A program made the position numbers and the translations under genes. DNA of 64,000 nt from Hymenobacter jeollabukensis (lineage in GTDB: Bacteria > Bacteroidota > Bacteroidia > Cytophagales > Hymenobacteraceae). The notes under the pieces were generated by a model. It ran no database searches. It worked only from the letters and a program-made list of their open reading frames with translations, and had not been told where the DNA came from. Position 1 is the first letter of the stretch; every line of letters starts with the position of its first letter. The stretch is taken from positions 806,001-870,000 of the forward strand of contig NZ_VAJM01000001.1 in NCBI RefSeq assembly GCF_005771675.1, in the 5' to 3' direction. Positions 1 through 64,000 of the stretch are shown here, in pieces.

Positions 1-1197
1 CGCGGCTGGGGCAGTGCCTCGGCTCTGGGGCTGGATTTCGCCGCGCCCGGCACCACGTCCCCGTTCGTACCAGCCGCGGATGCCCGGAACCTGCCCGTAG
101 CCGCCCTGCCGCCCGCCGCCGAAGCCGCCCTAGAAGCGCTACGCCGCAGCCGCCCCGCCTACCGCGCCCTCGACCGCAGCGTGCTGCTGGCCCTGCTGAC
201 CGCCCGGCATGCCGTAGCACAAGCAGGCTGGCTGGCTAAGACCAATTCAGCCACGGCCCCACTATCAGAAGCTACCGCAGCATACGAAACGGCAACGCTG
301 GCCGTCAGCATCGGCTCCTCGCTCGGGGCCACTGAGCGGCTGGAAAGCTTCCACGCCGAGTACCTGCGCACGGGCACCGCCGCGCCGGCCGCTTCGCCGC
401 TCACCACGCTGGGCAACGTGGCCAGCTGGGTGGCCGACGACCTGGGCGGCGCACGGGCGGCCATCAGCCACAGCAGCACCTGCAGCACCGCCCTGCAGGC
501 CCTGGGCAACGCCGTGGCCTGGCTGCGCGCCGGTCTGGCGCAACGCTTCGTGGCCGGCGGCACCGAGGCCCCGCTCACGCCCTTCACGCTGGCGCAGATG
601 CAGGCCGTGGGCATTTACTCCGCCCTGCCCGCTGCCGACTGGCCCTGCCGCCCCGGCGCGGGCGGCCCGTCGACCTTCGTACTGGGCGAGGGGGCGGCCG
701 TATTCGCCCTCGAAGCCGTGCCCGCCGAGGCGCTGCGTCCCGGCGACATGGTGCTGGAAAGCGTGGGCTTCGGCTTCGAAGCCACCGGCACCAAAACCGG
801 CCTCACGCCCGACGGCCGGCACTTTCAGCAAGCCATGCGGCAGGCCCTGCACCTGGCCGGCCCCGCCCCCACCGACATCGACCTAGTCGTGCTGCACAGC
901 CCCGGCACCCGCGCCGGCGACGCGGCCGAGCGGGCGGCCCTGGCGGCCGTGTTCGGGGCTGACTTGCCGGCTTGTGCTTCCAATAAGTGGCTGCTCGGGC
1001 ACACGCTCGGGGCCTCGGGGGCGCTGAGCGTGGCCTGGGCCCTGGACTTGCTGCGGCGGCAGGAGTTGCCGCCGACGCTGCCCTTCACCAGCTGGATCAA
1101 TGAACATCCGCTTCGCCAGCCGGCGCGGCGGGTGCTGGTCAACGCGGCGGGCTTCGGGGGCAACGCGGCCTGCGCGGTGGTGCGGCGGGTGGAATAA
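1..1197 (+). CDS. beta-ketoacyl synthase, 5' end outside window
   Basis: The frame is open from the first base, so the N-terminus lies upstream of the window. About 398 residues are visible. The thiolase-fold catalytic triad of a condensing enzyme is present: Cys in STCSTALQA (codon at 481), His in HSPGTRAGD (codon at 895) and His in LGHTLGASG (codon at 1000). The family normally reads HGTGT at the first His; here it is HSPGT. Condensing enzymes join malonyl-ACP to an acyl chain in the cytosol. The divergent motif points to a specialised synthase (for example aryl-polyene or flexirubin type pigment synthesis) rather than housekeeping FabF, but no partner genes are visible, so this is inference. 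Confidence 0.85.
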   Translation, partial: RGWGSASALGLDFAAPGTTSPFVPAADARNLPVAALPPAAEAALEALRRSRPAYRALDRSVLLALLTARHAVAQAGWLAKTNSATAPLSEATAAYETATLAVSIGSSLGATERLESFHAEYLRTGTAAPAASPLTTLGNVASWVADDLGGARAAISHSSTCSTALQALGNAVAWLRAGLAQRFVAGGTEAPLTPFTLAQMQAVGIYSALPAADWPCRPGAGGPSTFVLGEGAAVFALEAVPAEALRPGDMVLESVGFGFEATGTKTGLTPDGRHFQQAMRQALHLAGPAPTDIDLVVLHSPGTRAGDAAERAALAAVFGADLPACASNKWLLGHTLGASGALSVAWALDLLRRQELPPTLPFTSWINEHPLRQPARRVLVNAAGFGGNAACAVVRRVE

Positions 1198-1224
1198 GCC
1201 GGCATCGGGCCGGGCAAAATGCCG

Positions 1225-1232
1225 TATGTTCG
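1225..1232 (+). promoter_or_regulatory. candidate -7 box for the M28 peptidase
   Basis: TATGTTCG resembles the Bacteroidota -7 element TAnnTTTG and lies 38 bp before the peptidase ATG. No good -33 TTG is seen at the right distance, so support is weak. Confidence 0.25.
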
Positions 1233-1262
1233 CCATGCCGCGCTTTTCCCACGTTCTGCCTT

Positions 1263-2618
1263 ATGAAATCCTTCGCGCTTCTCTCCGCCGTTTTTGCCCT
1301 GCCCTTTGCCGCTACGGCCCAGCTGGCCCCGCCGCCCGCCGATGCCGAAATCCAGAAGATGGTGGGCGAGCTGTCGGCCGAGCGACTCAAGGACGACATC
1401 TACAAAATGGTGAGCTTCGGCACCCGCCACACGCTTTCCGACACCAAGGATAAGAAGCGCGGCATCGGGGCGGCCCGGCGCTGGGTGGAGGACGAGTTCC
1501 GCAAGTACGCCAAGGCCAGCGGCGGGCGGCTGAAGGTGGAGCAGGACACCTTCACGGTGAAGCCCGACGGCCGCCGCGTCGACGTGAAAACCGTCATGGC
1601 CAACGTCATGGCCACCCTGCCCGGCACCGACCCCGCCGACAACCGCGTGTTCATCGTCAGCGGCCACCTCGACTCGCGCGTGACCGACGTGATGAACCGC
1701 ACCGCCGACGCGCCCGGCGCCAACGACGACGGCTCGGGCGTGGCCACGGTGATGGAGCTGGCCCGCGTCATGTCGACGCGACGGTTTCCCTGCACCATCG
1801 TGTTCGTGGCCGTGCAGGGCGAAGAGCAGAGCCTGATCGGCTCGGGCTACCTGGCTAAAAAAGCCAAGGCGCTGAACTGGAACGTGGTGGGCATGCTCAA
1901 CAACGACATCGTGGGCAACTCCCACGGCCACGACCCGGACCTGAGCGACGCCGGCCGCGTGCGCGTGTTCAGCGAAGGTGTGCCGGCCAACGAAACGCCC
2001 GAGCAGGCCCAGCTGCGCCGCCAGCTCAGCAGCGAAAACGACTCGCCCTCCCGCCAGCTGGCCCGCTACGCCAAGCAGGCCGGCGAGCAGTACGTGACCG
2101 GCCACAAAGTGGAGCTGGAGTACCGCCCCGACCGATTCCTGCGCGGCGGCGACCATACGCCCTTCAACCAGCAGGGCTACGCCGCTATCCGCTTCTCGGA
2201 GATGAACGAAGACTTCACCCACCAGCACCAGGACCTGCGCACCGAAGCCGGCCGCCCCTACGGTGACCTGCCCGAGTTCGTCGACTACGAGTACCTGCGC
2301 AAAAATACCGGCGTGAATCTGGCCACCCTGGCCGGCCTGGCCCTGGCCCCGGCCGCGCCGCAAAACGTGGGCGTGCTCACCGCCGGCCTCACCAACCGCA
2401 CCCAGCTGAAGTGGGAAGCTCCCGCCACCGGCCGGCCGCCCGCCGGCTACGTGGTGCTCATGCGCGAAACCTCCTCGCCGGTGTGGCAGCAACGCTTCCC
2501 CGCCCAGGGCCTCACGGCCGATCTGCCCCACAGCAAGGACAACTACATCTTCGGCGTGGCCGCGGTGGATGCCGCGGGGCACGAGAGCCTGCCGGTGATT
2601 CCGCGGCCGGTGCGGTAA
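1263..2618 (+). CDS. secreted M28-family zinc aminopeptidase
   Basis: This 451-residue protein starts with a signal peptide (about residues 1-20, ending ATAQ), so it is exported. Zinc-ligand motifs of M28 peptidases are in order: GHLDSR near residue 132, NDDGSGV near 157, GEEQSLIGS near 186 and GDHTPF near 297. The family removes N-terminal residues from peptides with two zinc ions. After about residue 355 comes a fibronectin-III-like module (KWEAPATGRPPAGYVVL). There is no Bacteroidota type IX sorting tail at the end. It stands alone between unrelated genes. The substrate cannot be told. Confidence 0.9.
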   Translation: MKSFALLSAVFALPFAATAQLAPPPADAEIQKMVGELSAERLKDDIYKMVSFGTRHTLSDTKDKKRGIGAARRWVEDEFRKYAKASGGRLKVEQDTFTVKPDGRRVDVKTVMANVMATLPGTDPADNRVFIVSGHLDSRVTDVMNRTADAPGANDDGSGVATVMELARVMSTRRFPCTIVFVAVQGEEQSLIGSGYLAKKAKALNWNVVGMLNNDIVGNSHGHDPDLSDAGRVRVFSEGVPANETPEQAQLRRQLSSENDSPSRQLARYAKQAGEQYVTGHKVELEYRPDRFLRGGDHTPFNQQGYAAIRFSEMNEDFTHQHQDLRTEAGRPYGDLPEFVDYEYLRKNTGVNLATLAGLALAPAAPQNVGVLTAGLTNRTQLKWEAPATGRPPAGYVVLMRETSSPVWQQRFPAQGLTADLPHSKDNYIFGVAAVDAAGHESLPVIPRPVR

Positions 2619-2669
2619 ACACAAGGCCCGGCCGTTTCATGCAGCATTTAGAAATTGAGTGGCCCGTCA

Positions 2670-3473
2670 ATGCTAGTATGTATGCGCGCAGCCCTTACCG
2701 CGCTTGTTTTTGCACTACTGCCCCAACTGCTTTGGGCGCAGTGCGTAGGGTGGCCTTTCCTCGGTATTTGGCCCAAACAAGAGCAACCGAGCATTCAGCC
2801 CCGGCAGGTATTCCTGTTCTCGGCCCACGAGCCCGGCGCCGGCACGTTCCTGGCGCTCCGCCGGTTCGGGCGCGACTTCAACGCTTACCTGTGGACGCGC
2901 CACGATTCAGTGGGTCTGCTGGCCACCGACAGCTTGCTGGACGACGCCGGAAACCTAAGCCTGATACTCCGGCCTGAACAGGCGTTGATGCCCGACACCG
3001 TCTATCAGTTGCGCTTCCTGATCAACTCACCAACCGCTTACAACCTGCTTCCCAATACGCCCCTTGGCCGCACGGCTGTGCTGCCCAGCCGCTACCGTTG
3101 GCGCGTGGCAGTGGCCGATACTGAAGCACCGCGCTGGCGCGGCACGCCGCAGGTAGCCGGCCATGTATCATCCTACAACAGCGAAGGCAAGGATGTTTAT
3201 GTGCGCTTCACTTCTACCGTGCGCGACACTTCGGCTTACTTAGTGCGGGCCACCGTGCAGCCCGTGGGCGGTGGCCGCACGCTGCGGGGCTACATAACGC
3301 CGCTGCAGGGTTATTTGGATGTGGGCACGTTTACCTGTGCCGAAATCTTTCGTTTGCAGCCTGAAACGGAATACAGGGTCAGCTTCGAAGCCATCGACGC
3401 CAACGGCAACCGGGCTACCTGCCAGCCGATTCTGTTCAAAGCCCCGCCCCCAATTGTTACGAACGGCCCCTGA
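2670..3473 (+). CDS. secreted protein of unknown function with Ig-like fold features
   Basis: The protein has about 267 residues. ATG codons at 2670 and 2682 both give a good signal peptide ending LLWAQ; a TTG further upstream at 2655 is less likely. The body shows beta-strand-rich, fibronectin-like segments (YQLRFLINS, YRVSFEAIDANGNRATC) repeated twice, suggesting two Ig-like domains in the periplasm or outside the cell. I do not recognise a named family. A rho-independent terminator follows directly, so the gene is probably transcribed alone or ends the peptidase transcript. Confidence 0.6.
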   Translation: MLVCMRAALTALVFALLPQLLWAQCVGWPFLGIWPKQEQPSIQPRQVFLFSAHEPGAGTFLALRRFGRDFNAYLWTRHDSVGLLATDSLLDDAGNLSLILRPEQALMPDTVYQLRFLINSPTAYNLLPNTPLGRTAVLPSRYRWRVAVADTEAPRWRGTPQVAGHVSSYNSEGKDVYVRFTSTVRDTSAYLVRATVQPVGGGRTLRGYITPLQGYLDVGTFTCAEIFRLQPETEYRVSFEAIDANGNRATCQPILFKAPPPIVTNGP

Positions 3474-3493
3474 CCACACTCCCCGAAACGAAA

Positions 3494-3530
3494 AGCCAAC
3501 CCTACCAAAACGGTAGGGTCGGCTTTTTTT
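3494..3530 (+). terminator. rho-independent terminator
   Basis: AGCCAACCCTACC pairs with GGTAGGGTCGGCT across the loop AAAAC (one internal A-to-G difference), followed by a run of seven T. It lies 20 bp after the preceding stop codon. Confidence 0.85.
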
Positions 3531-3667
3531 ATGCGGAAGCCTATCATCAAAAAACGTGGCTACCGGACTGCTAAGAAGCTTTTGGGGCACCTTTAGAGCT
3601 CAACCGCAGCACTTGGCACGCCGGCTGCAACGGAAGGGCATCGGCTTTTCCCGCCGATGCTTCAATC

Positions 3668-4435
3668 ATGTCGGACTTCCTTATCACCTTCAGCATTATT
3701 GCCGTCTTTCTGCTCCTGGGCCTGCGCATCGCGCAGGAGTACGAGCGGGCCATTGTCTTCCGCCTGGGCCGCTTTATCGGCGTGCGCGGGCCCGGCTTAT
3801 ACTGGATTATTCCCTTCATCGACCGGCAGCAGACCATCGACATCCGCACCAAGACGGTGGATTTGGAGCAGCAGGAAACCATCACCAAGGACTCGGTCAC
3901 CATCAAGGTCAACGCGGTGCTCTGGTTTCGGGTGGTGAACCCGGCCGACGCGGTCATCAAGGTGGCCAACTTCAACCAGGCGGTGTACCAGCTGTCCGTC
4001 ACGGCCCTGCGCAACATCATCGGGCAGCACCAGCTCGACGAGGTGCTCAAGTCGCGGGAGCAGATCAACCGCACGCTGCAGCAGCTGGTGGATCAGGCCA
4101 CCGAGCCCTGGGGCGTGAAGATTGAGATGGTGGAAATCAAGGACGTGGAAATTCCCGGCTCCATGCAGCGCGCCATGGCCCGCGAGGCCGAAGCCATCCG
4201 CGAAAAGCGCGCCCGCCTCATCAAGGCCGAAGCCGAGCTGGAAGCCTCCGAGAAGCTTACCCAGGGCGCCCGGCAGATGGAGGGCAGCCCCATGGCCCTG
4301 GAGCTGCGCCGCATGCAGATGCTCTCGGAAATCGGTATCGACAACAATACCACCACCGTGGTGCTCGTGCCCTCGGACTTCACCAACGCCGCCCGCGCCT
4401 TCTCGCAGATGGCCAGCCCGCCGGCCGCTCAGTAA
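3668..4435 (+). CDS. slipin / SPFH-domain (stomatin-like) membrane protein
   Basis: This 255-residue protein has one N-terminal membrane helix (about residues 3-24) followed at once by the SPFH signature EYERAIVFRLGR and RGPGLYWIIPFIDR. The SPFH core runs to about residue 165, then an alanine- and glutamate-rich coiled coil (AMAREAEAIREKRARLIKAE) typical of slipins that oligomerise on the membrane. Length matches the family (250-260). Slipins often sit beside an NfeD protein; none is present here. Its role in membrane organisation is known only at family level. Confidence 0.93.
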   Translation: MSDFLITFSIIAVFLLLGLRIAQEYERAIVFRLGRFIGVRGPGLYWIIPFIDRQQTIDIRTKTVDLEQQETITKDSVTIKVNAVLWFRVVNPADAVIKVANFNQAVYQLSVTALRNIIGQHQLDEVLKSREQINRTLQQLVDQATEPWGVKIEMVEIKDVEIPGSMQRAMAREAEAIREKRARLIKAEAELEASEKLTQGARQMEGSPMALELRRMQMLSEIGIDNNTTTVVLVPSDFTNAARAFSQMASPPAAQ

Positions 4436-4479
4436 GCACCTTGAATAATAGGCAACCTGGACGTTTGCCACCCATTCCC

Positions 4480-4509
4480 CTCACTCATTCACTAAATCAC
4501 TAACTCACC
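4480..4509 (+). repeat. 8-bp-period TCAC leader repeat before a start codon
   Basis: CTCACTCA, TTCACTAA, ATCACTAA and CTCACCG follow one another with an 8-bp period and end 1 bp before the ATG at 4511. The same kind of array precedes other genes in the window. Confidence 0.6.
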
Positions 4510-4510
4510 G

Positions 4511-4861
4511 ATGGTCAACGTAACCCGCCAGGCTGATATGTTCGTCTTCGACGTGCAGGGCCTGCACAAGCTTTGGGCCTTCAAAAGCCAGCTTCAGATT
4601 CCGGCCGCGCACATCCGCTCGGCCCGCCAGGATGCCGAGGCGCTGGGCGGCTGGTGGAAGGGCTGGCGCATGCCCGGCACCCACGTACCCGGTCTGCTCA
4701 CGGCCGGCACCTACTTCAAGGACGGCCGCCGCATCTTCTGGGACGTGCACGACGAGCAGCAGGCCGTCATCATCGAGCTGGAACACGAAGACTACGACCA
4801 GCTCATCATCGAAGTGCGGGACCCGGCTGCCGTGGTGCGGCTGCTCAACGAGGGCCGCTAA
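4511..4861 (+). CDS. small PH-like domain protein, function unknown
   Basis: The protein has 116 residues with no signal peptide or membrane helix, so it is probably cytosolic. The pattern of alternating strands (MFVFDVQG, LQIPAAHIRSA, FWDVHDEQQAVIIELEHEDYDQLIIEVRDP) and a final helix (AAVVRLLNE) looks like a bacterial PH-like fold. This reading is from the pattern only. It lies 75 bp after the slipin gene and may be co-transcribed with it. Confidence 0.65.
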   Translation: MVNVTRQADMFVFDVQGLHKLWAFKSQLQIPAAHIRSARQDAEALGGWWKGWRMPGTHVPGLLTAGTYFKDGRRIFWDVHDEQQAVIIELEHEDYDQLIIEVRDPAAVVRLLNEGR

Positions 4862-4942
4862 GACGCGCCGCCGATTCGTCCCGGCCCCGCCGCCTGACCC
4901 AGTGCCGCGTTGCTTCCAACTTTCCTCAACACTTCGTCACCC

Positions 4943-5125
4943 ATGCACTACCACCACGAACAAACCTTCGGCTGGGGCACGCTGGCCCTGCTGAACGCCG
5001 GCCTGGCCCAAAGCAAGGGCCGCAGCGGCCTCAACTGGTTTCTGTTGTCGCTGCTGCTGGGCCCGGTGGCCACGCTGCTGCTCGTCACGGCCTTCCGCCA
5101 CCCGCCCGAGGTAATGGGCCGCTAG
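4943..5125 (+). CDS. 60-residue membrane protein of unknown function
   Basis: Starting at ATG 4943 (MHYHHEQTFGWG) gives 60 residues. The N-terminal half has a weakly hydrophobic stretch (TLALLNAGLAQSKGRSG) and the second half one clear membrane helix (NWFLLSLLLGPVATLLLVTAF). The end is short and basic. Codon choice is GC-rich like the neighbours, and it lies 81 bp after the PH-like gene. Not recognised. Confidence 0.55.
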   Translation: MHYHHEQTFGWGTLALLNAGLAQSKGRSGLNWFLLSLLLGPVATLLLVTAFRHPPEVMGR

Positions 5126-5201
5126 CCTCCCCCGATTCCATTGCGGCTATTGCCACTACCCGATACGTTACCCGCTGATTTCTGAGTTGCCCGGTCGGAC
5201 C

Positions 5202-5233
5202 TTGCGGGGCCCGGCCGGGCACTGTTATCTTCG
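5202..5233 (+). promoter_or_regulatory. candidate Bacteroidota promoter
   Basis: TTG at 5202 and TATCTTCG at 5226 are 21 bp apart, close to the TTTG-N19/20-TAnnTTTG pattern. This would give a leader of about 25 nt before the ATG at 5265. Confidence 0.45.
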
Positions 5234-5264
5234 GCCCGCGCTATTCCCCCTCGACCTATCTGCC

Positions 5265-5801
5265 ATGAAGCTCCCGTCCCTGCTGGCGGCCGCCCTGCTG
5301 ACGCTGCCCGCCGCCGCCCAGACGCCCGCTGCCACCCCCGATTCGCCCCCGCCCTACCGCGCGGCCGTGGGCGTGCTCGGCTCCTACCGCACCGTGGGGC
5401 TGCTGGGCGAAGTGCGCGCCCGCGGGCCGTGGGCGCTGAAGCTGGCCGCCGTGCGCCAGTCCGACGGCACCATCCCCGGCGAATACAGCACGGCCGGCCT
5501 CGGGCTGCTGACCTACTACCTGCCCACCCACCTCAAAGCCGTGGAGCCGATGATTGGGGTGGGCGGCCTGTATTCGCGCTACCACTGGCAGCAGCACGGC
5601 GGCCGCGGCCACGTGCGCGACCTGAACGTGGGCGGGGGCTTCGGAGCCAACGTGCGCTTTCACCGGCACCTGCGCACCGGCCTGCAGCTGTTCGTGGCCA
5701 ACGGCTTCCGGGCCGAGTACGACGAGGGCGGCGCCACCATGCGCAAAACCGGCCGCCGCCTGCTGGTGCTGCCCGCCCTCACGCTGGAAGTGCTGCTGTA
5801 A
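5265..5801 (+). CDS. secreted, probable outer-membrane beta-barrel protein
   Basis: The protein has 178 residues. The ATG at 5265 is chosen because it opens a clean signal peptide (MKLPSLLAAALLTLPAAAQ); upstream codons give no such peptide. The mature part alternates strand-like segments rich in Gly, Tyr and Arg (AVGVLGSYRTVGLLGEVRA, GLGLLTYYLPTHL, LNVGGGFGANVRFHRHL) and ends with a hydrophobic strand (LLVLPALTLEVLL), as in small outer-membrane barrels. No specific family is recognised. Confidence 0.6.
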   Translation: MKLPSLLAAALLTLPAAAQTPAATPDSPPPYRAAVGVLGSYRTVGLLGEVRARGPWALKLAAVRQSDGTIPGEYSTAGLGLLTYYLPTHLKAVEPMIGVGGLYSRYHWQQHGGRGHVRDLNVGGGFGANVRFHRHLRTGLQLFVANGFRAEYDEGGATMRKTGRRLLVLPALTLEVLL

Positions 5802-5867
5802 GCCACACGGGCAAAAGCCGGCAGCCAGCAAAGCCAACTGCCACGCCGGCAAACCTTCTCTCGCACT

Positions 5868-6329
5868 ATGCACTACCGCGAAGCCCAGCTGACCGACATT
5901 CCCGAGCTGACGCGCGTGCGCCTGGCCGTGCGCGAAAACGAGCTGCGCAACCCCGCCCTGGTCACGACGACCGATTACGTGGCCTACCTCACCCACCGCG
6001 GCCGGGGCTGGGTAGCCGTGACGGATGACAACCAAGTGGCCAGCTTCGCCATTGCCGATTTGCAAGGCCACAGCATCTGGGCCCTATTCGTGCATCCCGA
6101 CTTCGACCGGCAGGGCATCGGCAAGCGGCTGCACCGGCTGATGCTGGACTGGTACTTCCAGCAAACCACCGAAACCGTGTGGCTCAGCACCGCCCCCGGA
6201 ACCCGCGCCGAGGAATTCTACCGCCGCCAGGGCTGGCAGGAAACCGGGCGCACGAGCAGCGGAGAAGTGTGGTTTGAGATGACGGCGGCGCAGTGGTTGA
6301 GCCGGTCAGGCACACTTGGCAACGCGTAG
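5868..6329 (+). CDS. GNAT-family N-acetyltransferase
   Basis: This 153-residue cytosolic enzyme has the GNAT fold. ALFVHPDFDRQGIGKRL near residue 75 is the acetyl-CoA pyrophosphate loop (consensus Q/RxxGxG/A), and EEFYRRQGWQETGR near residue 127 is the usual late motif. It transfers acetyl from acetyl-CoA to an amine on an unknown substrate. It lies 66 bp after the barrel gene and 7 bp before the DUF5958 gene, so co-transcription with the latter is likely. Confidence 0.88.
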   Translation: MHYREAQLTDIPELTRVRLAVRENELRNPALVTTTDYVAYLTHRGRGWVAVTDDNQVASFAIADLQGHSIWALFVHPDFDRQGIGKRLHRLMLDWYFQQTTETVWLSTAPGTRAEEFYRRQGWQETGRTSSGEVWFEMTAAQWLSRSGTLGNA

Positions 6330-6336
6330 GATAGCT

Positions 6337-6864
6337 ATGTTCGACGCAGCTTTTCTGATGCTTAACCGCATTGCTCAGGACCAGCTCCCGTTGTCTGCTG
6401 GCCTGACTTGGTTCGATGCCCTGACGGACGAAGAACAGCGGGCCGCAATGAACGAGCTTCACCTTTATGTCCATCAGTCGCATCCCACGCCGACGATGGT
6501 TCAGCAAGCCGTTGCTACCGCACCAATCAAGCGCGGCGCAACGCCGCTAGCCCTGCTGCGCGCTTTTCCCTTTCACATAGCGCTGCCCAAAATCATAAGC
6601 CTGCGAGCCGATGAGCGGCGCAATGCGTTTGCGGCCCTGCTTACCCTGTTCCGCATTGCCGATACGCAGCGCCGCATCACTTCCTGCCAAGACGGCTGCT
6701 CCCACGACTGGCATCACCTGCCCCCTTGCCGTAAGCCAAGGGGCCCGGCAAAGGGCATTATTACTTGCGCCATTATTTTATCACTTCACTATCAACGCTA
6801 TCTGACCACCAAGCACATCAGCGCCCGCGCGAAATCCGACCGGCGGTGTACTTTCGGGCTATGA
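6337..6864 (+). CDS. DUF5958-family protein
   Basis: The protein has 175 residues from ATG 6337. The core to about residue 134 (LTWFDALTDEEQR, KIISLRADERRNAFAALLTL, and the ending CQDGCSHDWHHL with Cys, Cys and His) matches what I recall of DUF5958, a small cytosolic family of unknown function. The last 40 or so residues look like read-through of an intergenic stretch. The stop TGA overlaps the next gene's ATG (ATGA at 6861-6864), which could couple translation or be chance. Confidence 0.7.
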   Translation: MFDAAFLMLNRIAQDQLPLSAGLTWFDALTDEEQRAAMNELHLYVHQSHPTPTMVQQAVATAPIKRGATPLALLRAFPFHIALPKIISLRADERRNAFAALLTLFRIADTQRRITSCQDGCSHDWHHLPPCRKPRGPAKGIITCAIILSLHYQRYLTTKHISARAKSDRRCTFGL

Positions 6865-8969
6865 CCCGCTCCCTGCTCACGTTGGCGGCCGCGCTGCTGG
6901 CCCTGCCCGGCCTTGCCCAACGCCTCCACTCGCCTTCCCACAAGCTTGCCCTGCAGTTCGGCCTCAGTCCCGCCGGCGAGCCGACCTACCAGCTCAGCTA
7001 CGACAACCGCCCCGTGCTCAGGCCCAGTCGCCTCGGCGTGGCCATGCAGGGCCAGGCGGGCTTCGTGCAGGGCCTGACGGTGGTGCGCGTCGACTCCACC
7101 GAGCACGACGACACCTGGGCGCCGGTGTGGGGCGAGGTCAAGCAGATTCGCAACCACTATAAGGAGCTGCTGGTGACGCTGCAACAGCCCGGCACCGAGC
7201 AGCGGCAGGTGCAGCTGCGCTTCCGCCTGTTCGACGACGGCCTGGGCTTCCGCTACGAGTGGCCGCGCCAGCCCAATCTGCAGTATTTCACCGTGACGGG
7301 CGAGCAGACCGAGTTCAACCTGCCCGCCGACCACAAGGCCTTCTGGATTCCGGGCGACTACGACTCCAACGAGTACGCCTACACCACCTCGCGCCTGAGC
7401 CAGGTCAACAGCGCCAGCATCACCCCGATTCAGGAAAAATCGGCGCCGCAGCGGGTGCAGACGCCCCTGATGCTCAAGACCGATAACGGGCTGTACGTGA
7501 ATATCCACGAGGCCGCGCTGGTGAACTACCCGGCCATGATGCTCAACGTGAACCCGCAAACCTTCGGGCTGGCGGCGCAGCTGGTGCCCAGCGCCACCGG
7601 CGCGGCGGCCTACCTGCAGGCCCCCGAGCACACGCCCTGGCGCACTGTGGTGGTAGCCGACAACGCCCCGGCCATCCTGGCCAGCAAGTTGATTCTGAAC
7701 CTGAACGAGCCGAGCCAGCTGACCGAAACCAGCTGGATTAGGCCGCAGAAATTCGTGGGCGTGTGGTGGGAAATGCACGTGAACCGCAGCAGCTGGAATT
7801 ACTCCGACGCCTCCAACCTCAAGCTGGCCGATACCGATTGGCAGGCGCTCAAGCCCAACGGCCACCACGGCGCCAACACCCAGAACGTGAAGCGCTACAT
7901 CGACTTCGCGGCTCAGAACAGCTTGCAGAGCGTGCTGGTGGAGGGCTGGAACGTGGGCTGGGAGGACTGGCACGGCAACTGGAAAGAAGAAGTGTTCGAC
8001 TTCGTGACGCCTTACCCCGACTTCGACGTGGCCGAGCTGCAGCAGTACGCCGCCAGCAAGGGCGTCAAGCTCATCATGCACCACGAAACTTCGGGCTCCG
8101 TCACCAACTACGAGCGGCGCCAGGACCGCGCCCTCGACTTCATGCAGGCCCACGGCTACGACGCGGTGAAAACCGGCTACGTGGGCCGCATCATCCCGCG
8201 CGGGGAGCACCACGACGGGCAGTGGATGGTGAATCACTACAACCGCACCGCCCAAAACATGGCCCAGCGCCGCATCATGGTCGACATGCACGAGTCGGTG
8301 CGGCCGACGGGGCTGCACCGCACCTACCCCAACTGGCTGGCCGCCGAAGCCGCCCGCGGCAACGAATTTAACGCCTGGAGCGAGGGCAACCCGCCCGAGC
8401 ACGAAACCATTTTGCCCTTCACCCGCCTCATGGGCGGCCCCATGGACTATACGCCCGGCATTTTCCGCATCAAGCTGGAAAGCTGGAACCCCGAGCGCAA
8501 CAAGGGCCGGCAGGTGCACACCACGCTGGCCAAGCAGCTGGCCCTGTACGTGACCATGTACTCGCCCCTGCAGATGGCCGCCGACCTGCCCGAAGCCTAC
8601 GAGCAGCACCCCGACGCCTTCCAGTTCATCAAGGACGTGGCCGTGGACTGGGACGACACCCGCATCCTGCAGGCCGAGCCCGGCGAGTACCTGACCATTG
8701 CCCGCCAGGCCAAGGGCAAGAATGAGTGGTACCTCGGCGCCATCACCGATGAAAACGCCCGCCAGCAAACCGTGAAGCTGGACTTCCTGCCCGCCGGGCA
8801 GAAGTACCTGGCCACCATCTACGCCGACGCCAAAGGCGCGTCCTGGGATAAAAACCCTGAAGCTTACCAGATCCGCAAGCAGACGGTGGACAGCAAGACC
8901 ACGCTGAAGCTGCAGCTGGCGCCCGGCGGCGGCGCGGCCGTGAGCCTGAAACCGGTAGGAGCCCGTTAG
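6861..8969 (+). CDS. GH97 alpha-glucosidase, SusB-like inverting type
   Basis: This 702-residue enzyme has a signal peptide (MTRSLLTLAAALLALPGLAQ), so it works in the periplasm on alpha-glucans or oligosaccharides. Domain order is that of GH97: N-terminal beta-sandwich (to about residue 270), TIM barrel (KFVGVWWEMH onward to about 600) and a C-terminal beta-domain. Glu409 (HHETSG), Glu478 (DMHESVRP) and Glu502 (RGNEFNAW) are 69 and 24 residues apart, the same spacing as E439/E508/E532 of Bacteroides SusB. This points to the calcium-dependent inverting subgroup. There are no susC/susD genes beside it. Confidence 0.95.
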   Translation: MTRSLLTLAAALLALPGLAQRLHSPSHKLALQFGLSPAGEPTYQLSYDNRPVLRPSRLGVAMQGQAGFVQGLTVVRVDSTEHDDTWAPVWGEVKQIRNHYKELLVTLQQPGTEQRQVQLRFRLFDDGLGFRYEWPRQPNLQYFTVTGEQTEFNLPADHKAFWIPGDYDSNEYAYTTSRLSQVNSASITPIQEKSAPQRVQTPLMLKTDNGLYVNIHEAALVNYPAMMLNVNPQTFGLAAQLVPSATGAAAYLQAPEHTPWRTVVVADNAPAILASKLILNLNEPSQLTETSWIRPQKFVGVWWEMHVNRSSWNYSDASNLKLADTDWQALKPNGHHGANTQNVKRYIDFAAQNSLQSVLVEGWNVGWEDWHGNWKEEVFDFVTPYPDFDVAELQQYAASKGVKLIMHHETSGSVTNYERRQDRALDFMQAHGYDAVKTGYVGRIIPRGEHHDGQWMVNHYNRTAQNMAQRRIMVDMHESVRPTGLHRTYPNWLAAEAARGNEFNAWSEGNPPEHETILPFTRLMGGPMDYTPGIFRIKLESWNPERNKGRQVHTTLAKQLALYVTMYSPLQMAADLPEAYEQHPDAFQFIKDVAVDWDDTRILQAEPGEYLTIARQAKGKNEWYLGAITDENARQQTVKLDFLPAGQKYLATIYADAKGASWDKNPEAYQIRKQTVDSKTTLKLQLAPGGGAAVSLKPVGAR

Positions 8970-9101
8970 TCCATCCGGCCCCGGTCAGCTTTAACTGCTT
9001 GATTACGGGACGCAAAGAGTGCCTTGCCAACCGCTGCTCAACAATTTATTAATCTTTGTATGCAACTACCGCAATATTGAATTTGGTTTTTGCGTTCTGA
9101 A

Positions 9102-9137
9102 AGCAACCGGATGGCCGCCAGGCCGCTGGTTGCTTTT
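9102..9137 (+). terminator. rho-independent terminator after the GH97 gene
   Basis: AGCAACC pairs with GGTTGCT, with an inner GGCC/GGCC stem, followed by TTTTGTGTTTT. Confidence 0.7.
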
Positions 9138-9191
9138 GTGTTTTAATACCTTCCTTTAATTCTTATTGCCGTCATAGTAGCTACCACTTAA

Positions 9192-9221
9192 AGCGGGCCG
9201 GTTTATCAGCACCGGCCCGCT
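9192..9221. terminator. second hairpin, possible terminator
   Basis: AGCGGGCCGGT and ACCGGCCCGCT form a perfect 11-bp stem with an 8-nt loop. A weak T-rich tail (GCTATTTTC) follows. Confidence 0.5.
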
Positions 9222-9290
9222 GCTATTTTCATCTTATTAATTCAGCATTTCCGGCTCGGCACAATTGTTTTTCCACGCATATGTCCCGTT

Positions 9291-10829
9291 ATGAAAGCCC
9301 TGATGCTAGTACCCACGGCGGCCCTACTGCTCGCCGCCTGCGCCCGCACCGCCCCGCAGCAATTGGCCGATACCATGGCCCAGGCGGCAGCCGAGGAAAA
9401 AGCCGTTGCCGCCGACCCGGACGGCGAGTTTGGCGCCACCGATAGCGGCCTGATCTACTCCCGCAGCACCCTGCGGCAGCTCCGCCGCATCGTCGACTCC
9501 CTGAACTACCGCTTCACCACCTGCGACCTGACGCGCCGCTACGTGGCACCCGCCCAAGCCCGCGCGCACTACGTGAAGCTCGATACGGGCAACGTCAGGC
9601 AGGCCCAGCAGGACCTGGCACGCGGCATTAGTTTCGAAGATTTCGTGCGCAAATACCCGCAGGCGCAAATCGAAAAGGAATTATTAGTAACCCGGTATGC
9701 CGGCACGGACTACGACGAAAAAGCGCAGGTTGTATTTCGCAGCATCCCGCTGAATTATGACGACGCGCCTTACATTTCCTTCCACGAAAACTTAGCGCGT
9801 TTCGAGCAGCCGCTGCGGGGAAAATGGGTAACGGTTCACGACGAAAAAACGGAATATTCTGCCGAAGCCATTCGGGCGTTTTACGTGCTCGATGAATTTC
9901 GGCAGCCGGCCCTGCCCGAGCCCTACGCCCGCCTGGTGCAGTACACCGACTGCATGGTGGACACCAGCGCGCTGGTATTCACCGAAGCAGCCCGCCGCAC
10001 CGGCCGCCGCTACCGCTCCGAGCAGGGCCGCGCCGTGGAGAAGTTTGTGGCCTACGTGGGCACCGAAACGCAAAAGCCCGAGCTGCGGGGCGAAGAATAC
10101 GAAGCCCACAGCAAAGCCCTGGATGCCTGGCGGCTGCGCCGCTTCCTCGTCATCGACCAGCAGCTGGCCGCCACCCCGAAGTTTCAGCAGCTGTTTGCCG
10201 CCGCCCTGGCCGAAGCCCGGGCCGGCCAGGGCTCCGACGACGAGTTCGAGGAGTACGTGAGCCGCTACGCCTCGCCGCGCGCGGCCCTGGAGCTGAAGCG
10301 CAGCCGCATCGTGGTGGGCGGCTGCAGCATGGACGATGGCCCGCGGGTGCACGCCCTGAACATTGCCAAGCTGGCGGCCGAGTCGGTGAGCTGGGAGGTG
10401 TTTCTGCGCGCCCACCTCGACATCATGAACGACCGGTTCGAGCGCGTGTCGGACGGCAGCTACGCCCAGGCCCGGCGCCAGACCTACATCCGCGAGCTGG
10501 AGGTGCTCGACCTCAACGTGCTGGATTTGCTGCTGGGCAGCAGCCTGCGAGTGCAGAACGCCAGCGCCAACCATTACTACGGCAACATCGGCCGGCTGGG
10601 CCGCGCCCTGGCCGAAACCGAGCACGCCGCCGCCCTCGAAACCAAGCTGCGCGGCATGGTGGCCGACGCCCAGCTCGACGACTACAACCGCCTGCTGATG
10701 TTTTACCTCTACCGCAACTACGTGGGCTCCCTGGCCGACAGCACCCGCCAACGCCGGAGCCGGCAGCAGCTGCAGCTAGCCGCTCAAACGCTGCCGCCCT
10801 ACCTGGCCGACCGCATCAACCTCAAATAG
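9291..10829 (+). CDS. large lipoprotein of unknown function
   Basis: This 512-residue protein has a lipoprotein signal with the lipid-carrying cysteine at residue 17 (LLLAAC), so it is anchored in a membrane facing the periplasm or outside. The rest is charged and largely alpha-helical (SRSTLRQLRRIVDSLNYRF, EFEEYVSRYASPRAALELK). Some segments loosely recall SurA/PpiC-type helical chaperones, but no parvulin motif is seen. I do not recognise the family. A strong hairpin follows. Confidence 0.7.
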   Translation: MKALMLVPTAALLLAACARTAPQQLADTMAQAAAEEKAVAADPDGEFGATDSGLIYSRSTLRQLRRIVDSLNYRFTTCDLTRRYVAPAQARAHYVKLDTGNVRQAQQDLARGISFEDFVRKYPQAQIEKELLVTRYAGTDYDEKAQVVFRSIPLNYDDAPYISFHENLARFEQPLRGKWVTVHDEKTEYSAEAIRAFYVLDEFRQPALPEPYARLVQYTDCMVDTSALVFTEAARRTGRRYRSEQGRAVEKFVAYVGTETQKPELRGEEYEAHSKALDAWRLRRFLVIDQQLAATPKFQQLFAAALAEARAGQGSDDEFEEYVSRYASPRAALELKRSRIVVGGCSMDDGPRVHALNIAKLAAESVSWEVFLRAHLDIMNDRFERVSDGSYAQARRQTYIRELEVLDLNVLDLLLGSSLRVQNASANHYYGNIGRLGRALAETEHAAALETKLRGMVADAQLDDYNRLLMFYLYRNYVGSLADSTRQRRSRQQLQLAAQTLPPYLADRINLK

Positions 10830-10844
10830 CTACCGCCCCAAAGA

Positions 10845-10883
10845 ACGAGCGGCCGGCACCTCAGCAGGGTACCGGCCGCTCGT
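10845..10883. terminator. bidirectional hairpin between convergent genes
   Basis: ACGAGCGGCCGG pairs with CCGGCCGCTCGT around a 15-nt loop, lying between the rightward lipoprotein gene and the leftward DUF2911 gene. T-runs are short on both strands. Confidence 0.5.
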
Positions 10884-10900
10884 GCGGTAAGCATGCGGGC

Positions 10901-11767
10901 TTACTTCCTATTGCCGCCGACTTCCTTGAGCAGCTGCTCGTTCAGGCGGGTGTATTCGTCCTTGGTGCGGGCGTTCTTCTCGTTTTTGACCAGGACCAAG
11001 GACTGCCGGGCGGCCTCGGCGGCTTCGGTTTTGCGCTCGGCCTTTTGCAGCATCTTGCCTTTCCAGTAGTAGCCGTAGTAGCTCGGCTGCTGCTTGATGG
11101 CCTCGTCGAGCCAGCTGATGGCCTGGTTGATATCCTTATTGGTGCTGTAGTAGTACTGCGCGGCGGCGAAGTAGGGCTTTTTGTCGCCCTTCATGGCTTC
11201 CTGAATCTGGGCCATGATGCGGGCGTCGGGGTCGGCCACGATGGGCACGCTCACCCGCACTTTGTCCCAGCGCAGGGTCAGATCGGCGGCTTCGGGCTGC
11301 AGGTTTTCCAGGCCCAGCGAAAAGCTTTCCAAAGCGGTGTTGGAGGTGCGCGGCTTGGCCGTTACGCGCAGCAGGTCCAGCTCGGGGCGGTAGTCGTAGG
11401 CGCCCCACTGCGAAGTGTCCTTGTTCAGGATAAACGTCCACTCCTTCGGGTCGGGAATCGTGAAGAGGGCGTAAGTACCGGCCGGCACGTTCTGCCCGCC
11501 GAATTTCACGTCCTCGCCGAAGCGGATGCGGGTGGACGAGTTGGCCCCGGTGCGCCACACTTCGCCGTTGGGCACCAGCTTGCCGAATACTTCCCGGCCG
11601 CGCTTGGAGGGGCGGGCGTAGGTCAGCTCGATAAAGGAAGTCGAAAAATCCTCGCGCAGGCGCACGGTGGGGCTCATAGCGGGCAGGCGCAGCTGCTGGG
11701 CCTGCAGGGTGGGCGCGGCCAGACAACAAAGGCAGCCGGCGAGGACGAGGGTCGGAAGTGTTTTCAT
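10901..11767 (-). CDS. DUF2911 protein with C-terminal TPR-like helices
   Basis: The protein has 288 residues. The start is the ATG opening the signal peptide MKTLPTLVLAGCLCCLAAP. DUF2911 covers about residues 30-170; the recognisable parts are ELTYARPSKRGREVFG, NGEVWRTGANSSTRIRF, PAGTYALFTIP and WGAYDYRPELDLLR. After residue 185 comes a tetratricopeptide-like region (FAAAQYYYSTNKDINQAISW, DEAIKQQPSYYGYYWKGKML). The family is common in Bacteroidota, exported, and of unknown function. It faces the lipoprotein gene across a shared hairpin. Confidence 0.88.
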   Translation of the reverse strand: MKTLPTLVLAGCLCCLAAPTLQAQQLRLPAMSPTVRLREDFSTSFIELTYARPSKRGREVFGKLVPNGEVWRTGANSSTRIRFGEDVKFGGQNVPAGTYALFTIPDPKEWTFILNKDTSQWGAYDYRPELDLLRVTAKPRTSNTALESFSLGLENLQPEAADLTLRWDKVRVSVPIVADPDARIMAQIQEAMKGDKKPYFAAAQYYYSTNKDINQAISWLDEAIKQQPSYYGYYWKGKMLQKAERKTEAAEAARQSLVLVKNEKNARTKDEYTRLNEQLLKEVGGNRK

Positions 11768-12149
11768 GCGACAGAAACGGTGGGAACCGGGGTAGCTTCC
11801 CGCAAACATCGGCCCATTCCGGCAGTTATGAGCCGGCCCTGGCCAAATTGTATTGTGGCGCCGTGGTGCCGGGCTTGGGAAACCCGCGGTGGGCCAGGCG
11901 GACCGCGGCAAGCAACGTACGGGCCGTTTTTTTATTGTGCAGGCCCGCCTGGGCATTCAGCGCGGGCTTGCATTATTCACCGAAGCCTACTGATTGTCAG
12001 CTGATTTATGCTTCACTTTCGGGTAAACAACTGGTACTCAGCGGGCCGGCAACCGGGCGCTTGCGGCCAAAGTCGCCGGCCGGCGAAAACCCGGAAACGA
12101 CCGTATCTTCCTCCGTTGCGGCGCACTGCTGGCGCCCTCCGAGTCCGCT
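11768..12149. other. divergent intergenic region
   Basis: This 382-bp stretch lies between divergent genes. No gene with good coding character is visible. A -7-like TATCTTCC at 12104 faces the rightward gene, with no clear -33 partner. On the leftward strand, GATGTTTG about 40 bp before the DUF2911 start is a possible -7 box. Confidence 0.4.
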
Positions 12150-12992
12150 TTGCCTGTGTTGCGTTTCGCCCGTTTCCGCCTGCCTGCCCTGCTCTTGACC
12201 GCGCCCCTGCTCGGCACCTCAAGCCCTGAACGGAACCCGCCCCCGCCGGCTGCGGCGCCAACCGAACTGGTCATCGTGGGCACGGTGCACCGGCCCACGC
12301 GGCTGTTCAACCCCGACTCGGTGGCGGCCATCCTGGCGCGGGTGCAGCCCGAATTGATTCTGGTGGAGCTGGACAGCAGCTTTTTCACCCCGACCTTCGA
12401 GCTGAAAACGCCCGGCCGCGAAAACGAGGACCTTGGCCTGGCCCGCTACCGCCGCCTGCACCCCGCCGTGCGTCTGCGCCCCTTCGACATCGAAGGGCGC
12501 AACGAGTTTCACCGCCGGCACCAGCTGCTCACCCGGCCCGGCGAAGTGCTGGCCCAGCTCGACGCGCTCTACCAAAGCCGCCAGCTTACGCCCGCGCAGG
12601 GCACCATCCTCGACCGCTACTACGCCCTCACCGACTCGCTGAACCGCTGCAACCAGCAGCAGCCCGCCGTTATCAACCAGCCGGGCACCTACGCCCTGGC
12701 CGAGCGGCGCCAGCACTACCAGTTTCAGCAGCTGCGCGACGTGGTGGCGGCCCGGCCCGAGCTGATCGAGTACCATGCCTTCTACCGCCTCTACGCCGAT
12801 TTCTGGGACCAGCGCAACCAGGCCATGGCCCGGCACATCCGCCAGCACCTAGCCCGGCTGCGGCCCCGGCGCGTGGTGGTGCTGGTGGGCCACGCGCACA
12901 AATATTACCTTCTGCGCGAGCTGGCCTCGCACGCCGCGGCCGAGGATTTTCGGCTGCGCGAGTATTACCAGCTGGCGCCGGCGGGACTCTAA
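12150..12992 (+). CDS. TraB/Tiki (ChaN-like) superfamily protein
   Basis: The protein has about 280 residues and no ATG near the N-terminus; TTG at 12150 or GTG at 12156 starts a hydrophobic signal-like segment (LPALLLTAPLLG). The superfamily marks are GTVH at residues 44-47, ILVELDSSFF near 70 and the late RVVVLVGHAHKYYLL. TraB/Tiki members are hydrolase-like proteins with paired GxxH motifs, some being metal-dependent proteases. The substrate is unknown. Confidence 0.7.
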   Translation: MPVLRFARFRLPALLLTAPLLGTSSPERNPPPPAAAPTELVIVGTVHRPTRLFNPDSVAAILARVQPELILVELDSSFFTPTFELKTPGRENEDLGLARYRRLHPAVRLRPFDIEGRNEFHRRHQLLTRPGEVLAQLDALYQSRQLTPAQGTILDRYYALTDSLNRCNQQQPAVINQPGTYALAERRQHYQFQQLRDVVAARPELIEYHAFYRLYADFWDQRNQAMARHIRQHLARLRPRRVVVLVGHAHKYYLLRELASHAAAEDFRLREYYQLAPAGL

Positions 12993-13093
12993 ATTTTCTT
13001 GCCGCCTCCGCTGGAAATGGCCCCGTTCTGTCCGTACTTGCGGCCGCAAAGCCGGCGTATCCTGTCGCCAATGGCTTTACCAATGCAAGCACG

Positions 13094-13219
13094 ATGACCC
13101 TGAATCCGCGTTTTTTCACCCCCGTTGCCGCTGGCTCGCCGAAATCGGCCAAGGGCGGCGCGTGTCTGGTGAGCAAGAAACGCAAGGGCGCTAAACGGGT
13201 GAAACACACCCGAAGCTGA
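13094..13219 (+). CDS. 41-residue lysine/arginine-rich small protein
   Basis: The frame ATG 13094 to TGA 13219 encodes 41 residues. The N-terminus is hydrophobic and aromatic (MTLNPRFFTPVAAG), and the tail is strongly basic (KKRKGAKRVKHTR). It sits alone between a TAcTTGCG -7-like box at 13035 and a good terminator at 13266, 47 bp after its stop. That arrangement argues for a real single-gene unit. A nucleic-acid or ribosome-binding role is a guess from charge only. Confidence 0.5.
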   Translation: MTLNPRFFTPVAAGSPKSAKGGACLVSKKRKGAKRVKHTRS

Positions 13220-13265
13220 CCGTCGTCGCCTGGTTACCCGTCCTCCCCGACTTTCCCAAACAGCC

Positions 13266-13299
13266 GCGCCGGTCCTCTCCTGAGAACCGGCGCTTTTTT
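13266..13299 (+). terminator. rho-independent terminator
   Basis: GCGCCGGT pairs with ACCGGCGC around a 12-nt loop, followed by six T. It ends the small-protein unit before lysC. Confidence 0.85.
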
Positions 13300-13368
13300 G
13301 TTGCGTTTCATCCTGCAGCCGGCCACGTCGGCGGCTGCGCATTCTGACCTTCTTCTTTCACCGATTCC

Positions 13369-14706
13369 ATGAAAGTTCTCAAGTTCGGCGGCACGTCCGT
13401 CGGGACGGCCGAGCGGATGCGGGCCGTGGCCGGGCTGATTCAGGCCCCCACCGAGCCGCGCATCGTGGTGCTGTCGGCCATGTCGGGCACCACCAACGCG
13501 CTGGTCAACATTGCCCGGCTGCTGTTCGAGGGCGACCTGAATGCCGGCTCGCTGCAGATTGAGGTGCTGCGCCAGCACTACCACATCGTGGCCCGGGAGC
13601 TGCTGCCCGAGGAAGCCGTGGCCGCCGAGGGCCTGAAGCTGGTCGATGACTCGTTCAAGAGCATTTTCAACCTCACGCGCCAGCCCCTGTCGGCCGCCGG
13701 CGAGAAGGTGATTCTGGCCCAGGGCGAGCTGCTGAGCACCCGGCTGTTTCACCTCTACCTCACGCGCATCCGCGGCGAGCAGGCCGTGCTGCTGCCCGCG
13801 CTGGAGTTTATGCGCCTCGACGCCGACGAAGAGCCCGACGCGGCCTACATCCGGGAGCAGCTGGCCCAGCAGCTGGCCCAGCACCCGGATGCCGCGCTGT
13901 TCATCACCCAGGGCTATATCTGTCGCAACGTGGGCGGCGGCATCGACAACCTCAAGCGCGGCGGCAGCGACTACTCCGCTTCGCTGATCGGGGCGGCGGC
14001 CGGGGCCTCGGAAATTCAGATCTGGACCGACATCGACGGGCTGCACAACAACGACCCGCGGGTGGTGCCCGGCACCTACCCTATCCGCGAGCTGTCGTTC
14101 GACGAGGCAGCCGAGCTGGCTTATTTCGGAGCCAAGATTCTGCACCCCAGCTCGGTGCTGCCGGCCCGGGAGCACGGCATCCCGGTGCGCCTGCTCAACA
14201 CCATGCAGCCCGAGGCGCCCGGCACGCTGATTTCGGCCCGCACCGGCGACGAGGCCATCAAGGCCGTGGCCGCCAAGGACGGGCTGACGGCCATCCGCAT
14301 CAAGAGCAGCCGCATGCTGCTGGCCTACGGCTTTCTGCGCAGCATTTTCGACGTGTTTGAGCGGTTCCGTACGCCCATCGACATGGTGACGACCTCGGAA
14401 GTAGCCGTGTCCCTGACCGTCGACGACGCCACGCACCTGCCGGAAATTCTGGAGGAGCTGCGCCGCTTCGGCATGGTGGAAGTGGATACCAACCTGAGCA
14501 TCGTGTGCCTAGTGGGCAACCTGGTGCAGGAGCACCACGGCGCGGCCGGGCAGGTGTTCGACACGCTGCGCGACGTGCCGCTGCGCATGATCAGCTACGG
14601 CGGCTCGCCCAACAACATCAGCATCCTCATCAATACCGCCGACAAGCAGCGCGCCCTGCTGGCCCTGAACGACGGCCTGTTTCGCCGCGCCTCGGTCGCG
14701 CCCTAG
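13369..14706 (+). CDS. lysC: aspartate kinase
   Basis: This 445-residue enzyme phosphorylates aspartate, the first step to lysine, threonine and methionine. KFGGTSVG (residues 4-12) is the aspartokinase nucleotide-binding signature, KRGGSDYSASLIGAAAGASE the aspartate/ATP site, and QIWTDIDGLHNNDPR the next conserved block. The C-terminal third (after about residue 300) holds tandem ACT-type regulatory domains (PIDMVTTSEVAVSLTVDD), as in feedback-inhibited enzymes. It is monofunctional, with no homoserine dehydrogenase domain. lysA follows 117 bp downstream. Confidence 0.97.
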   Translation: MKVLKFGGTSVGTAERMRAVAGLIQAPTEPRIVVLSAMSGTTNALVNIARLLFEGDLNAGSLQIEVLRQHYHIVARELLPEEAVAAEGLKLVDDSFKSIFNLTRQPLSAAGEKVILAQGELLSTRLFHLYLTRIRGEQAVLLPALEFMRLDADEEPDAAYIREQLAQQLAQHPDAALFITQGYICRNVGGGIDNLKRGGSDYSASLIGAAAGASEIQIWTDIDGLHNNDPRVVPGTYPIRELSFDEAAELAYFGAKILHPSSVLPAREHGIPVRLLNTMQPEAPGTLISARTGDEAIKAVAAKDGLTAIRIKSSRMLLAYGFLRSIFDVFERFRTPIDMVTTSEVAVSLTVDDATHLPEILEELRRFGMVEVDTNLSIVCLVGNLVQEHHGAAGQVFDTLRDVPLRMISYGGSPNNISILINTADKQRALLALNDGLFRRASVAP

Positions 14707-14717
14707 CCGCCTGCGGA

Positions 14718-14809
14718 TAGCGCGAACTTGCCGTTCGCGTGTCGCCGAACGGCCCGGCCCCGGACCGACGGACATCGTTCCGAAATACGCGAACGGCAAG
14801 TTCGCGCTA
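14718..14809. repeat. 92-bp element with 23-bp perfect inverted repeats
   Basis: The arm at 14718-14740 begins TAGCGCGAACTTGCC and the arm at 14787-14809 is its exact reverse complement. The 46-bp middle has no gene. It looks like a small non-autonomous palindromic element and lies exactly in the lysC-lysA gap. Confidence 0.8.
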
Positions 14810-14823
14810 CAGCTTTTCTCCCT

Positions 14824-15969
14824 ATGCCCTTGCAACTTCCGGCCGACCTTTCGACCCGGCCTACGCCCTTCTACCTCTACGACCTGGCCCTGCTCGGCCG
14901 GACGCTGGAGGCCGCCCGCGCGGCGGCCCAGGCGCACGACATCCAGGTACACTACGCCCTGAAAGCCAACTCCAACGCGCCCATTCTGGCGCTGGTGCAG
15001 CAGCACGGCTTCGGGGCCGACTGTGTGAGCGGCAACGAGGTGCAGCGCGCCCTCGACTCGGGCTTCGCGCCCGACCACGTCGTCTTCGCCGGCGTGGGCA
15101 AGTCCGACGCCGAAATCATCCGCGCCCTCGACGCGGACATCTGGTGCTTCAACGTGGAGTCGGCGCCCGAGCTGGCCGTCATCGACGAGCTGGCCGGGGC
15201 CCGGGGCCGCCGCGCCCGGGTGGCCCTGCGCCTGAACCCGAACGTGGACGCGCGCACTCACCACTACATCACCACTGGCTTGGAAGCCAACAAGTTCGGC
15301 ATCAACCTAGCCGACCTGCCGCAGGTGGTGGAGCTGCTCGGGCGCCTGCCCCACGTGGAGCTGGTGGGCCTGCACGTGCACATCGGCTCGCAGATTACCG
15401 ATCTGTCGGTGTTTGAGACGCTGGCCGGGCGCGTGAACGAGCTGCAGCAGTGGTTTGAGCACCGCGGCATCCCGCTGCCGCACCTTAACGTGGGCGGCGG
15501 CCTGGGCGTGGATTACCAGGAGCCCGACGCGCACCTCGTGCCCGACTTCGCGCGGTACTTCGGCATCTTCGGGCGGCTGCTGCAGCGGCGGCCGGGGCAG
15601 CAGGTGCACGTGGAGCTGGGCCGGGCCCTGGTGGCGCAGTGCGGCACGCTGGTGAGCCGGGTGCTCTACGTGAAGGAAAGCCAGCAGACCCGTTTCGCCA
15701 TCCTCGACGCGGGCATGACCGAGCTGATCCGCCCGGCTTTGTACCAGAGCTACCACCGCATCGAAAACCTCACGAGCCAGGGTTCGGAACGACTGTACGA
15801 CGTGGTAGGGCCCATCTGCGAGTCGTCGGATACGTTCGGGCGGCAGGTGGCGCTGCCCGAAACCCGCCGCGGCGACGTGGTGGTGCTGCGCACGGCCGGG
15901 GCCTACGGCGAGGTTATGTCCTCGCACTACAACCTGCGCGACCAGGCGGCGGCGGTGTACGTCGGGTAG
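14824..15969 (+). CDS. lysA: diaminopimelate decarboxylase
   Basis: This 381-residue enzyme removes CO2 from meso-diaminopimelate to make lysine, the last pathway step. The PLP lysine is Lys47 in HYALKANSN. HVHIGSQI, NVGGGLGVDY and the C-terminal active-site block ICESSDTFGRQ are all present in the usual order. ATG 14824 is preferred because the longer frame upstream would run through the inverted-repeat element. It is paired with lysC and followed by a strong terminator. Confidence 0.97.
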   Translation: MPLQLPADLSTRPTPFYLYDLALLGRTLEAARAAAQAHDIQVHYALKANSNAPILALVQQHGFGADCVSGNEVQRALDSGFAPDHVVFAGVGKSDAEIIRALDADIWCFNVESAPELAVIDELAGARGRRARVALRLNPNVDARTHHYITTGLEANKFGINLADLPQVVELLGRLPHVELVGLHVHIGSQITDLSVFETLAGRVNELQQWFEHRGIPLPHLNVGGGLGVDYQEPDAHLVPDFARYFGIFGRLLQRRPGQQVHVELGRALVAQCGTLVSRVLYVKESQQTRFAILDAGMTELIRPALYQSYHRIENLTSQGSERLYDVVGPICESSDTFGRQVALPETRRGDVVVLRTAGAYGEVMSSHYNLRDQAAAVYVG

Positions 15970-15997
15970 GCCCACCCCAACCTGTTAATGAAATGCA

Positions 15998-16031
15998 ACG
16001 CCCCGTGGCTCTTGGTGGAGCCACGGGGCGT
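15998..16031. terminator. strong hairpin terminator
   Basis: ACGCCCCGTGGCTC and GAGCCACGGGGCGT form a perfect 14-bp stem with a 6-nt loop between convergent genes. TCTTGCTTCAGTTTTT follows on the + strand. Confidence 0.75.
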
Positions 16032-16070
16032 CTTGCTTCAGTTTTTCGTTAATCAACCGCCTCTATCGGT

Positions 16071-17741
16071 CTACTGCGCGTAGAAAATCGTCCACGGCCC
16101 GACGTGCTCGTGCTTGGGCAGGCGCTGCGCCAGGCAGGCCCGGCCTTCAGGCAGTTCGCCCTTCACCAGCAGCACCGGCTGGCGGCGCAGCAGCGGGCCG
16201 AGCACGGTGGTGTCGGCCGGGTCCTGCAGGTTGATCAGGTTCTGATGCCAGCGGCCGTCGGCCTCAAACTGCGTTTCGCGCTGCAGGGCCTGGTTGCCGT
16301 CGTAGAGCGAGACGGGCAGGCGGCGCTGGGCAAAGGCCAGCGACGGCAGCAGTTCGTTGTAGACGAGCACCGGACGGTCCTGCAGATTCAGCTCCTTCAG
16401 CCGCCGGGCCACCGGGCGGCTGCCGTTGGCCCGCGCCTCGATCTGGCCCAGAATGGGTTTGGCCGCCGCCAGCAGGCCCAGCGAGAAGAGCACCGTGAGA
16501 ACCAGCAGGCGCGGCGCCACGCGCACCTCGTCCCAGAACATGTGGGTGAAGAGCAGCAGCAGTACGCCTGCCGCCGGCCACAGCGCCACCCAGGGCGCCA
16601 CCACCAGCCCGTAGCCCACGCCCAGCAGCGGCAGCAGGCACAGCCCGCCCAGCACCAGCCCGAACAGGGCCATGAAGCCCACGTACCAGCGCAGCAGCAC
16701 GGCATCGGTGCGGCGGCCGAGCAGCTCCACCGTGAGCAGGGCCACGCCCGGGAAGATGGGCAGCACGTAGAGCAGCAGCTTGGACTTGGAGAGCGAGAAG
16801 AAGAGCAGCGGCACCAGCACCCACCACAGCAGCACCTGCTGCCAGCGGCGGCCCAGGCGGCGCCAGCCGTTGCGCACCAGCTCGGTAAGCAGCGCCGCCG
16901 ACCACGGCAGGGCCCCCACCGGCGCCAGCACCAGGTAAAACCACCAGGGCTTGGCACGATTGAAGGTGGCCGCGTTGGCGAAGCGCTCCACGGTGTGCTC
17001 GAAGAGGAAGTAGCGCACGAAGGCGGGGTTGTCGGCCACCAGCACCAGGTACCAGCTTAGGCCCACCAGCGCGAAGAGCAGGCCGGCCGACAGGTGGTGC
17101 CAGCTCCAGGGGCGGCGCGGGCTGCCCTTGCTCAGGTGCTGGCTGATGACGACCATCACCGGCAGCACCACGGCCACCGGGCCTTTGGTCAGAAAGCCCA
17201 GCCCCAGCGCCACCCAGCCCAGGTACAGCCAGCGGGCGGCGGGCCGGCCGGCGGGCGTGCAGTGGTAGTGCAGAAACGCGTAGGCCGCCAGCAGCTCCAG
17301 GGTGGCCAGGTAGGCGTCGGTGGTCACGTTCAGGGCCGAAATCAGCACCACCGGCAAGGTGCCGTAGACCACGGCGGCGGCCAGGGCGCGGCGCCGGTCG
17401 CGGGCGAAGACGAGCAGGCCCAGCGCGTACACCAACGCCACCTGCGCCAGCACGGCCAGCACCGGCAGCAGGCGCACCGCCCCGGCCGTGCCGCCGAACA
17501 AGCCGAGGCCCGCGGCCGTGAGCCAGTAGGTGAGCGGGGGCTTGTGGAAGTGCTGAATACCGAGCAGCCGCGGGTGCAGCCAGTCGCCACCCGCTAGCAT
17601 TTCGCGCCCGATTTCGGCGTAGCGGGCCTCGCTGCTTTCCAGCACGCCCCAGGCGTTCAGGTTCAGCAGAAAGGCCCCGCCCAGCGCGGCAAGCAGCAGC
17701 CACAACCACAGGCGCGAAGACATTGGGGGCAAAGCAGGCAT
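16071..17741 (-). CDS. ArnT-like glycosyltransferase, family 39
   Basis: This integral membrane protein has about 556 residues and roughly 11-12 helices. The first periplasmic loop carries the ArnT/PMT motif ESSEARYAEIGREML (acidic catalytic residues), followed by FHKPPLTYWL. The family moves a sugar from a polyprenyl phosphate carrier to lipid A or another acceptor on the periplasmic face. The start may be the ATG at 17741 (MPALPPM) or at 17723 (MSSRLWLWLL). The true donor and acceptor cannot be told from sequence. It stands alone behind its own -7 box. Confidence 0.88.
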   Translation of the reverse strand: MPALPPMSSRLWLWLLLAALGGAFLLNLNAWGVLESSEARYAEIGREMLAGGDWLHPRLLGIQHFHKPPLTYWLTAAGLGLFGGTAGAVRLLPVLAVLAQVALVYALGLLVFARDRRRALAAAVVYGTLPVVLISALNVTTDAYLATLELLAAYAFLHYHCTPAGRPAARWLYLGWVALGLGFLTKGPVAVVLPVMVVISQHLSKGSPRRPWSWHHLSAGLLFALVGLSWYLVLVADNPAFVRYFLFEHTVERFANAATFNRAKPWWFYLVLAPVGALPWSAALLTELVRNGWRRLGRRWQQVLLWWVLVPLLFFSLSKSKLLLYVLPIFPGVALLTVELLGRRTDAVLLRWYVGFMALFGLVLGGLCLLPLLGVGYGLVVAPWVALWPAAGVLLLLFTHMFWDEVRVAPRLLVLTVLFSLGLLAAAKPILGQIEARANGSRPVARRLKELNLQDRPVLVYNELLPSLAFAQRRLPVSLYDGNQALQRETQFEADGRWHQNLINLQDPADTTVLGPLLRRQPVLLVKGELPEGRACLAQRLPKHEHVGPWTIFYAQ

Positions 17742-17765
17742 AGGTAAAAGGCAGGTGAAGCGGGG

Positions 17766-17773
17766 CAAAAATA
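17766..17773 (-). promoter_or_regulatory. candidate -7 box for the GT39 gene
   Basis: On the minus strand this reads TATTTTTG, an exact TAnnTTTG match about 25 nt before the ATG at 17741. A clear -33 TTG is not seen. Confidence 0.45.
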
Positions 17774-18057
17774 GCCCAAAACCGGCCGCGTTGGCTGTCG
17801 AATCGGTTTCCCCGTTTTCGGGCGGCGCTTCCAGTAGCCCTGCTGCTCATGCGCGTCCTGCGGCCGGCTTGGTGCATGAGCGGCAAAGGCGGATCAGGCA
17901 CTCCGGGCAAATGCGGCCCGCGAAATTGTCGCCGGAGGTTGAGCCGATTGACATTTTTCAGCCCAAGGCGGCTCGGTTTGCGTAGGATATAGCATGGTAT
18001 CCGTCTAATTACCGCGCGGATAGGCCATTAACCTACCATCTGCTTTTTTGCCCCTAT

Positions 18058-19578
18058 ATGCGCATCCTGCTCACCGGCGCCACCGGCTACATCGGCCAGC
18101 GCCTGCTGCCGCTGCTGGTCACGGCCGGCCACGACGTGACCTGCCTGGTGCGCGACCCGCGCCGCTTCGAGCTGCCGGCGCCGCTGCGGGAGCGGGTGCG
18201 GGTGGTAGCGGCCGATCTGCGCCAGCCCGATACGCTGCGGCAGCTCCCCACCGATTTCGACGCGGCGTATTACCTGGTACACAGCATGAGCACCAATGGC
18301 CGCGACTTTGCCCGCGTGGAGCAGGAATCGGCGCGCAACTTCGTGCAGTACCTCGACCAGACCACGGTGCAGCAGGTGATTTACCTCTCGGGCATCGTCA
18401 ACGACGCGCACCTCTCGGAGCACCTTCGCTCCCGGCAGGGAGTGGAAGAGGAGCTGCGCGGCGCCGCCCGGGCCCGGCTCACGGTGCTGCGGGCCAGCAT
18501 CGTCATCGGCTCGGGCTCGGCCTCCTTTGAAATCATCCGCGACCTGGTGGAAAAGCTGCCGGTGATGGTGGGGCCGCGCTGGCTGAACTCGCGCTGCCAA
18601 CCAATCGGCGTGCGCGACGTGATGCACTACCTCACGGCGGTGCTCGGCCACCCCGGCTGCCTGGGCCAGGCCTTCGACATCGGCGGGCCCGACGTGCTGA
18701 CTTACCGGCAGATGCTGGAGGGCCTGGCCCGGCAGCGCGGCTTCCGGCGCTACATCGTCACGGTGCCGGTGCTCACGCCGCGGCTGTCGTCGTGGTGGTT
18801 GTTTCTGGTCACGCGCACCTCGTTTTCGCTGGCCCAGAGTTTGGTCGACTCCCTGCGCAACGACACCATAGTGGATCCGCAGCGCAGTATCGCGCGGGTG
18901 CTGCCCCACCACTGCATGAGCTACCCCGAGGCCCTGGCGCTGGCGTTTCAGCGCATCGAGCAGAACGAGGTGGTGAGCAGCTGGAAGGACGCGGCCAGCA
19001 GCGGCGTGGCCGCCGACAACTACATGGATTACCTGCAGATTCCGCAGCAGGGCATGTTTTTCGACCGGCAGACGCTGCGCTTCACCCGCCCGCCCGCGGA
19101 GGTGCTCGACAACGTCTGGCGCATCGGCGGGCAGCGCGGCTGGTACAAGGTGGACTGGCTCTGGCGGGTGCGCGGCGTGCTCGACAAGCTGGCGGGCGGC
19201 GTGGGCCTGCGCCGGGGCCGCCGCTCCCCCACCGACCTGCGCCCCGGCGACCCGCTGGACTTCTGGCGGGTGCTGGTGGCCGACCGCGCCGGGCGGCGCC
19301 TGCTGCTCTACGCCGAAATGAAGCTGCCCGGCGAGGCCTGGCTGCAGTTCCGCATCCTCGACAACGCCGACGGCTCGCACACCTTGGAGCAGCTGGCCGC
19401 GTTTCGGCCCCGGGGGCTGGCCGGGCGGCTGTACTGGTACGCGCTGGTGCCCTTCCACTTCGTCATCTTCCGGGGCATGATTGAGAACATCGGGCAGTAC
19501 CCCTCCGCCGGGGCCACGCCAGCAGCCGGCTCGTCGCCGAAGCCCGCCGCGCAGGGGGCCGCGCAGGGGGCCGCGTAA
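18058..19578 (+). CDS. SDR-type NAD(P)-binding protein with DUF2867 domain
   Basis: The protein has 506 residues. The N-terminal half is a Rossmann NmrA-like domain with GATGYIGQRL at residues 7-16 and VIYLSGIV near 105. The C-terminal half is DUF2867 (GDPLDFWRVLVADRAGRRLL, AEMKLPGEAWLQF, FHFVIFRGMIENI). This two-domain form is a known family of uncharacterised reductases or NAD(P)H sensors. The last residues contain a small repeated GAAQGAA. The 289-bp gap before it holds no gene. Confidence 0.88.
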   Translation: MRILLTGATGYIGQRLLPLLVTAGHDVTCLVRDPRRFELPAPLRERVRVVAADLRQPDTLRQLPTDFDAAYYLVHSMSTNGRDFARVEQESARNFVQYLDQTTVQQVIYLSGIVNDAHLSEHLRSRQGVEEELRGAARARLTVLRASIVIGSGSASFEIIRDLVEKLPVMVGPRWLNSRCQPIGVRDVMHYLTAVLGHPGCLGQAFDIGGPDVLTYRQMLEGLARQRGFRRYIVTVPVLTPRLSSWWLFLVTRTSFSLAQSLVDSLRNDTIVDPQRSIARVLPHHCMSYPEALALAFQRIEQNEVVSSWKDAASSGVAADNYMDYLQIPQQGMFFDRQTLRFTRPPAEVLDNVWRIGGQRGWYKVDWLWRVRGVLDKLAGGVGLRRGRRSPTDLRPGDPLDFWRVLVADRAGRRLLLYAEMKLPGEAWLQFRILDNADGSHTLEQLAAFRPRGLAGRLYWYALVPFHFVIFRGMIENIGQYPSAGATPAAGSSPKPAAQGAAQGAA

Positions 19579-19743
19579 AGTCTATTTATTCCGACATTTA
19601 TTCTTTACAAATCAATACATTACCCGCAATACCGCCGCTCCGGACGCGTCAGATGCTGACTGACATTGCGGGTGCTTTCGGCGCGCCCAGTCGTACTTTC
19701 CGCAGCTGCTTCCGGGTAGGCGGCCCCGCTATTTCCCGCCTCT

Positions 19744-21597
19744 ATGCCGCACTTCTCCGCCTTCCTGCTGCCCTCCCCCGTCGGCCACCACTATTACACC
19801 ACGTTTTACGTGCTGGCCTTTTTGCTCAACCAAGCGCTGCTGCTCTGGGTGGGCTACCGGCGCGGCTACCCGCTGCGCTCCTGGCTGCTGCTGACCACCG
19901 GCGTCACGCTGGCCTTCATCGTGGGCACCAAGCTCATAGCCGCGCCGGGCACCGACTGGGCCGCGCTGTGGCAGCACGGGCAATGGCCGGCCGGCACGGC
20001 ACGCTCGGTGCTGGGCGGGGCCATTGGGGGCGCGCTGGCCGGACTGGCGCTGCGGCGCTGGCTGGGCTACAGCTGGCACGCACTGGATGCCTTTTGCCTG
20101 CCCATGGCCGCCGCCTACGCCGTGCAGTGCGTGGGTTGCCTGCTCACCGGCTGCTGCTTCGGCCACGTGGCCGACTGGGGCGTGCAGTACGCCCCCGACA
20201 CCTTGCCCTACCTGGCGCAGGTGCAGCGCGGGCTGATTCCGGCTACGGCCGCGCACTCCCTGCCGGTGCTGCCCACGCAGGCGCTGTCGGGGCTACTGGT
20301 GCTGGGCGTGGGCGGGCTGCTGTGGGCGCTGCGCCACCGGCCCTGGCCGGGCGGCAGCTGGCGGCTGCTGCAGGTGGCCCTGCTGCTGCTGGGCCGCTTC
20401 CTGATCGAGTTCGGGCGCGACCCGGCCGGCGAGCAGGTGGGCGCCGGGCTGACGACGCTGGGCGGCGTGGCGCTGAAGCAGGTGCAATGGACCCTGCTGC
20501 CGCTGCTGCTGCTGTTTGGCTGGGGCTGGTGGCGGCGCACCCGGCCGCGGACCACGGCCCCGGCGGCGGACGTGGTGCCTGCCAATCATTCGCTGCGCAT
20601 CCTGCTGGGCGTGGCGGCCATGCTGGCCCTCACGGCCCTGCTGGGCCCGGCCGCCTTCACCCTGCCCGAGGTGCTGGTGATAAAAGCCGGCCTGACGGTG
20701 GTGCTCCTGACCGAAGCCGTTGCCCTACTGCGCAGCCGCGCCGAAGCCGGCCCGCACCGCCTGAGCTTGCCGCTGGGGCTGGCGTCGGTGGTGCTGCTGT
20801 TTACCAACCAGGCGCCGGCCCCGGCCGATTCAGCGACGGTGCGCCGCTACCTAACGCTGGGCGTGGGCGGGGTCGGGGGAGCATACGACCAGCAACACAC
20901 GGAATCGGGCTGCAGCGTAAACTCCTCGCGCACAGCCTATTACCACCGCTACCGGGTGGCGGGCGGCACCGTCGAATACACGGTGCAGAACCCTCGCCGG
21001 GCTTTCCGGGCGCTGGGTGTGGGCGTGTGGCGAGGCTCCGAAGATATCGGCATCAGGCAATTGGACCCCAATGGACCATTCGTCACTGGCAATCCGGATT
21101 ATGTGCTGCACCGCCGGCTCTGGGACATCAATCCCTACCTAGAATACCGTTACCCCGACGGCGGCGACTGGGGAATCGGCTTTCGGACCGGGTTGCACAT
21201 CGGGCAGCTAGGGTACTCTGATAATGCCATACGGCGCGAGGCCAGCTCCGGCAGGTCGCGCCCACTGCAAGTGCTGCCCGAAGCGTCGCTGTGGACCGGG
21301 GTACGCCGCGTGGCTTATCTGCAAATGGATTTTGGGACGGGGCCGCTGGCCCTGGGCAACTACATGTACCGCCTAGGGGTGGGCTCGGGCCTGGGCGCCA
21401 CCGACGGCGGCCACCTGCTGGCGGGCCTGGCCTTTGCCAGTCACTACCCGCAGCCGGTAATGGGCTTTGTCAGCGGGCAGCTTCGGCTGGGCCGCACCGG
21501 CCTGCTGCTGGAGCCCTACGCCGCCACTGACTTCGGCCGCCACTACCAGCTCAACGGCCAGCTGCGCTACGCCCTGCCGCTGGGGGGCGGCCGCTAG
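19744..21597 (+). CDS. Lgt-like membrane domain fused to a barrel-like C-terminal domain
   Basis: The protein has 617 residues. Residues 1 to about 260 look like a prolipoprotein diacylglyceryl transferase-type membrane domain, with several helices, CVGCLLTGCCFGH near residue 137 and RFLIEFGRDP near 220. Three more helices follow, the last near 350. From about residue 365 the chain becomes a Gly/Tyr-rich strand pattern (YLTLGVGGVGGAY, YLEYRYPDGGDWGIGFRTG, GVGSGLGATDGGHLLAGLAF) ending as outer-membrane barrel proteins do. The stop codon shares a CTAG with the convergent gene's stop. True lipoprotein-modifying activity is uncertain. A TAcTTTCC -7-like box lies at about 19695. Confidence 0.75.
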   Translation: MPHFSAFLLPSPVGHHYYTTFYVLAFLLNQALLLWVGYRRGYPLRSWLLLTTGVTLAFIVGTKLIAAPGTDWAALWQHGQWPAGTARSVLGGAIGGALAGLALRRWLGYSWHALDAFCLPMAAAYAVQCVGCLLTGCCFGHVADWGVQYAPDTLPYLAQVQRGLIPATAAHSLPVLPTQALSGLLVLGVGGLLWALRHRPWPGGSWRLLQVALLLLGRFLIEFGRDPAGEQVGAGLTTLGGVALKQVQWTLLPLLLLFGWGWWRRTRPRTTAPAADVVPANHSLRILLGVAAMLALTALLGPAAFTLPEVLVIKAGLTVVLLTEAVALLRSRAEAGPHRLSLPLGLASVVLLFTNQAPAPADSATVRRYLTLGVGGVGGAYDQQHTESGCSVNSSRTAYYHRYRVAGGTVEYTVQNPRRAFRALGVGVWRGSEDIGIRQLDPNGPFVTGNPDYVLHRRLWDINPYLEYRYPDGGDWGIGFRTGLHIGQLGYSDNAIRREASSGRSRPLQVLPEASLWTGVRRVAYLQMDFGTGPLALGNYMYRLGVGSGLGATDGGHLLAGLAFASHYPQPVMGFVSGQLRLGRTGLLLEPYAATDFGRHYQLNGQLRYALPLGGGR

Positions 21598-21824
21598 CCA
21601 CCCAGCCGCCGAATCAGCCAGAGCACCGCGCTTAGCGCCAAGCTCACCAGCAGCATGGACATCAGCGGGGCGTAGAATCGAAAGCCCGGCCGCTCCACCC
21701 GGATGTCGCCAGGCAGGCGGCCGAACCAGCTGAGCCAGCTGCTGCCGCTCCGCCAGATAACGGCGCCGGGCACGGCCAGGTCGAGGCCCAGCACGACGAG
21801 GCGCTTACCGAGGTGGGGCGACAT
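21594..21824 (-). CDS. DUF2905 small membrane protein
   Basis: This 76-residue protein matches DUF2905: a first helix (VVLGLDLAVPGAVIW), the signature GRLPGDIRVERPGFRFYAP, and a second helix (MSMLLVSLALSAVLWLI). The family is found across bacteria, is inner-membrane, and its function is unknown. Its start lies inside the end of the upstream gene (20-bp overlap), so translation is probably coupled. Confidence 0.9.
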   Translation of the reverse strand: MSPHLGKRLVVLGLDLAVPGAVIWRSGSSWLSWFGRLPGDIRVERPGFRFYAPLMSMLLVSLALSAVLWLIRRLGG

Positions 21825-22779
21825 GGTCGTCAGAAGCGGTGGTGGGCTGCCAGCGTTGGCTACGGCGCAGCCCTACCAAGTACGTGTACACGTATTCCAG
21901 GCCCGGCGTGCCCTCACCGTTGGCATCCCGAATGGTTTTCGTGCGCCCACCGTCGTAGGTTATCGTCAGCTCGACGCGAGGATGATGGTTCAGGTCGCCC
22001 CCGTCATACTGGTTGCGGCAGCGACTGAAACGCACGTAATTCAGCAAACCGGCCATATCGGCCCGGCAGGCGCTGTCGAGCTGCGTCGTCAGGGCCTGCC
22101 GGCTGATCTGTTGAGGTGCTAGCACCGGGTATTCCGTCGTTTGCAGGTAAGCCCGGTCATCTGGTTCGATGCGCAGATCGAGTTCTTCGTGGTCGTGATA
22201 AGTCAGCTTCCAGGTCAGGCGAATAGCCTCGATGCGGTGCCGCGTTGGACGGCGCTGCACGGGCAGAAACGCGCCGTACGTGTAGGCCAGCAGCTGGGTG
22301 TGCCGGTTGCGCAAGCGACCGTTGCTTCCCCGGCGGCGGGCAAAATCGGTGTAGCGTAGCAGCGCCTGCCCGCGCCGGTACACGACCTGGGCCGTGGGCT
22401 GGCGGCGGTGGACGGCGTTGTAAAAGCTACGCACCGCCCGCAGGCGGCTACCGCCCATATCCAGCACGCAGAACACCAGCGGAATATCCGCCCGCCGGGC
22501 CAGCACCAGCAAATCAGTGCGCCCGTTGCCGTCAAAATCAGCCTTGCACCACGTCTGGCCGCCACGCACGGCAAAACGGGTATTGCGGTACGGACGGTAC
22601 GCGCTGACGGCCGAGTCGCCCAGCACGGCGGCGGCATATTCCCAGCCCAGCGGCCGGATCAGGGCCAGCACGGCATCGTCGGTGCGGATGGAGTCGAGGC
22701 GGCTGGCCTGCGCGGCGGCCGGCCGGTGGCCACCGAGGACCAGCAGCCCCGCCAGCAGCCGCAGGGTACGGCGCCGCAT
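21805..22779 (-). CDS. secreted protein with FG-GAP-like segment, function unknown
   Basis: The protein has 324 residues. The start is ATG 22779, which opens a signal peptide (RRRTLRLLAGLLVLGGHRP). ADFDGNGRTDLLVLARR near residue 85 resembles a single FG-GAP/VCBS calcium-loop unit, and the C-terminal part (HPRVELTITYDGGRTKTI) is beta-rich. Not assigned to a named family. It overlaps the gene before it by 1 bp (TGATG) and the gene after it by 20 bp, so the three form a tight operon. Confidence 0.7.
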   Translation of the reverse strand: MRRRTLRLLAGLLVLGGHRPAAAQASRLDSIRTDDAVLALIRPLGWEYAAAVLGDSAVSAYRPYRNTRFAVRGGQTWCKADFDGNGRTDLLVLARRADIPLVFCVLDMGGSRLRAVRSFYNAVHRRQPTAQVVYRRGQALLRYTDFARRRGSNGRLRNRHTQLLAYTYGAFLPVQRRPTRHRIEAIRLTWKLTYHDHEELDLRIEPDDRAYLQTTEYPVLAPQQISRQALTTQLDSACRADMAGLLNYVRFSRCRNQYDGGDLNHHPRVELTITYDGGRTKTIRDANGEGTPGLEYVYTYLVGLRRSQRWQPTTASDDHVAPPR

Positions 22780-23111
22780 CAGCGCACCAGCGACAAAAAC
22801 GCCACCGTCACCGCCACTACAATCACCGTGTACGCACCCAGCGCCCACCACTCGGCGCGGCGGCTGAAATCGTACGGGTAGCGCTGCCGGACGCGCTGTT
22901 GCAGCCACACCGAGGCCATGAAGCCGATGAACACCACCGCCAGCGCCACGTTGCTGGGCAGCACCTGCCGGAACATCAGCAGCAACGCCAGCAGCGGCAG
23001 CAGGCCCACGAGGTAGCCCAGCAGCCGGGCGCGGAACAGGGCGGCGGGCTGAATTTCTGGGACCGGGGCAGGCGTGGGGGCCGGGCGGCGTTTGGTGGGT
23101 CTCTTGGCCAT
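22779..23111 (-). CDS. small membrane protein, three helices
   Basis: This 110-residue protein has a Pro/Lys/Arg-rich cytosolic N-terminus (AKRPTKRRPAPTPAPVPE) and three hydrophobic segments (LLGYLVGLLPLLALLLMF, VALAVVFIGFMASVWL, WALGAYTVIVVAVTVAFL). I do not recognise the family. It begins 3 bp after the broken zinc-ribbon gene and is coupled to the next gene by a TGATG overlap. Confidence 0.7.
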   Translation of the reverse strand: MAKRPTKRRPAPTPAPVPEIQPAALFRARLLGYLVGLLPLLALLLMFRQVLPSNVALAVVFIGFMASVWLQQRVRQRYPYDFSRRAEWWALGAYTVIVVAVTVAFLSLVR

Positions 23112-23114
23112 GCT

Positions 23115-23522
23115 TTAAATATCAAGGCGCGGGAATTTGCTCTGTACAGCGAGTATGTTGCGTCCTTCCTTGCTTTCGGGTAAGAACGACGCATACCGAT
23201 TTAACCCGCTAATCTGAACCAAGAGCCGCCCGCAAGCCTCGCACTGATACATCCGGCGGAAGCAATTCAGATAGTACCGGCTTATAAGATCAGCAATCAG
23301 GCTTTCATCCCTCAGATTAGTAGGGTAATCGTCGCTGAAGTTCCGGCGAATTCAATCAGTTCTTCGACCTTCCTGCGTAGCCTTTACCAGCCCGGCCAGC
23401 GCATTCGGAAGTTGCGCATACAAGTTCTCCTGATGCTGATCCGGAATCAAATCAGCTTTGTAAGGCAGATTATCCGTCTGGTCAACGATGACGTGGCCAC
23501 AGTCACACAATAGTTTGCTCAT
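23115..23522 (-). pseudogene. zinc-ribbon protein gene split by an in-frame TGA
   Basis: The frame from ATG 23522 reads well (SKLLCDCGHVIVDQTDNLPY, then QHQENLYAQLPNALAGLVKA) until TGA at 23352-23354. It then continues in the same frame for 78 codons with good protein character (NFSDDYPTNLRDESLIADLI, MYQCEACGRLLVQ, FLPESKEGRNILAVQ) to TAA 23115. Cys pairs at both ends (CDCGH, CEACGR) suggest a zinc ribbon. Near the stop the next frame reads KVEELIEF, so two compensating small indels are also possible. It lies 13 bp after topB. Confidence 0.65.
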
Positions 23523-23535
23523 TACCGCAAGCTGC

Positions 23536-26103
23536 TCACGCCTTCTTCTCGAACACGAACTTCACCTCGCCCTCGGCCGTGACTTCCAGCGCGGCCTCGA
23601 ACTTCTGGCCGGTGCGCTGGGAGGTGAAGCCGCGGATGACGTCGGATTTGCCGCGGCGCAGCAGCTTGGCCACCTGGGCGTCGGTGAGCTGCCGGCCGCA
23701 GAGCTCCAGGGGCACCCGGAACTGGCAGTCCTCGCGGAAGCGGGAGCAGCCCCAGGCGGTTTTGCCCTTGAGCATGGTGCCCAGGCGACACACCGGGCAG
23801 GGAATCTGCTGGGGCTTATCGTCGGCGGCGGGCTTGCTTTCGGCGGCGCGCAGCAGCTCCGGCTCGTGCCGGGCGTTCAGCCCGATGGCCGCGTCGAACT
23901 TCTGGCCCACGTCGTCGACGAAGCCCTTGATGACGGGCGTGCGGCCCTTCGTGAACAGGGCCGTGAGCTGCTTGTCGGTGAACTTCTTGCCCTCGAATAC
24001 CAACGGTAGTCGGAATTTGCAACCCTCCTTCCAACGCGAGCAGCCGAAAGCGGTTTTACCCTTCAGGACGTGACCCTTGCCGCAGGCCGGGCAGCTCCCG
24101 AGGGCGCCTTCAGGGCCGGGCGCGGCCCCGGCAGCCGGGGCGGCAGGCTTGGCGGCCGACTTCGCCGGGGCTTTGCTGCCGCCGTTTTTGGCCGCGGCCG
24201 CCGCCGCGTCGGTGGCGGTGGGTGGCAGGGCCACCATGCGGGCGCGGTCCTGCTTCACCTCCAACACCATTTCCTGCACCAGCGTCTTCAGCTCGGCCAG
24301 AAACTGGTCGGACTCCAGGTTGCCGGCCTCGATCTGGCGCAGCTTCCGCTCCCACTGCCCGGTCAGCTCGGCCGATTTCAGGGTGGGGTTGCGAATCAGG
24401 CCGATCAGCTCGACGCCGGTCGGCGTGGGCACGATGCGCTTTTTCTCCCGCTGGATGTAGCCGCGCTTGAACAGCGTTTCGATGATGGCGGCGCGGGTGC
24501 TGGGCCGGCCGATGCCGTTTTCCTTCATGGCCAGGCGCAGCTCCTCGTCGTCTACGTTGCGGCCGGCGGTTTCCATGCCGCGCAGCAGCATGGCCTCGGT
24601 GTACTCGCGCGGGGGCTGGGTTACTTTCTGGTCCAGCCGGGGCTTGTGCGGGCCCGATTCGTCCTTCACGAAGCTGGGCAGCACGGTATTCACCACGTCG
24701 TCGTCGCCCTCGCCGGCTTTGGCGGTGCTCGGGGCCTGCTGCTGCGTCGGGTCGCCGTAGACGATGCGCCAACCGGGGCTCAGAATCTGCCGGCCGCGCA
24801 CCCGGAAGGGGTAGCCGGCCGCCGCCGCCGTTACCGTCGTATTGGAGACTTCGCAGTCGGGGTAAAACGCGGCCAGGAAGCGGCGCACGATGATGTCGTA
24901 CACGTTCGACTCCCAGGTGCTCAGCCCGCCGGGCGCGTTGCCGGTGGGGATGATGGCGTGGTGGTCGGTGACTTTGTTGTTGTTGAAGACCTTGGTGGAC
25001 TTGCGGATTTTCTGCCCCAGCAGCGGCTGCACCAGGCTGTGGTACGGCCCGCTGATGCCCTGCAGAATGCCCGGAATCTTAGCGTACTGGTCGTCGGGCA
25101 GGAAGGTGGTGTCGACGCGCGGGTAGCTGACCACCTTCTTCTCGTAGAGCGCCTGCACGGTTTTGAGGGTATCCTCGGCCGAGAGGCCCAGCTGGTTGTT
25201 GCACTGCACCTGCAGCGAGGTCAGGTCGAAGAGCGAGGGCGGCGACTCCAGCGCCTTTTTGATTTCGACGCCGGTAATGACCAGCGGCACATCCTTCACC
25301 GCTTCCATGGCCTTATCGGCCTCTTCCTGGCTCACGAAATAGCCGCGGGCCTTCAGGCGGGCCTTTTCGTCCGGCTCGTCGTCCTCGGCCTTGCCCTTCT
25401 TGGGCGGCGCCACGTGGCTGAACATGGTGCCGCGGTACTCGGTGCGCAACACCCAGTACGGCTCCGGCTTGAAGTTCTGAATCTCGTGGTAGCGGTCGAC
25501 CAGCAAAGCCAGCGTGGGCGTCTGCACCCGGCCCAGGCTGAGCACCTGGCCCCGGCCCTGGGCGTATTTCAGCGTGAACAAGCGGGTGGCGTTCAGCCCC
25601 AGCAGCCAGTCGCCGATGGCGCGGCTCTTGCCGGCCATGTACAGGCGGTCGAATTCCTTGCCGTCGCGCAGGTTGGCGAAGCCCTGGCGGATGGCTTCTT
25701 CGGTCAGGGACGAAATCCAGAGGCGCTTGAAGGGCTTGCGGTACTTGGCCTCGGTGAGCACCCAGCGCTGAATCACCTCCCCTTCCTGCCCGGCGTCGCC
25801 GCAGTTGATAACCTCTTCCGCGTCGGCCAGCAGGCGCTTGATGGTGGCAAACTGCTTGCGCACCCCGTCGTCCTCCATCAGCTTGATGCCGAACTGCTCG
25901 GGCAGCATGGGCAGGTCGTGGATGCTCCAGCGCTTCCACTCGGGATGGTAGTCCTGGGGCTCCTTGAGAGTACAGAAGTGCCCGAACGTCCAGGTGACCT
26001 GGTAGCCGTTGCCCTCGAAGTAGCCGTCCATGCGCAGGCGGGCGCCGAGCACGTTGGCAATTTCGCGGGCGACGCTGGGCTTCTCGGCAATGCAGACTTT
26101 CAC
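23536..26103 (-). CDS. topB: DNA topoisomerase III
   Basis: This 855-residue type IA topoisomerase cuts and rejoins single DNA strands, helping to separate recombined or replicated chromosomes. The start is a GTG (VKVCIAEKPSVAREIANVL), the usual N-terminus; no ATG fits. The Toprim site is at the N-terminus, the nucleophile is Tyr327 in SYPRVDT, and GIGRPSTRAAIIETLFKRGY is the conserved late block. The C-terminus carries two copies of a topoisomerase tail repeat (CPACGKGHVLKGKTAFGCSR, and CPVCRLGTMLKGKTAWGCSR). Confidence 0.95.
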   Translation of the reverse strand: MKVCIAEKPSVAREIANVLGARLRMDGYFEGNGYQVTWTFGHFCTLKEPQDYHPEWKRWSIHDLPMLPEQFGIKLMEDDGVRKQFATIKRLLADAEEVINCGDAGQEGEVIQRWVLTEAKYRKPFKRLWISSLTEEAIRQGFANLRDGKEFDRLYMAGKSRAIGDWLLGLNATRLFTLKYAQGRGQVLSLGRVQTPTLALLVDRYHEIQNFKPEPYWVLRTEYRGTMFSHVAPPKKGKAEDDEPDEKARLKARGYFVSQEEADKAMEAVKDVPLVITGVEIKKALESPPSLFDLTSLQVQCNNQLGLSAEDTLKTVQALYEKKVVSYPRVDTTFLPDDQYAKIPGILQGISGPYHSLVQPLLGQKIRKSTKVFNNNKVTDHHAIIPTGNAPGGLSTWESNVYDIIVRRFLAAFYPDCEVSNTTVTAAAAGYPFRVRGRQILSPGWRIVYGDPTQQQAPSTAKAGEGDDDVVNTVLPSFVKDESGPHKPRLDQKVTQPPREYTEAMLLRGMETAGRNVDDEELRLAMKENGIGRPSTRAAIIETLFKRGYIQREKKRIVPTPTGVELIGLIRNPTLKSAELTGQWERKLRQIEAGNLESDQFLAELKTLVQEMVLEVKQDRARMVALPPTATDAAAAAAKNGGSKAPAKSAAKPAAPAAGAAPGPEGALGSCPACGKGHVLKGKTAFGCSRWKEGCKFRLPLVFEGKKFTDKQLTALFTKGRTPVIKGFVDDVGQKFDAAIGLNARHEPELLRAAESKPAADDKPQQIPCPVCRLGTMLKGKTAWGCSRFREDCQFRVPLELCGRQLTDAQVAKLLRRGKSDVIRGFTSQRTGQKFEAALEVTAEGEVKFVFEKKA

Positions 26104-26234
26104 TACTGGCAGCTTCCCGCTGATGATTCCGGCGGCGCTGACGGCGGGGGCATCAGCGGCGCGTTGAATCAACAAAGATAACCGGAGAAAAAGTCGGGGC
26201 GGGCGGGGGAAGTTGCACTTTTCGCCGGCCCGGG

Positions 26235-26702
26235 CTACGGCAGTTGCTGCTTTACCTGTTCGTACCACTGGTACAAATCCAGATAACCCTCTCCATCGAG
26301 GTAGCGGCTGATGAAGGCGTACAAGGAATCGGTCAGCGTCACCTCAGCTTCCATCCCGTGGTTGGCGTTGATGATGCGGTACCGGGCCAAGTCAGTTGGG
26401 TCGAGCACCACTTCCCACACGTCGGAGGAAATCAGGTAATCGGCCACCTCGAACCGCTGCGCTGCCAACTGGCCGCTGAACTCCAGGATCCAGTCAATGG
26501 GGTTGATTTTGAACAGAAAGTCCTGGACGCATTCAAACCCGTTGCAGTAGCGGTAGAACGCCGCAATGTCGGGCGGCAGCGGGCGGCCCAGAGCCTGCTC
26601 CAGCTGCTGAATAGCCGCTTCAGGAGCTGGCGGATTCAGCTCGATGCCCAGCCGGTGCTGGTTGGCGCGCAGCTTGTCGATAATAGCCTGTAGCGTAATC
26701 AT
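26235..26702 (-). CDS. SMI1/KNR4 (SUKH) family protein
   Basis: This 155-residue cytosolic protein has a typical SUKH pattern. ALGRPLPPDIAAFYRYCNG (residues 43-61) is the signature block, followed by DWILEFSGQ and a C-terminal YLDGEGYLDLYQWYEQV. SUKH proteins often act as immunity proteins in toxin systems, but single copies with other roles are common and no toxin gene is adjacent. The ATG at 26702 is preferred because upstream sequence belongs to another frame. Confidence 0.85.
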   Translation of the reverse strand: MITLQAIIDKLRANQHRLGIELNPPAPEAAIQQLEQALGRPLPPDIAAFYRYCNGFECVQDFLFKINPIDWILEFSGQLAAQRFEVADYLISSDVWEVVLDPTDLARYRIINANHGMEAEVTLTDSLYAFISRYLDGEGYLDLYQWYEQVKQQLP

Positions 26703-26725
26703 AGCGTTTAGAATCAGTTGTAATT

Positions 26726-27295
26726 CTAAACGCGTTGGTTTTTTGGGGCCCGTTCGGCCTCCCCCGCCGCCAGGGCCACTTTCAGCTGTTCCATGCTCCC
26801 GATGACGCCCGAAAACTCGGCCGCCTCGAACCGTTCGTGGTACTGCTGGTACTGGCGCAGCAGCTTGTCGAGCACGAACTGGGTTTCGTCGGCGTAGCCC
26901 TGCTGGCCCACGCACAGCAGGGCGTCGAAAATCAGGGCCTTGATATAGTCGAGCCGCTGCACCGACCAGGCCAGGCACAGGGCCGTGATGACCTCGCGGC
27001 GGAAGCCGGGGGCGCGCTTCATGCGGCGCTTCCACTCGTTGTGCTGCACCTTGTGGGTCATGTACACCACCGCGTCGTTTTCGCCCTGGAAGGCTTTGTT
27101 CAGCGTGCCCTGGGCCGAGCGCCAGTCCTTGTACTGGGCCGTGAGGTAGGTCACCAGCGGGATGAGCACCGCCAGCAGCGGGGCGTAGCTGCGGAACAAG
27201 GCCCAGCCGGTGGTTTCGGTGCCGGAGGCAGCCAGACTTTGGCCGAAGCCCGCGGTGGAAACGAACAGAAACACGAAGGCTGGGAGCCGCTTCAT
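26726..27295 (-). CDS. membrane-anchored protein of unknown function
   Basis: The protein has 189 residues. It opens with a signal-like segment (RLPAFVFLFVSTAGFGQSLA) and has a second hydrophobic helix (LFRSYAPLLAVLIPLVTYL), so it spans the inner membrane. The remainder is a charged helical cytosolic domain (HKVQHNEWKRRMKRAPGFRR, LLRQYQQYHERFEAAEFSG). Not recognised. It ends 23 bp before the SUKH gene, with which it is probably co-transcribed. Confidence 0.65.
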   Translation of the reverse strand: MKRLPAFVFLFVSTAGFGQSLAASGTETTGWALFRSYAPLLAVLIPLVTYLTAQYKDWRSAQGTLNKAFQGENDAVVYMTHKVQHNEWKRRMKRAPGFRREVITALCLAWSVQRLDYIKALIFDALLCVGQQGYADETQFVLDKLLRQYQQYHERFEAAEFSGVIGSMEQLKVALAAGEAERAPKNQRV

Positions 27296-27420
27296 CAAAT
27301 CAGAACGAGAAATCGAAGGCCAAAGCGCACCGCCCGGCGACGGATGCGAGCCGGAAGATAACCACCAACCCCGCTTCGCTCCCAACAGCTTACGCCCGCG
27401 TCTGACTTTTCGCGGCCGTC

Positions 27421-28365
27421 TCAGGCCACCGTCAGCACGATTTTGCCGGCTGCGTGGCCTTGCTCGCTGTAGCGGTGCGCGGCGGCGGTATCGGCCAGCG
27501 GAAAGGCAGTGTCGATGACGGGGCGGAGCCGGCCCAGGCCCAGCCATTGAGCCAGCTGCCGCATATCCGGGCCGCGGTCCTTGGTCACCACGATGCGCAG
27601 CTTTTTGTCGGAAAACACGCTCAGCGGCAGGCCCAGGGCCAGGTCTTTGGGGTTGGGCACGGTGGTGACGTAGCGGCCACCAGAGCGCAGGGCGGCCTTG
27701 CTTTGGCGGTAGCTGCTGTGGGCCACGGCGTCGAAAATCAGGTCGTAGCGGCCGTGGTCCTGGGTGAAGTCGTGCGCGGCGTAGTCGATGACTTCATCGG
27801 CACCGAGGCCGCGCACCAGCCCTACGTTGCGGGCGCCGCAGGTGGCCACCACGGAGCCCGCGCCCAGCAGGCGGGCTAGCTGCACGGCCAGCGTACCTAC
27901 CCCGCCCGACGCCCCGTTGATGAGCACCCGCTCCCCGGCCCGCAGCGCGCCCTTGTCGCGCAGGGCCTGCAGGGCGGTGAGGCCGGCCAGCGGCAACGCG
28001 GCGGCCTGCTCGAAGCTCAGATTCGGGGGCAGCGCGGCGGCCACGCGGGCGGGCAGCACCACGTATTCGGCATTGGCCCCGCCCAGGCTGTCGACCATGC
28101 CGAACACCCGGTCGCCGGGCCGGAACTCCTGGACCGCCGCCCCCACCCGCTCCACCACGCCGGCCACGTCGCGCCCCGGAATCTGCGGAAAGCCGAAGCC
28201 CGACACCAGCTTCAACTCGCCGCGCCGGATTTTCCAGTCGACGGGGTTGATGCTGCTGGCGTGTACGCGCAGCAGCAGCTCGTCGGCCCGGGGCTCGGGC
28301 GTGGGCTGCTCGCCGTACCGCAGCACGTCGGCGGAGCCGTATTCGAGGTAGTAAATGGCTTTCAT
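27421..28365 (-). CDS. zinc-free NADP-dependent quinone-reductase-like alcohol dehydrogenase
   Basis: This 314-residue MDR-family enzyme has the GroES-like N-terminal domain (LLLRVHASSINPVDWKIR, FPQIPGRDVAGVVERVGA) and the Rossmann domain (GERVLINGASGGVGTLAVQL). The zinc-ligand cysteines and the GHE block of classical alcohol dehydrogenases are absent, which fits quinone oxidoreductases. It reduces quinones or enones with NADPH in the cytosol; the real substrate is unknown. The gap of 207 bp upstream holds no gene. Confidence 0.9.
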   Translation of the reverse strand: MKAIYYLEYGSADVLRYGEQPTPEPRADELLLRVHASSINPVDWKIRRGELKLVSGFGFPQIPGRDVAGVVERVGAAVQEFRPGDRVFGMVDSLGGANAEYVVLPARVAAALPPNLSFEQAAALPLAGLTALQALRDKGALRAGERVLINGASGGVGTLAVQLARLLGAGSVVATCGARNVGLVRGLGADEVIDYAAHDFTQDHGRYDLIFDAVAHSSYRQSKAALRSGGRYVTTVPNPKDLALGLPLSVFSDKKLRIVVTKDRGPDMRQLAQWLGLGRLRPVIDTAFPLADTAAAHRYSEQGHAAGKIVLTVA

Positions 28366-28572
28366 GGGCGGGAACGAGGAGTTAGAGCAGTTCCCGGGTT
28401 CGTGTCCGCACCGGTCAGCCGGCCCAAAGCCTGCCGACCGGTCGTTGGAAAAAAGGATGATACACGGACGTGAGAACAGCTATAGCTGGCAGTACGCACA
28501 ACCATCATCGGCCGCTATTCTCCCTGCCGAAATACGTTCAGCAGCCCATAACGCCCGGCGCCGGAGCTGCTT

Positions 28573-29616
28573 TCAAGGTTGCCAGAACCGCGCAAGCCGC
28601 TGCTCGGCTTCCGCCAACGGCGCGGCGGCTTGGGCCGGCAGGGCTCCGAACGGCGCCAGCTCTACCCGCTCCCCGGCCCAGCGCCAGGTGCCCACCACCC
28701 GCCCGTCGACCACGATAATCGGCCGGAAGATGCCGTTGACGGTCAGCACCTGCCGGGTGCGGGCCGGGTCGAGCAACAGCTCCCGGTTTTTGTAGGCCAG
28801 CAGGTACTCGTCGAAACCGGGCAGCAGGTAGGCCGCCGGCCCGGGCGCTTCGGCCGCGGGCGGCTCGGGCAGCCAATACGTCTGCCCCTCGGCCTCGACG
28901 CTTACCAGCCCGGGCCGCACTGCTTCCAGGCCCTGGCGGGCGAGGCCCAGCGGCAGTCCGGCCCAGCCCGCAAAATCGGCCAGCGTGGCCGGGCCGTGGC
29001 TCTGGAAGTAGCGGCGGACCAGCTCGGCCACAGCCTCGGGGCCAGTGAAGGGTACGCAGGGCGGCAGCCAGTCATCGGCCAGGGCGTAGGTGGGCTCGGC
29101 CCCCTGCCGCCCGGCGGGACTGATGAGCTGGGCCAGCACGGCGCGGTGCAGCAGGCTGTAGAGGCGCTGCTCATCGGTGCGGATGCCGGCCTGCTGCAGG
29201 GCGGCGGCCAGGGCACGGCGTGGCTGGGGCGGCTGGCCACTCAGCGCCTGCTCCAGCACCCGCAGGCTGCGGCTGATCGTCTCCGCGTCCAGCTCGCGGG
29301 CCCGGTACACGGCCGCGCTGCCCGCAATCAGCCTCGGGGCCAGCAGCGTCAGCAGCCAGCGCACGTCGGCGGCTGCGGCCAGGTGCAGGGTGCCGCGCAG
29401 CAGCCAGGTACGCACGAGGCGGCCGGAGGTCAGGGCCTGCTCCACGGCCGGGGCCGGGTTGCCGGGCAGCCGCACGCCCACGGCCCACAGGCTCTGCGCG
29501 TAATCCTGGGCCTGCATAGCCCCGAAATGCGCGGGCATATCTGCCGGTTCGGCGCAGGTGGGGGCGCGCAGCTGCTGGTGCAGCAGGCGCAGACGAAGCA
29601 GTTCGGCGGGCGACAT
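28573..29616 (-). CDS. winged-helix DNA-binding protein, AlkZ-like
   Basis: This 347-residue cytosolic protein belongs to the HTH_42 / YcaQ-AlkZ group of winged-helix DNA glycosylase-like proteins. The conserved parts are LRLLHQQL near the start, MQAQDYAQSLWAVGVRL, RTWLLRGTLHLAAAADVRWL and the late PGFDEYLLAYKNRELLL. Related proteins unhook DNA crosslinks, but many relatives are untested. The start ATG at 29616 is chosen for homology; sequence upstream is a terminator region. TATGTTGCG on the minus strand about 40 nt upstream may be the -7 box. Confidence 0.85.
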   Translation of the reverse strand: MSPAELLRLRLLHQQLRAPTCAEPADMPAHFGAMQAQDYAQSLWAVGVRLPGNPAPAVEQALTSGRLVRTWLLRGTLHLAAAADVRWLLTLLAPRLIAGSAAVYRARELDAETISRSLRVLEQALSGQPPQPRRALAAALQQAGIRTDEQRLYSLLHRAVLAQLISPAGRQGAEPTYALADDWLPPCVPFTGPEAVAELVRRYFQSHGPATLADFAGWAGLPLGLARQGLEAVRPGLVSVEAEGQTYWLPEPPAAEAPGPAAYLLPGFDEYLLAYKNRELLLDPARTRQVLTVNGIFRPIIVVDGRVVGTWRWAGERVELAPFGALPAQAAAPLAEAEQRLARFWQP

Positions 29617-29687
29617 AGCAGGATGGCGGCGAGGACGGGCCGCAACATACGACGGCCCAAGCGACCCTCCGGCGCCTCTGGACACAA

Positions 29688-29720
29688 AAAAACCTCCGTG
29701 CCAAGGGCGACGGAGGTTTT
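29688..29720 (-). terminator. rho-independent terminator of the SulP-carbonic anhydrase operon
   Basis: On the minus strand ACCTCCGT pairs with ACGGAGGT and is followed by a run of seven T (seven A at 29685-29691 on the + strand). It lies 54 bp after the carbonic anhydrase stop. Confidence 0.8.
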
Positions 29721-29774
29721 CGGGCTGGGTGGGTGAGCTATCAACCCACACCTGCACTGTTGTTGGGCCGGCGC

Positions 29775-30611
29775 TTAACCGCGCCGCCCGCTCTGTTTGG
29801 CCGCGCTGTTGAGGTTCACAGCTTCCTCGGCCTGTTCTTCTTCCGACATTTCCGGTGCCAACGGGTGGTTTTCCTCCGGCTGCGCGGCCGGCGCCTGGTG
29901 CCCGTTGTCTTCCTGCTGCAGCTTTTCCAGCAAGACCTGGGTGCCAGCGGTCAGCACGGCCTTGTCGCGCTGGTAGATGTGCTGGAACTCGTTTAGGTCT
30001 TCGGTGCTCACCTCCAGGTCTTTCAGCAGGCCCTCGCGGATGTCGTACACCAAGCCGTGCAGCTTGGGTGGGTTCTGGCGCTTGCGGGCGTTCTGGATAA
30101 TGGTGGTCTTGGCCAGGTTGCGCACCTGCTCGATGACGTTCAGCTCGACCAGGCGGCGCAGGCGCTCCTCGTCGTCCTTGATGCGCAGCAGCTCGGTTTC
30201 GTGCAGCCGGATGACGTCGCGAATGTTGGTCAGCCAGTTGTCGATGAGGCCGTACTGGTTGTTGGAAGCCGCCGCAGCCACGCCACCGCAGCCGTAGTGG
30301 CCCACTACCATGATAACCTCCACTTCCAGCACTTCCACCGCGTACTGCAGCACCGACAGCAGGTTCATGTCAGTATGCACCACCAGGTTGGCGATGTTGC
30401 GGTGGGTGAACATTTCGCCCGGGCCGGTGCCGGTGATGCCCGAGCCGGGCACACGCGAGTCGGAGCAGCCGATGAAGAGGTAGCGGGGTTTCTGGCCCAG
30501 CGAGAGTTTTTCGAAGTATTCGGGGTCTTTCGCCAGTTGGTCTTTCACCCAGCGGCGGTTGCCTTCGAGAATTCGTTGCATGTGGGGAGGGGTGTTCTTG
30601 GGAATGGCCAT
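29775..30611 (-). CDS. beta-carbonic anhydrase with acidic tail
   Basis: This 278-residue enzyme interconverts CO2 and bicarbonate in the cytosol. Zinc ligands Cys49, His105 and Cys108 and the Asp51-Arg53 dyad are in CSDSRV and GHYGCGG. The loop after the dyad (GSGITGTGPGEMFTHRNIAN) is slightly unusual; most relatives have NEI at this point. A tail of about 60 residues, rich in Glu, Gln and Ala (EEEQAEEAVNL), extends beyond the catalytic fold. It is 76 bp downstream of the SulP transporter and in its operon, as in known bicarbonate-uptake pairs. Confidence 0.95.
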   Translation of the reverse strand: MAIPKNTPPHMQRILEGNRRWVKDQLAKDPEYFEKLSLGQKPRYLFIGCSDSRVPGSGITGTGPGEMFTHRNIANLVVHTDMNLLSVLQYAVEVLEVEVIMVVGHYGCGGVAAAASNNQYGLIDNWLTNIRDVIRLHETELLRIKDDEERLRRLVELNVIEQVRNLAKTTIIQNARKRQNPPKLHGLVYDIREGLLKDLEVSTEDLNEFQHIYQRDKAVLTAGTQVLLEKLQQEDNGHQAPAAQPEENHPLAPEMSEEEQAEEAVNLNSAAKQSGRRG

Positions 30612-30687
30612 GGCAGCAGATGTTCAGCAGTGAAACCAGAATGAATGTCGTTGAACTTCTACGCAGCCGTTCGGTCGGTAGCCGACC

Positions 30688-32301
30688 TTAGTGGCCCGCC
30701 AGCTGCACTTGCGGAATGCTGCGCAGCTCCAGTTGCACGCCGCGGTCGGCGGCGCTTTGGCGGAAGTTTTCGATGGCTTCGAGCACATCGTAATCAATGG
30801 TGACGGAATCGGAGCCGTCCAAAATTACGCGTGTTCCGGGCTGAAAGCGGTCTAGGGTAGTGGTAATGGCGGCTTTGTTGAGGAAGGTTACGTGCTCGGA
30901 GAGCTTCACGTGCACGGTACCGGGCAGATGATCAGGCTCGTAGTGGAAAAACAGCGCCGACTCGGCGTTGGCCTTCAGGATGAAGAAAGCGGCCACGGCC
31001 AGGCCCACGCCCACGCCCTTGAGCAGGTCGGAGGCCAAAATGGCTACCACCGTCACCACGAAGGGCACGAACTGCGCCGCGCCCAGGCGCCACTGGCCCG
31101 AGTACAGGGCCGGCTTGGTGAGCTTGTAGCCCACCAGCAGCAGCACCGCGGCCAGGGCCGAGAGCGGAATCAGGTTGAGCACGTCGTCGAGGAAGAGCAC
31201 CGCCAGCAGCAGCAGCACGCCGTGGATGAAGGCCGAGAGGCGCGACTGGGCCCCGGCGCCCACGTTGGCCGAGGAGCGCACGATGACGGCCGTCAGCGGC
31301 AGCCCGCCCAGCAGGCCCGAGAGGGAGTTGCCGGCACCCTGAGCCAGCAGCTCGCGGCTGGTGGGCGTGCGGCGCTTCTGCGGGTCGAGCTTGTCGACGG
31401 CTTCCACGCTCAGCAGCGTTTCCAGCGAGGCTACCGCCGCAATGGTGGCGGCCAGTAGGTACACGCCCGGGCCCTTGGTGAGCACCGACCAGTCGGGGAA
31501 GCGTAGCACCTTGCTCAGATCGTCGAGGCTGCTGATGCTCGGCAGGTTCACGAGGTGGGCGGTTTGCACCTGCCACTCGGGGCGCAGCGCCCCCAGCAGC
31601 TCGTTGATGCCGATAGCCGCCAGCACCACCACCAGCGCCCCGGGCAGCAGCTTGAGCACGGGCACGCGCTTGATAAACGGCTGCTCCCAGATCAGCAGCA
31701 CCGACAGCGAAATCAGGCCGATGAGCATGGCCCCGGGCTGCAGCTTGGAGGCGGCGCGCTGAATCTTGTCCAGCGTCCCCACGAACTCCGACTCGAACAG
31801 GTCCAAGTCCTTGAAAAAGTCTTCGCGCCCGCCCAAGAAGTGCGGTATCTGCTTCATCAGTAGAATAATGCCGATAGCGGCCAGCATTCCGCGGATGACG
31901 GAAGTGGGGAAGTACATGCCGATAACGCCGGCCTTGAGCAGGCCCAGCGCGAACTGCATTACCCCGGCCAGCACTACGGCCACCAGGAAGGCCTCGTAAC
32001 TGCCCATTTTCTGAATGCCGCCCAGCACGATGGTCGTCAGACCGGCGGCGGGGCCGCTCACGCTCAGCTGCGAGCCGCTGATCCAGCTTACCACCAGCCC
32101 GCCAATGATGCCCGCAATCAGGCCCGAAAGCAGCGGAGCGCCCGAAGCCAGCGAAATGCCCAAGCACAGCGGCAGCGCCACCAAAAACACCACCAGCCCG
32201 GCCGGCAGGTCCTTGCCTAGGGTAGAACCCAGGCGCCGCGGTTGCGGGGCGTTGGCCGTCATGTGCGGCTTCGGGTCCGGAACGATTTTGAATGCTTCCA
32301 T
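30688..32301 (-). CDS. SulP-family anion (likely bicarbonate) transporter
   Basis: The protein has about 537 residues: a SulP membrane domain of 12-14 helices (GLVVFLVALPLCLGISLASG near the start, MGSYEAFLVAVVLAGVMQF) followed by a C-terminal STAS domain (about residues 440-537, with VILDGSDSVTIDYDVLEAIE). Placing it directly before a carbonic anhydrase suggests bicarbonate (BicA-like) rather than sulfate transport. That is inference. The start may be ATG 32301 or ATG 32262 (MTANAPQPRR). A triple direct repeat lies 105-133 bp upstream. Confidence 0.92.
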   Translation of the reverse strand: MEAFKIVPDPKPHMTANAPQPRRLGSTLGKDLPAGLVVFLVALPLCLGISLASGAPLLSGLIAGIIGGLVVSWISGSQLSVSGPAAGLTTIVLGGIQKMGSYEAFLVAVVLAGVMQFALGLLKAGVIGMYFPTSVIRGMLAAIGIILLMKQIPHFLGGREDFFKDLDLFESEFVGTLDKIQRAASKLQPGAMLIGLISLSVLLIWEQPFIKRVPVLKLLPGALVVVLAAIGINELLGALRPEWQVQTAHLVNLPSISSLDDLSKVLRFPDWSVLTKGPGVYLLAATIAAVASLETLLSVEAVDKLDPQKRRTPTSRELLAQGAGNSLSGLLGGLPLTAVIVRSSANVGAGAQSRLSAFIHGVLLLLAVLFLDDVLNLIPLSALAAVLLLVGYKLTKPALYSGQWRLGAAQFVPFVVTVVAILASDLLKGVGVGLAVAAFFILKANAESALFFHYEPDHLPGTVHVKLSEHVTFLNKAAITTTLDRFQPGTRVILDGSDSVTIDYDVLEAIENFRQSAADRGVQLELRSIPQVQLAGH

Positions 32302-32405
32302 AGGGCGGATCAACCAAAACCGGGTCATTACCGCTTGCGACGCTGCAAGCTAGACGCACTTCCCGATCCTAAGCCCAAAGGTTCCTCACCCGTCTTAAGC
32401 TCCCG

Positions 32406-32434
32406 TTAAAAGGGTATTAAAAGGTGATTAAAAG
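32406..32434. promoter_or_regulatory. triple TTAAAAG direct repeat, possible OmpR-type operator
   Basis: TTAAAAG occurs at 32406, 32417 and 32428, exactly 11 bp apart with 4-bp spacers. This 7+4 layout is that of PhoB/OmpR-family binding sites. A related pair lies upstream of the nearby response regulator. Confidence 0.55.
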
Positions 32435-32473
32435 CGTGATGGGGTGAGTAACGGTAGCCGCAGAAACCAGAAC

Positions 32474-32667
32474 GTCATCCTGAGGCGTAGCCGAACCGCA
32501 GGACGGCGTAGCCAAGGACATTCCTCGCATCCTACCCCGCCGCTGCCAGCAACGCGCAGACGCATGTTATAAGCGCAGCCACCACGTCCTGACGATTGGG
32601 CGTTGGCGGCTGCGCTTAGCAGTTCGTGCAAGGTGCGAGGAAGATCCTTCGCTCTGCTCAGGATGAC
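32474..32667. repeat. 194-bp nested palindromic repeat element
   Basis: The outer arms are GTCATCCTGAG (32474) and CTCAGGATGAC (32657). Inside, AAGGAcaTTCCTCGCA mirrors TGCGAGGAAGATCCTT, and TAAGCGCAGCCACC mirrors GGCGGCTGCGCTTA. There is no coding sequence. It resembles the GTCATnnnGAG repeats at 46617-46854. Confidence 0.7.
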
Positions 32668-32691
32668 CGGCTATTTTACTGCGTCATTCCA

Positions 32692-34077
32692 TCAGGCCCG
32701 CGGCAGCTCCAGCACTACGCGGGTGCCTTCGCCCAGCTGGCTTTCGACGTGAATGGCACCGTGGTGCAGCTCCATAATCTTGTGGGTGAGCGGCAGGCCG
32801 ATGCCGTGGCCAGGCACGCCGCGGGCGTTGTCGGCGCGGAAGAAGGGCACGAACACCTGCTGCCGGTCGGCCTCGCTCATGCCTACGCCGCGGTCCTGCA
32901 CTTCCAGCAGCACCCGGCCGGGGCGGGCGCGCAGGGTCGCCATGATGGGGTGCTCGGCCCCGCGGGAGAATTTGCAGGCGTTTTCGAGGATGTTGAGCAC
33001 GGCCGAGAGCAGCAGCGCCTCGTTGCCGCGTACCAGGGCGTCGGGGGCTTCGGGCGGCAGGTGAAAGTCTAGGTCGATGCGGCAGGTGGGGTGGCGGCGC
33101 TGCAGCTCCTCGTGGGCCTGCAGCAGCAGCTCGTCCATGTGCAGGGGCTTCAGCGGCACCTGCGAAGGGTCGTCGGAGGCGCGGGCAATCTGCAGCAGGC
33201 CGTTGGCGAGGTCCTTGAGCAGGCGGGCCGCGTCGAGGGTGTTGCGCAGCACCTGCTGGTAGCCCTCGGCGGTGCGCGGCTGCAGCAGGGCCACTTCCAG
33301 CTCGCCGATGAGCACCGTGAGCGGGGTGCGCAGCTCGTGCGAGGCGTCGCGCACGAAGGTGCGCTGCCCGGCGAAGGCCGTTTCGAGGCGGTCGAGCAGG
33401 CTATTAAAGGTGCGCGCCAGCTGCGACACCTCGTCCTGGCCCTCGGCCCCGGAAAGGCGGCGGTGCATATCGGAGGCCGTGATGCTGCCCATTTCCTGCA
33501 CGGCCCGGCGCATGGGGCTCAGCGCCTGCCCGGCAAATACCCAGCCGCCGATGCCCGTCAGCACCATCGACACCAGCAGGCCGATGCCCAGCACGCTGCG
33601 CAGGGTGCCCAGCTGCCGCTGGCTGTCGGTATCCACCGACCACGCCGCCACCAGGTAGCGGCCGCCGTTGGGGGCGCGGTAGTGCAGGCCGAGGGTGTAG
33701 TGCCAGCCCGCGTCGCGGCGCAGCAGCGGCTCGGCAATGGTGGTCAGCCAGCCGGCCGGCACCTCCCGGCTGGTGGCCTGGCCCTCGCGGAAGACGACGC
33801 GCCCGGCCGCGTCGTAAATGCGCACTTCCTCGTCGGGCAGGGTGCGGTAGAGCTGACGCAGGTAGCGGGTGTAGGCGGCGCGGTGCCGCTCGTCGGCCTG
33901 CGGGTGCTGCCCGTCGAAGTACACGTGGCCGACTACCCGGGCGCGGCTGCGCAGCGTTTCGGCAAAAAACTGGCTGCGCGAGTAGTAGGTGAAGCCGTAC
34001 ACCAGCGCCGAAAACAGCAGCAGCGTAACGGCCACGATGGCCGCGTACTGCAGCGCCAGCCGCAGACGAATTGACAT
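32692..34077 (-). CDS. sensor histidine kinase
   Basis: This 461-residue inner-membrane kinase has helix 1 (about residues 10-31), a periplasmic sensor of some 130 residues, helix 2 (about 161-184), HAMP, the phospho-accepting His247 in DASHELRTPL, and a HATPase domain whose N and G boxes are recognisable (NILENACKF, DRGVGMSEADRQ, GHGIGLPL). It passes phosphate to the response regulator encoded upstream on the same strand. The signal is unknown. A period-8 TCACC array lies directly before its ATG. Confidence 0.95.
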   Translation of the reverse strand: MSIRLRLALQYAAIVAVTLLLFSALVYGFTYYSRSQFFAETLRSRARVVGHVYFDGQHPQADERHRAAYTRYLRQLYRTLPDEEVRIYDAAGRVVFREGQATSREVPAGWLTTIAEPLLRRDAGWHYTLGLHYRAPNGGRYLVAAWSVDTDSQRQLGTLRSVLGIGLLVSMVLTGIGGWVFAGQALSPMRRAVQEMGSITASDMHRRLSGAEGQDEVSQLARTFNSLLDRLETAFAGQRTFVRDASHELRTPLTVLIGELEVALLQPRTAEGYQQVLRNTLDAARLLKDLANGLLQIARASDDPSQVPLKPLHMDELLLQAHEELQRRHPTCRIDLDFHLPPEAPDALVRGNEALLLSAVLNILENACKFSRGAEHPIMATLRARPGRVLLEVQDRGVGMSEADRQQVFVPFFRADNARGVPGHGIGLPLTHKIMELHHGAIHVESQLGEGTRVVLELPRA

Positions 34078-34081
34078 AAGC

Positions 34082-34210
34082 GGTGAGATAGTGAGGTGGT
34101 GAGGTGGTGAGTTTGATGTTGGGGAGGTTGGTCCTGCGCAACTGACGCAGACCGCGCAGCCTTACGCCAGCCGCACGGCACTCACCAGTTCACCACCTCA
34201 CCATCTCACC
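34082..34210. repeat. palindromic element with 8-bp-periodic TCACC/GGTGA arms
   Basis: The arm at 34082-34111 (units GTGAGATA, GTGAGGTG, GTGAGGTG) and the arm at 34181-34210 (CTCACCAG, TTCACCAC, CTCACCAT) are imperfect inverted repeats, 27 of 30 bases matching. The middle shares TTGATGTT, GCGCAGCC and CGGCACTCAC, in that order, with the reverse complement of 54365-54465. It fills the gap between the response regulator and the kinase. Confidence 0.7.
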
Positions 34211-34888
34211 TCATTCATTGACTTTGGCTACGTAACCCATGCCCACCAGGGTGTGAATGAGCTTGGGCGTGAAGTCCTTGTCGATTTTCTTGCGCAGGAA
34301 GTTGATGTACACGTCGATGACGTTGGAGCCGGTGTCGAAGGAGGTTTCCCAGACATGCTCCAGGATGTCGACGCGGGAGACGACGCGGCCCTGGTTGCGC
34401 AGCAGGTAGTGGAGCAGGGCAAACTCGCGGGCGGTGAGCTGCACGGGCTGGCCCGCGCGCGTCACCACCTTGCTGACGGGGTCGAGGGTGAGGTCGGCCA
34501 GGCGCAGCTGGGGCTGGGCGGGCTGCTCCTGCCGCCGCCGGGCCAGCGCCCGGATGCGGGCCAGCAGCTCCTGAAACGCGAAGGGCTTGACGAGGTAGTC
34601 GTCGGCGCCGGCGTCGAGGCCGCGGATTTTATCGTCCGTCTCGCCCAGGGCCGTGAGCATCAGGATGGGCACGGCGGGGTTGTGGGCGCGCACCTGCCGG
34701 CACACTTCCAGCCCGCTCAGGCCCGGCAGCAGCTGATCGAGAATGATCAGGTCGTAGGAGGTGGATAGGGCTTGCCGCAGGCCCAGCAGCCCATCGGCCG
34801 CCACGTCGACGGCGTGGGTTTGTTCGCTCAGGCCTTTTTGCAGAAAGGCCGCCACTTTGGGCTCGTCTTCAACCAGGAGAATCTTCAT
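34211..34888 (-). CDS. OmpR-family response regulator
   Basis: This 225-residue cytosolic regulator has a receiver domain with phospho-acceptor Asp51 (LIILDQLLPG), Thr79 and Lys101 (DDYLVKPFA), and a C-terminal winged-helix DNA-binding domain (LTAREFALLHYLLRNQGRVV, SNVIDVYINFLRKKID). The start is ATG 34888 (MKILLVEDEP). It is upstream of the histidine kinase and is the first gene of the pair. A paired CTTTAAT repeat lies 63-80 bp upstream of its start, consistent with self-regulation. Confidence 0.95.
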   Translation of the reverse strand: MKILLVEDEPKVAAFLQKGLSEQTHAVDVAADGLLGLRQALSTSYDLIILDQLLPGLSGLEVCRQVRAHNPAVPILMLTALGETDDKIRGLDAGADDYLVKPFAFQELLARIRALARRRQEQPAQPQLRLADLTLDPVSKVVTRAGQPVQLTAREFALLHYLLRNQGRVVSRVDILEHVWETSFDTGSNVIDVYINFLRKKIDKDFTPKLIHTLVGMGYVAKVNE

Positions 34889-34950
34889 ACGCGCAATGAA
34901 TACGCGGTCGAAGGTAGGCGGTTGCCGGCGCTTTGGGCGCACCTCGTCCA

Positions 34951-34968
34951 CTTTAATGCGTCTTTAAT
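34951..34968. promoter_or_regulatory. paired CTTTAAT direct repeat, possible autoregulatory site
   Basis: CTTTAAT occurs at 34951 and 34962, 11 bp apart with the spacer GCGT. On the minus strand it reads ATTAAAG-N4-ATTAAAG, close to the ATTAAAAG units before the SulP gene. Confidence 0.5.
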
Positions 34969-35035
34969 ACTACGCTACGAGGGGAGTTACAACAAAAACT
35001 ATTACAAATTATTAATGGAATAAGTAAAAAATAAC

Positions 35036-35066
35036 TTGACTCTTAGATTTAAGTCCTATATGTTTA
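35036..35066 (+). promoter_or_regulatory. promoter of the exopolysaccharide operon
   Basis: TTG at 35036 and TATGTTTA at 35059 are 20 bp apart, a good fit to the Bacteroidota TTTG-N19/20-TAnnTTTG pattern, within a strongly AT-rich stretch (34,970-35,080). It predicts a leader of roughly 120 nt before the ATG at 35196. The rest of the 307-bp gap (34889-35195) holds no gene. Confidence 0.65.
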
Positions 35067-35195
35067 AGGAAAAATTACATCAACATGACTCTTCAACCCT
35101 TCTTGCGCTGTTAGGCTTCTTCGGGCAGGCATCCGCGCCACGGGTTGCCCGCTCCTCAGCAGCCTATTTGTAATTAAGCCAACTCCACCACCACC

Positions 35196-35990
35196 ATGGC
35201 TTACCCTTTCCGGATCAACCGCCCGCCACTGGCGGTGCTGTGCCTCTTGCTGTTATGGCTCGGAGGCTGCATCTCGCAGCGCAAGCTGCCCTACTTGCAA
35301 AGCCCGCAGTACTCCACCCGTGCCCCCGTGGCCGTAGCCAATGCCCCCCAGCCCTACCGCCTGCAGCCCAACGACGTGCTGTCGGTGCGCGTGCAGAGCG
35401 TGCAGCCCGCCCTGAACGAGATGTTCAACGTGACGGACACGCGCAGCGTGATGGCCGGCGACCCGGGCAACATGTTTCTGGCCGGCTACAACGTGGACGC
35501 CAACGGCACCATCAACCTGCCCACGGTGGGCAAGATCAAGGTGCAGGGCCTCACCGTCGACGAGGCGCAGGCGCTGGTGCAGCAGCAGGTGAGCCGCTAC
35601 GTGCGCGACGCCAACGTGCTGGTGAAGCTGCTCTCCTTCAAGATAACCGTGCTCGGGGAAGTGCGCACGCCCGGTCGCTACTTCGTGTACAATGGGCAGG
35701 CCACCGTGTTGGAGGCCCTGGGCCTGGCCGGCGACCTGACCGAGTACGGCAACCGCCAGAACATAAAGCTGATCCGGCCCACGCCCCAGGGCAACGAGGT
35801 GGTGCTGCTGGATTTGACCGACCCGGCCCTGCTCGCTTCGCCCAACTTCTACCTGCTGCCCAACGATGCCATCTACGTGGAGCCGCTGGTGGCCCGCACC
35901 CGCCGCGCCAACGCGGGTAATCTGGCCCTGGTTTTCTCGGGCATCTCGGCGCTGGTGCTGATTCTGAACTACATCAAGATAACCAATTAG
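35196..35990 (+). CDS. Wza-like polysaccharide export lipoprotein
   Basis: The protein has 264 residues. The lipobox LGGC places the lipidated cysteine at residue 25. The poly-export domain (YRLQPNDVLSVRVQS, GYNVDANGTINLPTVGKIKV) is followed by a SLBB-type domain (KITVLGEVRTPGRYFVYNGQ) and a C-terminal hydrophobic helix (ALVFSGISALVLILNYI). Such proteins form the outer-membrane exit for capsule or exopolysaccharide. It is the first gene of the locus, 55 bp before the tyrosine kinase. Confidence 0.93.
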   Translation: MAYPFRINRPPLAVLCLLLLWLGGCISQRKLPYLQSPQYSTRAPVAVANAPQPYRLQPNDVLSVRVQSVQPALNEMFNVTDTRSVMAGDPGNMFLAGYNVDANGTINLPTVGKIKVQGLTVDEAQALVQQQVSRYVRDANVLVKLLSFKITVLGEVRTPGRYFVYNGQATVLEALGLAGDLTEYGNRQNIKLIRPTPQGNEVVLLDLTDPALLASPNFYLLPNDAIYVEPLVARTRRANAGNLALVFSGISALVLILNYIKITN

Positions 35991-36045
35991 CGGCGGCCGG
36001 ACGCGCTCCGCGCCGTCCGGCCGCCCCCGTAAATCTGCCCCGGCT

Positions 36046-38424
36046 ATGGAACCACGCACCGCTGCAACCGACGAGCTTGATCTTCACCTGCTGTTTTTCA
36101 AGTTGCGGGCCCGCTGGCCCCTGTTTCTGACCGGGCTGCTGCTGGCCGGGGCCTGTGCCTGGCTGTACCTGCAGACCAAGGCGCCGGTGTACGACTTCCG
36201 AGCCACCATGCTGCTGGGCAACCAGAGCTCGGGCTCGAAGCGGGCCCAGGAGCTGCTAAACCTGCTGGAAGTCAAGGACCGGGGCATCAAGATGGAGGAC
36301 GAAATCGGGCTGATCAGCTCGGCCGGCATGGTGCGCCAGGTGGTGCAGCGCCTGCCCGGCTTCCAGGTGAGCTACTACGCCGCCCCCAACAACTGGCTAA
36401 ACAAGGTGCGCCTGCTGCAGGTGCGGGAACGGGCGTCTGGCTCGGTGCCCTTCCGGGTGGTGCCCGACCAGGCGGCAGCCCAGCTCAGCGGCCTGCGCGT
36501 GCAGGTGCAGCCCCTGCCCGGTGGCAAGTACCGCCTCACGGCCCAGGCCAAGCAGGGTCAGCTCACCAGCCTGCCCACCGGCGAGCTGGTGCGCGAGGTG
36601 CTCGACGTGAACGTGGACCAGACCGTGCGGGCCGGCGAGCCGCTGCAGCACCCGCTGCTCAGCCTCACCATCGAGCCCGAACCCGGCGTGACACCCGACC
36701 CGCACGAGCGGTACTACTTCACCCTCAACGACCTGGGCAGCGTGGCCGGCGACTACCAGGGCCGCCTGCAGGTGCGCTCCGTCGACCACGAGTCACGCAT
36801 CATCGAGCTGACGACCAAGGGAACGGTGCCCGCCAAGGAAAAGCAGTTTCTGGACACCTTGATGAGCGTGTTCATTGCCGAAGACCTGCGCGAGAAAAAC
36901 CTGACGGGCCAGAAAACCGTGGCCTTCCTCGATAACGAAATCAAGAAGCTCAGCCAGGCCCGGCAGCAGTCGGCGGCGGCGCTGAGCACGTTCCGGGCCA
37001 CGCGCGGCGTGGTCGACGTGAATGCGCAGTCGACGGCGGGCATTCAGCAGGCCGCCGGGCTGGAGCTGGAGCGCAGCCGCCTCACCTCGCAGCGCAGCTA
37101 CTACCAGAACCTGCTCGGGCAGCTGCGCGCCGACCGTACCGTGACGGCCGCCGCCGCCGCGGGCGTGCCCGACGGGGTGCTCAGCAGCCTGATTCTGCAG
37201 CTGGCCGACCTCTCGAACCAGAAAGCCGGGCTGGTGGTGAATGCCAGCGTGAACAACCCGCTGGTGACGGTGCTCGATGAGCGCATCCGCACCACCAAGT
37301 CGTCGCTGGAGCAGAACCTGGCCAGCATGATTCACAACATGGACATTCAGCTGGCCGACATGGGCGGGCAGTTGGGCCGGGTGCGGGCCGACATGAGCCG
37401 CATGCCCGAAAACGAGCGGGAGCTGGCCGTGCTCAAGGGCAAGTCGGACTTCAACGACAAGAACTACAACTTCCTGGTGGAGAAGCGGGCCGAAGCCGCC
37501 ATCACGCTGGCCACCAACTCGACGGACAAGAAGGTTATCGACGCGGCGGCCATGAGCAGCGCGGGCCCCTCGGCCCCCCGGCCGATGTTTGTGGGCCTGG
37601 TGGCCATGCTCGTCGGGCTGATGGGGCCGCTGGGCCTGGCCCTGCTGCTGGACAAGGCCAACCGCCGCATTCAGAGCAAGGAAGACCTGGTGCGCGTGAC
37701 GGACATTCCGATGCTGGGCGTGGTGGCCCACGGCAACAAGCAGGAGCGCGCCGACATGCTGCGCAACCCCAAAGGGCCGATTGCCGAGTCGTTCCGCTCC
37801 ATTCGGGTGAACCTGCAGTACCTCTCGGCGGGGCTGGACAAGAAGGTGTTGGGCGTCACGTCCTCGGTGCCGGGCGAAGGCAAAAGCTTCTGCGCGGTGA
37901 ACCTGGCCGCCGAGCTGGCCCACTCGGGCCGCCGCGTGGCCCTGGTGGAAACCGACCTACGCCGCCCCACCGTGGCCAGCTACTTCGACCTGGACCGCGA
38001 CGCGCCCGGCCTGGCCGCCTACCTGGCCAACCTGGAGCCGCTGGGCCGCTGCCTGCGCGCCTCGGGCATTCCCAACCTCGACGTGCTGATCTGCGGGGCC
38101 ATTCCGCCCAACCCGACGGAGCTGCTGGAAAGCCCGCGCATGGCCGGCCTGCTGGAGCAGCTGCGCGCCGAATACGACTACGTGCTGCTCGACACCCCGC
38201 CGGTGGGCTACGTGTCGGAGTACTTCGTGCTGCTGCGCTACCTCGACGCCAACATCTACGTGGTGCGCCAAAACTACACCGACCGCTCGCTCATCGCGCA
38301 GATCAACGAGCTGTACGCGGAGGGCAAGATCAAGCACGTGTACATGATTATCAACGACATGCACTTCAGCAAGACCTACGAGTACCGCTACAAGAAAAAC
38401 GCCTACGCCTACGGTTACAGCTAG
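36046..38424 (+). CDS. Wzc-like polysaccharide co-polymerase and tyrosine autokinase
   Basis: This 792-residue inner-membrane protein has a Wzz domain near the N-terminus with a first helix at about residues 27-45, a long periplasmic coiled-coil region (to about 500), a second helix (PMFVGLVAMLVGLMGPLGLA), and a cytosolic BY-kinase. The kinase shows Walker A SVPGEGKS with Lys613, Walker A' ALVETDLRRP and Walker B LLDTPP with Asp716. A terminal tyrosine cluster (TYEYRYKKNAYAYGYS) is the usual autophosphorylation site. It controls chain length and export with the Wza-like protein. Confidence 0.96.
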   Translation: MEPRTAATDELDLHLLFFKLRARWPLFLTGLLLAGACAWLYLQTKAPVYDFRATMLLGNQSSGSKRAQELLNLLEVKDRGIKMEDEIGLISSAGMVRQVVQRLPGFQVSYYAAPNNWLNKVRLLQVRERASGSVPFRVVPDQAAAQLSGLRVQVQPLPGGKYRLTAQAKQGQLTSLPTGELVREVLDVNVDQTVRAGEPLQHPLLSLTIEPEPGVTPDPHERYYFTLNDLGSVAGDYQGRLQVRSVDHESRIIELTTKGTVPAKEKQFLDTLMSVFIAEDLREKNLTGQKTVAFLDNEIKKLSQARQQSAAALSTFRATRGVVDVNAQSTAGIQQAAGLELERSRLTSQRSYYQNLLGQLRADRTVTAAAAAGVPDGVLSSLILQLADLSNQKAGLVVNASVNNPLVTVLDERIRTTKSSLEQNLASMIHNMDIQLADMGGQLGRVRADMSRMPENERELAVLKGKSDFNDKNYNFLVEKRAEAAITLATNSTDKKVIDAAAMSSAGPSAPRPMFVGLVAMLVGLMGPLGLALLLDKANRRIQSKEDLVRVTDIPMLGVVAHGNKQERADMLRNPKGPIAESFRSIRVNLQYLSAGLDKKVLGVTSSVPGEGKSFCAVNLAAELAHSGRRVALVETDLRRPTVASYFDLDRDAPGLAAYLANLEPLGRCLRASGIPNLDVLICGAIPPNPTELLESPRMAGLLEQLRAEYDYVLLDTPPVGYVSEYFVLLRYLDANIYVVRQNYTDRSLIAQINELYAEGKIKHVYMIINDMHFSKTYEYRYKKNAYAYGYS

Positions 38425-38500
38425 GCACCGGCCCGCTCAGACTCGCTCCGCTACCTGCCTCCCACCGCCGCGCCTTGTTTCCACCTCTTCTCCCGCGCGT

Positions 38501-40084
38501 ATGGCTCCCTCCCCTACCACAGCCCCCGTCGACGAAACCCAAAGCCTGACCAAGGCCGCCGTCCACGGCGTGAAATGGACCACCGCGGCCACCCTGACCA
38601 CGTCCGTGCTGCAGGTGGGCTACACCGCCGTGATGGCGCGGCTGCTCTCGCCGGAGGCTTTCGGGCTGGTGGCGCTGGCCGGTATCCTGCTGCGCTTCGG
38701 CTCCTACTTCGCCCAGATGGGCATGGAGCAGGCCATCATCCAGAAAGCCGAGCTGACCCAGCGCGACGTGCGCGCCGCCTTTACCTCCTCGGTGGGGCTG
38801 AGCGTGGTGTTTGGCGGGCTGCTGCTGCTACTGGCCCCGGTGGGCGGGCACCTGCTGGAGCAACCGGCCGTGGTGCCGGTGGTGCGGGCCCTGTCCGGCG
38901 GCCTGATGCTGGTGGGGCTGTATTCCACCGCCATCAGCCTGCTGCGCCGGCAGATGCGCTTCCGCACCCTGGCCACGGTGGAGGTGACGGCCTTTCTGGT
39001 GGGCTACGCGGGCGTGGGCATCGTACTGGCCTGGCGCGGCTACGGCGTCTGGAGCCTGGTGGGGGCGCAGCTGGCCCAGGCCGCCGTGCTGATGGTGCTG
39101 GCCTACGCCGCCACCCGCCACAGCATCCGGCCGCTGTTCGACTGGGCCACCTACCGGCCGCTGGTGCATTACGGGGGCTGGTCGTCGGTTATCAGCTTCT
39201 GTGAGTACATGACTGGCGAGCTGGACAAGCTCAGCATCAGCCGCCTGTGGGGCGCCGCCGCCGTGGGCCTCTACTCCCGCGCCTGGATGCTCATTGGCCT
39301 GCCGATTTACACCCTCTCCTCCAGCGTGGCGCGGGTGGCGCTGCCCTCCTTCAGCCAGGTGCAGCACGACCGGCCCCGGCTGCGGGCGGCCTACCTGCGC
39401 AGCCTGGTGCTCATCGGCAGCGTGATTCCGCCGATTTGCCTGGGGGCCGCCGCTGCCGCGCCCGAAGTGGTGCGCGTGATGCTGGGTGCGAAGTGGCTGG
39501 AGGCGGTACCGGTATTTCGGCTGGTGTGCGGGGTGTTTGCCCTGAGCATGATGAACATGTTTGCCGCCACCGTGGCCGACGCTACGGCCACGCTCAGCCG
39601 CAAGTTCTGGCTGACGCTGGCCCACGCCGGGGCCCTGCTGGGGCTGTTCTGGCTGCTGCGGGGCTTCGGGCTGCTGGGCGTGGCGGCGGGCGTGCTGCTG
39701 GGCGAGGTGCTGCGCACCGTCTTTTACGTGCTGCTGATGCGCCGGGTGCTCGACGTGGCCCCGCTGCGGGTGCTGGCCTGCTACGGGCCGGCCGTGGTGC
39801 TGAGCGCGGGCGTGGGCCTGAGCATAGCCGCGGTGGCCTGGCTGGGCCTGCAGGCGCAATGGCCGCTGGCCCTGCGCTTCGCGGCCGAGCTGGGCGCCGG
39901 GGCGGTGAGCCTGGCCGGGCTGGCCCTGCTGCTGCCGCTGCGCGAGCTGCACACCGAAGTGGCCCGGCACCTGGGCCACTTGGAAGTGCCGGGCACGGCC
40001 GGCCTGCAAAGCTGGCTGCGCCGCCACGAGCTGACGGTCGAAGCCCGCGTTTCCGATTCCACTGCTAGCGTACTGGTGCCATGA
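38501..40084 (+). CDS. Wzx-like polysaccharide flippase
   Basis: This 527-residue membrane protein has about 12-14 helices and the start typical of the polysaccharide-transporter family (VKWTTAATLTTSVLQVGYTA, ARLLSPEAFGLVALA). It would flip lipid-linked repeat units to the periplasmic face. The last part after about residue 480 is polar. It ends in an ATGA overlap with the polymerase gene, so both are translationally coupled. Confidence 0.93.
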   Translation: MAPSPTTAPVDETQSLTKAAVHGVKWTTAATLTTSVLQVGYTAVMARLLSPEAFGLVALAGILLRFGSYFAQMGMEQAIIQKAELTQRDVRAAFTSSVGLSVVFGGLLLLLAPVGGHLLEQPAVVPVVRALSGGLMLVGLYSTAISLLRRQMRFRTLATVEVTAFLVGYAGVGIVLAWRGYGVWSLVGAQLAQAAVLMVLAYAATRHSIRPLFDWATYRPLVHYGGWSSVISFCEYMTGELDKLSISRLWGAAAVGLYSRAWMLIGLPIYTLSSSVARVALPSFSQVQHDRPRLRAAYLRSLVLIGSVIPPICLGAAAAAPEVVRVMLGAKWLEAVPVFRLVCGVFALSMMNMFAATVADATATLSRKFWLTLAHAGALLGLFWLLRGFGLLGVAAGVLLGEVLRTVFYVLLMRRVLDVAPLRVLACYGPAVVLSAGVGLSIAAVAWLGLQAQWPLALRFAAELGAGAVSLAGLALLLPLRELHTEVARHLGHLEVPGTAGLQSWLRRHELTVEARVSDSTASVLVP

Positions 40085-41388
40085 AAATCAACCTCCGCTT
40101 CCTGGTGCTCGGCGTGTTCGTGGCCATCCTCGTCACCGATCGGGGCTTCAACCAGCTGTTTTTCGCGCACGAAGACGACCCACTGCTGGGCCGCTACCAC
40201 TACCTGCTGGTGGGCTTCTCACTGGCAATCAGCCTGCTGAACCTGCGCTACATGTCGGTGGGCATGCGGCGCTGGTTTTTCGCGGTGCTGACGGCGCTGA
40301 GCCTGCTGGCGCTGGAGTCGTACCAGGGCTGGGGCTCGTGGATGGTGTACCCGCACGTGTTTGGCAAGCTCACGGTGCTGCTGCACGTGTTCGGGGCCTA
40401 CTCCTATTACCGGCGCGTGGGCCAGCCGCCCTTCGGCCCGCTGGTGTTCCTGATTTTGCTGGGCCTGGGCATCAACCTGGCCTTCTTCAACAGTGACTCC
40501 CTCTCGCTCAACGCCTTTCTGAACAACGAGCGGGGCTTCGTCACCACCTCGGCTTACCTGTTTCTGGTGGTGGGTTTGCTGAACCTGAACTGGTTTTTGC
40601 AGCGCGGCCACCTGCTGCACGTCTGCCTGTTTTTCGGCTGCATGGCCATGATTGTGTTCCTGCAGCACCGCACGGTGTGGGTGAGCACGGCCGTGGCCCT
40701 GCCGCTGAACCTGCTGCTGCTGCGCCGGGTGTCGGGCGTGCGGTTTTCGGCGCAGCGCCTGCTGATCCTGGGCCTGCTGCCGGTGCTGGTGGGCGGCGTG
40801 GGCGGCGTGGCGGCCATCATCGACAATCCCAACGTTATCAAGCGCCTGGAAGCCAGCATCGAGGATATTCAGAACCCCGACAAGCAGGGCACCGGCAGCT
40901 GGCGCATGAAGCAGTACGAAGCCTACGAGCCCGTGCTGCGCGAGCGGCCCGTGCTGGGCTGGCGCCTCGACGGCTTCGAGCTGCCGGTGCAGTTCTACAG
41001 CGACGACACCGACGCCCCTGTCTGGGAAAATTTCACCGGCCACCACTTCCACAGCTTCTACCTCGACCGCCTGTTCTACTTCGGCATCGTGGGCGTGCTG
41101 CTGGTGCTGCTGATGCCGATTTACGTGGTGGCGAAGCGCCTGCTGCAGCCGGGGCCCATCCCGGCCACCACGGCCGCGCTGATGGCTTGCTGCGCCACGC
41201 TGGTGGTGTACGCCATTTCCTACGACTGGCCGGCCTACTACTACGCGCTGGTGGGCCTGATGCTGGCTGGCGTGCAGGACTCGGCGCCGGTGCCGGCGGC
41301 CGCGGCGGTGGCCGTTGCGGCCCGGAAGCGGCCCGCAGCCCGCCCCTTTCCTTCTCCGGAGCCGGCCCCGCCGGCGCTTACCTACTGA
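40081..41388 (+). CDS. Wzy/O-antigen-ligase-like polymerase
   Basis: This 435-residue membrane protein has about 10 helices and a large periplasmic loop (about residues 260-330) carrying SWRMKQYEAYEPVLRERPVL and HHFHSFYLDRLFYFGIVG. This is the Wzy_C / O-antigen-ligase signature (histidine followed by a glycine-rich helix). It would join repeat units in the periplasm. It starts inside the flippase stop codon. The Ala/Pro-rich cytosolic tail is not conserved in the family. Confidence 0.88.
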   Translation: MKINLRFLVLGVFVAILVTDRGFNQLFFAHEDDPLLGRYHYLLVGFSLAISLLNLRYMSVGMRRWFFAVLTALSLLALESYQGWGSWMVYPHVFGKLTVLLHVFGAYSYYRRVGQPPFGPLVFLILLGLGINLAFFNSDSLSLNAFLNNERGFVTTSAYLFLVVGLLNLNWFLQRGHLLHVCLFFGCMAMIVFLQHRTVWVSTAVALPLNLLLLRRVSGVRFSAQRLLILGLLPVLVGGVGGVAAIIDNPNVIKRLEASIEDIQNPDKQGTGSWRMKQYEAYEPVLRERPVLGWRLDGFELPVQFYSDDTDAPVWENFTGHHFHSFYLDRLFYFGIVGVLLVLLMPIYVVAKRLLQPGPIPATTAALMACCATLVVYAISYDWPAYYYALVGLMLAGVQDSAPVPAAAAVAVAARKRPAARPFPSPEPAPPALTY

Positions 41389-41424
41389 CGCCGACCCGCC
41401 TGCTCCACTTCTCTCCCCTATTGT

Positions 41425-42633
41425 ATGCGCATCCTCTGGCTGGCCCCGTTCCCCCATCCGCACCGGAGCACCACGCACCCCGCCCCCTGGCTCACCTCCC
41501 TGGCCCGCGCCCTCGGCACCCAGCCCGATGTCGAGCTGACCATCCTGAACTGGGATGAGCAGCAGACCGCCTCGGTGGAAGAGTTTGAGCACCAGGGCCT
41601 GCGCTTCATCTTCGTGCGCGCCCCGCGCAACCGGGCCGACATCCTCACGCTCTACACCCAGCGCATTGCGCGCACGGCTGCTTACCTGCGCCGCCACGCC
41701 CAGCGCTACGACCTCATTCACGTGCACGGCTCCGAGCTGCAGTACCAGGCCGCCGTGGCCGGGCTCGAGGTGCCGGTGCTGTTGTCGGTGCAGGGGCTGG
41801 TATCGGAGTGCCTGAAGCTGCTGCCCGAGTGGCTGACCATGCGCCGGGCCCTCTGGACGCTGGCCAGCTACTACGAGCGGCAGCACCTGCCCCGCATCCA
41901 CGACTTTTCCTGCCGCACGCACTGGGACAAGGCCTGCATCACGCGCCTGAGCCCGGGGGCGCGCATTCACCACAACTGGGAAATGCTGCGGCCGGAGTTT
42001 TTCCGGGCCGAGCGCCCGGCCCGCAACCCCGCCACGCCCCAGATCCTGTTTATGGGCGGCACCCAGCGCATGAAGGGCTTCCGCGAGGCCCTGCAGGCTT
42101 TCGACCTGGTGCGCCAGCAGCGGCCCGCCCGCCTGGTGCTGGTGGGCGACTCGCATGCCGAGGAGGTGGCGCAGTACATCCGGCAGGCCGGCCTGCGCCA
42201 CGTGGACCCCGTCGACGTGGAGTGCCGGGGCTACCAGAGCACGGCCGAGCTGCTGAAGCTGTTCGGTCAGTCGTGCTGCCTGCTGCATCCCTCCTACATC
42301 GACAACAGCCCCAACAGCGTGTGCGAGGCCCAGGTGGCCGGCCTGCCGGTGGTGGCCTCCGACGTGGGCGGCGTCAGCTCGCTGATCGAGCACGAGCACA
42401 CCGGCCTGCTCTCCGACCTCAACCCGGAACATCTGGCCACCCAGGTATTGCGCCTGCTGCAGGAGCCCGGCCTGGCCGAGCGCCTGGCCGCCGAGGCCCA
42501 AGTCGTGGCCCGCCGCCGCCACGACCCAGCCACCATTCTGGAGCGCACCCTGGCCATTTACCGCGCGGTGCAGCAGGCCCACGCCGACCCGCTGGCCGAC
42601 CAGACGACGCCCCGCCCCCTCGCTTACGCTTAA
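41425..42633 (+). CDS. glycosyltransferase, family 4 type
   Basis: This 402-residue cytosolic or membrane-associated GT-B enzyme opens with MRILWLAPFPHPHRS and has the donor-binding half with LLHPSYIDNSPNSVCEAQVA and PVVASDVGGVSSLIEHEHTG (the E-x7-E region binding the nucleotide sugar). The family uses retaining transfer. Acceptor and donor are unknown. It lies in the operon 36 bp after the polymerase and 14 bp before the acyltransferase. Confidence 0.93.
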   Translation: MRILWLAPFPHPHRSTTHPAPWLTSLARALGTQPDVELTILNWDEQQTASVEEFEHQGLRFIFVRAPRNRADILTLYTQRIARTAAYLRRHAQRYDLIHVHGSELQYQAAVAGLEVPVLLSVQGLVSECLKLLPEWLTMRRALWTLASYYERQHLPRIHDFSCRTHWDKACITRLSPGARIHHNWEMLRPEFFRAERPARNPATPQILFMGGTQRMKGFREALQAFDLVRQQRPARLVLVGDSHAEEVAQYIRQAGLRHVDPVDVECRGYQSTAELLKLFGQSCCLLHPSYIDNSPNSVCEAQVAGLPVVASDVGGVSSLIEHEHTGLLSDLNPEHLATQVLRLLQEPGLAERLAAEAQVVARRRHDPATILERTLAIYRAVQQAHADPLADQTTPRPLAYA

Positions 42634-42647
42634 CCTCCCTCTCCGCC

Positions 42648-43316
42648 ATGAATCCACTGTTTCGCATCTGGGGCGTCCGCAAGGCGGTGCACTTGCTGCT
42701 CAATGCCTGGTTTAACGCCCGCTACGCCCGGCGCCTCGGCAACGCGGTGCAGGTGTTCGGCCTGCCGCTGCTCGAAGTCGAGAACTGGCAGAACATCCGC
42801 ATCGGGCGCGGCGCCTGGCTGATTTCCGACTCGTTTTTCAGCCAGCCCGGCGTCAACCACCCGGTGATGATTCGGCTGATGAGCCCGGAGGCCCGCCTGA
42901 CCATCGGCGACGACTTCGGCATCAGCGGGGGCGGCATCTGCGTGCAGACGGAGGTGCGCATCGGCAACGGGGTGATGATGGGCGCCAACGCCTTCGTGGC
43001 CGACACCGACTTTCACCCGCTGGGCACCGACAGCCGCCGCTTCAACTTCGATAATATCCGCAGCCGGCCGGTGGTCATTGAGGACAACGTGTTTATCGGC
43101 ATGAACAGCATCATTCTCAAGGGCGTCACCATCGGCCGGAACGCCGTCATCGGGGCGGGCAGCGTGGTCACCCGCGACGTGCCGGCCAACGAAATCTGGT
43201 CGGGCAACCCGGCCCGGTTCGTGCGCCGCCTCGGGGCCGACGAGCCCCGCCCCGAAACGCTGGCCGCCGCGCCGCCCGCGGTGCCCGCCGCGCTGACGGC
43301 CGCGCCCGCCGCCTAG
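42648..43316 (+). CDS. hexapeptide-repeat (LbH) acyltransferase
   Basis: The protein has 222 residues. The left-handed beta-helix is made of hexapeptide repeats (IRIGRGAWLI, LTIGDDFGIS, VRIGNGVMMG, VVIEDNVFIGMNSIIL, VTIGRNAVIGAGSVV). The catalytic histidine is in ADTDFHPLG. It probably O-acetylates a sugar of the polymer with acetyl-CoA. The closing GNPARFVRRL is typical of WcaF/maltose acetyltransferase relatives. An Ala/Pro-rich tail follows. Confidence 0.92.
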   Translation: MNPLFRIWGVRKAVHLLLNAWFNARYARRLGNAVQVFGLPLLEVENWQNIRIGRGAWLISDSFFSQPGVNHPVMIRLMSPEARLTIGDDFGISGGGICVQTEVRIGNGVMMGANAFVADTDFHPLGTDSRRFNFDNIRSRPVVIEDNVFIGMNSIILKGVTIGRNAVIGAGSVVTRDVPANEIWSGNPARFVRRLGADEPRPETLAAAPPAVPAALTAAPAA

Positions 43317-43349
43317 TTTTTCTCCGCCACTGACTGCCTACTCCTTACT

Positions 43350-44408
43350 ATGACCACGACACCTACTGCCGCGTTTCCGACTTCGGTGCTGCTGCTGGTC
43401 TTCAACCGACCCGAACCCACCCGGCGCGTGCTCGACGCGCTGCGGGAAGTGCGGCCGGCCCGCCTCTACGTCGCCGCCGACGGCCCCCGCGCCCACCGCC
43501 CCACCGATGCCGTCCTGTGCCAGCAGGTGCGCGAGCTGGTGCGCACGGCCGTCGACTGGTCCTGCGAGCTGCACACCCTCTACCACGACACCAATCTGAA
43601 CTGCGGCGTGGCCCCGGCCACGGCCATCAGCTGGTTTTTCGGCCACGAGTCGGAGGGCATTATCCTGGAAGACGACTGCGTGCCCGCGCCCGAGTTCTTC
43701 CCGTTCTGCCAGGACCTGCTGGCCCGCTACCGCCACGACAGCCGCGTGATGCACATCGGCGGCAACAACTTCGCCGCCGAAGCCCTGCGCCCCCTGCCCG
43801 CCGGCGCCGACTCCTACTACTTCTCGGGGCAGGTGAACAGCTGGGGCTGGGCCACCTGGCGCCGGGCCTGGCACCTATTCGATTTCAGCCTGCGCCTCTG
43901 GCCCGAGCTACAACGGCGCGGCCTGCTGGGGCGACTCTACCCCTCGGCCCTGGAGCGGCGCTACTGGCTGCCCAAGTTTGCCGCCCTGCACGCCGCCCCC
44001 ACCCCGCCCGATATCTGGGACTACCAGTGGCACTTCGCCGTGGCGGCCCACTCGGGCCTGTGCATCGTGCCGGCCGTGAACCTGGTGCGCAACATCGGCT
44101 TCGGCACCGACGCCACCCACACTTTCGACGCGGGCGACGCCCACGCCGACGTGCCCACGGCCGCGCTCCAGTGGCCGCTGCAGCACCCGCCGGCCGTGCT
44201 CCGCGACCGGGCCCGCGACCAGCGCCGCTTCCGCGCCTTCATGCTGGAGCGCGTAGCGGCCCAGCTGCAGCGCCTGCTGCGCCGCCTGGTGCCCGGCGCC
44301 GCGCAGCCCGCACTGCCCGCCGCTCCGACTACTGCGTCCTTGCCGCAGCCCGCCCCAGCGGCGGCCCCCGAGCTTGCTTCCTCCACCATTCAGCTGGCCC
44401 GCTCATGA
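43350..44408 (+). CDS. GT-A fold nucleotide-diphospho-sugar transferase
   Basis: This 352-residue protein begins with a GT-A segment (TSVLLLVFNRPEPTRRVLDA), has the acidic metal-binding motif in ILEDDCVPAPEFF and the characteristic block NSWGWATWRRAW near residue 167. This pattern is common in Bacteroidota polysaccharide loci. The sugar is unknown. The last 50 residues are low-complexity Ala/Pro. Its stop overlaps the next ATG (ATGA). Confidence 0.88.
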   Translation: MTTTPTAAFPTSVLLLVFNRPEPTRRVLDALREVRPARLYVAADGPRAHRPTDAVLCQQVRELVRTAVDWSCELHTLYHDTNLNCGVAPATAISWFFGHESEGIILEDDCVPAPEFFPFCQDLLARYRHDSRVMHIGGNNFAAEALRPLPAGADSYYFSGQVNSWGWATWRRAWHLFDFSLRLWPELQRRGLLGRLYPSALERRYWLPKFAALHAAPTPPDIWDYQWHFAVAAHSGLCIVPAVNLVRNIGFGTDATHTFDAGDAHADVPTAALQWPLQHPPAVLRDRARDQRRFRAFMLERVAAQLQRLLRRLVPGAAQPALPAAPTTASLPQPAPAAAPELASSTIQLARS

Positions 44409-45715
44409 ACGTGCTGCTTTCGGCTTACGCCTGCAATCCGCGCCACGGCGGCGAAGGGGGCAACGGCTTCCATTGGGCCTGGGAACACGCCCAGCAAGGC
44501 CACGAGGTGTGGTGCCTGACCACCGAGTTTGAGCGCGCCGACCTCGACTCCTACCTGGCCGAGCACGCCCACGCCCCCATAGCCCAGCGCCTGCACGTCG
44601 TCTATGTGGCGGTGGCGGCCTGGGTGCAGTTTCTGTACCGCTGGCAGTTCGGCGTGTACGTGCACTACCTCGTGTGGCAGCACATGGCCTGGCGCCGCGC
44701 CCGGCAGCTCGACCGCGCCGTCGACTTCGACCTGGTGCACCACGCCACTTACGGCAGCCTGCAGATGGGCTCGGAGCTGTGGCGCCTCGGCAAGCCGCTG
44801 ATTTTCGGGCCGGTCGGCGGCGGGCAGCAGGCCCCCAAGGCCTTCCGCCGCTACATGCCCGGCTGGTTCAAGACCGAAACCATGCGCGACGCCATCGGCG
44901 GGCTGCTGATGACGCTGAGCCCCAACGCCCGCCAGACGGTGCGCCACGCCGCGCTGGTGCTGGCCGGCAACCGCGAAACGGCCGCCCTGGCCCGCCGCCT
45001 CGGCGCCCAGCGCGTGGAGCTGTTCCTCGATACCGGCCTGCCCGAGTCGTTCTACGGCCGGCAGTACGTGGAGCGCCGCCCCGGCCCCGAGCTGCGCCTG
45101 CTCTGGCTGGCCCGCCTCTACCCGCGCAAGGCCCTGCCGCTGGTGCTCGAAGCCCTGGCCCAGGTGGCCCCGGCGGTGCGCTTTCACCTCACCGTCATCG
45201 GCGACGGGCCCATGGGCCCGCTGGTACCCGGCTGGATTGCGCAGTACGGCCTCACCGACCGCGTGACCTGGCGCGGCGAAGTGCCCTGGCCGCTGATTCA
45301 GGGCGAAATGCTGGCCCACGACGTGTTCCTCTTCGGCAGCCTGCGCGACTCGTTTGCCTCGCAGTTCCTCGAAGCCATGGCCTGCGGCCTGCCCATCATC
45401 ACGCTGAACCACCAGGGCGCCCGCGACTTTATTCCCGACTCGGCCGCCATTAAAGTGCCGGTGACCACGCCCGAAGTCACCTCGGCCGCCCTGGCGCGGG
45501 CCGTGGAACAGCTGGCCGCCGCCCCGCTGCGCCGCGCCGCCATGGGCCGGGCCGGCTACGAATACGCCCTCACCCAGACCTGGCCCGCCCGGGCCGCCCG
45601 TTTCCGGACCCTGCTGGCCGCGCTGCCCCTGCGCCTGCCGCAGCCGGAGCCGCTGCCCACGCGCATGCCAGCCCCTACGCCCGCTCCCGATCCGGCCATG
45701 CTGGCCGCCAGCTGA
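44405..45715 (+). CDS. glycosyltransferase, family 4 type
   Basis: This 436-residue GT-B enzyme begins MNVLLSAYACNPRHGGEGG and carries the donor-side blocks LLWLARLYPRKALPLVLEAL and SLRDSFASQFLEAMACGLPI. It is coupled by ATGA to the upstream GT-A gene, so the two probably act in sequence on the same lipid-linked sugar. A proline-rich tail (PTRMPAPTPAPDP) closes the protein. Donor and linkage are unknown. Confidence 0.92.
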   Translation: MNVLLSAYACNPRHGGEGGNGFHWAWEHAQQGHEVWCLTTEFERADLDSYLAEHAHAPIAQRLHVVYVAVAAWVQFLYRWQFGVYVHYLVWQHMAWRRARQLDRAVDFDLVHHATYGSLQMGSELWRLGKPLIFGPVGGGQQAPKAFRRYMPGWFKTETMRDAIGGLLMTLSPNARQTVRHAALVLAGNRETAALARRLGAQRVELFLDTGLPESFYGRQYVERRPGPELRLLWLARLYPRKALPLVLEALAQVAPAVRFHLTVIGDGPMGPLVPGWIAQYGLTDRVTWRGEVPWPLIQGEMLAHDVFLFGSLRDSFASQFLEAMACGLPIITLNHQGARDFIPDSAAIKVPVTTPEVTSAALARAVEQLAAAPLRRAAMGRAGYEYALTQTWPARAARFRTLLAALPLRLPQPEPLPTRMPAPTPAPDPAMLAAS

Positions 45716-45734
45716 CGCGGCGCCCTTCTCTCCT

Positions 45735-45760
45735 CAGTTCACCACCTCTCCATCTCCCCG
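45735..45760 (+). repeat. degenerate 8-bp-period TCACC leader
   Basis: CAGTTCACCACCTCTCC and the following CATCTCCCCG keep the period-8 pattern seen at 34082-34210 and end directly at the ATG at 45761. Confidence 0.45.
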
Positions 45761-46600
45761 ATGCTCTATATCGTCATTCCGGTATTCAACCGCCTGGCGT
45801 ACACCCGGGCCTGCCTCGACGCCCTGCGCCGCCAGACCACCCAACAGTTTCGCACGGTGGTCGTCGACGACGGCTCCACCGACGGCACCGCCGAGGTGCT
45901 GGCCCGCGAGTATCCCGAGGTAATAGTGGTGCCCGGCACCGGACAGCTGTTCTGGACGGCCGGCGTCAACGCCGGGCTGCGCCGCGCCCTGGGCGAAGGC
46001 GCCGACCGCCTGATGACCATGAACAACGACGTGGTGGCCGCCCCCGACTTCGTGGCCCGCATGCTGCACTGGGCCGAGCGCTACCCCGACGCCCTGCTCG
46101 GCGCCCTGGAGCTGGACGTGCACTCGGGCCAGCCGGTGTACGGCGGCGAGCAGTTCAGCTGGCTTACCCACCGCAGCGAGGATCTACTAAGCAAGCTCAC
46201 GCCACCCCAGCGGCGCGGCCTGCACCCCGTCACCTACCTGCCGGGGCGCGGCCTGCTCATCCCGGCGCAGGTGGTGGCCGCCATCGGCCTTTTCGACGAG
46301 AAGCGCCTGCCCCACTACCTGGCCGACTACGACTACACCAGCGTGGCCCGCCGCCACGGCTTCCCGGTGTACCTGAACTACGACGCGCACCTACTCACTT
46401 ACCCCGAGGAAAGCGGGCAGGAACAGACGCGCAAGCAGCGCAGCCTGCGCGGCTATTACCAGCACCTCTTCGGCATCCGTGGCGGGGGCAACCTGGTCAA
46501 CTTCACGCATTTCGCCCTGAAAAACTGCCCACCGCTGCTGCTTCCCTCCTTTCTGCTCAACGGCTACGTGCGCCGCCTCGGCGGCTACTTCCTGCACTGA
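45761..46600 (+). CDS. glycosyltransferase, family 2
   Basis: This 279-residue GT-A enzyme opens with MLYIVIPVFNRLAYTRACLD, has VVVDDGSTDGT (nucleotide site) and the metal-binding MNNDV near residue 87 (a DxD variant). An inverting transferase acting on the cytosolic face is expected. It is followed by the 46,617-46,854 repeat element, which separates the first transferase group from the fucosyltransferase group. Confidence 0.92.
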   Translation: MLYIVIPVFNRLAYTRACLDALRRQTTQQFRTVVVDDGSTDGTAEVLAREYPEVIVVPGTGQLFWTAGVNAGLRRALGEGADRLMTMNNDVVAAPDFVARMLHWAERYPDALLGALELDVHSGQPVYGGEQFSWLTHRSEDLLSKLTPPQRRGLHPVTYLPGRGLLIPAQVVAAIGLFDEKRLPHYLADYDYTSVARRHGFPVYLNYDAHLLTYPEESGQEQTRKQRSLRGYYQHLFGIRGGGNLVNFTHFALKNCPPLLLPSFLLNGYVRRLGGYFLH

Positions 46601-46616
46601 TTGGCAGCACAAAACA

Positions 46617-46854
46617 GAACGTCATGTCGAGCAATCCAGAGCGTCAACAACAGGCCGTCATGTCGAGCGAAGTCGAGACATCTCGCGTGCGTCGTTGAAC
46701 GATGAAATCAGCACCGCAATAATAGAACGTCATTCCGAGCCTGTCGAGGACCCGAAGGAAGGCGTTGCCTCATGTGCAGACGTCAGGCAGTAGCCAGTCT
46801 GACGATTGACATTACTATCCAGCGAGATGTCTCGACAAGCTCGACATGACGTTC
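46617..46854. repeat. palindromic repeat element (GTCATGTCGAGC type)
   Basis: GAACGTCATGTCGAGC (46617) and GCTCGACATGACGTTC (46839) are perfect 16-bp inverted repeats. A second arm at 46657-46685, ending GTCGAGACATCTCG, mirrors 46823-46850 with three differences. Related GTCATTCCGAGC lies at about 46729. The 335-bp gap has no gene. Confidence 0.75.
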
Positions 46855-46908
46855 GATTTCGTCTGACCTAAGTGCCTGTTCCGTTCGACCGGACAACCCC
46901 AGTACCTC

Positions 46909-46935
46909 TTCATCCACTTCACCATCTCGCCACCG
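46909..46935 (+). repeat. degenerate 8-bp-period TCACC leader
   Basis: TTCATCCA, CTTCACCA and TCTCGCCA follow with an 8-bp period and end directly at the ATG at 46936. Confidence 0.45.
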
Positions 46936-47835
46936 ATGGTTATCCTGATCAAGCGCTTCGGCCAGTTGGGCAACCGCTTATTTCTCTTCGCGCACTTGGT
47001 GGCCAACGCCGCCGAGCACGGCTACGCCCTAGCCAACCCCAGCTTCAACGGCTACGCCCGTTACTTCCAGGCCCCGGCCACCGGCGACTTCGGCGGCCTG
47101 CCCATCCGCGTCAACGTGCTGCTGGGCACCCGCTCCGAGCGGTGGCTGGAGCGCCTCTTTAATATGGTGCAGCGCCCGGCCGTGTTCGGGGCGCTGCAGC
47201 GGCTGCGGCGCCAGCTGCCCGCCCCGGCCCTGCCCGAGCTGCTCTACCTCGACGACGACCACGGCTACGACCTCAACCAGCCCGACTACCTCTCGCTGGC
47301 CCACGGCCAGCGGCCGGTGCTGCTCCACGGCTGGTGCTTCCGCGACCGGCCCAACCTGCGCAAGCACGCCGCGCTGATCCGTGAGCTGTTTCAGCTCATC
47401 GAGCCGCACCGCACGGCCGTGGCCGAAGTGCTGGCCGCCGCCCGCCGCACGGCCGACGTGCTGGTGGGCGTGCACATCCGCCGCAGCGACTACGCCACCT
47501 ACCTCGACGGCCGCTACTACTACGACGACGCCACCTACGCCCGCTTCATGCAGACCGTGGCGGCGCAGTTTCCGGCCGGGCAGCGCGTGGCCTTCCTCGT
47601 GGCCTGCTCCGAAGCCGCCCCGCCCGCTGCCGCCTTCCCGGGCTTGCAGGTGCATTTCGCCTCCGGTCAGTTCGTGGAGGATATGTACGCCCTGGCTGGC
47701 TGCGACTACCTGCTGGGGCCGCCCAGCTCCTACTCCATGTGGGCTTCGTTCTACGGCGAAGTCCCGCTGCTGCACCTGGAAACGCCCGATCAGCCCGTGC
47801 CGCTGGCCGATTTCCAGGTCTACACCGACGACTAG
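46936..47835 (+). CDS. GT11-like alpha-1,2-fucosyltransferase
   Basis: This 299-residue enzyme has the family's opening IKRFGQLGNRLFLFAHLVAN and the GDP-fucose-binding motif GVHIRRSDY (His180 to Asp185). The late block YLLGPPSSYSMWASFYG is also typical. It would add L-fucose from GDP-fucose. The gmd-fcl genes that make this donor lie 5.4 kb downstream in the same locus, which supports the call. The linkage position is not proven by sequence. Confidence 0.85.
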   Translation: MVILIKRFGQLGNRLFLFAHLVANAAEHGYALANPSFNGYARYFQAPATGDFGGLPIRVNVLLGTRSERWLERLFNMVQRPAVFGALQRLRRQLPAPALPELLYLDDDHGYDLNQPDYLSLAHGQRPVLLHGWCFRDRPNLRKHAALIRELFQLIEPHRTAVAEVLAAARRTADVLVGVHIRRSDYATYLDGRYYYDDATYARFMQTVAAQFPAGQRVAFLVACSEAAPPAAAFPGLQVHFASGQFVEDMYALAGCDYLLGPPSSYSMWASFYGEVPLLHLETPDQPVPLADFQVYTDD

Positions 47836-47857
47836 CGCCCGCGTATTCCCGCTGCCG

Positions 47858-49063
47858 ATGATTTTACGCTTCGCCCACTTCTTTTCGCTGCTGCTGCCCG
47901 GCACCTGCCTGCTGCTACCCTCGTCCCAGTCGGGTGCCCTGCTCGGCGCCGATGTGCTGGTAGTGCGCCACGGCGGCCGCTACACCGGGCGGTTTACCAG
48001 CCGCAACTCCGCCGTGCCCTGCGTGCGCATCAAAACCGACGAGCCGGTGGTGCTGGAAAACTGCGAGCTGCGCGGCGCGGGCGACCTGATTGTGGCCGAG
48101 CCGGGCGCCCGGCTGGTGGTGCGCAACTGCCGGGGCTACGGCCTTACGCCGAGCCTGGACAACGTCAGCCGGGGCCGGTTTCTGACGGCCGCCGCAGCCC
48201 GCAGCCTGCGCGTCGAGCACAACTACCTCGACCACACCATCGGCATCCTGGTGTATCAGTGGGTGGGCGACGGCAGCCCCGCCCAAACGCTCACCGTGCG
48301 CTACAACCGCGTGCGCAACATTGACGGGCGCTACCGCAACGGCGACGCCGACGCCACCGCCAGCTTTCTGGGGCTGAACCAGGTGCGCGGCGTGGCCAAT
48401 GTAGACATCAGCTACAACGAGGTGGTGAACGAGCCCAACCAGTGCGCTACCGGCGACGTGGTGAACTTCTACAACTCCTCGGGCACCGCGCGCAGCCCCA
48501 TTCGCTTCCATAATAACTACATCCAGGGCGCCTACCCTTACCCCGCCACGGCCCAGCACTACACCGGCACCGGCCTCACCACCGACGGCGACGGGGTATC
48601 GGCCCTGACGACCACGGCCTACGTAGATGCGGCCCACAACCAGATTGTGAGCACCTGCAACGCGGCCATGAACATTGCCGCCGGCCACCACATCCGCTTT
48701 CACCACAACCGCATGGTGACCAGCGGGCTGCTGCCCGACGGCCAGGCCCTGAAAGCCACCTACGCGGCTACGTCCATCTTTAATGCTTACCACCAGCCGG
48801 CCACGGTGTTTTTTGGCAACTCGGTCGACCACAACGTTATCGGCTACGCCAAGGCGGGCTACGCGGTGCCCGCCGACAGCCGCCACGACCTGAGCAGCGG
48901 CAACTGCACCGGCTGCACCGACAACGAGCACCTGCCGAACCCCATCACGCTGGCCACCGAGCGGCAAGAGTGGCAGCTGTGGCAGCAGAAGCTGCGCCGC
49001 CGGGGCGTTCGGCTGGATGCCGGGGAGCCGCCGGCTTCGTTGCCGCCCCTGGCCCGCCGCTAG
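47858..49063 (+). CDS. secreted right-handed beta-helix protein, paralog 1
   Basis: The protein has 401 residues and a signal peptide (ILRFAHFFSLLLPGTCLLL). The mature chain is a parallel beta-helix: repeated short strands with Asn turns (VVLENCELRGAGDLIVAE, LRVEHNYLDHTIGILVYQ, LTVRYNRVRNIDGRY, VDISYNEVVNEP). Paired cysteines occur in GNCTGCTDNEHLPNP. It is a clear paralog of the N-terminal half of the protein at 49,792, with matching blocks along the whole length. Beta-helix proteins in such loci are often polysaccharide lyases, epimerases or hydrolases; catalytic residues cannot be assigned. It follows the fucosyltransferase by 22 bp. Confidence 0.85.
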   Translation: MILRFAHFFSLLLPGTCLLLPSSQSGALLGADVLVVRHGGRYTGRFTSRNSAVPCVRIKTDEPVVLENCELRGAGDLIVAEPGARLVVRNCRGYGLTPSLDNVSRGRFLTAAAARSLRVEHNYLDHTIGILVYQWVGDGSPAQTLTVRYNRVRNIDGRYRNGDADATASFLGLNQVRGVANVDISYNEVVNEPNQCATGDVVNFYNSSGTARSPIRFHNNYIQGAYPYPATAQHYTGTGLTTDGDGVSALTTTAYVDAAHNQIVSTCNAAMNIAAGHHIRFHHNRMVTSGLLPDGQALKATYAATSIFNAYHQPATVFFGNSVDHNVIGYAKAGYAVPADSRHDLSSGNCTGCTDNEHLPNPITLATERQEWQLWQQKLRRRGVRLDAGEPPASLPPLARR

Positions 49064-49190
49064 CAGAACGCCCTTGCTCCCGGTAAGAAGTTGACTGTCT
49101 GAGCAGAATCCCGGCAGCACCGTTCACTTTTTTTGTGGCGGCGCTCTGTCGGGGCGCCTTCGCGCCTCTTACCTGCTTCAATATGCCGCC

Positions 49191-49215
49191 AAGCCTCCTG
49201 CTGGAGGCTTTTTTT
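49191..49215 (+). terminator. rho-independent terminator
   Basis: AAGCCTCC pairs with GGAGGCTT around TGCT, followed by seven T, 127 bp after the first beta-helix gene. Confidence 0.85.
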
Positions 49216-49330
49216 GTGCCTTTCGCGGTGTTTTGGCCAATAGCGCTTCCCGGCACCGTCCAACTACCACATCACATATTTCATCAATTATATATAATAA
49301 AAGTACAAAACAATAAATTTACACGAGGTA

Positions 49331-49359
49331 TTGCCTTCTGCCATTTTTTTATACATTTG
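49331..49359 (+). promoter_or_regulatory. strong Bacteroidota promoter for the beta-helix/malectin gene
   Basis: TTG at 49331 and a perfect TACATTTG at 49352 are 18 bp apart in a markedly AT-rich stretch (49,261-49,390). The start point would be near 49366, about 425 nt before the ATG. Confidence 0.7.
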
Positions 49360-49365
49360 CAACAC

Positions 49366-49791
49366 ACCCCAGTAACTGAAATTGAATTATTTCAATTCAC
49401 TACTCAGAACATGGGCTTCGGATGTTTGCCTGTTTGCCTCGTAATGGCTTTTGCAGTTGGACTCTGAGAGTGAGAAGGTCCTTGGGGCCTTAGTAGTTGG
49501 AAAGTCAGTGATGTTGGAACAGAGCAGAAGGACAATGACTTCATTTACTGCATACATACCCCTTTTTCAGGTAGCGCCGCCTTAAGCCGGGCCGCGCATC
49601 AGCCTACCGCTCCGCTGCTGGATCCGGCCGGCCAGCCCCGTGAAAACAGTTGCCAAAGGCGCAAGACGGGAGCCCCGGAATACTTTGAAAGTAATTGCAC
49701 AAAAAAAATCAGCTCGCCGGAACGGATTGACTCCTGACACGGTTAAGCACTCAACAAACCCTATATAGGGTTTCTCATAAACAAAAACAGA
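49366..49791 (+). other. long 5' leader region of the beta-helix/malectin gene
   Basis: About 425 bp between the predicted start point and the ATG hold no convincing gene. They contain a hairpin AATTGAA-TTAT-TTCAATT just after 49,380, an 18-codon ORF (49411-49467, MGFGCLPVCLVMAFAVGL) and an 18-bp palindrome next to the start codon. A regulatory leader is plausible; no known riboswitch is recognised. Confidence 0.4.
49756..49773. promoter_or_regulatory. 18-bp perfect palindrome before the start codon
   Basis: AAACCCTATATAGGGTTT is its own reverse complement and ends 18 bp before the ATG at 49792. It could be an operator or an mRNA hairpin. Confidence 0.45.
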
Positions 49792-52700
49792 ATGCAAAAA
49801 ACCTCTGGAAACATCCGGCCGCGGTTTGACCGTGAAATGTCCTCTGGTGCACGCTTTCTGCCGTTGGTGGCGCTCGTGCTGTTGGTAATGAACTTTCTGG
49901 CGCTGCCGCTCTCGGCCCAGAACGTTCCGAATGTGACGTTTCAAGGGCCCATCAACATTACCCAAGGCGGTACTTACACTGGTAACTACCGTAGCAATGA
50001 CTCCAGCACCCCGGCCGTGACCATCAACACGTCGCAACCGGTGATTCTGGAAGGTTGCATCATCGCCAGCGCCAGTGACCTGATCCGTGCTGGGGGTGGC
50101 AGCAACGTAACCATCCGCAACAGCCAGGGCTACGGCCTGACGCCCACGATGGACAACGTGCCCCGCGGCCGCTTCATCGTCATCAGCGACGGGCGCAACT
50201 TGGTGGTGGAAAACAACTACCTCGACCACACCTGCGGCATCGTGGTGTACCGCTGGACGGGCAACGGCTCGACCTCGGAGACGGTGCGCGTGCGCTACAA
50301 TAAGGCAACGAATATCGATGGCCGCTTCCGGAACCAGATTTCGGGCAGCGCGCAGGAGTACAACGGCAGCTTCATCGGCTTCAACACCGTGCAGGGCGTG
50401 GCCAACATGGAGGTAGCCTTCAACCAGGTTATCAACACGCCCAACGAATGCTCGACGGGCGACATCATCAACTTCTACAACGCTTCGGGCACGGCTTCGA
50501 GCCCGGTGCGGGTGCACGACAACTTCATCAAGGGTGCTTACCCCTACCCCGCCAATGGCACCAGCTACTCGGGTACGGGCATGACCACCGACGGGGACGG
50601 CTCGTCGCCGAGCACGACCACGGCCTACGTGGAAGCTTACAACAACCAGTTTCTGGCCACCTCGAACGCGTCGATGAACATTGCCGCCGGCCACGACAAC
50701 TACTACCACGACAACCGCCTGATTACCAGCTCGTACTTCCCCGATGGCACGCCGATGCGCGCCGTGTACGCCGCTACTTCGATCTTCAACTCCTACCAGA
50801 TGCCGAGCAACGTGTTCTTCGGCAACCGCGTGGAGAACAACACCATCGGCTTCCGCAGCGTGGGCTACAGCATCCCTTACCCGGACCGCCACGACCTGAG
50901 CTACGGCAACTGCACCCCGTGCACCGGCACTACTCACCTGCCGAACCCCATCACGCTGCAGACCGAAGACAACGAATTCACCCTGTGGCAGCAGAAGCTG
51001 CAGCAGAACGGCATCACCGTGGGCGCTAACGGCGGTGGCCCGGCCACCACGCCGACTACCCCCACGACGCCGACCACGCCGACGACTCCCACCACGCCCC
51101 CGACCAGCGGTGGCACGACGGGCAGCGGCAACACCGGCAGCACGCCGATGACCGGCCCGAGCGGCTATTCCTTCTTCCGCGGTCTGAACCTGAACGGCTC
51201 GGCCGTGACCCTGGACGGCAACAACTGGGAAGCCGCCAGCGGCGCTGCGGGTGTAACCGTCAACGCGACGCCCTACTCGGCCCCCAACGTGGCGCTGACG
51301 CCGAACACCGACGCCGGCCGCGCTGACATGATCCGCAACTTCGTGTACGGCCGCAACGTGACGGCCTCGGTCGGCAACGTGGCCAACGGCACCTACGGCG
51401 TCTACCTCTATGTGTGGGAAGACAACAACGCCGAAACCTACGACATCTCGGTGCAGGGCCAGACGGTTCGCTCGGGCTTCAACAGCGGCTCGGCTGGTAG
51501 CTGGCAGCGCATCGGCCCCTTCACGGCCAACGTGACCAACGGCACCATCTCGGTAGCTACCTCGGGCGGCGACGCCAACCTCTCGGGCATCGAAATCTGG
51601 AAGCAAAACGCCGCCGCCGCCAACCAGAACCCGACCGTGGCCCTGACGGCTGCCAGCTCGGTAACGGTGAACACGGCCCTGGCCCTCTCGGCTACGGCCG
51701 CTGACCCGGACGGCACCATTGCCAAAGTGGAGTTCTTCAACGGCTCGACCAAGCTTGGCGAAGACACCTCGGCTCCGTACACGCTGAGCTACACCCCCAC
51801 GGCCACCGGCACCCTCTCGCTGACGGCTAAGGCTACGGACAACGCCGGCGCCGCCGCCACCTCGACGGCCGTAAGCGTAACGGTAGCCGCAGCTCAGACC
51901 ACGACGCCCCCCGCTACCGGCGGCGGCAGCACCACGGGCCCGAGCGGCTACACCTTCTTCCGTGGCCTGAACGTAAACGGCTCGGCCATGACTCTGGACG
52001 GCAACGCCTGGGAAGCCGGCAACGCCGCTAACGTAAGCTACACCGGCGGCTCGCCCCTGACGAGCAGCGTGGCTCTGAACCCGAGCACCGACGCTTCGCG
52101 CACCGACCTGATTCGCTCCTTTATCTGGGGCTACCACGTGACGGCCTCGGTCGGCAATGTGGCCAACGGGACCTACGCCGTGTACCTCTACGTATTCGAG
52201 GATAACAGCCCCGAAACCTACGACATCTCGGTGGAAGGCCAGAAAGTACTACCGGCCTTCAACAGCGGCACGGGTGGCAGCTGGAAGCGCGTGGGCCCTT
52301 TCACGGCCAACGTAACGGACGGTAACATCTCGGTGGACCTGCAGGGCGGCGCCGCCAACCTCTCGGGCATCGAAATCTGGAAGCAGAGCACGACCACGCC
52401 GACTACGCCTCCGACGACCACGCCGACGACGCGCACCCTCTTCCGCGCCATCAACGTGAACGGCAGCGCCTCGACCATCGACGGGCTTAGCTACGAAGCC
52501 GGCAACACGGCCGCTAATGTGAGCACCAACGGCACCCGCCTGGCTACGCCGAACGTGACGCTGAACCCGGCTACCGACGCCGCCCGCGCGGGCATGATCC
52601 GCTCCTTCGTGTACGGCCAGAACCTGCGCTACAACGTGACCAACGTGCCGAATGGCACCTACGAAGTGGCTTACTACCTCTTCGAGGACAACGCCGCCGA

Positions 52701-52878
52701 AACCTTCAGCGCGACGGTAAACGGCCAGACGCTGCTGACCAACTACAACAGCGGCCCCGCCGGCACCTGGCGCAAGACCACCCCGCTGCGCGTGACGGTG
52801 ACCAACGGCCAGATCCTGCTCCAGACCAGCGGCGGCTACGCCAACGTTTCGGGCGTCGAAATCTTCAAGGTCCAGTAA
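49792..52878 (+). CDS. secreted beta-helix protein with three malectin-like modules, paralog 2
   Basis: The protein has 1028 residues. A signal peptide (to about 43) is followed by a parallel beta-helix (about 45-415) paralogous to the protein at 47,858 (shared SQGYGLTPTMDN, NYLDHTCGIVVYRW, HLPNPITLQTEDNE). Next come a Thr-Pro linker (about 416-450), malectin-like module 1 (about 453-605), a bacterial Ig-like domain (611-700), malectin-like module 2 (715-865) and module 3 (882-1028). Malectin-type modules bind sugars. There is no type IX tail or anchor. Codon choice is more GCT/GTA-rich than in neighbours, as in highly expressed genes. It has its own promoter and terminator. Confidence 0.88.
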   Translation: MQKTSGNIRPRFDREMSSGARFLPLVALVLLVMNFLALPLSAQNVPNVTFQGPINITQGGTYTGNYRSNDSSTPAVTINTSQPVILEGCIIASASDLIRAGGGSNVTIRNSQGYGLTPTMDNVPRGRFIVISDGRNLVVENNYLDHTCGIVVYRWTGNGSTSETVRVRYNKATNIDGRFRNQISGSAQEYNGSFIGFNTVQGVANMEVAFNQVINTPNECSTGDIINFYNASGTASSPVRVHDNFIKGAYPYPANGTSYSGTGMTTDGDGSSPSTTTAYVEAYNNQFLATSNASMNIAAGHDNYYHDNRLITSSYFPDGTPMRAVYAATSIFNSYQMPSNVFFGNRVENNTIGFRSVGYSIPYPDRHDLSYGNCTPCTGTTHLPNPITLQTEDNEFTLWQQKLQQNGITVGANGGGPATTPTTPTTPTTPTTPTTPPTSGGTTGSGNTGSTPMTGPSGYSFFRGLNLNGSAVTLDGNNWEAASGAAGVTVNATPYSAPNVALTPNTDAGRADMIRNFVYGRNVTASVGNVANGTYGVYLYVWEDNNAETYDISVQGQTVRSGFNSGSAGSWQRIGPFTANVTNGTISVATSGGDANLSGIEIWKQNAAAANQNPTVALTAASSVTVNTALALSATAADPDGTIAKVEFFNGSTKLGEDTSAPYTLSYTPTATGTLSLTAKATDNAGAAATSTAVSVTVAAAQTTTPPATGGGSTTGPSGYTFFRGLNVNGSAMTLDGNAWEAGNAANVSYTGGSPLTSSVALNPSTDASRTDLIRSFIWGYHVTASVGNVANGTYAVYLYVFEDNSPETYDISVEGQKVLPAFNSGTGGSWKRVGPFTANVTDGNISVDLQGGAANLSGIEIWKQSTTTPTTPPTTTPTTRTLFRAINVNGSASTIDGLSYEAGNTAANVSTNGTRLATPNVTLNPATDAARAGMIRSFVYGQNLRYNVTNVPNGTYEVAYYLFEDNAAETFSATVNGQTLLTNYNSGPAGTWRKTTPLRVTVTNGQILLQTSGGYANVSGVEIFKVQ

Positions 52879-52898
52879 TTTTCCACCAGCTCCTCGGT

Positions 52899-52936
52899 AC
52901 AGCGCCCGGCCCCCAAGGCCGGGCGCTGTTGTTTTT
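52899..52936 (+). terminator. rho-independent terminator of the beta-helix/malectin gene
   Basis: ACAGCGCCCGGCC and GGCCGGGCGCTGT form a perfect 13-bp stem around CCCAA, with TGTTTTT after it, 20 bp past the stop codon. Confidence 0.9.
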
Positions 52937-53061
52937 CAGGGGCACTCAGGGAGCCTTTCTGCCTGCTCATACCCGCATGTTGCGGCGGTGCTCCGCGTTG
53001 GGGCGGGCTTACTTGGCTGCCTGAGGCCGGTGCGTCACCAATTTCCAAGGCCCTTTTGCTC

Positions 53062-53090
53062 AGCCCGACGCTAAAGCGTCAGGCTTTTTT
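53062..53090 (+). terminator. second hairpin with T-run
   Basis: AGCCCGACGC pairs with GCGTCAGGCT around TAAA (one mismatch), followed by six T. No gene lies between this and the previous terminator; the gap to 53242 is otherwise AT-rich leader of gmd with no clear promoter. Confidence 0.65.
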
Positions 53091-53215
53091 GTGCTTAGCC
53101 GCTTGCTATATAACTATTCCTTACAAATAAATAATTTTTCCTACAACAACCATTGCAATTACCAATTCTAATGCAATTATTTGCTGGCAAAGTTCTACAG
53201 TGCTGCTTTTCCGAA

Positions 53216-53242
53216 CTCTCCACCACTTCACCTTCTCTGCCC
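53216..53242 (+). repeat. degenerate 8-bp-period TCACC leader
   Basis: TCTCCACC, ACTTCACC and TTCTCTGC repeat with an 8-bp period and end 2 bp before the gmd ATG. Confidence 0.45.
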
Positions 53243-54355
53243 ATGAAGCGTGCCCTTATTACCGGCATTACCGGCCAGGATGGAGCTTACCTGGCTGAAC
53301 TGCTCCTCAGCAAAGGCTACGAGGTTCACGGCATCAAGCGCCGCTCCTCGCTGTTCAATACCGACCGCATCGACCACCTCTACCAGGACCCGCACGAATC
53401 GGAGGTGCGCTTCAAGCTGCACTACGGCGACCTGACGGACTCGACGAACCTGATCCGCATCATTCAGGAGGTGCAGCCCGACGAGATTTACAACCTCGGC
53501 GCCATGTCGCACGTGAAGGTGTCTTTCGACACGCCCGAGTACGTGGCCGACGTCGACGGCATCGGCACCCTGCGGCTGCTGGAGGCGGTCCGCATCCTCG
53601 GCCTGACGCGCAAGACGCGCATCTACCAGGCCTCGACCTCAGAGCTGTACGGCCTGGTGCAGGAAGTGCCGCAGCGCGAAACCACGCCGTTTTATCCCCG
53701 CTCGCCCTACGCCGTGGCCAAGCTCTACGGCTACTGGATTACGGTGAACTACCGCGAGGCCTACGGCATGTACGCCTGCAACGGCATCCTCTTCAACCAC
53801 GAAAGCCCGCTGCGCGGCGAAACCTTCGTGACCCGCAAAATCACCCGCGGGGTGAGCCGCATCGGGCTGGGGCTGCAGGACAAAATCTACCTGGGCAACC
53901 TGGACGCGCGCCGCGACTGGGGCCACGCCAAGGACTACGTGGAAGCCATGTGGCGCATTCTGCAGCAGGACACGCCCGAGGACTTCGTCATTGCCACCGG
54001 CGTGACGACCACCGTGCGCGACTTCGTGCGCATGGCCTTTGCCGAGCTGGGCGTGGAGCTGACCTTCTTCGGGGAAGGCGCCGACGAAACCGGCCACGTG
54101 GTGGCCTGCCACAACCCCGACTACCAGCTGCCGCTGGGCAAGGAAGTGGTGGCCGTGGACCCCGCCTACTACCGCCCCACCGAGGTGGAATTGCTCATCG
54201 GCGACCCGACCAAGGCGCAGCAGAAGCTGGGCTGGACGCCCCGCTACGACCTGCCCGCGCTGGTGCAGGACATGATGCAGGCCGACCTGGAAGTGTTCCG
54301 CCGCGATGCCGTGCTGCTCGAAGCCGGCCACCGCGTGCTCAACTACTATGAATAG
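53243..54355 (+). CDS. gmd: GDP-mannose 4,6-dehydratase
   Basis: This 370-residue SDR enzyme makes GDP-4-keto-6-deoxymannose from GDP-mannose. The NADP-binding motif is [16 protein letters not shown] (residue 6 on), then the signature [19 protein letters not shown], and the YxxxK pair in [14 protein letters not shown]. The ATG at 53243 is chosen because it opens the conserved N-terminus; upstream codons are not homologous. With fcl it supplies GDP-L-fucose for the GT11-like transferase. Confidence 0.97.
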
Positions 54356-54364
54356 CTGTGAATT

Positions 54365-54465
54365 GGTGAGCTGGTGAAATCGTGAGTGCCGCGCCGGCTG
54401 CGCGCAATGCACAGTTCCGCGTCGCTCGAACATCAACTCACCAGTTCACCACTCACCATTTCACC
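54365..54465. repeat. palindromic element with TCACC/GGTGA arms, second copy
   Basis: GGTGAGCTGGTGAAATCGTG (54365) and CTCACCAGTTCACC (54437) onward are inverted arms. Read on the minus strand, the middle shares TTGATGTT, GCGCAGCC and CGGCACTCAC with the element at 34082-34210. It fills the gmd-fcl gap and its right arm forms the leader of fcl. Confidence 0.7.
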
Positions 54466-54484
54466 CCTTTACCTTTTCTTCAAC

Positions 54485-55447
54485 ATGGACCTGAACGCCA
54501 AAATCTACGTGGCGGGCCACCGTGGCATGGTGGGCTCGGCTTTCGTGCGGCGGCTGCGCCGCGCCGGCTACACCAACATCATCACCCGCACCTCCAAGGA
54601 GCTGGACCTGCGCGACCAGGCCGCCGTGGCCGCCTTCTTCACCGACGAGAGCCCCGAGTACGTGATGCTGGCCGCCGCCAAGGTGGGCGGCATCTACGCC
54701 AACAACACCTACCGCGCCGACTTCCTCTACGACAACCTCATGATCGAGGGCAACGTGCTCGACCAGGCCTACCGCCACGGCGTGAAGAAGCTGCTGTACC
54801 TGGGCTCCTCGTGCATCTACCCCAAGCTGGCCCCGCAGCCCATCCGCGAGGAGTACCTGCTGACCGGGCAGCTGGAGCCCACCAACGAGCCCTACGCCAT
54901 TTCGAAGATTGCCGGCCTGAAGATGTGCGAGGCCTACCGCGACCAGCACGGCTGCAACTTCATCACGGTGATGCCCACCAACCTCTACGGCCCGCACGAC
55001 AACTACGACCTGCAGAACTCGCACGTGATGGCGGCCCTGCTGCGCAAGTTCAGCGAAGCGGCCGACCTGAACCTGCCCCAGGTGACCGTGTGGGGCACCG
55101 GCGCGCCCTGCCGCGAGTTCTTGCACGTGGACGACCTAGCCGACGCCTGCCTGCACCTGATGCTGCACTACGACGGCCGCGAGCCGGTGAACGTGGGCAC
55201 CGGCGAAGATTTGACCATCCGCGAGTTGTCGGGCCTGCTGGCCGAGCTGACGGGCTTCCGCGGCGAGGTCGTGTTCGACAGCAGCAAGCCCGACGGCACC
55301 ATGCGCAAGCTGCTCGACGTGAGCCGCCTGCACGGCCTGGGCTGGCACCACCAGATCAGCCTGCGCGAGGGGCTGGCCCGCACCATTACCGACGCCGAGT
55401 GGCGCCACCTGCTGGCCCCGCAACCCGCGCCGATGCTGGCAGCCTGA
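54485..55447 (+). CDS. fcl: GDP-L-fucose synthase
   Basis: This 320-residue SDR epimerase-reductase converts GDP-4-keto-6-deoxymannose to GDP-L-fucose. [19 protein letters not shown] is the NADP-binding start, [18 protein letters not shown] and [16 protein letters not shown] are family signatures, and the YxxxK pair lies in [17 protein letters not shown] 54485 is the usual start. It follows gmd, separated only by the palindromic element. Confidence 0.97.
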
Positions 55448-55484
55448 GCCGGGCGAGTCTCCACCCTCTGACCCCGCTTCCGCC

Positions 55485-56732
55485 ATGCATCAGCTACTGG
55501 AAAGAGCCCAACGCCGCGCCGGCCGCCTGCTGCGCGAGTGGTTGCCGCTGAATCTGCACTACCGCCCGGTGGGCATTCATGCCACGAGCCGGGAGCTGCC
55601 CGAGATACCCGGAGCCGCCGCCACCTACTACGAAGTGGAGGCGGCCCACACCTCGCACACCGACATTCCGGCGGCGTTCTACGAGGCCGCTTCGGCCTAC
55701 GGCGGGCACCTGCACAGCAAGCCCCCGCGCACCGAAGAAGTGCCCGCTGCCTTCGTGCTGGAGCTGCGCGGCGGCCGCCTCTACGCCGACAACAACGACT
55801 CGGTGGCCGTCATAGCCGCCGACGACCGGCTGGTGGGCGACGCCTCGTTTCAGTACACCAACAAAACCTGGGAAACCATCCGGCCCGAGGACAACAACAT
55901 CTTCCGGCAGGCATACTTTCTGGAGCCCGTGCCCGTGGCTGGCACCGTGTGCAGCCTGCTGGCGGGCGGCGGGGCGGCCATCGGCAACTACTACCACTGG
56001 CTGATCGACTCGCTGCCGCGGCTGCACCTGCTGCAGGCGGCCGGGCTGTTGCGCGAGGTGGATTACTTCCTGGTCTACAACCGCGACTGGCGCTTCGTGC
56101 TGCAAACGCTGACGCCGCTGGGTATTCGGCCCGAGCAGGTCATCGACGTGCGCACCCACCGCCACCTGCGCGCCGACCGCCTGCTGGTGACCTCGCCGGT
56201 GCGCGGCACCGGGGCGCACACGCCGGAGTGGGCCTGCGACTTCCTGCGCCGCAGCTACCTGCCGCCCGATCCGGCGCTGGTGCAGGCCCGGCAGTTCGCG
56301 CCCTACGTCTACATCAGCCGCCGCGACGCCGATGCCCGCCACGTGCTCAATGAAGCCGCCGTGGAGGAGCTGCTGCGGCCCTACGGCTTCCGCACCTACG
56401 TGCTCAGCCAGCTCAGCTTCGCCGAAAAGGTGGCGCTGTTCGGCGGGGCCAAGGCCATCATCGGACCGGTGGGCGCGGGGCTGAGCAACCTGGCGTTTGC
56501 GGCTCCGGGCACGCCGGTGCTGGAGCTGCTGCCTCAGGGCTTCGTGGTGCCCGATTTTATGGAATTCAGCTACCGCCTCGGGCTGAGCTACCAGTGGTTG
56601 GTGTGCCCGAACGCGCAGGCCGCCACCAACCTCGGCGACGCCCGCCGGGAGCATCTGACCGTCGACCTGGACGCGCTGCGTCTCTGCCTTACCCACCTGC
56701 TCGGCCAGCCGGCCGCGGCGGTGGCCTCCTGA
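55485..56732 (+). CDS. glycosyltransferase, family 61 type (DUF563)
   Basis: This 415-residue protein has the family blocks GAAIGNYYHWLIDSLPRLHL near residue 165, YVYISRRDADARHVLNE near 275 and IGPVGAGLSNLAFAAPGTPV near 330. GT61 enzymes are GT-B-like and transfer xylose, GlcNAc or related sugars in different organisms. The donor here is unknown. UDP-xylose is possible, because genes for UDP-glucuronate processing follow in the same operon; this is inference. Confidence 0.88.
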   Translation: MHQLLERAQRRAGRLLREWLPLNLHYRPVGIHATSRELPEIPGAAATYYEVEAAHTSHTDIPAAFYEAASAYGGHLHSKPPRTEEVPAAFVLELRGGRLYADNNDSVAVIAADDRLVGDASFQYTNKTWETIRPEDNNIFRQAYFLEPVPVAGTVCSLLAGGGAAIGNYYHWLIDSLPRLHLLQAAGLLREVDYFLVYNRDWRFVLQTLTPLGIRPEQVIDVRTHRHLRADRLLVTSPVRGTGAHTPEWACDFLRRSYLPPDPALVQARQFAPYVYISRRDADARHVLNEAAVEELLRPYGFRTYVLSQLSFAEKVALFGGAKAIIGPVGAGLSNLAFAAPGTPVLELLPQGFVVPDFMEFSYRLGLSYQWLVCPNAQAATNLGDARREHLTVDLDALRLCLTHLLGQPAAAVAS

Positions 56733-56792
56733 CGCCCGCGGCCGCGGGGCGCCACCACCCCGGCCTGTTTTTTCTACTGACTTCCGCCAGTC

Positions 56793-58799
56793 ATGGGTGC
56801 TAGTACTCCTTCCGTTTTGCTGTCCATCGTGAGCTGGAACAGCGCCGCCACCATCGAAGCCTGCCTGCGCTCGGTGCTGCGGCAGAGCTACCGCGACTTC
56901 GTGGTGTGGGTGGTCGACAACGCCTCGGCCGACGACACCTGCGCCCGCGTGGCCGCCCTGGCCGCCACTGACGCCCGCGTGCGCCTGCACCGGCTGCCCC
57001 AGAACACCGGCTTCTGCGGCGGCCACAACTACGCCCTCGACCGCACCCGCACCGACTACGTGCTGCTGGTGAACCCCGACGTGGACATGGCCCCCGACTA
57101 CCTGGCCCGGGCCCTCTCGGCCATGCAGCGCGACGCCCGCATCGGGGCCGTGTGCGGGCTGCTGGTGCAAAGCCACGATGCGGACCCACGCATCGACTCG
57201 GCCGGGCTGCTGGCCCTGCCGGGCGGGCGCTACGGCCTGCGCCACCACAACGAGCTGCTGAGCCAAGCCACCGTGCAGCCCGGCTGGGTGGCCGGTGCCG
57301 ACGGCGCCCTGCCCCTCTACCGCCGCCGCTTTATCGACGACTTGCGGGTGGAAGGGCAGTTCTTCGACGAGCGGTTTTTTGCCCACAAGGAAGACTGGGA
57401 CGTGGCCTGGCGCGGGGAGCTGTTTGGCTGGCGCACCTGGCTGGAGCCGGGCTGCCGGGCCGTGCACCCGCGCGTGTTCCGCCCCGGCAACTGGGCCCTG
57501 CGCCAGCGCCTGAACGGGGCCATCAAGGCCGACGCAGTGAAAAACCAGCTGTTGCTGCTCATCAAGAATGCGCCGGTGGGCCAGGCGCTGGGCACCTGGC
57601 TGCAGGCCCTGCCCCGGCAGCTGGCCATCCTGCTGTTTCTGGTGCTGCGCGAGCCACGCTCCCTGACGGCCTACCGCTACGTGTGGCGGCACCGCCGGGC
57701 CCTGTGGGGTGCCCGGCAACGCGTGCAGGCCCGGGCCCGGCGCGGCTGGCAGCCCGCCGCCGAACGGCCGCTGCCCGTGGCCCCGCTGCTGAGCATCTGC
57801 GTGCCCTGCTACCACCGGCCCGAGCTGCTGAGCCGGGCGCTGGCCTCCATCGGTCCGCTGCCGGCCGAGGTGGAAGTGCTGGTATCCGACAACTCAGTGG
57901 CCGACGACGCCTGCGAGGAAGCCGCCCACCGTCTGCTGACGCCCCAGCCCGCTGGCCAGTGGCGCTACTACCGCAACCCCGCCGGCAGCAACGCCGTCGA
58001 CAACTTCCGGCTGTGCCTGCAGCGCGCCCGCGGCCGTTACGTGCTGCACCTGCACGACGACGACTACCTGCTGGCCGGGGGCCTGGAGCGGATGCTCAAC
58101 ACCCTGCACCAGGTGCAGACCAGCCACCAGGCCGTGCTCTTCGGCGTGGAAGTGGTGGACATGGAAAAGCGCCGGCTGCGCTACCAGCGCGCGACCGAGG
58201 AAACCTACCTGCCGCCCGCCGAGGCCGTGGAGCAGCTGCTGACCAATTCGTCCTTCGTGCGCATTCCGGCCATCGTGGTGAGCCGGGCGGCCTACGCCGA
58301 AGCGGGCGGCCTCGACGAAAGCCAGGGCAGCACCGCCGACACCGACCTCTGGGCCCGGGTGTTTGCCCGGCACGGCGTGCTGCGCGTGCCCGCCTGCACG
58401 GCGGCCTACACGGTGCACACCGGGGCCATTACGGCCCGCATGTTCACCCCCGCCACCGTCGATAACCTGCTGCGCATCTTCGAGAAAGTGCGGGCCACCG
58501 GCCTGCTGCCCGAGCCGCACCTGCGCCGGGCCCAGGCGCACTTCTTCCACCAGTTCATCCTTGCCGGGGCCTACCGCAGCCTGCAGCAGCACGATGCCGA
58601 CGCCGCCCGCCAGGTACTGCAGCTCTTCGACTTGCCCGCCCTGCGCCAGCTCGCCATGCCGGCCCGCTGGGCGCCGGCGCGCATGGGCCTCTCGGCCCTG
58701 CTGCTGGCCTCGCCGCGGTTCCCAAACGAAGGCACCACGATGCCGCCCGCCAGTACCCGCACGCCTGCCCCGACCTCCGCACCTGCCCCGGCCCACTGA
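56793..58799 (+). CDS. double glycosyltransferase with two family 2 domains
   Basis: This 668-residue protein contains two GT-A domains. The first (residues 1 to about 300) opens LLSIVSWNSAATIEACLRSV and has VVDNASADDTC and LLVNPDVDM. The second starts near residue 330 (LLSICVPCYHRPELLSRALA) and has VLVSDNSVADDA and LHLHDDDYL. The two halves differ in sequence, so they probably add two different sugars in turn, as in other fused transferases. The Pro/Thr-rich tail is low complexity. Confidence 0.9.
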   Translation: MGASTPSVLLSIVSWNSAATIEACLRSVLRQSYRDFVVWVVDNASADDTCARVAALAATDARVRLHRLPQNTGFCGGHNYALDRTRTDYVLLVNPDVDMAPDYLARALSAMQRDARIGAVCGLLVQSHDADPRIDSAGLLALPGGRYGLRHHNELLSQATVQPGWVAGADGALPLYRRRFIDDLRVEGQFFDERFFAHKEDWDVAWRGELFGWRTWLEPGCRAVHPRVFRPGNWALRQRLNGAIKADAVKNQLLLLIKNAPVGQALGTWLQALPRQLAILLFLVLREPRSLTAYRYVWRHRRALWGARQRVQARARRGWQPAAERPLPVAPLLSICVPCYHRPELLSRALASIGPLPAEVEVLVSDNSVADDACEEAAHRLLTPQPAGQWRYYRNPAGSNAVDNFRLCLQRARGRYVLHLHDDDYLLAGGLERMLNTLHQVQTSHQAVLFGVEVVDMEKRRLRYQRATEETYLPPAEAVEQLLTNSSFVRIPAIVVSRAAYAEAGGLDESQGSTADTDLWARVFARHGVLRVPACTAAYTVHTGAITARMFTPATVDNLLRIFEKVRATGLLPEPHLRRAQAHFFHQFILAGAYRSLQQHDADAARQVLQLFDLPALRQLAMPARWAPARMGLSALLLASPRFPNEGTTMPPASTRTPAPTSAPAPAH

Positions 58800-58866
58800 C
58801 CACCCGTCCGCCCCTCGCTTTACCGGCCCGCCGCGGCCCACTTCTCCACCAACAACCGCTTCCGTC

Positions 58867-60195
58867 ATGATTATTATCGACAAACTGCTGGACGCCCGGC
58901 AGCGCGCCGGCCGCCCCGTTCGAGTAGGCCTATGGGGTGCGGGCGAAATGGCCCAGGGCATGGTCAACCAGGTGATGCGCTACACGCCGGGCATGGAAGT
59001 CAGCGTCATTGCCAACCGCACCCTCGCCAAGGCCCACCAGGCCTACGCCTATACCGGCCACGTGGCCCGCGAGTGCAGCAGCCGCGCCGAGCTGCAGGCC
59101 TGCCTCGACGCGGGCCAGCTGGCCGTCGTTGATGACGGGGAGCTGCTCTGCGAGGTCGACGGGCTGGACTTGCTGGTGGAGTGCACCGGCACCGTTCACT
59201 ACGCCGCCGGCCTGATTATGAAGGCCATAGCCAACGGGCGCAACGTCCTGCTGTTCAACCCCGAAGTGGACGCGCTGATCGGGCCCATCCTGAAAGTGTA
59301 CGCCGACCAGGCCGGGGTGCTGCTCAGCGGCTGCTCCGGCGACCAGCCCGGCTGCATCATCGATTTGTACCGCTTCGTGCAGGGCATGGGACTGACGCCG
59401 CTGCTCTGCGGCAACATCAAGGGGCTGCAGGACTACTACCGCAACCCCACCACCCAGGCCGGCTTCGCCGCGCAGTGGCACCTGACGCCCGAAATGGTCA
59501 CCAGCTTCGCCGATGGCACCAAAATCAGCATCGAGCAGGCCACCGTGGCCAACGCCACCGGCATGGGCGTGGCCCGGCGCGGCATGTACGGCTACCGGCA
59601 CGACGGCCACGTGGACGACATGACCTCGTGGTACGACATCGACGAGCTGAAGCGCCTGGGCGGCATCGTGGATTACGTGGTGGGGCCCAAGCCCGGCCCC
59701 GGCGTGTTCGTGTACGCCACCACCGACGACCCCAAATCCAAGCACTACCTCGCTTACGGCAAGCTGGGGCCGGGGCCGCTGTACTCGTTCTACCAGCCCT
59801 ACCACCTCATCTACGCCGAAATTCCGCACTCCATTGCCCGGCTCGTGCTCTTGCAGGACGTGACCATGGCCCCGCTCGGCGCGCCGGTGGTGGAGGTCAT
59901 CACCCTGGCCAAAACGCCGCTGCCGGCCGGCCACCGCCTCGACGGCCTCGGCGGCTACGACACCTACGGGCAGTGCGAAAACGCCGGCACCGCCCGCCAG
60001 CTAAACCTGCTGCCCGTGGGCCTGGCCGAAGGCTGCACGCTGCGCCACGCCGTGGAGCGCGACACGCCCCTGACCTTCGACGACGTGATTTTGCCCGAAG
60101 ACAACCTGGTGCAGCGCCTCTGGCGCGAGCAGCAGGCCCGCTTCTTCCCGCACCTGCAGGCCCAGGCGCTGCCAGCCGCGGCGGCGCTGGCGTAG
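58867..60195 (+). CDS. NAD(P)-binding oxidoreductase with SAF domain
   Basis: The protein has 442 residues. A Rossmann start (VRVGLWGAGEMAQGM, about residue 19) resembles homoserine-dehydrogenase-type folds, the middle carries SGCSGDQPGCIIDLYRFV, and the C-terminus is an SAF-type domain (LAKTPLPAGHRLDGLGGYDT, LPEDNLVQRLW). Such proteins occur in surface-polysaccharide loci and are thought to help make modified sugars or sugar-linked groups. The reaction is unknown. It lies 67 bp after the double transferase. Confidence 0.8.
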   Translation: MIIIDKLLDARQRAGRPVRVGLWGAGEMAQGMVNQVMRYTPGMEVSVIANRTLAKAHQAYAYTGHVARECSSRAELQACLDAGQLAVVDDGELLCEVDGLDLLVECTGTVHYAAGLIMKAIANGRNVLLFNPEVDALIGPILKVYADQAGVLLSGCSGDQPGCIIDLYRFVQGMGLTPLLCGNIKGLQDYYRNPTTQAGFAAQWHLTPEMVTSFADGTKISIEQATVANATGMGVARRGMYGYRHDGHVDDMTSWYDIDELKRLGGIVDYVVGPKPGPGVFVYATTDDPKSKHYLAYGKLGPGPLYSFYQPYHLIYAEIPHSIARLVLLQDVTMAPLGAPVVEVITLAKTPLPAGHRLDGLGGYDTYGQCENAGTARQLNLLPVGLAEGCTLRHAVERDTPLTFDDVILPEDNLVQRLWREQQARFFPHLQAQALPAAAALA

Positions 60196-60196
60196 G

Positions 60197-60389
60197 GCCT
60201 CACCCCCCGGCCCCCTCTCCAAAAGAGAGGGGGAGCCGGCCGTCAGCAATGGCATCGTTCTGACGACGCGGGGCCGCTCCGCTCGCGCTGCGCGGCCCCG
60301 CCCGTTCCATCAATTCTCTTCTCCACCACTAACGTCCGCGCCGCCGCGGCTCCCCCTCTCCCTCGGAGAGGGGGCCGGGGGGGTGAGGC
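60197..60389. repeat. 193-bp inverted repeat with 42-43-bp arms
   Basis: The left arm (60197-60238) has GCCTCACCCCCCGG at its outer end and AGGGGGAGCCG at its inner end. The right arm (60347-60389) is its near-perfect reverse complement. The 108-bp middle has a GC-rich hairpin but no T-run. It lies between two genes of the locus. Confidence 0.75.
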
Positions 60390-60397
60390 CCCTTCCC

Positions 60398-61516
60398 ATG
60401 GAAGCCGTAGCCACCACAACCGACAACCGCATCCTCCGCGAAGACCTGGCGGCGGTATACGCCACGCTCACCGCCGCCGAGCGGGCCAAGTTCCGGGACG
60501 CCACCGTGCTCATTACCGGCTGCGGAGGCTTTCTGGGCTACTTTTTCATGCACTTCTTCGCCGAGTACGCCCCCGAGCTGGGGTTACGGCGGGTGGTGGC
60601 GCTGGAAAACTTCCTGACCGGCACCAAGGACTGGCTGGACGAGCTGACGGCCCGGCACCCCGAGCTGATTCAGCTGCACGAGTTCAACGTCATCACCGAC
60701 GAGGTGGCCGCGGTGCCCGGCGCGGCCGAGGCCGACCTCATTATTCACCTCGCCTCCATTGCCTCGCCGACGTTTTACCGCATCTACCCGCTCGAAACCG
60801 TGGATGCGAACGTGACCGGCCTGCGCCGCCTGCTCGACTACTACGCCGAGCGGCCTCTGCGCGGCTTCCTGTTCTTTTCGAGCAGCGAGATTTACGGCGA
60901 CCCGCAGCCCCAGTTCATTCCCACGCCCGAGGACTACCGCGGCAACGTGGCCAGCATCGGCCCGCGCGCCTGCTACGACGAGGCCAAGCGCTTCGGCGAG
61001 ACGCTCTGCTACCTCTTCGCCCAGAAGTACCAGATGCCCATCGGCATTGCGCGGCCCTTCAACAACTACGGCCCGGGCATGAGCCTGGGCGACAAGCGCC
61101 TGCCCGCCGACTTCGCCAAGGCCGTGGTGGAAGGCCGCGACCTGGAAATCCTTTCCGACGGCTCGCCCACGCGCACCTTCTGCTACATCGCCGACGCCAT
61201 CAGCGGCTACCTGAAAGTGCTGCTGCACGGCGAGTTCGACGTGTTCAACATCGGCCAGGACCAGCCCGAGCTGTCGGTGCGGCAGTTCGCGGAGCTGTTT
61301 ACCGAGGCCGGGCGCGACATTTTCGGCTACCCGGGGCGCATCACGTTTCAAGTTTCCGCTGATAAAGAGTATCTTACGGATAACCCCAACCGCCGCTGCC
61401 CGGACCTCGCCAAGGCCCGCGCCGTGCTGGGGTACGCGCCCACGGTCGACGTGGCCACGGGCATCCGCCGCTACCTGCAGTTTCTCCACCACTCCATGAC
61501 CCGTAGCGTCTCATGA
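60398..61516 (+). CDS. NAD-dependent epimerase/dehydratase, UDP-glucuronate decarboxylase-like
   Basis: This 372-residue extended SDR has LITGCGGFLGYFFMHFF (NAD site), LAS-type block DLIIHLASIASPTFYR, and the YxxxK pair Tyr193-Lys197 in CYDEAKRFGET. RPFNNYGPGM matches UDP-xylose synthase relatives. The extra N-terminal 40 residues are seen in a subset of this family. ATG 60398 is preferred over the upstream GTG inside the repeat. It overlaps the UDP-sugar dehydrogenase gene by ATGA, so both steps (UDP-glucose to UDP-glucuronate to a 4-keto-pentose or UDP-xylose) are probably coupled. Confidence 0.85.
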   Translation: MEAVATTTDNRILREDLAAVYATLTAAERAKFRDATVLITGCGGFLGYFFMHFFAEYAPELGLRRVVALENFLTGTKDWLDELTARHPELIQLHEFNVITDEVAAVPGAAEADLIIHLASIASPTFYRIYPLETVDANVTGLRRLLDYYAERPLRGFLFFSSSEIYGDPQPQFIPTPEDYRGNVASIGPRACYDEAKRFGETLCYLFAQKYQMPIGIARPFNNYGPGMSLGDKRLPADFAKAVVEGRDLEILSDGSPTRTFCYIADAISGYLKVLLHGEFDVFNIGQDQPELSVRQFAELFTEAGRDIFGYPGRITFQVSADKEYLTDNPNRRCPDLAKARAVLGYAPTVDVATGIRRYLQFLHHSMTRSVS

Positions 61517-62805
61517 TTACCGTACTCGGATTGGGCTTCGTGGGGCTGACCACGGCCCTGGGCTTCAGCAAGAAAGGCTTCAAGGTCTACGGCATCGACG
61601 TGGACGCGGCGCGGGTGGAGAGCATCCGCCGCTACGAGGTGCCCTTCTACGAGCCCCACCTGGAAGACGCGCTGCGCGAGGAGCTGGGCCACAACTTCGT
61701 GGTGGACGCCTCGCTGGAAGAAGCCGTCAACGACAGCCGCGCCGTCATCATCTGCGTGGGCACGCCCGGCCTGCCCGACGGCCAGGCTAACCTCGCCTAC
61801 CTGCTCGACGCGGTGCGCGAGGTCTTCGCCGTCAGCGACGCGGATTACCGGGTGCTGGTGGTGAAATCGACGGTGCCGCCCTCCACGGTGGCGCGCGCGG
61901 TGCAGCCCTTCGTGGCCGAGCTGAGCCAGCAGTACGGCAAGCAGCTAGGCCTGGCTTCGAACCCCGAGTTTCTGCGCGAAGGCCACGCCTGGAACGACTT
62001 CATGCACCCCGACCGCGTGGTGGTGGGCGTGCAGGACGAAGCGGCCAAGGAAGTGCTGGCGGAGCTGTACCTGCCCTTCAACGCGCCGGTGCACTTCGTG
62101 GACTTCAGCACGGCCGAGTTTGTCAAGTACCTCTCCAACACGCTGCTGTCGACCCTGGTGAGCTTCGCCAACGAAATGGCCATGATAGCCCACCACATCG
62201 GCGGCATCGACGTGCCGGCGGCTTTCCAGCTGCTGCACCAGGACCGGCGCTGGTCGGGTACGCCGGCGGCCATGGCCAGCTACGTGTTTCCGGGCTGCGG
62301 CTACGGCGGCTACTGCCTGCCCAAGGACACGGCCGCGCTCAACAGCATTGCCCAAACCCACGGCTACCAGCCCAAAATGCTGCCCGCCAACCTGCAGATC
62401 AACGAGGACATCAAGGACTTCGTGGTCGAGCAGATTGCCGCTCAGGTCACGCCGCAGCAGCGCATCGGCATCCTGGGCCTCTCCTTCAAGAGCGGCTCCG
62501 ACGACGTGCGCCTGAGCCCGAGCCGGGCCATCATCGAGAAGCTGCGCGCCCGCGGCTACACCCGCATCGTGGCCTACGACCCGATGGCCAACGAGGTCTT
62601 TGCCCGCGAAACCCAGCTGCCCATTGCCTACGCCGACTCGCTGCCCGAGCTGGTGGAGCAGGTCGATGCGCTGGTGCTGCTCACCAGCTGGCCCGAGTTT
62701 CGGCAGCGGCGCGAGCTGCTGGCCAGCAAGCCGCTGTTCGACTTCCGCTACGCCCTCACTGAGCAGCAGGTGCAGCACCCGCCGCTGGTACCGCTGGCCC
62801 GGTAA
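61513..62805 (+). CDS. UDP-glucose/GDP-mannose-type 6-dehydrogenase
   Basis: This 430-residue enzyme oxidises a nucleotide sugar twice at C6 with NAD. It has the Rossmann start VLGLGFVGLTTALGF, ICVGTPGLPDGQANL, NPEFLREGHAWNDFMHPDRV and the catalytic Cys268 in GYGGYCLPKDTAAL with Lys271. The short spacing fits UDP-glucose or UDP-ManNAc dehydrogenases. UDP-glucose is most likely, given the glucuronate-decarboxylase-like partner, but sequence alone does not fix the substrate. It is the last gene of the locus. Confidence 0.93.
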   Translation: MITVLGLGFVGLTTALGFSKKGFKVYGIDVDAARVESIRRYEVPFYEPHLEDALREELGHNFVVDASLEEAVNDSRAVIICVGTPGLPDGQANLAYLLDAVREVFAVSDADYRVLVVKSTVPPSTVARAVQPFVAELSQQYGKQLGLASNPEFLREGHAWNDFMHPDRVVVGVQDEAAKEVLAELYLPFNAPVHFVDFSTAEFVKYLSNTLLSTLVSFANEMAMIAHHIGGIDVPAAFQLLHQDRRWSGTPAAMASYVFPGCGYGGYCLPKDTAALNSIAQTHGYQPKMLPANLQINEDIKDFVVEQIAAQVTPQQRIGILGLSFKSGSDDVRLSPSRAIIEKLRARGYTRIVAYDPMANEVFARETQLPIAYADSLPELVEQVDALVLLTSWPEFRQRRELLASKPLFDFRYALTEQQVQHPPLVPLAR

Positions 62806-62813
62806 TTCAAGCC

Positions 62814-62869
62814 GGCCCATACGCAAAAGCCCGCTGCCGGTACCGGCAGCGGGCTTTTGCGTATGGGCC
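62814..62869. terminator. perfect 56-bp palindrome acting as bidirectional terminator
   Basis: Both 28-bp arms match exactly with no spacer; the centre is CCGGTACCGG at 62837-62846. GCCCGCTGCCGG pairs with CCGGCAGCGGGC, and each strand ends in CTTTTGCG. It lies 8 bp after the dehydrogenase stop and 9 bp from the leftward gene's stop. Confidence 0.85.
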
Positions 62870-62878
62870 AGCCACCAT

Positions 62879-63052
62879 TCATCCTCTGCTTTTCCAGTAG
62901 GCGTAAATCCAGCCCACGGCTAATGCCGGCGGCCCGGCGTTGCGCAGGGCCCGGAAGAAGCCTGTCGGGCCATACTGCAGGCCGCAGCTCAGGCAGCAAA
63001 GCAGCAGCAGCGCCAGCAATAACCAGATAAAAGGCGGCAGTCGGGCAAACAT
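62879..63052 (-). CDS. 57-residue membrane protein of unknown function
   Basis: Starting at ATG 63052 (MFARLPPFIWL) gives 57 residues with one strong helix (FIWLLLALLLLCCLSC) and a second weaker one (PPALAVGWIYAYW). A longer reading from TTG 63121 would overlap the -33 box of a good promoter, so the shorter form is preferred. It has no recognised family. Confidence 0.55.
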   Translation of the reverse strand: MFARLPPFIWLLLALLLLCCLSCGLQYGPTGFFRALRNAGPPALAVGWIYAYWKSRG

Positions 63053-63091
63053 GGTATCGGGGTCAATCCGCTTCGGGTAGTCCGGCAGCGT

Positions 63092-63121
63092 GAAGATATT
63101 GCCGGCAGCGGGCAATTCCAA
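63092..63121 (-). promoter_or_regulatory. promoter of the small membrane protein
   Basis: On the minus strand TTG (63121-63119) and TATCTTC (63098-63092) are 20 bp apart, giving a leader of about 35 nt before the ATG at 63052. Confidence 0.55.
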
Positions 63122-63233
63122 CTGGCTCCCGCCGGCCCCGGCTCACCTCTTGCGACTCGCCCGGAATAACAACGCCGCCGGCCTCTTGCGAGACCGACGG
63201 CGCGGCACCTAAGCATCGAAACTGCTCCACCTT

Positions 63234-64000
63234 TCAGTTTCGCACTCGGTACACGGGTTGCACGGCGCGGCCGTGCAGGTATTGGTCGAGGCCCTCGTCG
63301 ATGGCGCGGCGGTACACGGCCAGGGCTTCGTGAATTCGTTCGGCGGTTAGCTCAATGTCGGCGGGCTGGTGGGCGTAGCTCACGATGAGCGAGGGCAGCA
63401 GCAGGCCGCGGCGCAGCGTTTCCTGCAAAAACAGCGTGCGGAAGCCCTGCGAAGGCAGCCCGGCAGCGTCGCGGGTGACGTAGATCATGCACTGCGGTGG
63501 CCCCTGCAGACTGAAGTAGTCGGTCAGGCCGTGCTCGGCAATGGACTGCTCGAGCAGGCGGCGCAGGTAGTCGCCGGCCTGGCGCAGGTGCTCGATGACC
63601 GGCTCGCGGCGGTAGGTAGCCAGCACCTCGCGCATGGCGGCCAGGGCGTGGCTTTCGGCGCCGTAGGTGGTCGAGAGCAGGAACACGCGCTCCTTGTCGT
63701 GGTGCAGGCCGCCCAGCTCCATCAGCTCGCGCCGGCCGGTGAGGGCCGCGATGCTGAAGCCGTTGCCGAGGGCTTTGGCCCAGGTGCTCAGGTCGGGGCG
63801 CACGCCGTAGGCCGCCTGGGCGCCGCCCACGTGCCAGCGCAGGCCGGTGATGATTTCGTCGAAGATGAGCACGGTGCCGTGCTGGTCGCAGAGGCGGCGC
63901 AGGCCGGGCAGAAAGCCGGGCGCGGGCGGCACGTCCTTTTCGATTTCGAGGATCAGGCAGGCCACCTGCCCCGGATGCTCCCGAAACAGCTGCTCCACCG
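63234..64000 (-). CDS. class III aminotransferase (GSA-aminomutase-like), 5' end outside window
   Basis: The frame is open to the right edge; about 255 C-terminal residues are visible. [22 protein letters not shown] holds the PLP-aspartate region and [17 protein letters not shown] contains the PLP lysine. This matches glutamate-1-semialdehyde aminomutase-like enzymes, which in surface-polysaccharide loci often act on sugars or small acids rather than in heme synthesis. It is transcribed towards the exopolysaccharide locus. An imperfect hairpin at about 63165-63205 may terminate it. Confidence 0.85.

Follow-up and report, generated by a model that had tools for sequence, protein, structure and literature searches.

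Operators of the PhoB/PhoP/KdpE type are built of head-to-tail direct repeats, in which 7-bp units are separated by 4-bp spacers. The PhoP protein of M. tuberculosis, a member of this family, depends on just this unit and spacer length, and it occupies runs of three and of four consecutive motifs (PMC4832192). An 11-bp period is also found in the PmrA (BasR) box, which consists of CTTAAT/TTTAAT-type half-sites and where, in box1, a 5-bp spacer lies between the hexamers (PMC3973317). A four-unit array upstream of a SulP gene in Hymenobacter jeollabukensis, within the 64,000-nucleotide stretch of DNA analysed here (the window), shares the direct-repeat geometry of the PhoB/PhoP/KdpE-type operators but differs from them in having TTTTAAY units, four as a rule, and a SulP-carbonic anhydrase pair as target. 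Its TTTAAT-N5-TTTAAT layout is nearly identical to that of the PmrA box, although PmrA boxes are formed of two imperfect half-sites and the regulator encoded here is CusR-like. The array is very likely the operator of this neighbouring OmpR/PhoB-type regulator, which would thereby control the SulP transporter and the carbonic anhydrase. Nothing was found in the open-licence literature on two-component control of a SulP-carbonic anhydrase pair, nor on these repeats in Hymenobacter. The mechanism is a known one; the regulon appears undescribed in that literature.

The genes concerned lie on the minus strand in the order response regulator (34211-34888), partner sensor histidine kinase (32692-34077), SulP-family anion transporter (30688-32301) and beta-carbonic anhydrase (29775-30611), with a polysaccharide-export gene running from 35196 in the opposite direction to the regulator. 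The regulator has the receiver domain (Pfam Response_reg) and winged-helix Trans_reg_C domain of the OmpR/PhoB family, and its phospho-acceptor D51, together with T79 and K101, is intact and invariant. The kinase has a CusS-like architecture of HAMP, HisKA and HATPase_c domains. For both proteins the closest family models are those of CusRS/CopRS/CzcRS, yet the scores fall under the curated cut-offs and the target is an anion transporter with a carbonic anhydrase rather than metal efflux. Identification of the regulator as a heavy-metal CusR/CopR/SilR protein was rejected on its TIGR01387 score (257 bits against 279.2), and that of the kinase as CusS/CopS on its TIGR01386 score (187 against 292.6) and on the absence of the conserved metal ligands from its sensor. 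PmrA/BasR was rejected for the regulator as well (NF007928, 170 bits against a cut-off of 330).

The SulP protein combines a Sulfate_transp domain well over its cut-off (191 bits) with a marginal STAS domain (21.1 bits against 22.6), as befits a SulP anion transporter, and its best NCBIfam model is DauA/SulP, under the cut-offs. It is unlike cyanobacterial BicA, an identity that was rejected at 98 bits against a cut-off of 880 (NF050096). Its named relatives come from Hymenobacter (H. edaphi and Hymenobacter sp. 15J16-1T3B being closest), Solirubrum and Adhaeribacter, and alignment shows that the ATGGAAGC start at 32301 is common to the close relatives; an alternative start lies at 32328. The next gene encodes a beta-carbonic anhydrase (Pro_CA, 171.5 bits; carbonate dehydratase model NF007756, 253.6 against a cut-off of 251), an arrangement like that of known SulP-carbonic anhydrase pairs and fusions.

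Two intergenic intervals of the locus hold repeats of other kinds. Between regulator and kinase (34082-34210) there is a 31-nt inverted repeat built of GGTGAGGT-type 8-bp repeats, and GTGA/TCAC stretches resembling it are also found beside paralogous regulators. Between the kinase and the SulP array (32468-32675) lies a repeat element with the inverted ends GTCATCCTGAG and CTCAGGATGAC, which has 83 matches in the genome (itself and many partial ones included) and is not found at this place in congeners. This element is a MITE-like insertion that has left the SulP array intact.

The array itself, located between the end of the kinase gene and the SulP gene, comprises four units centred on TTAA and spaced at exactly 11 bp, on the minus strand at 32394-32433. 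The three 11-bp-spaced units reported in the first-pass annotation are indeed present at 32404-32434, where the plus strand reads GTTAAAAG GGT ATTAAAAG GTG ATTAAAAG, and a fourth, CTTAAG at 32394-32399, had been overlooked. Read in the direction of SulP the sequence is TTTTAAT-cacc-TTTTAAT-accc-TTTTAAC-gggag-CTTAAG, where unit 1, the farthest from SulP, occupies 32427-32433, unit 2 32416-32422 and unit 3 32405-32411, and after 10 bp it is followed by AACCTTTG. The layout is that of a 7-bp unit with a 4-bp spacer, in place of the N3/4 spacer around ATTAAA(A)G units given earlier. In an alignment of 123 arrays, three of them from SulP paralogues, the TTAA cores are invariant, the units end in a pyrimidine, unit 4 keeps the same 11-bp register with the consensus CTTAAT/C, and TAnnTTTG follows at a single fixed distance.

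For Bacteroidetes sigma factors, this octamer has been published as the -7 element (PMC7366714). Its family consensus over 123 loci at a fixed distance identifies it as the primary-sigma -7 box of the SulP promoter, with TA at 83% and 97% and TTG at 92-97%; the window's own box, AACCTTTG at 32376-32383 on the minus strand, is one base off. A -33 TTTG is not prominent in the family column statistics of the SulP promoters, and unit 4 of the array overlaps the -33 region. Unit 4 thus stands at the position of the -33 element, as the last operator unit does at promoters activated by PhoB-type regulators. The geometry of the array appears to fit binding by an OmpR/PhoB-type protein to direct repeats with a period of about 11 bp.

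The pattern is rare. Allowing up to three mismatches, the SulP pattern has only two matches in the window, which overlap, against a shuffle mean of 0.07, and the three exact occurrences of YTTTAAYN4YTTTAAY in the window all fall within the SulP array and a two-unit site upstream of the regulator. The whole 6.18-Mb genome holds 11 exact copies of this two-unit pattern, and the reversed control has 0. When up to two mismatches are allowed, the three-unit pattern has three matches in the genome, namely two registers of the array and one weak unrelated match, and the full array is found at the SulP promoter only. The four-unit array is a real, non-chance feature of the sequence; the two-unit site is real as well and rather unlikely to be chance.

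All eight genomes of the genus have regulator, kinase and SulP close together and the array in place, even as SulP identity falls to 73%. Across the family, a SulP gene was detected in 138 of the 150 Hymenobacteraceae genomes, and 124 of the 137 SulP loci scored are orthologous copies. The array, called at 24 or more of 27 positions where shuffles from a dinucleotide model score 13-21 (mostly 14-19), is kept in 120 of these 124, with unit number, spacing and distance to TAnnTTTG all unchanged. The kinase gene adjoins SulP just upstream in 119 of the 120; in the exception (G062) kinase and regulator are on a different contig from SulP and the array persists. None of the four array-less orthologous loci has a neighbouring kinase (Fisher p = 5e-7 for the association, shared ancestry ignored). 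A lack of conservation upstream of orthologous genes would have counted against the proposed link between regulator and SulP, and what is found is an array that is widely kept and that is missing where there is no regulator.

The losses are informative about this link. Three genomes (G097, G137 and G058) have SulP with neither the array nor a regulator orthologue, their best regulator match being at most 65% identical, as paralogues elsewhere are, or missing, and a second SulP copy in G093 is without both its own regulator pair and the array. SulP orthologue and regulator are both missing from G082 and G084. Where the regulator lies 28 kb from SulP on the same contig (G127), regulator, SulP and array all persist. 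In four genomes (G043, G113, G079 and G091) SulP has been deleted and regulator, kinase and array persist, the array now preceding the carbonic anhydrase or the next gene, which is quinone-oxidoreductase-like. Three more genomes (G032, G036 and G132), with SulP missing or disrupted, no longer have the array, and the regulator pair still present there may have other targets or be in decay. A further locus, L401 of G138, is a decaying system caught midway, with a frameshifted regulator, only a fragment of SulP and an array still at 26/27. The co-loss of array and regulator amounts to few independent events. Outside the family, some 70 scored SulP relatives (29-55% identity) show no array and no adjacent orthologous regulator pair; in two Methylovulum loci the adjacent regulator is only distant (36%) and runs in the opposite direction. 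All of this evidence is comparative, and a conserved neighbourhood would by itself be no proof of control; exact geometry and co-loss carry the weight, and they strongly support control of SulP by the neighbouring regulator.

Since the array is kept in more than 100 species and lost with the regulator, it is most likely this regulator that switches the SulP-carbonic anhydrase pair on. The partner kinase would phosphorylate the CusR-like regulator, two dimers of which would sit head-to-tail across the four half-sites (TTTTAAY), each a 7-bp unit followed by a 4-bp spacer. Recruitment of RNA polymerase by the bound regulator, with activation of SulP and carbonic anhydrase as the outcome, is proposed because unit 4 takes the place of the -33 element, with 10 bp between it and the -7 box downstream. 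The same overlap with the -33 region would also suit a repressor that covers the promoter when it occupies the array. Repression is nevertheless unlikely, given that the array sits on the -33 side and leaves 10 bp free before the -7 box, resembling activating PhoB-type sites, and that the lack of a prominent -33 TTTG suggests a promoter in need of help. Nor is the array at all likely to be a mere DNA-shape element, such as a curved or AT-rich promoter up-element that serves no specific regulator. Its T-rich units do recur near the helical period; the TpA step within TTAA, however, is flexible, which sets it apart from bending A-tracts, and the unit count, the 11-bp phase and the pyrimidine preference are all fixed in an array that vanishes with the regulator.

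A further question is which member of the regulator family reads the array. The recognition helix of the adjacent regulator, GSNVIDVYINFLRKK, is essentially invariant among 117 orthologues, and the sensor of the kinase is highly variable. In another family, two loci (L260 and L261) encode regulators with the near-identical helix DTGTNVIEVYINFLRKK next to a TTTTAAY array, whose TTTTAAT units precede an outer-membrane efflux gene. Paralogous SulP-carbonic anhydrase-regulator loci (L135 and L136) have altered regulator helices and YTCTAAY units; there, SulP and carbonic anhydrase are apparently one frame and the YTCTAAY array ends before CTACCTTTG. Similar two-unit sites adjoin other two-component and efflux genes of the H. 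jeollabukensis genome (C7:104693, C7:107096 and C5:80224), and arrays elsewhere in the order precede efflux genes (outer-membrane efflux, HlyD-type) or stand beside a heavy-metal-domain protein, with a CusS-like kinase adjacent in two of the loci from other families. The site at C5:80224 (L013, about 1484-1518) has three units, CTTTAAC, TTTTAAT and TCTAAT, upstream of an RND efflux membrane-fusion-like gene and 3.4 kb from a regulator paralogue of 58% identity. With such motifs near other regulators, another OmpR-type protein, for instance a metal-efflux CusR paralogue, could bind or share the array, leaving the adjacent pair as no more than a conserved neighbour. This is improbable, as G137 and G058 possess paralogous regulators and yet have neither the adjacent-type regulator nor the array, and as the paralogues differ in their helices (VNYLRNK, VSYLRKK), with no full three-unit TTTTAAY array within 1.5 kb of the paralogues of 57-66% identity. 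Binding by the adjacent regulator is the preferred reading, and related arrays before efflux genes in other families suggest that the TTTTAAY motif is probably an old property of the CusR-like regulator group, of which the SulP link would be a family-level re-use.

Self-control by the regulator, the other half of the regulon that had been proposed, fares less well than the link to SulP. Two ATTAAAG units with an 11-bp period do precede the regulator, as ATTAAAG-ACGC-ATTAAAG in the direction of the gene (34951-34968, minus strand; CTTTAAT GCGT CTTTAAT on the plus strand), 34 bp upstream of a -7-like box, TACCTTCG at 34909-34916, that is conserved in congeners. The repeats are indeed shared by the two genes but in opposite orientation: YTTTAAY follows the direction of the SulP gene and runs against that of the regulator gene. 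The two-unit site is kept only in H. jeollabukensis (G000, 14/14 positions) and its two closest species (G002 and G006, 13/14 each, with diverged flanks). It is absent from the other five genomes of the genus, whose regulators are 89-96% identical, and nothing comparable is present in 116 family regulator promoters, an absence that could point to a chance occurrence. Chance is still a rather unlikely explanation, with 11 exact sites in 6.18 Mb implying roughly 3 in 10,000 for a given 250-bp promoter, and with 13/14 positions retained by the two closest species amid otherwise diverged sequence. In these three species the two-unit site probably lets the regulator act on the promoter of its own gene as well. 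The adjoining interval towards the polysaccharide-export gene (34970-35080) is strongly conserved in congeners, with TATTACAAATTATT, TTGAC and GTCCTATA, and is probably the promoter or operator of the exopolysaccharide operon.

What, then, might be transported and sensed? Bicarbonate is a plausible substrate of the SulP protein, given its pairing with a beta-carbonic anhydrase and the in-frame arrangement of paralogous loci, where a single open frame of 790-843 aa spans SulP and carbonic anhydrase. The inorganic-carbon reading is strengthened by a locus in another family (L255), where SulP and the gene for the DabA inorganic-carbon pump flank a four-unit array. The likeness to CusS raises metal as a signal, which was judged unlikely since no Cys, His or Met is well conserved in the kinase sensor, H51 (82/119) being the only common such position. 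No solved structure matched the sensor in a search by sequence. The structure of the sensor was predicted with moderate confidence (mean pLDDT 77, pTM 0.62), and in a fold search with this prediction only an integrative WalK-YycH model scored as significant, followed by the sensor domains of PctD, CusS, CzcS and WalK. The modelled fold resembles extracellular sensor folds including those of WalK and CusS, and names no signal.

The TTTTAAY and YTCTAAY arrays, taken together with the helices of their regulators, offer a natural series from which to learn how DNA is read by this regulator family. For the biology of the family, a tentative possibility is that control of the supply of bicarbonate or CO2 was taken over, once and in the ancestor of the Hymenobacteraceae, by a two-component system of the metal-efflux type, in which case the kinase would respond to CO2, pH or bicarbonate and switch the SulP-carbonic anhydrase pair in these heterotrophic Bacteroidota. 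To our knowledge, the sensing of CO2 or bicarbonate shortage in heterotrophic bacteria is poorly known. The locus offers a concrete regulator, a 40-bp operator of exact geometry, a target operon in more than 100 species and natural loss variants, all of which make the proposed control directly testable.
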